IMG/VR virus record: IMGVR_UViG_3300047319_000254
Coordinates: 1-26,707 of that record
DNA from: a virus
DNA length: 26,707 nt
Reading direction: 5' to 3' (one strand)
The translations under genes were made by a program, and so were the position numbers. Of this stretch, positions 1 to 26,707 are shown piece after piece (the stretch's first letter is position 1; the number at the start of each line of letters is the position of its first letter). Below the pieces are notes generated by a model. That model was given only the letters and a program-made list of their open reading frames with translations. It did no database searches and was not told where the DNA came from.

Positions 1-38
1 ATCCAGAATTTCGGACTGACCTTCGAGTAGTCGCGCAT
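1..38 (-). CDS. Replication protein, N-terminal fragment (runs off the left edge)
   Basis: Only the first 12 codons are in the window. They read M-R-D-Y-S-K-V-S-P-K-F-W, which resembles the opening of many phage replisome-organiser (lambda O / DnaT-like) proteins; this match is from memory of the family. The ATG lies four bases after the CII-like stop codon. A good ribosome binding site, GGAGAAA, overlaps that stop, so the two genes are probably translated together. Its place after Cro and CII on the leftward early operon matches where lambda-like phages keep replication genes. Function cannot be confirmed from so short a piece. Confidence 0.6.
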   Translation of the reverse strand, partial: MRDYSKVSPKFW

Positions 39-41
39 GGC

Positions 42-500
42 CTATTTCTCCGCCATGCCAGCAATGCGGCCGGCCAGACCAAACACGGTGCGCACATGCT
101 TCCAGACTCGGTCCTTGAGGCGCTGAACCTCCCGCTGCTCGACGCGGCCATCAGCGAAGATGGCATTCACCTCGCGGCCAATGTCACCGTTCGTCTCCCA
201 CGTCTGCGCCATCAGCTCGATCACATCAGCGTCAGCGCAGTTCTCAGGCGTGGGCAGTTCGATCACGACCAGGCCAAGCTCGCGCGCCCACGCTTCGAGA
301 ATCCGGCGGTCGCCAGTGATCTCCGTCATGCGCACCGCTTCGACGAGAGTCAGGTGATTGCGGTTGTCGGGGCCGCGGTTGAGCACCACCTTATTGCGCA
401 GCAGCGCGCCGGAAGAAAGGCCCATGCGCAGCGCGAGCGCGTCAGTGCCGCCGTGCTGGTAGTCGTGCGCAACTGCGTGCGCCGCGTCGGTTGTATTCAA
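42..500 (-). CDS. CII-type phage regulatory protein (Phage_CP76-like)
   Basis: The 152-residue protein resembles the Phage_CP76 / CII regulator family, a group of DNA-binding proteins that help set the lysis-lysogeny decision. The N-terminus (residues 1-50) has the family pattern of an early helix (AAHAVAHDY), a GMSSGALLRNK-like segment (here GLSSGALLRNK), and N-P/N-H-L-L-type residues (NRNHLTLVEAVRMTEITGD) leading into the next helices. The C-terminal half is a likely coiled or helical region (residues 95-150). It is the third gene of the leftward operon after the Cro-like and RHH-like genes. It is followed directly by the replication gene, the same order as lambda cro-cII-O. No target promoter for it could be identified in the window. 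Confidence 0.75.
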   Translation of the reverse strand: MNTTDAAHAVAHDYQHGGTDALALRMGLSSGALLRNKVVLNRGPDNRNHLTLVEAVRMTEITGDRRILEAWARELGLVVIELPTPENCADADVIELMAQTWETNGDIGREVNAIFADGRVEQREVQRLKDRVWKHVRTVFGLAGRIAGMAEK

Positions 501-617
501 GATTGCTCCGAGCGTATGTGGTGCAGTGCAGCGCCGGTCTTTACAGTCCGATGCAACACCAATAAAAAAGCGGGGAACCTACTCATGCGGACAGCCACGC
601 AGCCATCGGGACGGCGT

Positions 618-857
618 CTACTCGCCATCATCCAGCCCTATTCCCGCCATCCGGTCGAGCCGCGCGCGATGTAATCTGGCCAGACGGTCGCGGCCGTGCA
701 CGTGGATCATGATCAGATCGCGCATGTACTCGGAGATGCTCAATCCTTCGACCGTCGCAAGCCGACTGAACTCGTCCTTCGTGTCGTCGTCGACGATCGT
801 CTTGATCTCGGCCGTGAGCTTGCCGAGCGTGCCGCTGGTGCGTCCTCGTGCCATTGC
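618..857 (-). CDS. Small hypothetical protein, possible ribbon-helix-helix DNA binder
   Basis: The protein has 79 residues if read from the ATG at 857, which has AGGTGAGG just upstream. An in-frame GTG at 881 would add eight residues. The middle part (T-K-D-E-F-S-R-L-A-T-V-E-G-L-S-I-S-E-Y-M-R-D-L-I) has the helix-turn-helix spacing of the two helices in MetJ/Arc-type proteins, with a small-residue turn (GLSIS). The tail is basic (H-x-R-D-R-L-A-R-L-H-R-A-R). It lies between Cro and CII in the leftward early operon, a common place for small accessory regulators. No family is recognised with confidence, so the DNA-binding role is inferred from the fold pattern and the context. Confidence 0.6.
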   Translation of the reverse strand, partial: AMARGRTSGTLGKLTAEIKTIVDDDTKDEFSRLATVEGLSISEYMRDLIMIHVHGRDRLARLHRARLDRMAGIGLDDGE

Positions 858-955
858 CTCACCTATCTGTTTGTCGTTCACTTGAAGTGCCCCCGGTGGA
901 GCATGTGTGTCGTTTGCCGGGCGCCTTCGTGGACGCTCTCGGATAGCGCTGCTGG

Positions 956-1174
956 TCAGGCGGCGGCTTGTTCGGCTTCTGCGGGGGCGTACTTCGCTCG
1001 CTCTGCGTGCACGCGCTGGATCGCGAGCAGAGCGGTCGACGAACAGTTCTTGCCGTTGAGGATGCGATTGACGGTCGGCTGAGAAATGCCGAGCAGCTTC
1101 GATAGTGCGATTTCGCCGAGCTTCGTCGTCGTTTTGATCTCGGTCAGCAGCTCCGAAGGGGTGCGCGTATCCAT
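956..1174 (-). CDS. Cro-like helix-turn-helix repressor
   Basis: This is a 72-residue HTH protein. The motif L-S-K-L-L-G-I-S-Q-P-T-V-N-R-I-L-N-G (about residues 23-40) is a clear XRE/Cro helix-turn-helix with the recognition helix QPTVNRIL. The CI-like protein on the other strand carries the related recognition segment QPTINRILKG, so the two probably read overlapping operators. It is the first gene of the leftward operon, starting about 28 bases downstream of the predicted start of the PR-like promoter. A GGAAA ribosome site precedes the ATG. The Ala/Glu-rich tail is unremarkable. Size, strand, and divergence from CI support a Cro role. Confidence 0.82.
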   Translation of the reverse strand: MDTRTPSELLTEIKTTTKLGEIALSKLLGISQPTVNRILNGKNCSSTALLAIQRVHAERAKYAPAEAEQAAA

Positions 1175-1190
1175 GTCGATTTCCGTAAGT

Positions 1191-1273
1191 TATTCACCTA
1201 TACAGAAGTCTATACGACGATGAATAGATCCGTCAATGCGGGAATGGATAGGAACTTGCCGGCCCATTATTCA
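1191..1273. promoter_or_regulatory. CI/Cro operator cluster (TATTCA motifs)
   Basis: The divergent CI/Cro interval holds four copies of the same short motif: TTATTCA at 1190-1196 (plus), TGAATAGA at 1221-1228 (TCTATTCA on the minus strand), TGGATAG at 1245-1251 (a one-base variant, CTATCCA, on the minus strand), and TTATTCA at 1267-1273 (plus). Two CTATAC repeats (1198-1203, 1210-1215) lie 12 bases apart between the first two. The placement over both promoters fits repressor operators. The protein that binds is inferred, not shown. Confidence 0.6.
1209..1236 (-). promoter_or_regulatory. PR-like leftward early promoter
   Basis: On the minus strand the -35 is TTGACG (1231-1236), followed by a 16-base spacer and a -10 of TATAGA (1209-1214). 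It points at the Cro-like gene. The spacer carries TCTATTCA, with TATTCA ending 6 bases before the -10. The whole 28-base unit matches the rightward early promoter at 2985-3012 at 22 of 28 positions by eye, which argues that both are controlled by the same repressor. Confidence 0.75.
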
Positions 1274-1285
1274 GTTGCGTATATT
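1256..1285 (+). promoter_or_regulatory. CI promoter (PRM-like), predicted leaderless
   Basis: A -35-like TTGCCG (1256-1261) and a -10 of TATATT (1280-1285) are separated by 18 bases. Transcription would begin at about 1291-1292, which is the CI start codon itself. A TTATTCA motif in the spacer ends 6 bases before the -10, the same phase as in the two early promoters, so CI could regulate its own synthesis. The weak -35 is typical of a promoter that needs activation. Confidence 0.5.
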
Positions 1286-1291
1286 CCAGCC

Positions 1292-2005
1292 ATGGATATT
1301 GCGACGCGCCTCGACGAGGCAATGAAGACTAGGGGATTCGAAAGCCAAAGCGCGCTTGCTCGCGCTTCTGGCGTTCCTCAGCCAACAATCAATCGGATAT
1401 TGAAGGGAGTCACGCCGAACCCGGACCTGCAGAACGTCAGGAAATTGGCCCAAGCCTTATCGGTCAACGTTGAGTGGCTGACAGATGGCGCGGGCCCGGG
1501 ACCCAATTCACCGAAAAGTGCGCACAAAGTACCTCTTTCCCAGGAACTGGGAAACGTTGCCGTCTGGGACAATCCGGAGGACTTGGAGCCGGACGACGAA
1601 CGAATCTGGATCGACCGCTTCGATTATCACTTTTCGGCGGGGGATGGCTTGATCCAGTGGGAAGTTCGTGAAAAGCGAGCGCTGCCCTTCAATTCAGCGT
1701 TTTTCAAGGCGAAGGGCGTCAATCCGAAGGATTGCAAGCTCCTCATATCGCGCGGCGACAGCATGGAACCGTACCTGTATGACCGTAATGTGTTCATGGT
1801 GAACACGGCCGCGACCAGCATCCGCGACGGTGAGCGGTACGCGATTTACTTCAATGATGAGCCGCTCGTGAAGCAGGTATTCAAGCAGGCCGGCGGCGGC
1901 TTGGTCCTGCATTCATACAATCCGGCCTATCCAGACAAGATCGTTGCGCCTGAGCTGCTGCAGTTCGTGCACATCGTTGGCGAAGTGATTTACCGGTCGG
2001 GATGA
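1292..2005 (+). CDS. CI-like lysogeny repressor (XRE HTH + S24 peptidase)
   Basis: The 237-residue protein has an N-terminal XRE helix-turn-helix (S-A-L-A-R-A-S-G-V-P-Q-P-T-I-N-R-I-L-K-G, about residues 20-39) and a C-terminal LexA/CI-type S24 domain. The catalytic serine lies in R-G-D-S-M-E-P (Ser157) and the likely lysine is in L-V-K-Q-V-F (Lys194). Ala116-Gly117 in F-S-A-G-D-G is the best candidate self-cleavage site; A-G at 67-68 is an alternative. These features predict RecA-stimulated inactivation during the SOS response. The start at 1292 is preferred because the HTH begins right there and the predicted CI promoter would produce a leaderless message. Upstream in-frame ATGs at 1220 and 1244 lie inside the PR-like promoter region. 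It is divergent from Cro and followed closely by two cargo genes. Confidence 0.9.
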   Translation: MDIATRLDEAMKTRGFESQSALARASGVPQPTINRILKGVTPNPDLQNVRKLAQALSVNVEWLTDGAGPGPNSPKSAHKVPLSQELGNVAVWDNPEDLEPDDERIWIDRFDYHFSAGDGLIQWEVREKRALPFNSAFFKAKGVNPKDCKLLISRGDSMEPYLYDRNVFMVNTAATSIRDGERYAIYFNDEPLVKQVFKQAGGGLVLHSYNPAYPDKIVAPELLQFVHIVGEVIYRSG

Positions 2006-2455
2006 GAGACCATGCTCAAAAAAATAGCCGTTGGCATCGTGACCGCGGCAGCCATGTCATGCGCTTCGGCTGCAAATTGGCAGCCGTTTTTCGCAGGAAA
2101 CGATGGGTCGACCTCTTATGTCGAGGCAGCATCGCTGGCGACCCGAAGCGGCTTTGCCCGTGTCTGGACCTATATCACCTACCCAACCCAACAATACGAA
2201 CCGTCCTTCGGGTTTTTTTCTTCGCTAAGACAGCAGTTTCTAGTGGACTGCAAAAATCGGCAGTTTTCCCTCCTTCAAGCCCAGTCTTTTAGCGGCCCGG
2301 AACTGAGGGGCGCCCAGTCTGGCCAGTTGATGAACACCGATGCTCAGGCGAGAGCGTTTCTCACTGACCCAGCACCCGGCAGCATGGGGGAGTCAGTCGT
2401 TAGTCTTGCCTGCGCGCGATAGTCCATCTTCTGCTGTGCGATTTACCGGTCTGGG
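1987..2455 (+). repeat. Short direct repeat bounding the adhesin-E-like gene
   Basis: GATTTACCGGTC at 1987-1998 (the last codons of CI) recurs at 2440-2451, downstream of the next gene, and both copies continue into GGG-like sequence. Both copies are also followed by GAGACCATG before the next gene (2006-2014 and 2495-2503). The pair brackets the adhesin-E-like gene and looks like the footprint of a cassette inserted behind CI, or of a duplication of the CI end. Confidence 0.6.
2012..2422 (+). CDS. Secreted surface-adhesin-E-like protein (candidate lysogenic conversion gene)
   Basis: The 136-residue protein begins with a clear Sec signal peptide: Lys-Lys at residues 3-4, a hydrophobic core, and an A-x-A cleavage site near C-A-S-A|A-N (about residue 20). 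The mature part has W-x-x-x-x-x-x-x-D-G-S-T-S-Y-V-E, V-W-T-Y-I-T-Y, F-L-V-D-C-K, and a late cysteine (L-A-C-A-R). This pattern resembles the small surface-adhesin protein E family, known in pathogenic bacteria for binding host proteins; in phages the role is unknown. Two cysteines could form a disulfide. It follows CI by six bases on the same strand and should be expressed in the lysogen, so it is a candidate moron altering the cell envelope. The family assignment is from memory and moderate. Confidence 0.65.
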   Translation: MLKKIAVGIVTAAAMSCASAANWQPFFAGNDGSTSYVEAASLATRSGFARVWTYITYPTQQYEPSFGFFSSLRQQFLVDCKNRQFSLLQAQSFSGPELRGAQSGQLMNTDAQARAFLTDPAPGSMGESVVSLACAR

Positions 2456-2500
2456 GCGCCGGGTTGTGCCTAAAGATATCCAAAAACAATCGAAGAGACC

Positions 2501-2911
2501 ATGAAACGAATAGCGATTTTCGCACTGCCGGCACTCCTTACCGGCTGCATGACCTGGGGTGGTTTTCAACAAAACTTGGGGACGCTTATCGGCGAGCCTC
2601 TAGACGTTGCAATCAATAGGCTCGGCTACCCCAATGCCGAGCGTCAAATCGCTGGCCACCACGTCTATGTATGGTCCTCCAACTCTACCGGCGTAATCGC
2701 GATGCCCCAGACGACGTATGGCACTGCGACTGCCTTTAACCGATTCGGCACCGCCCACGTGGTCGGAAATACGACCTCCTTTGTACCAATGGCAGTCGGG
2801 TATAACTGCGAAATCGACTTGGAGGTTGATACGGCCGATCGGATCAGGTCGTACCAGTACAACGGCAATATCGGGGGATGCAGAGGCTACAACCGGAGAC
2901 TATCCCAATAG
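2501..2911 (+). CDS. Predicted lipoprotein of unknown function (candidate moron)
   Basis: The 136-residue protein starts with M-K-R and a short hydrophobic stretch ending in L-L-T-G-C, a textbook lipobox with lipidated Cys16. The mature part contains G-E-P-L-D-V-A-I-N-R-L-G-Y-P and H-V-Y-V-W-S, similar to small outer-membrane lipoproteins of the SmpA/BamE-like style in which a G-x-P-x-x-x-x-x-x-x-x-G-x-P turn precedes strands. Later Cys residues (Y-N-C-E-I-D-L and G-G-C-R-G-Y) may pair. It is the second gene behind CI, ends just before a strong terminator, and shares the GAGACC-ATG start context with the preceding gene. The rexAB-equivalent position suggests a lysogen-expressed envelope protein, possibly superinfection exclusion. 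That function is a guess. Confidence 0.7.
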   Translation: MKRIAIFALPALLTGCMTWGGFQQNLGTLIGEPLDVAINRLGYPNAERQIAGHHVYVWSSNSTGVIAMPQTTYGTATAFNRFGTAHVVGNTTSFVPMAVGYNCEIDLEVDTADRIRSYQYNGNIGGCRGYNRRLSQ

Positions 2912-2936
2912 TCAAGCCGGGACGCTCCCGACCAAC

Positions 2937-2960
2937 GCCTCCCTACGGGAGGCTTTTTTT
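2937..2960 (+). terminator. Rho-independent terminator closing the CI/cargo transcript
   Basis: The stem GCCTCCC (2937-2943) and GGGAGGC (2947-2953) enclose a three-base loop and are followed by seven T residues. It ends the repressor operon 26 bases after the lipoprotein stop and insulates it from the rightward early promoter just downstream. Confidence 0.92.
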
Positions 2961-2969
2961 CGTCAAATT

Positions 2970-3000
2970 CTATTCATTGATGTATTGACACATCTATTCA
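2970..3000 (+). promoter_or_regulatory. Operator pair at the rightward early promoter
   Basis: TCTATTCA occurs at 2969-2976 and again at 2993-3000, exactly 24 bases apart. The second copy is in the promoter spacer. The PR-like promoter carries the same pair (TCTATTCA and the variant CTATCCA) at the same 24-base spacing, measured on its own strand. Confidence 0.65.
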
Positions 3001-3012
3001 CTGTCGTATAAT
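2985..3012 (+). promoter_or_regulatory. PL-like rightward early promoter
   Basis: A consensus -35 TTGACA (2985-2990) and a consensus -10 TATAAT (3007-3012) are 16 bases apart, giving a very strong sigma-70 promoter. Initiation is expected near 3019, leaving a short leader before the first gene at 3044. The spacer contains the shared TATTCA motif, so it should be silent in the lysogen when repressor is bound. Confidence 0.88.
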
Positions 3013-3043
3013 TCATCTCAACAACACGACACGAGGTGACCAG

Positions 3044-3184
3044 ATGCTCTACACCGATTTCGACCGCCTGCGCAGCGCGCGCCACGCTTCGAACTACATC
3101 CTCCGGTTCGTTTCGCACTTCGACCAGTACGTCAACTCGCGCCTTGTGCGCTCGGTTGGCTATGACCAGATCGTGTGGTGCTGA
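3044..3184 (+). CDS. Small hypothetical protein, first gene of the rightward early operon
   Basis: This is a 46-residue protein, M-L-Y-T-D-F-D-R-L-R at the N-terminus and ending W-C. The ATG has GAGGTGA seven to eight bases upstream, the best ribosome site in this stretch, and the gene is the first after the PL-like promoter. It is rich in Arg, Ser, Phe, and Tyr with no membrane segment. Its stop is one base from the next start codon. In lambda the first PL gene is the antiterminator N, and this short basic-aromatic protein sits in that position, but it lacks a recognisable arginine-rich motif. Function is unknown. Confidence 0.6.
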   Translation: MLYTDFDRLRSARHASNYILRFVSHFDQYVNSRLVRSVGYDQIVWC

Positions 3185-3185
3185 C

Positions 3186-3551
3186 ATGAACATGATCGAC
3201 AGCAAGCAGGTAATGGCGATGGCTGAGTACGAGATCGACCGCGCCAAGGCCAAGCTCGACAACGCGATTGATAGCGAGGAGTCGAGGGACGAAATGATAG
3301 CCGCGCGCACGCAAGAGCTGATCGTCAAGCGCATGGCAGAAATGTCTCCCACCGACATCGTGTGCGGCCTCCAGAGCATCACAGAAGCCGCTGCTAGCGT
3401 CATGCGGGCTCACGTGCTGGCCGGTGACATGGCCGTCGTCGGCGTCATGGCCCGCGCGCTGATTCACATGTTCATCGAGCAGGACAGCGAGGTCATAGCG
3501 ATGGAATGGATGGCAAAGATTGATCGTGAACTTGCTTCGTGGGAGCACTGA
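3186..3551 (+). CDS. Hypothetical early protein, helical
   Basis: The 121-residue protein starts M-N-M-I-D-S-K-Q. An alternative ATG is two codons later. It appears wholly alpha-helical: an N-terminal charged stretch (Y-E-I-D-R-A-K-A-K-L-D-N-A-I), then S-P-T-D-I-V-C-G-L, then a hydrophobic helix (M-A-V-V-G-V-M-A-R-A-L-I-H-M-F-I). The hydrophobic segment is too short and interrupted by Arg and His to be a confident membrane span. The start follows the previous stop by one base, which suggests translational coupling. No family is recognised. Confidence 0.7.
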   Translation: MNMIDSKQVMAMAEYEIDRAKAKLDNAIDSEESRDEMIAARTQELIVKRMAEMSPTDIVCGLQSITEAAASVMRAHVLAGDMAVVGVMARALIHMFIEQDSEVIAMEWMAKIDRELASWEH

Positions 3552-3552
3552 A

Positions 3553-3792
3553 ATGGAACGCGACGAATTTATCAACGCGACTGGCGGCCCTGCTTTCCCG
3601 TCGACCATAGAAGAGAACAAGCCGGGATTCATCTACTTGGGCATGACGCTCCGGGACTACTTCGCGGCGAAGGCGATGCAGGGAATGCTGTCCCAAGAGT
3701 GGAAACCTTCTGATTTCACCGGGGCAAACGATGCGGCCGCAGACGCATACGCGATCGCCGACACCATGCTCGCCGCCCGAGGTGCCGCATGA
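3553..3792 (+). CDS. Conserved phage hypothetical (G-M-T-L-R-D-Y-F-A-A-K-A motif)
   Basis: The 79-residue protein is of a type seen often in phage early regions, recognised by the motif G-M-T-L-R-D-Y-F-A-A-K-A-M-Q (about residues 30-43) after G-G-P-A-F-P, and by a C-terminal A-x-x-A-Y-x-I-A-D-x-M-L helix. Its function is unknown in every case I can recall. The ATG at 3553 is preferred over upstream possibilities because GGGAG lies seven bases before it and it follows the preceding stop by one base. The next gene overlaps its last codons. Confidence 0.8.
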   Translation: MERDEFINATGGPAFPSTIEENKPGFIYLGMTLRDYFAAKAMQGMLSQEWKPSDFTGANDAAADAYAIADTMLAARGAA

Positions 3793-3911
3793 AGCCCACC
3801 GAGCGCGACCTGCGCAGCATCGACCAGGCATACGGCTTTCTCGCCGGCCTTGCCGCGATGGGTGCCGTCACCGTGATCCTGCTTCTGCTTTCTGCGAGAC
3901 CGACATGCTAA
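3789..3911 (+). CDS. Small one-TM membrane protein
   Basis: The 40-residue protein starts at an ATG overlapping the preceding stop as ATGA. Residues 15-35 (Y-G-F-L-A-G-L-A-A-M-G-A-V-T-V-I-L-L-L-L) form one clear membrane segment, preceded by a charged N-terminus (K-P-T-E-R-D-L-R-S-I-D-Q). Such short early membrane proteins are common in temperate phages and often act on the host envelope or on superinfecting phage, but nothing specific can be said here. The support is the overlap chain and the hydrophobic profile. Confidence 0.55.
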   Translation: MKPTERDLRSIDQAYGFLAGLAAMGAVTVILLLLSARPTC

Positions 3912-4138
3912 AGAACCTCGACCTCCGCCACATCAAAACGAACGTGCGCCTCTCACGCGCTGAACTGGTGGACTCGCAATACCAGGCGCTGTGTGCGCGC
4001 ACCGAGAGGCGTCAGCGGGCGGCTAAGGCAGCGCTGGCTGGGCGTGGTGTGCAGCCGCGCGTCGTCATCGGAAGCGGCTGGGTGCCGTCGTACATCGCGA
4101 ATCACTTCCACCATTGCGCCGTGCGAGGTCTGGTGTGA
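3905..4138 (+). CDS. Small basic hypothetical protein
   Basis: The 77-residue protein starts at an ATG seven bases inside the preceding gene. It is strongly basic, with R-T-E-R-R-Q-R-A-A-K-A-A-L-A-G-R-G in the middle, and ends G-W-V-P-S-Y-I-A-N-H-F-H-H-C-A-V-R-G-L-V. The charge suggests nucleic acid or ribosome contact, but no domain is recognised. A much longer reading frame covers the same DNA in another frame; it is rejected because the RecT start lies at 4239. Confidence 0.55.
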   Translation: MLKNLDLRHIKTNVRLSRAELVDSQYQALCARTERRQRAAKAALAGRGVQPRVVIGSGWVPSYIANHFHHCAVRGLV

Positions 4139-4242
4139 TGCGCCGCCTATCCGCCTACCTCGACCAGCGCCCTTTCCTCGCGATGCTTCTCGGCTCGCTC
4201 GTCGCGTTCCTGATTCTCTACTTCAAACGGAGTTCTCTGTGA
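4138..4242 (+). CDS. Small one-TM membrane protein
   Basis: The 34-residue protein begins at an ATG whose first base is the last base of the preceding stop (TGATG). Residues 13-29 (F-L-A-M-L-L-G-S-L-V-A-F-L-I-L-Y-F) form a membrane span ending in K-R, which predicts an inside C-terminus. Its stop overlaps the RecT GTG start, so it may also serve to couple translation into recT. It is too small for homology; the evidence is the tight junctions at both ends and the hydrophobic profile. Confidence 0.5.
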   Translation: MRRLSAYLDQRPFLAMLLGSLVAFLILYFKRSSL

Positions 4243-5240
4243 GCAATGCTATCACCGTTGTAACCAACGAAATCTACGGCGTGCGAGAGCACTTTGAGCG
4301 CGTGACCGTAGACCGTTCGATCAGCTTCGAGCGCGAAGCCGGATTCGCCGTGCAGATCCTGCAGAACAACTCGTATCTGCTGGGCGTCGCGGAGAAAGAC
4401 CGCGCGTCGATGATCGCCGCGGTGACGAACGTTTCCGCTATCGGCATCAGCCTGAACCCAGCGAAGAAGCAAGCCTACCTCGTGCCGCGCGGCGGCAAGG
4501 TCTGCCTCGATATCAGCTACATGGGCCTGCTCGATCTCGCGATCGCTTCTGGCTCCATCCAGTGGGGCCAAGCCGAGGTCGTGTGCGAGGAAGATACGTT
4601 CACGCTGCGCGGGTTCGACAAGGCGCCCCTGCATGACTTCGCACCATTCAGCAAGACGCGCGGCGCGGTCGTCGGCGTCTATGTGGTCGTCAAGACGGCA
4701 TCCGGTGACTATCTGACCGACACGATGACGATTGCCGAAGTGCTGGCCATCAAGGCGCGTTCCGAGACTGGCAAGAAAGACACTGGGCCGTGGAAAACCG
4801 ACTTCAACGAAATGGCGAAAAAGACGGTCATCAAGCGCGCCTACAAGACGTGGCCCAAGACCGAGCGCCTCGATACGGCCATTCACCATCTGAACACCGA
4901 AGGCGGCGAAGGCATCAATTTCGGCAACGAGCGCCCGAACGTGTGTGATCCGGACGTGCTGAAAGCTTGGATCGACAAGGCAAAAGCCGCGCGCACACCG
5001 GAAGCGCTCACGAAGGTCTGGCAGGAAGGCGTTTCGGCAATCCGTCCGACGAAGGACATGCAGGCATACGAGATGTTCAAGCAGACCGTTGCCGTGCGCG
5101 GCGATGAAATCAAGAAACGGATGGACCAGAAGAACAGCGCACAGGACGTGACGCCGAATGAGCCCGCCCGCGATCCGGGTGCTGACGCCGATTTCGAAGC
5201 TGATTTTCAGGCTCAAATCGCAAAGGAGCAGCAATCGTGA
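4239..5240 (+). CDS. recT: RecT-family single-strand annealing recombinase
   Basis: The 333-residue protein belongs to the RecT/Bet-like annealing recombinases, which coat single-stranded DNA and pair it with a complementary strand. Family signatures visible are I-S-L-N-P-A-K-K-Q-A-Y-L-V-P-R (about residues 72-86), the later L-D-I-S-Y-M-G-L-L-D-L-A, and M-A-K-K-T-V-I-K-R-A. The start is a GTG with GGAG six bases upstream, overlapping the stop of the small membrane gene. The next gene, the exonuclease, overlaps its stop as GTGA, the usual partner arrangement. The acidic C-terminus (D-A-D-F-E-A-D-F-Q) may contact partners. It probably acts in repair, replication recombination, and genome circularisation. 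Confidence 0.93.
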   Translation: MSNAITVVTNEIYGVREHFERVTVDRSISFEREAGFAVQILQNNSYLLGVAEKDRASMIAAVTNVSAIGISLNPAKKQAYLVPRGGKVCLDISYMGLLDLAIASGSIQWGQAEVVCEEDTFTLRGFDKAPLHDFAPFSKTRGAVVGVYVVVKTASGDYLTDTMTIAEVLAIKARSETGKKDTGPWKTDFNEMAKKTVIKRAYKTWPKTERLDTAIHHLNTEGGEGINFGNERPNVCDPDVLKAWIDKAKAARTPEALTKVWQEGVSAIRPTKDMQAYEMFKQTVAVRGDEIKKRMDQKNSAQDVTPNEPARDPGADADFEADFQAQIAKEQQS

Positions 5241-5869
5241 TCCTCATTCAATGCCAGCAAGGTACTCAGGAATGGCATGCCGCGCGCGCCGGGGTAATCA
5301 CCGCAAGCAAGTTCGGCGATGCCGTTGACCTGACGAAGAAAGGCGAGCGCACAGCTAAATCGAACCTCTACGCGGCTCAAGTTGCCATCGAGCGTATCAG
5401 TCATCAGCCCAGCGACGAAGGCTTCACGACGTGGCAAATGAAGCGCGGTACCGAACTGGAGCCGGCCGCGCGCATGGAGTACGAGGCACTGACCGGCAAT
5501 TTCGCTACTGAATCCGGCGTGGTGCTGACTGATGACAAGCTGTTCGGCTACTCCACAGACGGCTTTGTTGGCGATGACGGGTTGATCGAGATCAAGTCGC
5601 TGGCGAGCGCAGAGAAGATCGTCGCCATGTGGCGCGACGGCGACATGTCCGACTACATGCACCAGATCCAGGGCGGTCTGTGGATCACCGGGCGCAGCTG
5701 GGCCGACTTTGTCATGTACTGCCCGCAGCTCGAAGTGATCGGCAAGCAGATTTTCTATCGGCGCGTCGAGCGCGACGAAGCGTTCATCGAGAAGCTGGAG
5801 AAAGACCTCATCGAGTTCGAACACTTCGTCAGCGAGACAGAGGCGATTCTGCGGAGGCAGGCCGCATGA
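5237..5869 (+). CDS. Lambda-type (YqaJ) 5'-3' exonuclease
   Basis: The 210-residue protein is a YqaJ/lambda-exonuclease-like nuclease that resects double-strand ends to feed RecT. Active-site residues visible include W13-H14 and R17 in the N-terminal block (E-W-H-A-A-R-A-G), E75 (G-T-E-L-E-P-A-A-R), D108 in S-T-D-G-F, and E118-x-K120 in L-I-E-I-K-S, the PD-(D/E)xK core. The length is normal for the family. It starts at a GTG that overlaps the recT stop, so the pair is co-translated. Together with RecT it forms a Red-type recombination system. Confidence 0.92.
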   Translation: MILIQCQQGTQEWHAARAGVITASKFGDAVDLTKKGERTAKSNLYAAQVAIERISHQPSDEGFTTWQMKRGTELEPAARMEYEALTGNFATESGVVLTDDKLFGYSTDGFVGDDGLIEIKSLASAEKIVAMWRDGDMSDYMHQIQGGLWITGRSWADFVMYCPQLEVIGKQIFYRRVERDEAFIEKLEKDLIEFEHFVSETEAILRRQAA

Positions 5870-6048
5870 CTGCCACAAATGACCTGTGGCGCCTCGTCAC
5901 GAAGATCCGCAACACCGATCTTTCCCCCGTCGATCGCGAGCTTCTACGGCCCGCTTTTGCAGCCCTGGACGGCGGTCAGGTGATCGCCATTCCCGACCGC
6001 GTCGTTGCGCGCATCCGCGATATTGCGGCGCGTCAGCCGAAGCAGTAA
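5866..6048 (+). CDS. Small hypothetical protein of the recombination cluster
   Basis: The 60-residue protein has an ATG overlapping the exonuclease stop (ATGA) and GGAGG nine bases upstream. The sequence suggests two helices and a basic end (V-V-A-R-I-R-D-I-A-A-R-Q-P-K-Q). It has no cysteine or membrane segment. The position between the exonuclease and the next gene suggests an accessory role in recombination, but no family is recognised. A longer frame beginning at 5629 is only the out-of-frame shadow of the exonuclease. Confidence 0.65.
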   Translation: MTATNDLWRLVTKIRNTDLSPVDRELLRPAFAALDGGQVIAIPDRVVARIRDIAARQPKQ

Positions 6049-6074
6049 CCGCCTCATTCCACTCAGGAGAAAAC

Positions 6075-6704
6075 ATGCTTTCAATCGAACGCAAGCTGGT
6101 CCGCATCAAAAAAGTAACCGGCGTCGAAGAATTTAAAGGCGACAAGCGCGACTACGGCTGCAGCGTGCGCATCGAATGGCTCGCCGACAACACGGTGCTC
6201 GACTTCTTCGACAAGGATCTGCGCACGGCTTTCTACGAGCGCGACACCGGTAAGGCCGGCGCGAATGCAGAAGGCCAGGGCGAACTGTCGCTGCCGCGCG
6301 CCGACGTCGAACTGACGAAGCGCCGGTGCATCCACGTCGAGACGCCCTTGCGCCTTAAGAAGGAACTGGACGGATACACGATCGTGTTTCACCGCGGCGC
6401 GACTGAGAAGTCCGATATCACGCTCGGCGAAGTACACCTTGACGACTTCGCGGTCGATCCGCACGACGGCGGCTCTGTGCTGATGGGCTGCAAGGCATAC
6501 ATGAAGCCGCCGGTCGAGCAGCGCGGCTACATCGACCACATGGCACAGACCGAGATCGAGATCACGCTGACGCCGCCAGAGGCAAAGCAGGCTGACATGG
6601 TCGACAAGGTGAAGGCGCCGAAGAAAAAGACGGCGGCCGAGAAGGCCGATGAAGATCCGTTCGCCAACAGCGACCTCGCGCAAGACGAATCGCGCATCGA
6701 GTAA
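6075..6704 (+). CDS. Recombination-associated hypothetical, possible single-strand-DNA-binding protein
   Basis: The 209-residue protein is preceded by AGGAGA five bases before its ATG, one of the strongest ribosome sites in the operon, so high expression is likely. Residues 1-165 look mainly beta: alternating strands such as V-R-I-K-K-V-T-G-V and C-S-V-R-I-E-W-L, T-I-V-F-H-R-G, and T-E-I-E-I-T-L-T. They are followed by a low-complexity Lys-rich linker (K-V-K-A-P-K-K-K-T) and an acidic tail containing E-D-P-F-A-N-S-D. A beta domain, flexible linker, and acidic tail with a D-P-F element resemble SSB architecture. Phage recT-exo clusters often carry their own SSB. No OB-fold signature is certain, so this is inference. 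Confidence 0.6.
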   Translation: MLSIERKLVRIKKVTGVEEFKGDKRDYGCSVRIEWLADNTVLDFFDKDLRTAFYERDTGKAGANAEGQGELSLPRADVELTKRRCIHVETPLRLKKELDGYTIVFHRGATEKSDITLGEVHLDDFAVDPHDGGSVLMGCKAYMKPPVEQRGYIDHMAQTEIEITLTPPEAKQADMVDKVKAPKKKTAAEKADEDPFANSDLAQDESRIE

Positions 6705-6744
6705 AGAATCGTGCGGCGCCTTCCCAAGGGCGCGACGTGTGTTT

Positions 6745-6771
6745 AGCGGCGCAGTCCCGGCCGCTCTTTTT
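6745..6771 (+). terminator. Possible intrinsic terminator or attenuator within the early operon
   Basis: AGCGGC (6745-6750) pairs with GCCGCT (6760-6765) around a nine-base loop and is followed by C and five T residues. It sits in the only sizeable gap (103 bases) of the rightward operon. A stem of six pairs with a long loop is modest, so partial termination or an antitermination point is more likely than a full stop. Confidence 0.5.
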
Positions 6772-6807
6772 CAACAGTTCGGCTATGCCGGCGAGGGAAT
6801 ATAAGAC

Positions 6808-7359
6808 ATGAAGTTCGCATATGCAGACCCGCCTTACATCGGCTGCGCGCACCTCTACAAAGACCATCCGGATTACGCCGGTGAAGTCGATCACGCAGCG
6901 CTGATTGATCGTTTGCAAAGCGAATACGACGGATGGGTTCTGCATGCATCAGCCACACCGACCAGCATGGCGATCCTTGCGCCGTTAGTCGAAAAGACTG
7001 GTGCGCGGTGGTGCTCATGGGTGAAAGGCTTTGCAGCGTTCAAGCGAAACGTGTCTGTCGCCTATGCGTGGGAGCCGGTGATTATCAAGCCAGCACGCAA
7101 GCCGATCGTGAGTAAGCGGCTCGTCATGCGTGACTGGATTCAGGAAAGCATCACGCTCAAGCGTGGCCTGACTGGCGCGAAGCCCGAAGCCGTATGCCAT
7201 TGGGCATTTGAACTGGTTGCCGCGCGGCCGAACGACGAACTCGACGACATGTTCCCCGGATCCGGAGCGGTTGCTGAAGCGTGGCGCACGTGGCGCCTCA
7301 AGTTCGCGCTTCCGTCTGACGGAATTTGCGATCAAGAAGAACTGGAGTTGACCCCATGA
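6808..7359 (+). CDS. DNA N6-adenine (or N4-cytosine) methyltransferase, short phage type
   Basis: The 183-residue protein carries A-D-P-P-Y at residues 6-10 (catalytic motif IV of amino-methyltransferases) and D-M-F-P-G-S-G at 147-153 (the S-adenosylmethionine-binding motif I). Motif IV before motif I is the beta-class, circularly permuted order. The DPPY form is typical of adenine modification. The protein is short, with about 130 residues between motifs and no clear target-recognition domain, so specificity may be loose or partner-dependent. No restriction enzyme gene is adjacent, which makes it an orphan that could protect phage DNA or alter gene expression. The ATG at 6808 begins directly before the DPPY block, and the next gene overlaps its stop. 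Confidence 0.82.
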   Translation: MKFAYADPPYIGCAHLYKDHPDYAGEVDHAALIDRLQSEYDGWVLHASATPTSMAILAPLVEKTGARWCSWVKGFAAFKRNVSVAYAWEPVIIKPARKPIVSKRLVMRDWIQESITLKRGLTGAKPEAVCHWAFELVAARPNDELDDMFPGSGAVAEAWRTWRLKFALPSDGICDQEELELTP

Positions 7360-7919
7360 CCGCCCCCACCACAAAGATCGCCGGAGAGGCTATGACAGAC
7401 GAACGCGCAACTTTCAAGGAATTTCGCGCGGCCTTGTGCCGGATGAATGACGCCAATACGCCCGTATCGGTCGCAGACCGCGTGATGATCCTAAGCAACG
7501 CCACATTTCTTCTGGACGAATATGCCCGCGCATCTACCACCGCTCCCGCGCAATCGTGCGGTGAGGACGCCGCCAAGCAGTCCGCCGTTCCGCAGGTGGG
7601 CGCGCTAAGCAGTACGCTTGAATTTCACCAGGCCGCCGTGCAACTCGTCCGCGACATGCTGGACCTGATGCCGTCCTTTTCGATGCCAGGTGGCATGCTG
7701 GCGCGGGTCAATGCGCTTCTGACTGCGCCCGTACCTGTCGCCGAGCAATCCGTCGATCCCCGAGTTGAGAGGGAGGACGCCGCCGAGCAAGCAGACGAGG
7801 CGGCGCCGGGCAGCCCTAAAGAAACGATGGAGAACCTTACTCGACAGTTCAGTAAGTTGAGCGACTTGGAGCGAGCCGTCATGTATGACTTTCTGGCCCG
7901 CGCAAAGGACAGAAAATGA
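7356..7919 (+). CDS. Hypothetical phage accessory protein
   Basis: This reads as 187 residues from the ATG at 7356, which overlaps the methyltransferase stop (ATGA) and has GGAG eight bases upstream. A second start at 7392 has GGAGAGG directly before it and would remove 12 residues. Two helical blocks (T-F-K-E-F-R-A-A-L-C-R-M-N-D and L-S-D-L-E-R-A-V-M-Y-D-F-L-A-R-A) flank a disordered Ala/Pro/Glu-rich centre. That organisation is typical of fast-evolving mosaic phage proteins. No family is recognised. Confidence 0.65.
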   Translation: MTAPTTKIAGEAMTDERATFKEFRAALCRMNDANTPVSVADRVMILSNATFLLDEYARASTTAPAQSCGEDAAKQSAVPQVGALSSTLEFHQAAVQLVRDMLDLMPSFSMPGGMLARVNALLTAPVPVAEQSVDPRVEREDAAEQADEAAPGSPKETMENLTRQFSKLSDLERAVMYDFLARAKDRK

Positions 7920-9055
7920 CCACGACAAATCACACTTCGCCATCCAGCGCGCCGACGACCGACGATTTCGGCCAATTCCCAACTCGCGCCGAGGCCAGCG
8001 CTCAGCCTCGCTGCGAATATTGCGACGGCACTGGCGACGTTCATGGAATCGATGGCGAGTGGCGTGGAGAATGCACGGCCTGCAAACCAAATGTCGCGAG
8101 CCCTTCAGATTATCCCGGACTCGCCGCTGCCAGTGAGAAGCCTATCGGTGAGGGCGCCGCCAATGGGGCGATGGAGAACTGTGACGCCCGCATTCGCAGG
8201 TGGCGCGACGCGTTCGACGCGATGCAACGCCGCGCGATGAAGGCAGAAGCTCGAATGGACGATTTGGCGATGCTGGTAAAGAAACTCGTCCGTCACGTCC
8301 GCAAATCCTCGCCAGACAACAACATGGCAGCGATGGCAATGGACTACTTGGAACGCGAAGGACTGGCGGGTTCGCCACTTCGTGATGCCGCAAATGGGGT
8401 GATGGGGGAGCGGGAAGCGTCAGCATACGAGGCGCTTTTACAAGCTCTTGGCTATCCGTGGCTTCCTTGTCCCATTTGCAAAGGCACGGAAGGTTGCGAT
8501 CACTCTGTGCCGGAACGCGCCCGCGCCGCACTCACCGCCGAAAAGGTGGCAGCGGAGCCGCTAACGTGGCGCGAGGCCATCAAGTCATACACATCGCCAG
8601 ATATGACGCTCGCCCCGCAGCCAGTGGAGACACAGGTGGCAGCGGTCGGATATGTAAATTCTGAGTGGGCTAAATATCGCCGGGGCACTACGACAATCTA
8701 TCCAGAGGCACGCCCGCTAATCGCTACATCGCCGCTCTACGATCACGCGCAGCCAGCACAGACACAGGTGGCGCAAGCGGAGCCAGTGGGCTACATGATG
8801 AAGCGCAAGACCGGTACGGATACTGGCTTTTCCTGGCATCACGATGACCCGCTATTCTCCGCAGATTGGGAGCGCATACCGCTCTACACCGCCGCACAGC
8901 CAGCACAGACAGAGCGGGCGCTGACGGGAGCGCAGAAAGCAGCAATTTCGTATGCCATCGGTTCGATCAAAGCTGTTCCGGGATGGAATGACGGCATTGT
9001 CGAGACGCTTAACGCCCTTCTCGCCGCGCATCCCGAAAGCGGAGGGAAATCGTGA
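7916..9055 (+). CDS. Mosaic phage protein with CxxC zinc motifs and tandem modules
   Basis: The 379-residue protein starts at an ATG overlapping the previous stop. Residues 33-56 hold C-E-Y-C-D-G-T-G and C-T-A-C, a four-cysteine zinc site like a DnaJ-type CxxCxGxG unit, and a second pair occurs in C-P-I-C-K-G-T-E-G-C near residue 187. The C-terminal third has two similar modules of about 45 residues, each beginning V-G-Y and ending P-L-Y-x-x-A-Q-P-A-Q-T. That layout recalls Ea22-like mosaic proteins of temperate phages. The function is unknown. DNA of the two modules shares a CAGCCAGCACAGACA element, evidence of internal duplication. The gene is less likely to be essential than its neighbours. 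Confidence 0.7.
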   Translation: MTTTNHTSPSSAPTTDDFGQFPTRAEASAQPRCEYCDGTGDVHGIDGEWRGECTACKPNVASPSDYPGLAAASEKPIGEGAANGAMENCDARIRRWRDAFDAMQRRAMKAEARMDDLAMLVKKLVRHVRKSSPDNNMAAMAMDYLEREGLAGSPLRDAANGVMGEREASAYEALLQALGYPWLPCPICKGTEGCDHSVPERARAALTAEKVAAEPLTWREAIKSYTSPDMTLAPQPVETQVAAVGYVNSEWAKYRRGTTTIYPEARPLIATSPLYDHAQPAQTQVAQAEPVGYMMKRKTGTDTGFSWHHDDPLFSADWERIPLYTAAQPAQTERALTGAQKAAISYAIGSIKAVPGWNDGIVETLNALLAAHPESGGKS

Positions 9056-9576
9056 TGGCACAAGCCGGAAAGAAAAGCGCCCCATGGACCGGCGCAGAAC
9101 TGAAGATCCTAAGGGAGATCAAGCAGAGCGGCCGTACGGTCAAGGAAAGCATGCACCTGCTGCCGGGGCGGACCTATATAGCCATCAAGCAGGCTATGTG
9201 CCGCGTGCCGGGCGACAAGAAAGCGCGTGGTCGCACCGGATGGGTAATGCCGTCGATGGTCCGCGTCCTGACTGATACGCCGAATCTCACCAATGCGCAG
9301 TTGGCGAAAGCCATCGGATGCACGCGTAACGCGCTCGACAGCGTCATCAGGGCCGAACTAGGCAATCGCATCTACATCGCCGACTGGACGCGCGCCGGGA
9401 CGCTCTGGGCGGCTCAATACGCCCTCGGCAACCGGCCGAACGCTCCCAAGCCGCCGCCGAGAACCACCGAGGAAAGCTATCGGGCGCAGAAGATCGCACG
9501 CGACGCCATCAAGCGGGCTCGCAATCCGTTCGCGGTGGTTATGCGGCAGGTCGTGGTTGAGGAGGCGCGGGCATGA
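9055..9576 (+). CDS. Probable DNA-binding regulator with an HTH domain
   Basis: The 173-residue protein starts at an ATG sharing its A with the previous stop; a GTG at 9052 would add one residue. The N-terminal part (W-T-G-A-E-L-K-I-L-R-E-I-K-Q-S-G-R-T-V-K-E-S) looks like a SANT/Myb or terminase-small-like tri-helix. The middle (L-T-N-A-Q-L-A-K-A-I-G-C-T-R-N-A-L-D-S-V-I-R-A-E-L) is a good helix-turn-helix. The C-terminus is basic and helical (A-R-D-A-I-K-R-A-R-N-P-F). It could control late or excision genes, since it precedes the PrtN-like gene and the integrase. Family membership is uncertain. Confidence 0.6.
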   Translation: MAQAGKKSAPWTGAELKILREIKQSGRTVKESMHLLPGRTYIAIKQAMCRVPGDKKARGRTGWVMPSMVRVLTDTPNLTNAQLAKAIGCTRNALDSVIRAELGNRIYIADWTRAGTLWAAQYALGNRPNAPKPPPRTTEESYRAQKIARDAIKRARNPFAVVMRQVVVEEARA

Positions 9577-9632
9577 TCAAGGCAGCGCAACGAATCATCG
9601 CAAAAACGAAAGACGCATGGGGTGTCAAATGA
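9573..9632 (+). CDS. Possible 19-residue leader peptide between two overlapping genes
   Basis: An ATG at 9573 overlaps the preceding stop and has GAGGAGG about 10 bases upstream. The frame encodes 19 mostly basic residues, and its stop overlaps the PrtN-like ATG (ATGA). It may be a real small protein or only a translational relay that hands ribosomes to the next gene. It is too short for any homology test. Confidence 0.3.
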   Translation: MIKAAQRIIAKTKDAWGVK

Positions 9633-9886
9633 AAACGGTATTCCTTCTGATGGCGCAGTTCGATAGCCGCCTGCAGCTCTCGCTAGACGACGTGTGCGAG
9701 GCGATCGGCTATGCGAAGCAGACCGCCTACAACGAAATCAGCGCCGGGTCGTTTCCGATCATGATGCAGAAGCGCGCGGGAAAATGGGTAGCAGACATCC
9801 GGGACGTGGCCGACTACCTCGACACGGCCAGAGCCGCGGCCAGGGTGCAATACGACAGGCAGAAACAACGAATGGCGCTGACGTGA
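9629..9886 (+). CDS. PrtN/pyocin-activator-like DNA-binding protein, possible excisionase
   Basis: The 85-residue protein starts M-K-T-V-F-L-L-M-A-Q-F-D-S-R, which matches the opening of the pyocin activator PrtN family (M-K-T-x-F-L-L-M-A-Q). It then has an HTH (L-D-D-V-C-E-A-I-G-Y-A-K-Q-T-A-Y-N-E-I-S-A-G) and W-V-A-D-I-R-D-V-A-D-Y-L-D near the end. PrtN activates pyocin genes in Pseudomonas. In phages the same fold often sits beside the integrase and may serve as an excisionase or a regulator. Here it ends one base from the stop of the convergent integrase gene. An excisionase role is inference from position. It would be expressed from the SOS-released early promoter, when excision is needed. 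Confidence 0.7.
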   Translation: MKTVFLLMAQFDSRLQLSLDDVCEAIGYAKQTAYNEISAGSFPIMMQKRAGKWVADIRDVADYLDTARAAARVQYDRQKQRMALT

Positions 9887-9887
9887 T

Positions 9888-10934
9888 TCAGGCGTCGCCG
9901 TTGGATACCGCCAGAAACAGCCCCCGATGCAGGTCCCGCGCGCGGACCTGCGTGTATCGCCTCAGCATCTTCCAGTCGCGGTGGCCGCTGACCAGCGCCA
10001 CCTGCTCTATCCGATAGCCCTGTTCGAACAGGCGCGAAATCCCCTCATGCCGCAGATCGTGGAAATGGAGATCGATGATCTTCAGGTCGGTGCACGCGCG
10101 CGGGAAGATGGTGGAAAAGCTCTTTTCGTTGTACGGGAAAATCCGGCCATCCGGGCTTTTCGGTTGCCGCATCACAATGTCGAACGCGTCGCCCAGCAGC
10201 GGCACAGTCTGATTGTTCCCGATCTTTTCCTGCGGGTGCTTGCGGTCGCGGATCAGGATTGTGCGCTCGGCCTCGTTGAGATCGTCGCGCCGCAGCGATG
10301 TGATCTCGCCCGCGCGCATCGTCGTCGCGATGGCAAACCGAATGATTTCCGACATGGGGATGCGCTGCCGGGGCTTGCCGTCGAAGTGGGCGCAGAGCGC
10401 GCTGATTTCCGCATCAGTCGGCCTGCGGTCGCGCTCCAGCGACTTAGATACTAGCGTCATGAACTTGAGTGAGGGTCGCGCGTCTTCTACCGGCGTTGCC
10501 TTGAACGGTATCTTGAACATGGTCCGCGCAATGCGAAGGATCTGCGCGAGATAGGTCATTTCAATGCCAATCGTGACGCCGCCAGCGCCCGCCTCGTTGC
10601 GCTTCTTCGCATACTCGACGAGGGCCGAGCTGGTGATTTCGGCCAGGCTCATTCCCGTCAGACCGCGGCGCAGCATGTCGAGCGCGCCCGCCTTCGACCT
10701 GCCGAACGGCTTCTTTTCTCCGATCTCGCGCTCATAGCGCTTGATCAGATCGTCGATGGTAATATCCGCCAGCCGTCGCTCGTCGTTGAATGCGCCGGCC
10801 CGCATGTCTTCCTCGATCCGCGCGGCCCATGCTTTGGCGTGCGACTGCTTGTCGAATGTCTGCGTGATTGGCGCATGCCCCTTGCGGCGGATCTGAGCCC
10901 GCCATTTGTCCCCGATCTTCAATATCGATGCCAC
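9888..10934 (-). CDS. int: Tyrosine-family integrase, predicted dusA-specific
   Basis: This is a 348-residue site-specific recombinase read from a GTG at 10934 with AGGGG six bases upstream. A longer frame to 11036 would run through the integrase promoter and arm sites and is rejected. The catalytic residues are visible: R207 in T-M-R-A-G-E-I, K232 in R-D-R-K-H-P-Q, H292-x-x-R295 in F-H-D-L-R-H, H318 in S-G-H-R-D-W, and nucleophile Y327 in R-R-Y-T-Q-V. The N-terminus (W-R-A-Q-I-R-R-K-G) is the arm-binding type. The adjacent attP carries a dusA 5' end, which predicts integration there. The gene is convergent with the early operon and reads from its own promoter, unlike lambda int. Late leftward readthrough could also reach it. 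Confidence 0.93.
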   Translation of the reverse strand: MASILKIGDKWRAQIRRKGHAPITQTFDKQSHAKAWAARIEEDMRAGAFNDERRLADITIDDLIKRYEREIGEKKPFGRSKAGALDMLRRGLTGMSLAEITSSALVEYAKKRNEAGAGGVTIGIEMTYLAQILRIARTMFKIPFKATPVEDARPSLKFMTLVSKSLERDRRPTDAEISALCAHFDGKPRQRIPMSEIIRFAIATTMRAGEITSLRRDDLNEAERTILIRDRKHPQEKIGNNQTVPLLGDAFDIVMRQPKSPDGRIFPYNEKSFSTIFPRACTDLKIIDLHFHDLRHEGISRLFEQGYRIEQVALVSGHRDWKMLRRYTQVRARDLHRGLFLAVSNGDA

Positions 10935-11023
10935 GGTCGCCCCTTTCGTTGTAGCAAAATTGTAGCAACAAAAGGTGAAAAGCAAGGAAACGGAGGTCAG
11001 AGTTGGTAGAATCACCTGTAGCA

Positions 11024-11159
11024 CAACATTCCGCAAACCGTTGATTTATATGGCTCAACCCAATGTTTACAAGGGTCGTCGGGTATGTATAGCCCCGATG
11101 ATGGACTGGTGCCAAGTAAGTTGATGGATGCGCAGCCAGCAAGGCTTTGCGGAATGTTG
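11024..11159. repeat. Inverted repeat flanking the attP core
   Basis: CAACATTCCGCAAA (11024-11037) is repeated as TTTGCGGAATGTTG (11146-11159), a perfect 14-base inverted repeat 108 bases apart with the dusA-like core between. Both arms abut a GTAGCA heptamer on their outer side. Likely roles are additional integrase or excisionase binding. It is too far apart to be a terminator. Confidence 0.75.
11050..11124 (+). other. attP core carrying the 5' end of dusA (tRNA-dihydrouridine synthase A)
   Basis: An ATG at 11050 opens 24 codons that include R-R-V-C-I-A-P-M-M-D-W, matching the strongly conserved N-terminal R-R-x-x-x-A-P-M-M-D-W-T-D of DusA, then diverging to C-Q-V-S and a stop. A phage that recombines inside this block (probably 11086-11109) would replace the first codons of host dusA and keep the gene readable from the phage-supplied ATG. 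Integration into the 5' end of dusA by a dedicated integrase group is known. No strong ribosome site precedes the ATG. The right-hand part would leave a short truncated frame on the host promoter at the other junction. Confidence 0.8.
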
Positions 11160-11205
11160 CTACGGATGCTGTAGCAACCCTGTAGCAACGCGCGCCAGAA
11201 ATAGC

Positions 11206-11229
11206 AAAGCCGCCCGAAGGCGGCTTTTT
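11206..11229. terminator. Bidirectional terminator between the lysis operon and attP
   Basis: AAAGCCGCC, a CGAA loop, and GGCGGCTTTTT form a seven-pair stem with T-runs on the plus strand and a shorter one on the minus strand. It immediately follows the stop codon of the leftward gene at 11229-11447. It likely stops late transcripts before they reach attP and int, and rightward transcripts from attP. Confidence 0.8.
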
Positions 11230-11447
11230 CATGTCCTTTCGCCCGGCTCCCGCGCCTCGTCTCCCGTAAAGCCGCGGCTGATCATCCTGTAATTCAGCGC
11301 CGTTGGCTGAGACGCGCCCGTCCGTTCGCAGAATCGCCATGTCGCGACGATCGCGAAATACTCAGCCTCGTGCCGTCTCAGGCCGCCGTCAATCTCCATG
11401 ATGGCGGCCCGCTCAAGCAGGTATTCGGTTGCGTTGTCATTGTCCAT
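11229..11447 (-). CDS. Small conserved phage hypothetical protein
   Basis: The 72-residue protein has the pattern A-x-x-x-L-L-E-R-A-A-I-M-E-I-D-G-G-L-R-R-H-E-A-E and A-T-W-R-F-C-E-R-T-G-A-S-Q-P-T, seen in many small phage proteins of unknown role, often near primase or replication genes. The start ATG is at 11447. It is the last gene of the leftward late/lysis transcript, and its stop codon touches the terminator hairpin. It is 28 bases downstream of the 3TM holin-like gene. The unusual placement after lysis genes suggests module shuffling. Confidence 0.65.
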   Translation of the reverse strand: MDNDNATEYLLERAAIMEIDGGLRRHEAEYFAIVATWRFCERTGASQPTALNYRMISRGFTGDEAREPGERT

Positions 11448-11475
11448 CGGGCCATTCTAGCCCGACCGGCGCCGC

Positions 11476-12231
11476 TCAGCTTCCCTGGTAGATCTCACCC
11501 TGCGCGCCCGGCGACGGCGCATATTCCTGCTCGCCGACCGGCGGCGCTGTGGTCGAAGTGTGCAGCGGCGTTGCAGCGCTCGACGCGCTACTTGGCGAGA
11601 CGTGCGGCGTCGGCGCGGCGGCCGGACTCCACGGCGTGTTATTGCCGACCGCAAGCGCCTGCGTCGACGTGCGCACACTCTCAGCCAGCGCGGCCGAGTT
11701 CTTCTCGCTGCCCATCGATCCGCCAAACAGGAAGTTGATCACGGTCTGCGCATTGGCCGCGACGTATCCGACGATCGAGCCGACGAGCCCAGAGATTGCC
11801 GCGACGACCGACACGTCTTTGATCGTGATGCCGCCCGCGAGCAGGCTCCACGATCCGGCGAGCACCGCGGCCATGATGATTGCGAACGTGATCAGCACCA
11901 GCGCGGCGATCCACCAGAGAGCGCCATTCGCGGCCAGCTTCGAGCGCGCATCCTGCCGGTCGCTGACCTCTGCCTGAAACTGCGCTGTCTGCGCGTCCAT
12001 CGTGATTTTCAGCATCGTCTCCTGATGCGTAAGCTCGAACTGCCTCGCCTGCGCGAGCGCCTGCGCGTTGCCGGTTAGCGTCGCGAGAATGTCCTCGGGC
12101 TGCGCCGATGGTGCGCCGATGGTCGACGCGAGCGCGGCGCCGAGCGCCATGCCGCCGGGAATAGGCAGCGCCGCCCCGAGAAGCGGCAGGCCGAGCTTGG
12201 CGATCTCGACGCCGAGTGTTTTCAGGTCCAT
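11476..12231 (-). CDS. Holin-like protein (GTA-holin 3TM type)
   Basis: The 251-residue protein is read from the ATG at 12231; GGGAG is seen about 10 bases upstream. An amphipathic N-terminus (L-G-L-P-L-L-G-A-A-L-P-I-P-G-G) is followed by a soluble helical part that includes A-Q-A-R-Q-F-E-L, then two strong membrane segments (W-W-I-A-A-L-V-L-I-T-F-A-I-I-M-A-A-V-L and V-V-A-A-I-S-G-L-V-G-S-I-V-G-Y-V-A), and a disordered Ala/Pro/Ser tail. This resembles the three-transmembrane holins linked to gene transfer agents and phages, a family I recall rather than can search. The start follows the endolysin stop by one base, so it belongs to the lysis operon. The long disordered tail is unusual for a holin. 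Confidence 0.65.
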   Translation of the reverse strand: MDLKTLGVEIAKLGLPLLGAALPIPGGMALGAALASTIGAPSAQPEDILATLTGNAQALAQARQFELTHQETMLKITMDAQTAQFQAEVSDRQDARSKLAANGALWWIAALVLITFAIIMAAVLAGSWSLLAGGITIKDVSVVAAISGLVGSIVGYVAANAQTVINFLFGGSMGSEKNSAALAESVRTSTQALAVGNNTPWSPAAAPTPHVSPSSASSAATPLHTSTTAPPVGEQEYAPSPGAQGEIYQGS

Positions 12232-12232
12232 G

Positions 12233-12715
12233 TCAGTTCGCTCCCTTGAGCATGTTGGATGCGATTCGGTTCGTCCAGCCACGGCCAAACGTCGGCCACG
12301 TCTTGAGCGATGCCAGATACCTGAGCCGGAGTGCGAGGAACTTCAGGCAGAATGCATGCGGGTCCGCTGCCTTGATCGCCGCAATGGTCAGCGGGCCAAT
12401 ATGCCCGTCTACTGGCGCGCCGCTCGCCTGCTGTGCCCATGTGGCCGTATGCCCCCCGTTGAAATTGCAGTCCAGTAGCTGGAAGGCAATGCGCGGGTCG
12501 TACTCATCGCAATGCAGCGGGTCCCAATAGACCGTCTTGGCGATCGACTTGGCCGCCTCTTGAGGCAGGCTCTGCATCGGCCCGCTGTACCCATGGGCGC
12601 GCGCGACGCGCTCTGTCACGCCCCAACAGGTAGCGCCACCTGGGTCCTTCGGGTTGTCGACATAACGCCCCTCGTTCCCGATCAGCGCCTCAAACGCATC
12701 ATCAAAGCTTGTCAC
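12233..12715 (-). CDS. Endolysin, GH108-type N-acetylmuramidase
   Basis: This is a 160-residue lysozyme of the glycosyl hydrolase 108 family, which cuts the glycan strands of peptidoglycan. The N-terminal domain shows the family hallmark E-G-R-Y-V-D-N-P-K-D-P-G-G-A-T-C-W-G-V-T, with the catalytic Glu near residue 15. The C-terminal part (G-G-H-T-A-T-W-A-Q-Q ... V-D-G-H-I-G-P-L-T-I-A-A-I) is a peptidoglycan-binding repeat of the PG_binding_3 type. It starts at a GTG with GGAGGG upstream and overlaps the end of the upstream holin gene by 14 bases. No signal peptide is present, so export depends on the holin. Confidence 0.92.
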   Translation of the reverse strand: MTSFDDAFEALIGNEGRYVDNPKDPGGATCWGVTERVARAHGYSGPMQSLPQEAAKSIAKTVYWDPLHCDEYDPRIAFQLLDCNFNGGHTATWAQQASGAPVDGHIGPLTIAAIKAADPHAFCLKFLALRLRYLASLKTWPTFGRGWTNRIASNMLKGAN

Positions 12716-12884
12716 GTTCCCTCCGGATGACCTTGTCGCGCAAGAGCACGTATGACTGCAGGCCGATATAGACGATGGTCGCCGCGGCGACATACCAGTT
12801 GATGTCGTGGTTCGTGAGCCAGAACCAGTAGTTGGCGCTAAGGGGCGGCGCAGCCTTTACCGCGCTTGCTGCAAGGTCGTTCAT
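12702..12884 (-). CDS. Small membrane protein, probable holin or antiholin
   Basis: The 60-residue protein has one membrane span (W-Y-V-A-A-A-T-I-V-Y-I-G-L-Q-S-Y-V-L-L, about residues 30-48), a second partly hydrophobic stretch near Y-W-F-W-L, and a very basic C-terminus (R-D-K-V-I-R-R-E-R-D-K-L). It is the first gene of the leftward lysis unit, after a terminator that closes the virion operon, and overlaps the endolysin. The layout fits a small holin. With the 3TM protein downstream there are two holin candidates, one of which may be an antiholin. No Rz-like spanin was found. Confidence 0.68.
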   Translation of the reverse strand: MNDLAASAVKAAPPLSANYWFWLTNHDINWYVAAATIVYIGLQSYVLLRDKVIRRERDKL

Positions 12885-12934
12885 GGTGGAATTCCCCGTT
12901 TCGTGGTTGTTCTATACTTCGGGCGCGCGGCATG

Positions 12935-12959
12935 AAAAAAGCCGCCCTGAAGGCGGCCA
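12935..12959 (-). terminator. Terminator separating the virion operon from the lysis genes
   Basis: On the minus strand a GGCCGCC stem (with its GGCGGC partner) and a short loop are followed by six T residues. It sits downstream of the last ejection-protein gene and upstream of the lysis genes. A weak TATAGA -10-like box on the minus strand (rc of 12913-12918) could restart transcription for lysis. Confidence 0.75.
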
Positions 12960-12969
12960 CACTGCCGGA

Positions 12970-13146
12970 ATGAGAAAAAGGAGAACCGTCTTGCAGCTAT
13001 ACGTCACGGCCCTTGCGCCTATGGTTTGCGTCTGTATCTACTTTGGCCTCGCGCGACTAGTTTCTGCGCTGCGGCGGTGGCACAACAACCATCGGATTAA
13101 GAAGCCCATTGGGCTGCGCATTAAGCGGTTGTTTCGCCGTATCTGA
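12970..13146 (+). CDS. Possible small membrane protein on the opposite strand
   Basis: A plus-strand frame of 58 residues starts at an ATG at 12970. A TTG at 12991, preceded by AAGGAG, is an alternative start. Its middle (L-Q-L-Y-V-T-A-L-A-P-M-V-C-V-C-I-Y-F-G-L-A-R-L-V) is a convincing membrane span, and its C-terminus is very basic. It is the only coding candidate in the gap 12960-13056, but its last 90 bases lie antisense to the ejection gene, and no promoter was found. It may be chance. Confidence 0.3.
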   Translation: MRKRRTVLQLYVTALAPMVCVCIYFGLARLVSALRRWHNNHRIKKPIGLRIKRLFRRI

Positions 13147-15135
13147 TAGCAGGCCACCGAGCGCCTTGCTCACAAACAGGCGGTTCTGTGCGTTCTCAAG
13201 CAGACCGCCGACATACGGCAGTTTCGTCAGCCCCGAGGCAGTATTGGACGTGTTGACCGGGGCCGATGATGGGAAGGCATTCATGTACGAGCCGACTCGC
13301 CCGATTGCATTCAGCTGAGCAAGCTCATCCGGCGTATAAAACGCGCCGAGCTTCGTCGGCCCGAAAGCCTGCATCTGCTGGGCATAGCCCGCCGGCTTGA
13401 ACGGCGCATCGCCGGCCACGTTATTCCCGAATCCCTTCAGCGCGAGCTGCGCGCCGATCTGATTGCGCGCTTCAGCGAACGCCCCAGGATCTTGAGACTT
13501 CAGCAGGTTCGCCAGCGCGCTCACCTGATCCGTCTTGCCACCGATGATGAATTTGCGGACGAAGTCGTCCGGATTGATAGAGTCGCTAGCTGAGGCTTCG
13601 AGCGCCGGAATCTGATCGTGAAGGGCGAAGCGTTGCGCAGCCAGCGCCCGGGCCGGCGCATAGACGCCGCCCTGATCGTCGGCCGACAGAATGGCGTTCT
13701 TGACGCTGTTGCGAAGCGTGCCGAGCGCGGCGTTCGTCGCCGGGTCGTTGCTCTGGTTTGCATTGATGACCTTCAGCAGGTTCTCGGCGTTCTCAATCGA
13801 GAAGGTTTTTTGCTGCGTGCCGCCCATCAGTCCAAGCTGATTGAAGTTGTTGCGCACGCCGCTCGGGACCTTGTCGCCGAAGTCGTTCAGCACCTGCGCA
13901 TAGTCCTGCGCTAGGCCGCTCAGCGGGACGTCCAGATTCTTCCCGCTCGACGTGCGCGCCGCGGTATAGGCGTCGGTAACCTGCTGCCTCATCCCATTGT
14001 CTATGGACTTCAGCGAGCCCTTCAGCGCAGAGCCCGCCTGGAAGGTATCGGCGGGGTTACCAGCGAGCCCGTAGAGCGCCTGTTGCAGTTGCGTGTTCTG
14101 CTGGTTGAACCGGTTTGCCAGTGGCTCGCCGACGCGGCTCAAACCGCGCATGTTGAGTTCCTGCGCGAATTGCGTCGGATCGCGGGTGATCTGACCGAGC
14201 GTCGGTTGCATGCCAAGGGCGGTGAAGTCTTGCGCGCGCATCGCAGCGGCCGGATCAACGTTCGGAGACTGCTGGATTGCCTGAGCTACTTGCTGCTTGA
14301 TTGGCGACAGGACTCCAATCGGATTGTTCGGGTCAGCAGGCCCGACCAACGGCGCATCCGGCGCGAACGACTGACTTGCTTGCGGGCCGAGTTCCCTGAT
14401 TGCCTGATCTACGCCGGCATCCGCACGCGACGCGGCCGCCTGAGGCGAGATTGGCGGCGCCGTCGTGAATTTAGGCCCAAAGGCGCGCACACCAGACGTT
14501 GCCAGCGAGCCCGCACCAACACCGGCCGCACCGCCGAGAAGTCCGCCTGCAATCTGCCATCCGGGGCCAAGGCCGATCTCCCTCGCCCCGCCTGATCCTG
14601 CGCCCGCGCCGGCGGCCCCGAGCATCTGCATGCCCGGCGCCACTTGCAAAGACCGACCGACTGACTGCGCAACCGGCGATGCCATCGAACCGACTACTTT
14701 GCCGAGCCCGACAGATGGCACGACGCTCGCCATCCCGCTTGCGGCGTCCTGAACCATCCTCTCGGTTGCGTTTTGCGGTTGCGGGACGCCGACAGCATTC
14801 ATCCCGCTCTGGATAACGGCAGACGGCATCTGCAAGTCTTGAATATGGGTGCCAGCAAGGGCATTGACGCCATGAATGCCGAGGTTGGTCACCGTGTTGA
14901 GGCCATCCCCCACCATCGCGGGCAGTGCTGTAATTCCTGTTACGCCCGCGCGCGCCGTCAGGCCCAACTGACGACCGAACTGGCTAAGCAGAGACGGGGA
15001 CGATGCCTGCACCGGCGCAGTGGCCACCGGGCGCCCTGACGCGTCCGCGATGAACTGGTCAGCCATCGAAGACTGCGCCGTAACTGTGCCTTGTGCGCCA
15101 ACATCCGCGAGAAACTGATCTGCGAGGCCGGCCAT
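13057..15135 (-). CDS. Large virion protein, probable DNA-ejection/internal protein
   Basis: The 692-residue protein is low in charge and rich in Ala, Gly, Gln, Ser, and Asn. The N-terminus contains two related units, L-A-D-Q-F-L-A-D and M-A-D-Q-F-I-A-D, each followed by T/A-rich spacers. Several long Gly/Ala hydrophobic stretches (for example A-G-A-G-A-G-S-G-G and L-L-G-G-A-A-G-V-G-A-G) could insert in membranes. It then shows a helical region (residues about 240-600) with repeated Q-A-L/Q-A-I motifs. Together with the two proteins upstream, it fits the three ejection proteins of podoviruses that form a channel for DNA. Family recognition is by composition and position only. Confidence 0.65.
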   Translation of the reverse strand: MAGLADQFLADVGAQGTVTAQSSMADQFIADASGRPVATAPVQASSPSLLSQFGRQLGLTARAGVTGITALPAMVGDGLNTVTNLGIHGVNALAGTHIQDLQMPSAVIQSGMNAVGVPQPQNATERMVQDAASGMASVVPSVGLGKVVGSMASPVAQSVGRSLQVAPGMQMLGAAGAGAGSGGAREIGLGPGWQIAGGLLGGAAGVGAGSLATSGVRAFGPKFTTAPPISPQAAASRADAGVDQAIRELGPQASQSFAPDAPLVGPADPNNPIGVLSPIKQQVAQAIQQSPNVDPAAAMRAQDFTALGMQPTLGQITRDPTQFAQELNMRGLSRVGEPLANRFNQQNTQLQQALYGLAGNPADTFQAGSALKGSLKSIDNGMRQQVTDAYTAARTSSGKNLDVPLSGLAQDYAQVLNDFGDKVPSGVRNNFNQLGLMGGTQQKTFSIENAENLLKVINANQSNDPATNAALGTLRNSVKNAILSADDQGGVYAPARALAAQRFALHDQIPALEASASDSINPDDFVRKFIIGGKTDQVSALANLLKSQDPGAFAEARNQIGAQLALKGFGNNVAGDAPFKPAGYAQQMQAFGPTKLGAFYTPDELAQLNAIGRVGSYMNAFPSSAPVNTSNTASGLTKLPYVGGLLENAQNRLFVSKALGGLLSDTAKQPLNAQPNGLLNPMVVVPPPQRRN

Positions 15136-16892
15136 TAGAACGCCCCCATTTGCTGGAGAGTGCGGATCTTGTTCACGATGGTTGGGTCTTGCTGCATCAG
15201 CTTCTTCGCGAACGCCTGCCTCGCCGTCGGGTCCTTAATATTCGCGTACTGGAATATGCGCTGATCGGCGTTCTGATCGAACTTCATTTCGGCGTTGTTG
15301 TATGCGACCGGGTCACGAGTATTCGCCAAGGGCGCGAGAAGTCGAGTTTTTGCCTGCACCATCGCATTCCCGCCCATCAGACTGTCCGCCGCCTCATTGA
15401 TTGCCTGTGGCGTCATGTGCGCGTTGGGATAGGCTGACTGAAGGATGGAGCGGGCTGCGTCGGTGCCAAGACCGCCAGTGCCCAAGCGGGCGACAATCTG
15501 ATTCGAATATTTGTCCAGCAGATTGTTCGCTGTTACAGCGTCCGTCGCTCTCTCGCTACCAGCAAGTGAAAGCAGGCCATTCACATAGTTGATGCGGTCG
15601 GATTGCTGGCCAGTCGCCGCCTGACTCGCAAGCCCCTTGATGCTTTGCAGATACGAGTTCGTCGTCTGAGCCTGGGTATTCTGGCCGCTAAGGTCCGTCC
15701 ACTTCTTCGACAACTCGTTTTGCAAGTTCGTCGCAGCGGCCTGAGCGCCAGCCGGAGCCCCCATCGGAGGCGCAGCATAGATAGGGGCGCGCCCAGCAGG
15801 CGCGGCGGGAGCCCCGGCGCTTACCGGTGCCCCACCAGGAACCGGGCCGCCCGGCAGCGGAACGGGCGAGCCGCCCTGCGCCTGCGGACCGCCGAGACCC
15901 GCCATCGTCGGGATCGGCGGCGGCTGATTGCCGAATGCGCCCCCGGTCGCGGCAGAAGTCCGATTCGTGACTGGCAGAGGATTGCCCTGCGCATCGACAC
16001 CCGAAAATGGCAAGACGCTACCCTCACCGCCCGCCTTCGCCGCAGCAGATGCAGCGATAGCATCGTTCGCACCGGCCACCGGCACGATCTGCCAGCCGTT
16101 TGGCCCCTGCACTGCCGTATAGCCCTCGGGCACTTGCGGCAGTTGCTGCATAGACCCAGTCGCGGGGTTGTACGCGAAGCCACCACCGCGAAACGCCTGC
16201 AGCGGCATGTTGTTCAGCTTGGCGACCTGCTGCTGAATCATTTGCTTGCCGAGCGTGCTGCTGGGATCGATGCCGGACGCGCGCAGCAGCTTCTGGAAAT
16301 CGGTCGGCGAGTATTGGGCAAGCATGCTGTCGACGAGCTTGTCCGGCGATAGCGCGAGCGCGAGCCCGGCCTGTTGAGTCGGGATGCTGCCGAACAGCCC
16401 GCCGGATTGTGGTGCAGCAGCGGGCGCGGCCTGAGGTTGCGGTGCCGCGGGCACATCGGCTTGCGGTGCCTGAGGCGCGGCCCCCATGTTCGGAACAGGC
16501 GCCGACGATACGCCCGGGCCAGAGCCATCCGAGCCCGGCGGCAGACCGCCCGCATCGAGAACCGGAATGCCGGTGCCACCTGTCTGCGGCGCGCTCGCCT
16601 GCGCTGGTGCTCCCTGCTGCCCCGAGAACGCGCCCTGCAGAATGCTGTTCAGCAGACCGCTTTTATTCGCCTGATACTGCAGGTTCTGCAACTGCAGCGC
16701 CTTCGACATGCGATCGTACTGGTGATCGATCGCACCCTGGTAGCCGCCGACCGCCCCCTGAAGCCCCTGCGCGAGCACACTGCCGAGACCCACCGGCATC
16801 CGGCTCGGGCCGCTGGCCGCCATCATGTTCGTGCCGGCAGACAGCAGGCCCAGCGTCGTCGGGTCATTCATCAAACCGTCTAGAAGTCCCAT
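15135..16892 (-). CDS. Internal virion protein, Pro/Ala/Gly-rich, probable ejection component
   Basis: The 585-residue protein starts M-G-L-L-D-G-L-M-N-D and has a helical N-terminus (T-T-L-G-L-L-S-A-G-T-N-M-M-A-A). A central disordered block of Ala, Pro, and Gly (about residues 90-170 and 330-400) is followed by a folded C-terminus with L-L-D-K-Y-S-N-Q-I-V-A-R and A-R-S-I-L-Q-S-A-Y-P. Its stop overlaps the start of the following gene (TAATG). Composition and place in the operon support an internal or ejection protein; no catalytic motif is seen. Confidence 0.62.
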   Translation of the reverse strand: MGLLDGLMNDPTTLGLLSAGTNMMAASGPSRMPVGLGSVLAQGLQGAVGGYQGAIDHQYDRMSKALQLQNLQYQANKSGLLNSILQGAFSGQQGAPAQASAPQTGGTGIPVLDAGGLPPGSDGSGPGVSSAPVPNMGAAPQAPQADVPAAPQPQAAPAAAPQSGGLFGSIPTQQAGLALALSPDKLVDSMLAQYSPTDFQKLLRASGIDPSSTLGKQMIQQQVAKLNNMPLQAFRGGGFAYNPATGSMQQLPQVPEGYTAVQGPNGWQIVPVAGANDAIAASAAAKAGGEGSVLPFSGVDAQGNPLPVTNRTSAATGGAFGNQPPPIPTMAGLGGPQAQGGSPVPLPGGPVPGGAPVSAGAPAAPAGRAPIYAAPPMGAPAGAQAAATNLQNELSKKWTDLSGQNTQAQTTNSYLQSIKGLASQAATGQQSDRINYVNGLLSLAGSERATDAVTANNLLDKYSNQIVARLGTGGLGTDAARSILQSAYPNAHMTPQAINEAADSLMGGNAMVQAKTRLLAPLANTRDPVAYNNAEMKFDQNADQRIFQYANIKDPTARQAFAKKLMQQDPTIVNKIRTLQQMGAF

Positions 16893-16901
16893 GTGTGCGC
16901 C

Positions 16902-18215
16902 TTAACCGTAGTTGGACGGGTTGTCGAAGCCGGAATAGGCCGACTGGTAAGACGGGTTGAAGCCCGATGAGCTCGGCGAGCCAGCCGCATTTTTGTAGGC
17001 GTTGTAAAGCCCGAGACCCGCCGTCGCGCCCCCGACTGCATTACCAACCGGATTCGTGAAATACGGTGTGGTCTGCGAAACGGAGCCACCCAGCCCGGTG
17101 AATGGTGAAAGCATGTTCGTGACCTGCTGCTGTTGCCAAAACGGATAGGCGTTCTGTGTCGAGCCGTAGTTATAGATCTGGCCGGTCAAGCTGCCGATCT
17201 GGCTCATTGCACCGAGCGCGTTCGAACTGTTGAGCGCGTTCGTCGAGAGGTTCGATTGCTGATTGGACTGCGCCGCCTGCTGCGTCAATTGCGCATTCGT
17301 GAGCCCGGCTTGTTGCTGGAAGCCGGCATTCGTCGCGTTCGCCTGCTGCTGGTTTTGCAGGTTGGCGAGATTCATACCCTGCTGCAGGCTGGCATTCTGC
17401 GACGCCACGCCATACTGTTGATTCGACAGGTTGTTGAGCGCAGACAGAGCATTCGACTGACCCTGCATGTAGGTGTTGGCCTGAGCATTCGCGGCGGCAT
17501 CCTGATTGTTCATGCCCATCTGCGCGCCTGCCTGCGCGAGCGCGGTGCCGTACTGACCGATGGCGTTGCCTTGCGCGATGCCCTGCCGCGAGCCGCCATA
17601 ACCACCGGCGGCCACCGCCCCCGAATTGATCCCCGGCAACACGTTCTGCGTCAGGTTGCGCGTCGCGTTGGTCATCGAGTTGTTGTAGGCGTCGTTCGCC
17701 TGATCGATACCCTGCTGAATCTGACCCCTCAGATACGGGTTGTTGCCGGACGCGCCGCTCAGCATGTTCTGATACGTCGGAGCCAGGTTGATACCGTTCT
17801 GGTTCGGCGCATTGATTTGCGCGGCGTTGCCCTGTGCCGCATTCATTCCGGCCGCCTGCATCGATGCCGCGTTCATCGTCGGCGTCTGCTGGCTCCAGCC
17901 GAGCATGCCGTTCGCGGTGTTCAGCGAGTGGCCGAGAAGGCCAAGGGGTGCGCCAGAGCCGAGATATGAATTCGCGTCGTTGCCGAACTGCGCGAGGCCC
18001 GCGTTCTGCGGGGTCCACTGCATGTTGTAAGTGCTATTTGCGAGGCCCGGATGCTGAGCCCCGGTGCTGTCCGTGAACCCGTACAGCATTCCGTGCATGG
18101 CCGGGTCGAGGCTCATCGTCTGCGTGCTCGTCGTCGAGCCTCCTCCGTCGCCCCCCGAGAGGCTCCCAGCCGCCCCGATCACCGCTGCACCCGCGCCTAT
18201 CCAAGCTGCTGGCAT
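16902..18215 (-). CDS. Internal virion protein, Gln/Asn/Ala-rich, probable ejection component
   Basis: The 437-residue protein starts M-P-A-A-W-I-G-A-G-A-A-V-I-G-A-A, a hydrophobic glycine-rich N-terminus like those of P22-type ejection proteins. Much of the rest is Asn/Gln/Ala-rich helix with heptad-like spacing (about residues 225-330). No cysteine is visible. It is the first of three adjacent large low-complexity proteins and lies just downstream of the cupin gene, one base from its stop. The role is inferred from composition, size, and gene order. Confidence 0.62.
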   Translation of the reverse strand: MPAAWIGAGAAVIGAAGSLSGGDGGGSTTSTQTMSLDPAMHGMLYGFTDSTGAQHPGLANSTYNMQWTPQNAGLAQFGNDANSYLGSGAPLGLLGHSLNTANGMLGWSQQTPTMNAASMQAAGMNAAQGNAAQINAPNQNGINLAPTYQNMLSGASGNNPYLRGQIQQGIDQANDAYNNSMTNATRNLTQNVLPGINSGAVAAGGYGGSRQGIAQGNAIGQYGTALAQAGAQMGMNNQDAAANAQANTYMQGQSNALSALNNLSNQQYGVASQNASLQQGMNLANLQNQQQANATNAGFQQQAGLTNAQLTQQAAQSNQQSNLSTNALNSSNALGAMSQIGSLTGQIYNYGSTQNAYPFWQQQQVTNMLSPFTGLGGSVSQTTPYFTNPVGNAVGGATAGLGLYNAYKNAAGSPSSSGFNPSYQSAYSGFDNPSNYG

Positions 18216-18216
18216 A

Positions 18217-18555
18217 TCAAGCCCCTTTTTGAATCAATACTTCGTCGATATTCTCTCGATCAGTTTCCGAGGTCCCATGCACGCAAAACCAGATAATGTC
18301 CGTGAGCGCAGTAATTTTGTGTTCAATTCCGGCTGGGATAGTGATTACGTCTCCAGTCTCGTATTCGCGCACTTGCCCGCCAATCTCTGAGCGCACACGG
18401 CCTTGGCACAAAATGCTGTAATGCTCGTAGTTATGCCGATGCGAACCGATTACGTGGCCTTCCTTGGCTTGCATCCGGCGCATATACACAGGGTTTCCCT
18501 CTGTCGGGAAAAAGTGCATCACGCCCAATATGGAATCCAGATCAATAGCAGTCAC
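18217..18555 (-). CDS. Cupin-fold metal-binding protein
   Basis: The 112-residue protein uses a GTG start that overlaps the stop of the oxygenase gene (GTGA), with GGAGG about eight bases upstream. The cupin motif 1 is G-S-H-R-H-N-Y-E-H-Y-S (His39, His41, and Glu44 or His45 as metal ligands) and motif 2 is P-A-G-I-E-H-K-I (His79). The small single-domain form is like many sensory or small-molecule-binding cupins. The neighbouring oxygenase also uses an iron-centred double-stranded beta helix, and the two are co-translated. What it binds is unknown; it may modify or scavenge a small ligand, or be a virion component, since it lies in the structural operon. Confidence 0.8.
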   Translation of the reverse strand: MTAIDLDSILGVMHFFPTEGNPVYMRRMQAKEGHVIGSHRHNYEHYSILCQGRVRSEIGGQVREYETGDVITIPAGIEHKITALTDIIWFCVHGTSETDRENIDEVLIQKGA

Positions 18556-19130
18556 CGCTTGTACCTCCGTTCGTAATCGTGAACTCTCAGACAGACGCAC
18601 ATCACGATATAGTCTTGGTCGCTCGTATTGATCACAGAATGATTCTCGGTATTCACGAACCGGTGCACATCACCCGGTCGGTCTTCAATCCGTTCGCCCT
18701 CGTACACGAAAGCGGCGCCAGGTGCTGACTGGATGCAGATATTGAACTTGTCGTAATACTCGACGTGCCAGCCGAAGTCTTTATGCGGGTAGATTTGGTG
18801 GCCTGGCTTTACGCGCCAGATAAAGATTCCACCGATCCGCTCAGCTTCTACTCGGCGTGCCAAGTCGAACACGAGCGGCCGTAGTGCGGGCAAAGCATAT
18901 GCAGCCGGATACCATACGGGATCGTGTTCATTATTGAACGTCGACCAATCGCCAGACTTCAACCATTCTGTCTTGTCGTTATATCGGACCCAAATGTCGT
19001 CGCTGTCATGGTGAGGCCCATTCGGCCCGAGCCGTTCCATATCGACATTCCACAACTCAGGGTGTTGATGCAGCTGCAGAGCTAACGGCGTGACGTCGAC
19101 GCCTTGCGCAATTTTGATGAAATTCTTCAC
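18552..19130 (-). CDS. Aspartyl/asparaginyl beta-hydroxylase-like 2-oxoglutarate oxygenase
   Basis: The 192-residue protein carries a double-stranded beta-helix iron site: H116-K-D118 (H-x-D), distal H164 in E-N-H-S-V-I-N, and a following R182 that may hold 2-oxoglutarate. The G-D-V-H-R-F-V-N-T segment is typical of aspartyl/asparaginyl hydroxylases. It lacks the extra domains of the animal enzymes. The start is a GTG with AAGGA upstream. A phage-encoded oxygenase inside the virion operon suggests hydroxylation of a structural protein or of a host protein during late infection, but the target is unknown. Confidence 0.8.
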   Translation of the reverse strand: MKNFIKIAQGVDVTPLALQLHQHPELWNVDMERLGPNGPHHDSDDIWVRYNDKTEWLKSGDWSTFNNEHDPVWYPAAYALPALRPLVFDLARRVEAERIGGIFIWRVKPGHQIYPHKDFGWHVEYYDKFNICIQSAPGAAFVYEGERIEDRPGDVHRFVNTENHSVINTSDQDYIVMCVCLRVHDYERRYKR

Positions 19131-19141
19131 GTTGAAAGTCC

Positions 19142-19390
19142 TTATGCGATCTTGGTCCAGCTACCGGACCGATATTGATAGAGCGCAGCCGCAGTCGACG
19201 GCGCGGTAACGTTCGCTGCGAAATAAACGGTGTCACCCTCACGCGGTTTTTTTGGCAGCACGGCCTGCTGCTCATAGCGAACAGCGGGCGACTGGCCGGC
19301 GAGCGCGAGCGCGATCTTCTGGAACTCGGATTGCAGATAGTTCGGGATCTGCTTCGGATCGGACGGCGGCTGAGCGGGGATATAGGCCAT
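19142..19390 (-). CDS. Small hypothetical virion-module protein
   Basis: The 82-residue protein starts M-A-Y-I-P-A-Q-P-P-S-D-P-K-Q-I-P-N-Y-L-Q. A helical part (Q-S-E-F-Q-K-I-A-L-A-L-A) precedes a beta C-terminus (D-T-V-Y-F-A-A-N-V, ending S-G-S-W-T-K-I-A). The last block (Y-x-Y-R-S-G-S-W) looks like a receptor-facing or fibre-associated strand motif. Its ATG overlaps the stop of the nozzle-like gene, indicating co-translation. Conservation in similar podovirus operons is recalled, not shown. Function unknown. Confidence 0.7.
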   Translation of the reverse strand: MAYIPAQPPSDPKQIPNYLQSEFQKIALALAGQSPAVRYEQQAVLPKKPREGDTVYFAANVTAPSTAAALYQYRSGSWTKIA

Positions 19391-20955
19391 CAGTAGAGCC
19401 CCATCATTTGCGCGTTGACGGTGAACTGCTTCACGCGCCACGTGCAGATAGCAGTGGTTTCGAACTTCACGCCCACATAGCGCGCGCACGGCGCGGATAT
19501 GGTGTCGACCTTCAGCGATGTGCCAACCGTGAACGGGAATGGCCCGGTCCAGGTGATCGGCGCCTCGGCATCCGTCTGGCCGCCGACATAGACGTTCACC
19601 ACGGTCCCGGCCGGCGCGTCGATGATCGGCCGCACTTCCGTGATCAGCTTCAGACGCTCGGGCGCGTCAAACGTGATCCCGGTCTTTTCACAGTTGGCCG
19701 TCATCGCGGCCGCGCCGAACGTTTCGCCGACGTCGGCCAGATAGATCAGGTTGTCATTGGCCGATGCCAGCACGAGGCGCGGTGTTGCCTGGGTGTATTC
19801 GTTTTGCCCCCATGCCTTCGTTTCGAGATTCCATGGCGTGGTTTGAACCTGCCACGAGTTGCCCTGCGCGTAGACGATCACGCCTGAATTCGCGTGTGAG
19901 ACGTTCGGCAGATCGCGCGTGCCCCACGTGTTGGATTTCCAGTTCCAGACCATCGCCATGTTCGGCCACGTCGCGCCGATCTTCGGCACGCAGAACCAGA
20001 TTTCGTTGCGGCGCAGGTTGGCGACCGCGAACGAGTTGCCGTAGTTGGTCGAGTCGATCGAGTTGAACAGGTACTTGCGAATGCGCGCGTCGGCGATCGA
20101 CGTCACATTGCCCGCGATGTCCACCACGACGATGTCGCCCTGCGTAAGCACCGCGTGGCCGCCGGGGAACTCGACTGCGCAGTTCTGCGCGAGCGCGCCG
20201 GCCTGCTTCGAGAGAGGTGCGAAGTTGAAAATGTACGGCTGACCCGAGTACTGCGCGAGCCACGTCGAGCCCTCTTTGTAGACGACGAAGTTCTGACCCA
20301 GCGACAGGCCGTCGACGATCACATCAGGCGTGTCAGCGAGATCGACCTGACCGGCGTCATGCGTCGCATCGGTAACGTCCCACGTGGCCGGCAGCGTGCC
20401 CGGATCGGCTTCGGTCGACCACTTGACCATGGTCGGAAAGTTGGACGGACCATTCGAGACGTTCAGCGCCATCAGGAAGTTGCGGAACGGGCGCAGCACC
20501 TTGCACGTGTAGCCAGCCGGCCACCCGGTGAGGTTCGCCATCTTCACCGCCGGATCGCCGCCCCAGAACTGCGGCACGTCCACGCCGTTATTCAGGAACA
20601 GGACGCCAGTCAGGACGCCGCCATTCCATTTGTTGGCTGCCGTGCCGGTATAGAGCACATCGGCGCCCGAAGTCTGCCGCGTGATGTCCGTGTGCGTCGT
20701 GTTCTGGACCGCGTAGACCTTCTGGAGGCCGCAGTAGACCCAATAGCGGCCCGCCACACCGTTCGTCGGGAACACGGCATAGGGCGGGACCTGCGGCGCA
20801 CCGTAGATCGCTGCATGTCCCTGCATCTTCTCCGCATAGCCATCGCGGAAACGCAGATTGCGGCCGGCGGTCCATTCGCTCGGCTGCGTGTCGGGCGCGA
20901 ATACATCGCGGTTCAGGCCCGCCGAGCCCATTTCCTTGAAAGGCGCGAGCGGCAT
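19390..20955 (-). CDS. Virion structural protein, probable tail nozzle/tubular protein
   Basis: The 521-residue protein starts at M-P-L-A-P-F-K-E-M-G-S-A-G, with the ATG overlapping the previous stop. The long frame upstream is rejected because of this coupling. Sequence is predominantly beta with aromatic turns; repeats of the type Y-W-V-Y-C-G-L and I-W-F-C-V-P suggest a beta-propeller-like fold. A similar opening (M-P-L-x-P-F-K-x-x-G-x-x-G) followed by a R-F-R-D-G-Y-A-E segment is familiar from podovirus structural proteins. Its position after the fibre genes and before the ejection proteins fits a tail nozzle or tubular-B-like role, but this is inference. Confidence 0.68.
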   Translation of the reverse strand: MPLAPFKEMGSAGLNRDVFAPDTQPSEWTAGRNLRFRDGYAEKMQGHAAIYGAPQVPPYAVFPTNGVAGRYWVYCGLQKVYAVQNTTHTDITRQTSGADVLYTGTAANKWNGGVLTGVLFLNNGVDVPQFWGGDPAVKMANLTGWPAGYTCKVLRPFRNFLMALNVSNGPSNFPTMVKWSTEADPGTLPATWDVTDATHDAGQVDLADTPDVIVDGLSLGQNFVVYKEGSTWLAQYSGQPYIFNFAPLSKQAGALAQNCAVEFPGGHAVLTQGDIVVVDIAGNVTSIADARIRKYLFNSIDSTNYGNSFAVANLRRNEIWFCVPKIGATWPNMAMVWNWKSNTWGTRDLPNVSHANSGVIVYAQGNSWQVQTTPWNLETKAWGQNEYTQATPRLVLASANDNLIYLADVGETFGAAAMTANCEKTGITFDAPERLKLITEVRPIIDAPAGTVVNVYVGGQTDAEAPITWTGPFPFTVGTSLKVDTISAPCARYVGVKFETTAICTWRVKQFTVNAQMMGLY

Positions 20956-21203
20956 CAGCGTTCCTCGACCGGCGAGTAAGCGCGCGTCTTTTCGGACTGG
21001 AACGCGCCTTCGCAATGGTTGGGCGTGAAAAAGAAAAGGCCGTCAACGACGGCCCTTAGCACTTTCCACGGTTGTCTCTGTCGCAATCGCCAGCAGCGCG
21101 CCGAGAATGTCTCATCGGCCCAGGCATCGCGCGAGAACGGCGTGCTGCACACGTTCATCAACTGGTCGAGCGCGATCAGCAGCTGGAAGATCCATTGCTT
21201 CAT
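20955..21203 (-). CDS. Small conserved phage protein of the tail module
   Basis: The 82-residue protein begins M-K-Q-W-I-F-Q-L-L-I-A-L-D-Q-L-M-N-V, an N-terminal helix, and shows D-E-T-F-S-A-R-C-W-R (similar to D-E-T-L-S-S-R-A-Y-R in related phage proteins) and H-C-E-G-A-F. This type is common in phage tail regions and is sometimes given unrelated enzyme names in databases. A GC-rich hairpin inside it (21038-21054) is followed by T-rich sequence in the reading direction. The start ATG lies seven bases after the preceding stop; its stop overlaps the nozzle-like start. Confidence 0.75.
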   Translation of the reverse strand: MKQWIFQLLIALDQLMNVCSTPFSRDAWADETFSARCWRLRQRQPWKVLRAVVDGLFFFTPNHCEGAFQSEKTRAYSPVEER

Positions 21204-21210
21204 CTGGGCC

Positions 21211-21603
21211 TCAGGCGGTGATGGTCGACGCGGCGATGAACAGGCTGTCGATCTGGGCATCGGTGAGGCCAAGCGCTGCCCCGAGCGTTGCGACAGTCGC
21301 GCTGGTGCGGTCGAAGGTCTGCGCGTTGTCCCAGAAAATTGGCACGAGCGGATTCGTCGAGGCGTTTGCAGCGTCTTGCGCTTGCGTGAGCAGTCCCGCA
21401 TTCGAGAGCGCGGCGAGAGCTTGGGCGCGGCTGACAGACGCCGGAACTACGGGCGGTAGCGGCGGCGGCTTCGTGAATACCGAGCCGTCCCACAGATCGC
21501 CAATGTCAGCGCCGGTCGCGTCAACAAGGCCCGGAAAAACGCCGAGATTATCGGCTTCGATGATGTTGGCGACCACGCCGTTTTCAATGATTGCTGCGCG
21601 CAT
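21211..21603 (-). CDS. Tail fibre assembly/chaperone-like protein
   Basis: The 130-residue protein starts M-R-A-A-I-I-E-N-G-V-V-A-N-I-I-E-A-D, a pattern shared by many small proteins that follow tail fibre genes, with G-D-L-W-D-G-S-V-F-T-K-P near residues 35-46 and a Pro-rich linker (P-P-P-L-P-P-V-V-P). The C-terminal half is helical and Ala-rich. AAGGAGA precedes the ATG by six bases, a strong site. It is nine bases downstream of the Gly-rich fibre gene, so it likely helps fold or attach that fibre. Confidence 0.72.
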   Translation of the reverse strand: MRAAIIENGVVANIIEADNLGVFPGLVDATGADIGDLWDGSVFTKPPPLPPVVPASVSRAQALAALSNAGLLTQAQDAANASTNPLVPIFWDNAQTFDRTSATVATLGAALGLTDAQIDSLFIAASTITA

Positions 21604-21612
21604 GTCGTCTCC

Positions 21613-22533
21613 TTACCACCAGTAGACGCGGACTTCGCCGCGGCCACCAGAGCCACCGGTTCCTCCGACAGTTGTTCCTTGCCCTGCGCCGCCCCCGCCA
21701 CATCCGGGAATGCCGCCCGCTCCGCCGTTTCCGCCTGCGGTAGTGTTGCCATACCCTCCACCCCCGCCGCCTTGGGCTCCCACGCCCAAAGCGTTCGCGT
21801 TTGCACCATTTGCCCCCGGATTACCGGCCGCTGCGGCTGTTCCGCCTGAAGCGCCTCCGCCAGATGTATAGGCGCCATTTACACCACCGGCCATTCCTGC
21901 GGGCGTCGATGCGTAGCCGCCGCAGCCACCAGCTGCGCCGCCGAATAACGATGACCCCCCAGGGAAGGCGGTACCAGTATTGGCTCCTCCTGCGCCGCCC
22001 CATTCGGCATTACCTTGGGCGCCGTTTTGATTAAATCCAGCGCCGGCACCGCCCAATACATTGGTATTCGCCGCATTGGTTGACCCTCCTGCAGCCACAT
22101 AACACGGCCCACCACCTGCTCCGCCTGATCCGGCAGATGCAATTCCGCCTCCGCCTCCTCCGACGCCATTCCCGTTCGGGCCGCCCGCTCCGCCATAGAC
22201 GGTGATGAAGCCTCCGAAAGAAGTGTTACCGCCGCTGGTGCCTGGGTTTCCGCCGGGCAGACCACCGGTGCCCCCCGCGCCAACGACTACCGGTATGGGA
22301 GAGCCAACCAAAGAGGCATGAATGATTTTTTGCCATCGAGCCCCGCCCCCACCCCCTCCGGCACCTGCGGTTGACGTCGATGTGCCGCCACCGCCGCCAC
22401 CGCCCGCAATTAAGTCAACGAAATAAACCGACGCTCCCGGCTGCGGATTAAACGGCCCGCTCGACGTGAAAATCTGCGACTTCGCATTGGGCGGGACGAT
22501 GCCATCAGGAAACCCAAACAGGCCCGGATTCAT
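21613..22533 (-). CDS. Glycine-rich tail fibre tip or adhesin
   Basis: The 306-residue protein starts [11 protein letters not shown]; its ATG overlaps the stop of the upstream gene (ATGA). After an N-terminal anchor with beta strands (I-F-T-S-S-G-P-F-N-P-Q-P-G-A-S-V-Y-F-V-D-L-I-A), residues 46-300 are dominated by Gly runs (up to seven in a row) spaced by loops and end in R-G-E-V-R-V-Y-W-W. Such Gly-run sequences in phage adhesins form polyglycine-II helical sandwiches whose loops bind receptors, as in S16-like gp38; the parallel is mine. The variable loops between the Gly runs are the likely specificity determinants. Confidence 0.78.
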   Translation of the reverse strand: MNPGLFGFPDGIVPPNAKSQIFTSSGPFNPQPGASVYFVDLIAGGGGGGGTSTSTAGAGGGGGGARWQKIIHASLVGSPIPVVVGAGGTGGLPGGNPGTSGGNTSFGGFITVYGGAGGPNGNGVGGGGGGIASAGSGGAGGGPCYVAAGGSTNAANTNVLGGAGAGFNQNGAQGNAEWGGAGGANTGTAFPGGSSLFGGAAGGCGGYASTPAGMAGGVNGAYTSGGGASGGTAAAAGNPGANGANANALGVGAQGGGGGGYGNTTAGGNGGAGGIPGCGGGGAGQGTTVGGTGGSGGRGEVRVYWW

Positions 22534-23393
22534 CAGAAGTCCCCGCCGAAAGCCGTGACATTGATGCCGCTCGACGTCTGTGTGTCGTTGACCGAGGCGC
22601 GCAAAGACCAGCCGGCCGGGAGAATGAGCGGCATGCGCTGCGGTTGAAGCGACAAGGACAGGTCTGCGGAGAAGACCTGCACGGTGTTCGAGGTCGTGAG
22701 CGCTTCGCTGGCAACGGTCTGGGACGCCGACACTGTATAGGTGCCAGTTCCTCCAGTGCCGGTTCCGAGGGCTGTGATGGTCGTACCGGCCGTCACACCG
22801 GTGCCATTCACCGTCTGGCCCACCTGGATCGACCCCGAGGTCATGGCAGAGACGGTGAGTGTTGATCCACTGATCGATCCGGTAAAGCTCGCGCTGCCCA
22901 GCGGCGTGACCGTCGACACTGCAATCTCCTGCCACAGAGCGTAGGTCGGAGTGGCGGGCGTGCTGGCGAAACTACCGGCCGTGGTGGCATTCGCGGTAGG
23001 CGTCGATCCCATCGTGTAGGTGAACGTGGTGGCGCCGGTCACCGTAATGGCCGTGTTCGTGACGTTGTAGGCGCTTGGTGCGGCGCCTTGGACCGTCACA
23101 AGATTGCCGGTGGACAGGCCGTGCGCGACAGCCGTCGTTACGGTTGCGGTCGTGCCAGAAAACGTGATGCTGCTGATTGCCGGCCCCACTGCTCCCGGGA
23201 CCAGAAAAAGGCGAAGCATGGACGCGAGCGTGGCACCAATCCCTGCCATGTTGATGCGGTCGATCCGCGAGCCATTCACGCCGGCAGTAAAGACGGGAAC
23301 CACGTTTGTCGGCGCAGTGCGCGACGTATCGCCAGTCGTAACAGTGCCGGTCCCGACCTTGGGGGCTGTCGCATATTGTGCTTGGGTGGTCAT
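22533..23393 (-). CDS. Virion structural protein with inserted beta domains
   Basis: The 286-residue protein has a core (residues 1-70 and about 240-286, ending [14 protein letters not shown]) split by two inserts. Insert one (about residues 72-150) resembles an FCCH-type beta domain: [19 protein letters not shown], then T-G-N-L-V-T-V-Q-G. Insert two (about 168-235) has [12 protein letters not shown] and [16 protein letters not shown]. Both are Ser/Thr/Gly-rich surface-type domains. Removing them would leave a compact head-decoration or neck-like protein. Role unassigned. Confidence 0.7.
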
Positions 23394-23858
23394 TTAGACG
23401 ACTCCTTGAGCCATGAGAAGGAAATCCGGATTCGCGGGAGGTGCCCATGCGACGTTTCCCGCGTTATTAGTCAGGACCTGGCCATTAAGACCCGATGTGT
23501 TCACAGCCCACGATGCTGCAGATCCATTGGTCACCAGCGCGCCTCCTGCGTTGCCGCCCTGCGCAGGCAACGCAGCCTGGAACGCTTTCTGGTTCACATA
23601 GGCGGTCGACGCGGCGTTCGTCGAGTTGTCGCTGACTGGCTGCGTGACCACGCGAAACGTCGCGCCGGTGGTTGATGCGCCCTGCACGGCGTTGACGTCT
23701 GCCTGCGTGACGGTCACGGCGCCGGTGATGCCCGCGAAGGTGTTCTTCAGCGTCGCCTTGATGAGCTGCAAATGCTGCGCGCCGTATGCTTCATTGTCGG
23801 TCGGATCTGGATTCGTCGGAACCAGATCGCTGATATAGGTGCCTGTTTCGAGTGGCAT
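23394..23858 (-). CDS. Tail fibre N-terminal-type protein
   Basis: The 154-residue protein starts M-P-L-E-T-G-T-Y-I-S-D-L-V-P-T-N-P, followed by Q-H-L-Q-L-I-K-A-T-L-K-N-T-F-A-G-I-T-G-A-V. This block is widespread at the N-terminus of phage fibres and spikes that dock on the tail. The remainder is short (Ala/Thr/Asn-rich, V-N-Q-K-A-F-Q-A-A-L and V-L-T-N-N-A-G-N-V-A-W), so it may be a stubby fibre base to which a separate tip (the Gly-rich gene) attaches. AGGAGG lies upstream of the start. Its stop abuts the next start. Confidence 0.8.
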   Translation of the reverse strand: MPLETGTYISDLVPTNPDPTDNEAYGAQHLQLIKATLKNTFAGITGAVTVTQADVNAVQGASTTGATFRVVTQPVSDNSTNAASTAYVNQKAFQAALPAQGGNAGGALVTNGSAASWAVNTSGLNGQVLTNNAGNVAWAPPANPDFLLMAQGVV

Positions 23859-23861
23859 GTC

Positions 23862-24470
23862 TTAACCCCTCCTGTCGGTGCGCATGACTAGCGTCGTGCC
23901 CGAGCACCAGTCAATCTTGTTGATCTGGTCGACGGCTTCACGGTAGAGCGTCTGGAACGTCCCTAGCCTGTCGTCGCTTGCCAGCCACGGCTGAGCCGAG
24001 ACCAGCGCGCCCCAGAGGTAAGCGTTCGGATAGCTCGTGATAAGCCAGTTCGTCGGATTGCTCGCCGACAGCGGCGGAATGCGCTGCCGGTATGTCGTCT
24101 CGATCGCATAGGCAGCGTCAGGCGTCGGCGTGAACTGGATGTTTGCGCCAATGACCGTGAAAAGCCGCGGCATCCCGGTTACCTGCGAGCCGTATTCGAT
24201 GTCGAACTGATCGGGCGAGACATATTCGAGCGGCGCATAGCCGGGAATCGCCATCCGGCGCAGTTCGATCATGTCGGTAGGCAGCGGCACATACGACGCG
24301 TTGGGCACCGTATTGATCGTCGTGATGCTGTCCATCATTCGCGCTTCGAGATCGCCGTTCATCTTCATCTCGGCGAGCATGATGAAGTCCGGAATCTGCG
24401 CGGTGAGGTCCGAGCGGTGCAGCCAGCTCGCGAGCGACGCCTGAAGGCTCGGGTAGTCGACGATGCTCAT
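23862..24470 (-). CDS. Probable head-tail adaptor protein (SU10-type)
   Basis: The 202-residue protein begins M-S-I-V-D-Y-P-S-L-Q-A-S-L-A-S-W-L-H-R-S-D; the ATG overlaps the previous stop (ATGA). The N-terminal helical pattern and M-L-A-E-M-K-M-N-G-D-L resemble adaptor proteins that sit under the portal. Downstream strands include Y-V-P-L-P-T-D-M-I-E-L-R-R. Placement two genes after the capsid gene is where many SU10-like phages carry the adaptor. Confidence rests on pattern and position. Confidence 0.7.
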   Translation of the reverse strand: MSIVDYPSLQASLASWLHRSDLTAQIPDFIMLAEMKMNGDLEARMMDSITTINTVPNASYVPLPTDMIELRRMAIPGYAPLEYVSPDQFDIEYGSQVTGMPRLFTVIGANIQFTPTPDAAYAIETTYRQRIPPLSASNPTNWLITSYPNAYLWGALVSAQPWLASDDRLGTFQTLYREAVDQINKIDWCSGTTLVMRTDRRG

Positions 24471-24754
24471 ACCTTGCCACCCCACACGCGGAACGCTGCC
24501 AGCGCGGGATCAGCCAGCATCGCGCGCAAATGCTCTTCGGCCTGCATGAACTCGTCGAAGCCGATGCCCTTCTCGTTGCAGTAGCGCTCGACGATCACCA
24601 TTGGAAACCGCGCGGCGTGGCGCATTTCACTTGAGCCGTGAATGCCCTCGTTGTGCAGCGCCTTGGCGTGCTCGACGATGGGCGTGCAGTCCTGAATGCG
24701 CTCAATGGCCGTCGTGTCCGTCTCGGGCACGTAGTGCAGGCGCGTGCTCAGCAT
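24467..24754 (-). CDS. Small hypothetical structural-region protein
   Basis: The 95-residue protein is helical (I-V-E-H-A-K-A-L-H-N-E-G and F-D-E-F-M-Q-A-E-E-H-L-R-A-M-L-A-D) and acidic overall. Its start follows the upstream stop by one base, and its stop overlaps the adaptor start, so all three genes are co-translated. No domain is recognised. Its place between decoration-like and adaptor genes suggests a head-completion or chaperone function. Confidence 0.72.
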   Translation of the reverse strand: MLSTRLHYVPETDTTAIERIQDCTPIVEHAKALHNEGIHGSSEMRHAARFPMVIVERYCNEKGIGFDEFMQAEEHLRAMLADPALAAFRVWGGKV

Positions 24755-24755
24755 G

Positions 24756-25046
24756 TCAGCTTTCCTCGCAGGCGCTGATCTGCACCGTGCCGGCCGCCGA
24801 TACCTGGATCGCTGCGATTGTGGTTGCGCCGGCCACGGCCAGCTTGATCGAGTCGCCCGGCTGCACCATCACGTCGCCCGCGACTGCAGCGATACCGGCC
24901 GGGCCCACCTTCACGTAGGCCGCTGCGGTCGAGGCAATGCGAACCCATTTCGCGGGCGTGCCGTTGACGGTCACCGGGAGCGTTGTATTGACCGATGCAG
25001 CACCCGTCGTGAGTGTCTTGCCGGTCGCGAAGATCTGCGTATGCAT
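24756..25046 (-). CDS. Small beta-rich capsid accessory (decoration-like) protein
   Basis: The 96-residue protein starts M-H-T-Q-I-F; a TTG four codons earlier is an alternative start. It is Ala/Val/Thr/Gly-rich with short alternating strands (V-N-T-T-L-P-V-T-V-N-G-T-P-A-K-W-V-R-I-A and A-G-D-V-M-V-Q-P-G-D-S-I-K-L-A-V). The composition resembles capsid-stabilising or decoration proteins. It sits immediately after the major capsid gene but behind a terminator, so it is made at a lower dose. Function inferred. Confidence 0.65.
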   Translation of the reverse strand: MHTQIFATGKTLTTGAASVNTTLPVTVNGTPAKWVRIASTAAAYVKVGPAGIAAVAGDVMVQPGDSIKLAVAGATTIAAIQVSAAGTVQISACEES

Positions 25047-25058
25047 TCGATGCCCCAA

Positions 25059-25088
25059 TAAAAAAGGGGTGCCCCGAAGGACACCCCA
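25059..25088 (-). terminator. Intrinsic terminator directly after the capsid gene
   Basis: On the minus strand a GGGGTG stem (with internal mismatch), a TTCG-type loop, and a GCACCCC partner are followed by six T residues. It lies 25 bases beyond the capsid stop and just before the next gene's start. It probably thins transcription of downstream virion genes relative to capsid. Confidence 0.8.
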
Positions 25089-25112
25089 AGTACCGCGTGG
25101 AGACTCTGTTGG

Positions 25113-26051
25113 TTACAGAACGTCGCGGATTGCGCCGCCGCTTTTCTCTTGGCCGGCCTCAAGCGTGTACTCGGTGATCAGCATCCGCTTTTCGGAGTCG
25201 CCGGTCTTCGACAGCGGTACGGTTTTCATCGGGCGAAGGAAGGACGTCTTCCACCGGGCCATCTCCAGCACGAACACGGTGCGCGCGCGCTGGAAGCGAT
25301 TCGGGAGCGCCTTGAGCGTGCCGAAGTCCGACACGTAGACGTCGATCGCGGCCGTCAGCTGCTTGTCCTCGCCCTTGTCAAAGCGGGTCGACGAGCCGGT
25401 GAAGGTCGAGAATGTCTGCTTCTGCGTGCCGCCCAGCATGATCGTGCCGGGATTGCCACCCTGCGCCCACGAGAGCTGGATGATGTTCTTCAGCATCGCC
25501 TCGGTGAACGCGCGCGCGGTGCCATCGGTGGCGGCCGTGTTCGTGCCGTAGTTCGGAGCCGCACCGCCCGCCCCCAGGTCGTTGTTCGTCGCCACCCAGC
25601 CTTCGAGGCCGCGCAACTGGCGAGCCACGCTGGACGACCCGGTCACGGTCGTGGCGTTCTGCGTGAGCGCCGTTTCCATGTCCCGCTTGAGCTCCAGACC
25701 CTTGAGGCTGATCTGGTAGGCGAGCTCGTCCTTGCGGCCTGCCGGGTCCATGCCGTCGCTCTGCGTGCCCGATACGATCACGGTTTTGCGCGAGATCTGC
25801 GTGCGGTTGTTGATGCGCACAGACGGCGTTGCGGGATCTGCCGTTGCATCGTCACCTTCGACCTGTGCGTTGTTGGCTGCGGCCGCGAGATCCTGCGTTT
25901 GCCATTCGTGCAAGGTCGACTTCGCCTTGTTCTTGCCGATACCGTTCATGAACGGCGTGTCGGTCGGCGCAATGCGATAGATGACGTCGGTCAGATCTTC
26001 GCGGTTGCCAACGGCCTGGTACGTCTGGAGGGTATTAGTCGGGGCTGTCAT
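25113..26051 (-). CDS. Major capsid protein, SU10/DUF5309-like
   Basis: The 312-residue protein starts M-T-A-P-T-N-T-L-Q-T-Y-Q-A-V-G-N-R-E-D-L and shows the family pattern D-V-I-Y-R-I-A-P-T-D-T-P-F, then H-E-W-Q-T-Q-D-L, N-R-T-Q-I-S-R-K-T-V-I-V-S-G-T-Q, and D-E-L-A-Y-Q-I-S-L-K-G-L-E-L-K-R-D-M-E. This matches the SU10-type major capsid group, an HK97-fold subset without a large propeptide. It follows a scaffold-like gene by six bases and ends before a terminator. It would form the icosahedral or elongated shell; shape cannot be told from sequence. Confidence 0.87.
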   Translation of the reverse strand: MTAPTNTLQTYQAVGNREDLTDVIYRIAPTDTPFMNGIGKNKAKSTLHEWQTQDLAAAANNAQVEGDDATADPATPSVRINNRTQISRKTVIVSGTQSDGMDPAGRKDELAYQISLKGLELKRDMETALTQNATTVTGSSSVARQLRGLEGWVATNNDLGAGGAAPNYGTNTAATDGTARAFTEAMLKNIIQLSWAQGGNPGTIMLGGTQKQTFSTFTGSSTRFDKGEDKQLTAAIDVYVSDFGTLKALPNRFQRARTVFVLEMARWKTSFLRPMKTVPLSKTGDSEKRMLITEYTLEAGQEKSGGAIRDVL

Positions 26052-26057
26052 TTGCGT

Positions 26058-26707
26058 TTAATCCAAGAAATTGAGGATGGCTGCGGCGCCGGATTCCACG
26101 GTTCCGTTCTGGGCGTGGTTTCGCATGGCCTGCGTGCGGCCGTCGCCCGGTCGGACGCCATTACCTGGCTTCTCGACACGCGGCGGCAGCTTCTCCACAC
26201 GCTGGTTCACTTGCGCCTGCTGGGTTTTCATCTGGTCGTACAGCATCGCCTTGTGAGAAAGCACCACCAGACGGTGGTCATAGAGCCGGCTCATTTCGTC
26301 GGCAGTGAAGCCTGATTTCTCCAGGTATCCACTGACCGCGTCTGCGCCTGCCTTCTCTTTGGCCGGGTCCTTCCATTCAGGAATCGCATCGAGCAACTTC
26401 GATCGCTCATCGACAGCACGCACCTTCAGTTGCTGCGCCTGCTCCAATTGCTCGCGTCGCGTGAGTTCGGCTTGCGCCGCCTGCGCTTGCTGCAATTCGG
26501 CTACACGCGCCTGATAGGCGTAGTTCTGCCGCATGTACTCCTGGGGGTCACTGTTGATCAGCTGCGGGTCGGGTGCGCCAACCTGCAACAGGTGCTGCAA
26601 CTGCGGGATAAAAACGTCGAGCGCCTGCTTGAGTTGCTGGCGCTCCTGTCGCGCGGCGGCCAGTTCCGGCTCTGCCTGCTTGCGCAGATTCGCGGCTTCT
26701 TCGAACT
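26058..26707 (-). CDS. Scaffold-like protein, partial at the right edge
   Basis: The frame is open from the stop at 26058 to the window end, giving at least 216 residues; the true start lies outside. Sequence is rich in Gln, Glu, Ala, Leu, and Lys with long helix and coiled-coil character (R-Q-E-R-Q-Q-L-K-Q-A-L and L-Q-Q-A-Q-A-A-Q-A-E-L-T-R-R-E-Q-L-E-Q-A) and an acidic tail (I-L-N-F-L-D). Placement just before the capsid gene and the coiled-coil composition fit a capsid scaffolding protein that is lost during maturation. Confidence 0.72.
   Translation of the reverse strand, partial: FEEAANLRKQAEPELAAARQERQQLKQALDVFIPQLQHLLQVGAPDPQLINSDPQEYMRQNYAYQARVAELQQAQAAQAELTRREQLEQAQQLKVRAVDERSKLLDAIPEWKDPAKEKAGADAVSGYLEKSGFTADEMSRLYDHRLVVLSHKAMLYDQMKTQQAQVNQRVEKLPPRVEKPGNGVRPGDGRTQAMRNHAQNGTVESGAAAILNFLD

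Follow-up and report, generated by a model that had tools for sequence, protein, structure and literature searches.

Integrases that act at the 5' end of dusA and replace that end with sequence of the integrating element were described by Farrugia et al. in 2015 (PMC4482086). That study reported a semiconserved attachment site with a 21-bp logo, a replacement first beta strand, and putative promoters, confirmed excision by PCR, and named the phages BcepIL02, BcepMigl, DC1, and H66 as carriers of a dusA-associated integrase (DAI). In this study, we analyzed a linear virus record of 26.7 kb (26,707 nt; IMG/VR record IMGVR_UViG_3300047319_000254), the whole of which we call the window. The phage that it represents adds one more member to the dusA-associated integrase elements, whose strategy has been known since 2015 (PMC4482086). 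It shares with the DAI elements and dusA genomic islands the gene, the 5' site, the integrase family, and a design in which a new start and the first beta strand come from the element; unlike them, it lacks a DNA counterpart in the phage collection searched, where megablast of the window returned no real relative and one short match of 101 bases. Catalytic tyrosine recombinase residues, homology to DAIs, the dusA 5' site, and an in-frame replacement 5' end (the last in the integrated relative L003 and 13 genomes) are all found in this group. The Burkholderia phages BcepIL02, BcepMigl, and DC1 carry, like the window, an APMMDW-encoding dusA start (here called the cap) directly upstream of int, and the same kind of cap is present in H66, PS6, and N133. 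The window integrase is 38 to 41% identical to those of BcepIL02, BcepMigl, DC1, and H66 over 89 to 94% of the length, and at most 44% identical to integrases of deposited phages; the rest of the window is dissimilar to BcepIL02, BcepMigl, and DC1 at the megablast level. What we add to the earlier work (PMC4482086) is a measured coding constraint on the cap and, for a single integrase clade, the free, integrated, and empty forms side by side.

Positions 10950 to 11189 are almost certainly the attP by which a temperate tailed phage inserts itself site specifically at the 5' end of dusA. The parts of the site and its neighboring genes are as follows.

9557-9886, + strand: probable excisionase (Xis), a small HTH protein convergent with int; phrog_1300 excisionase, E 2.7e-12
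9888-10934, - strand: dusA-associated tyrosine integrase, 348 aa with a GTG start; PF00589, E 1.5e-17; phrog_1 integrase
10950-10970, + strand: P arm, a tandem pair of arm-type-like TGTAGCAA copies (at 10950 and 10961), 11 bp apart
11024-11043, + strand: left arm of an inverted repeat around the cap and core, 20 nt
11050-11124, + strand: phage-encoded dusA 5' cap, 24 codons, ATG at 11050 and TGA at 11122-11124
11092-11109, + strand: attP core GCCCCGATGATGGACTGG, 18 bp, encoding A-P-M-M-D-W and equal to dusA in many Burkholderiaceae
11140-11159, + strand: right arm of the inverted repeat, 20 nt
11170-11189, + strand: P' arm, a second tandem pair of TGTAGCAA copies (at 11170 and 11181), 11 bp apart

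To the left of the site lie early and regulatory genes (a repressor, RecT, a RecE-like exonuclease, and Xis), and to the right lie endolysin, structural proteins, the major head protein, and scaffold. Because phage genes occupy both flanks as halves of one gene set, the site is an attP rather than the end of a single prophage. No tRNA that might serve as an alternative att site was present in the window, and an Rfam search of the window gave no match. Residues R207, K232, H292, R295, H318, and Y327 of the integrase are invariant in our integrase alignment (A1), and its GTG start is ATG in L002, a relative from another sample with a 99% identical integrase. The probable Xis also matches the Pfam family PyocinActivator PrtN (E 1.2e-6). 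Elsewhere among the early genes, a 136-aa ORF at 2012-2422 (+ strand) matches Pfam Surface-adhesin protein E (E 5.8e-16), which is unexpected in such a region of a phage.

The cap lies 115 bp upstream of the integrase gene and translates as MAQPNVYKGRRVCIAPMMDWCQVS followed by the stop. Its start codon and initial 20 codons belong to the hybrid DusA, and in the free phage CQVS and a stop come next. The sole NCBIfam match of the 24-aa peptide is DusA NF008774 (E 0.0079), with residues 3 to 22 on model positions 6 to 25. The 24-codon ATG frame with a DusA N terminus and then a stop, which an earlier note had read from the letters, is borne out. Even when three mismatches are permitted, the core has a single occurrence in the window (0.06 expected). 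The earlier note had also looked to nucleotide identity with host dusA; this holds over the core, at 18/18 nt in many Burkholderiaceae, but upstream the resemblance is at the amino acid level and uses other codons, with a nucleotide match of at best 25/30 over the last 30 nt. Since strong DNA identity is confined to the core of about 18 bp, the cap is a version of the dusA 5' end that belongs to the phage and was not copied from host DNA. No obvious Shine-Dalgarno sequence precedes the cap ATG, and a consensus scan of 10850-11300 found no sigma-70-like promoter.

Around the core, the coordinates and repeat counts agree with the remaining features that the earlier note had listed for attP, namely, a neighboring int, paired arm sites, and an inverted repeat. 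The 8-mer TGTAGCAA has four copies in 26.7 kb, all of them flanking the core, with 0.26 expected and none of 100 shuffles reaching four, and the two arms of the inverted repeat are 90% complementary. The TGTAGCAA repeats probably bind integrase. Several other attP-form relatives have paired 8-mers on either side of the core, often at 10- to 12-bp spacing, and these differ in sequence (TCTCCGTA, TCCGTAAT, and TTGGTGCA), as expected if every integrase has its own arm sites. In some relatives, e.g., DC1 and PS6, a search for paired arm repeats gave nothing clear above shuffles.

Close relatives of the integrase exist in two forms, one in which the cap ends at a stop (free phage) and one in which it runs into a complete dusA (integrated). 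We found 27 viral loci through the integrase, and in each of the 17 that share at least 49% identity and extend far enough upstream, an APMMD cap lies directly upstream of int; among the capped viral loci, some have a stop a few codons on, and in others the frame continues into DusA. L002 has the attP form. L003, with an 81% identical integrase, has the integrated form, and its cap runs into a 333-aa DusA that scores 557.6 bits against a cutoff of 269 bits. The host part of this gene is 93% identical to dusA of a Burkholderiaceae genome, and the sequence 3' of it looks like the beginning of a tRNA gene, an arrangement shared with Paraburkholderia. Among named-genome relatives (41 to 65% integrase identity), int lies beside a full dusA in 13 of 14, and in the 14th the cap is ended by a stop. 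The hybrid junctions that the earlier note had predicted for lysogens are thus found, with the cap fused in frame to full-length DusA beside integrase relatives in named genomes. Prophages at another locus, which it had held to be fatal to the idea, did not appear: no integrase relative of at least 49% identity with upstream sequence was without the cap. Integrases of 23 to 43% identity in related bacteria or in head-protein-sharing phages have no cap and provide a useful negative control, and a search for a close lysogen in 58 genomes of the genus nearest the L003 host found integrases of at most 43% identity, none with a cap. Most relatives by major head protein, several of whose records are fragments, have no integrase or an unrelated one and no core motif, indicating that it is the integrase, rather than the capsid genes, with which the cap moves. 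One and the same relative (L002/L168) has an integrase 99% identical to that of the window and a major head protein that is 91% identical, which suggests module exchange involving the int-attP unit.

The outcome of integration is best seen in the prophage of Paraburkholderia caffeinitolerans LMG 28688 (L029/L005), whose integrase is 65% identical to that of the window and whose cap/dusA junction has the same design with a different cap sequence, MKSTAKSRPRKVAV. About 48.7 kb separates the two core copies of this prophage, and we compared both junctions in silico with dusA of the nearest prophage-free relative; a mismatch-tolerant core search across whole genomes was too noisy for use by itself. 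The far-side copy retains the host dusA 5' end (41/42 nt, 97.6%, versus the empty-site relative) and then enters phage sequence, while the int-side copy opens with foreign sequence at its 5' end and continues as host dusA (95.8% over 600 nt downstream). The swapped halves match the empty site at 47.6% (int-side cap, upstream) and 26.8% (far side, downstream), and the flanks are compatible with the empty site. The displaced host dusA start, at the prophage end away from int, reads MSTHRIASPRRVSVAPMMDRTKVKEKSF and a stop. A mismatch to the empty site at position 16 of the far-side core places the crossover before that position, and the left limit of the crossover probably lies at about position 4. 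By analogy with this lysogen, crossover in the attP core of the window would fall within about 11095-11106. Both junctions are also seen in three further prophages, from Herbaspirillum, Duganella, and Undibacterium. No lysogen of the very phage in the window turned up. The proposal that the first host codons are exchanged for phage ones while dusA is kept readable fits the junctions of the relatives, at both ends in P. caffeinitolerans.

The joint might instead be the internal junction of two tandem dusA-inserted prophages in one bacterium rather than the attP of a monomer. There is a precedent in Massilia pinisoli, in which two related integrases lie 12 kb apart next to one dusA, with a stop-ended cap between the integrases, and the window record is a linear fragment. 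We nevertheless regard this as exceedingly improbable, since the flanks form one nonredundant phage gene set, identical arm repeats stand on both sides, and the same joint recurs in L002. The probability is practically negligible that the cap is a captured or degenerate dusA fragment, a pseudogene or remnant beside int with no role in integration; it is short and ends at a stop, as a remnant might, but in integrated relatives it sits exactly at the junction and ends at the recombination core, and it is under protein-level constraint.

It is also highly improbable that the site is an attP in which the cap is only a recognition sequence of the integrase, its coding potential being incidental to its match with dusA. 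A match to host DNA is required of the core, which agrees with such a role, but the codons upstream of the core differ synonymously from those of the host with the residues kept, a pN/pS of about 0.5 is found solely in the dusA frame, and the cap DNA is the only start of dusA once the phage is integrated. The pN/pS values come from 33 nonredundant caps and 500 column shuffles. Over the five codons before the core, pN/pS was 0.49 in the dusA frame versus 2.12 and 1.07 in the other frames, and 0/500 shuffles were as low, a figure that is not a strict probability, given the small number and the relatedness of the sequences. Taken by themselves, the 16 attP-form caps gave 0.53, again with 0/500 shuffles as low. 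Little or no constraint was seen at codons -14 to -8 (0.97) or over the seven attP codons that follow the core (0.87). Protein-level constraint acts on the codons immediately preceding the core, and the difference between frames is clear. Lysogens whose DusA has a good N terminus are probably favored, and the constraint on the cap backs the idea that lysogens need working DusA.

In our preferred model, the integrase recognizes the 18-bp A-P-M-M-D-W core common to attP and the host gene, and strand exchange inside the core splits dusA. The host promoter and start codon are left behind at the prophage end away from int, where they meet a phage stop codon. Beside int, the phage start codon, the first ~14 codons, and their own upstream DNA are joined in frame to the remaining dusA, and through this fusion the hybrid DusA retains its first beta strand. 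Sequence evidence shows the anatomy of attP, the junctions on both sides in relatives, the empty site, and the coding constraint on the cap. We infer that the integrase of the window carries out the dusA recombination and that phage DNA provides a working promoter and ribosome binding for dusA. A conceivable but unlikely extension is that, beyond repairing the split gene, the cap together with the DNA upstream of it determines dusA expression in lysogens; dihydrouridine at position 20/20a of host tRNA would then be retuned by lysogeny. The window offers a clean attP (arms, core, and cap) for an uncharacterized phage group and makes the exchange of the first codons of a host gene directly testable.

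Some loci among the relatives and in the window merit separate mention. In M. pinisoli (L088-L089; G007 contig C26, 15471-28889), three cap/core joints (15471, 25161, and 27725) accompany the integrase pair and the single dusA next to it, an apparent tandem accretion of elements at one site. The integrase match beside dusA in Undibacterium macrobrachii (G008:C1:450404-451408) contains one TAA, which possibly lies at or near its end or marks a decayed copy. Finally, between the endolysin and structural genes of the window, 13057-18215 (- strand) holds three large ORFs (692, 585, and 437 aa) without a PHROG or Pfam match.
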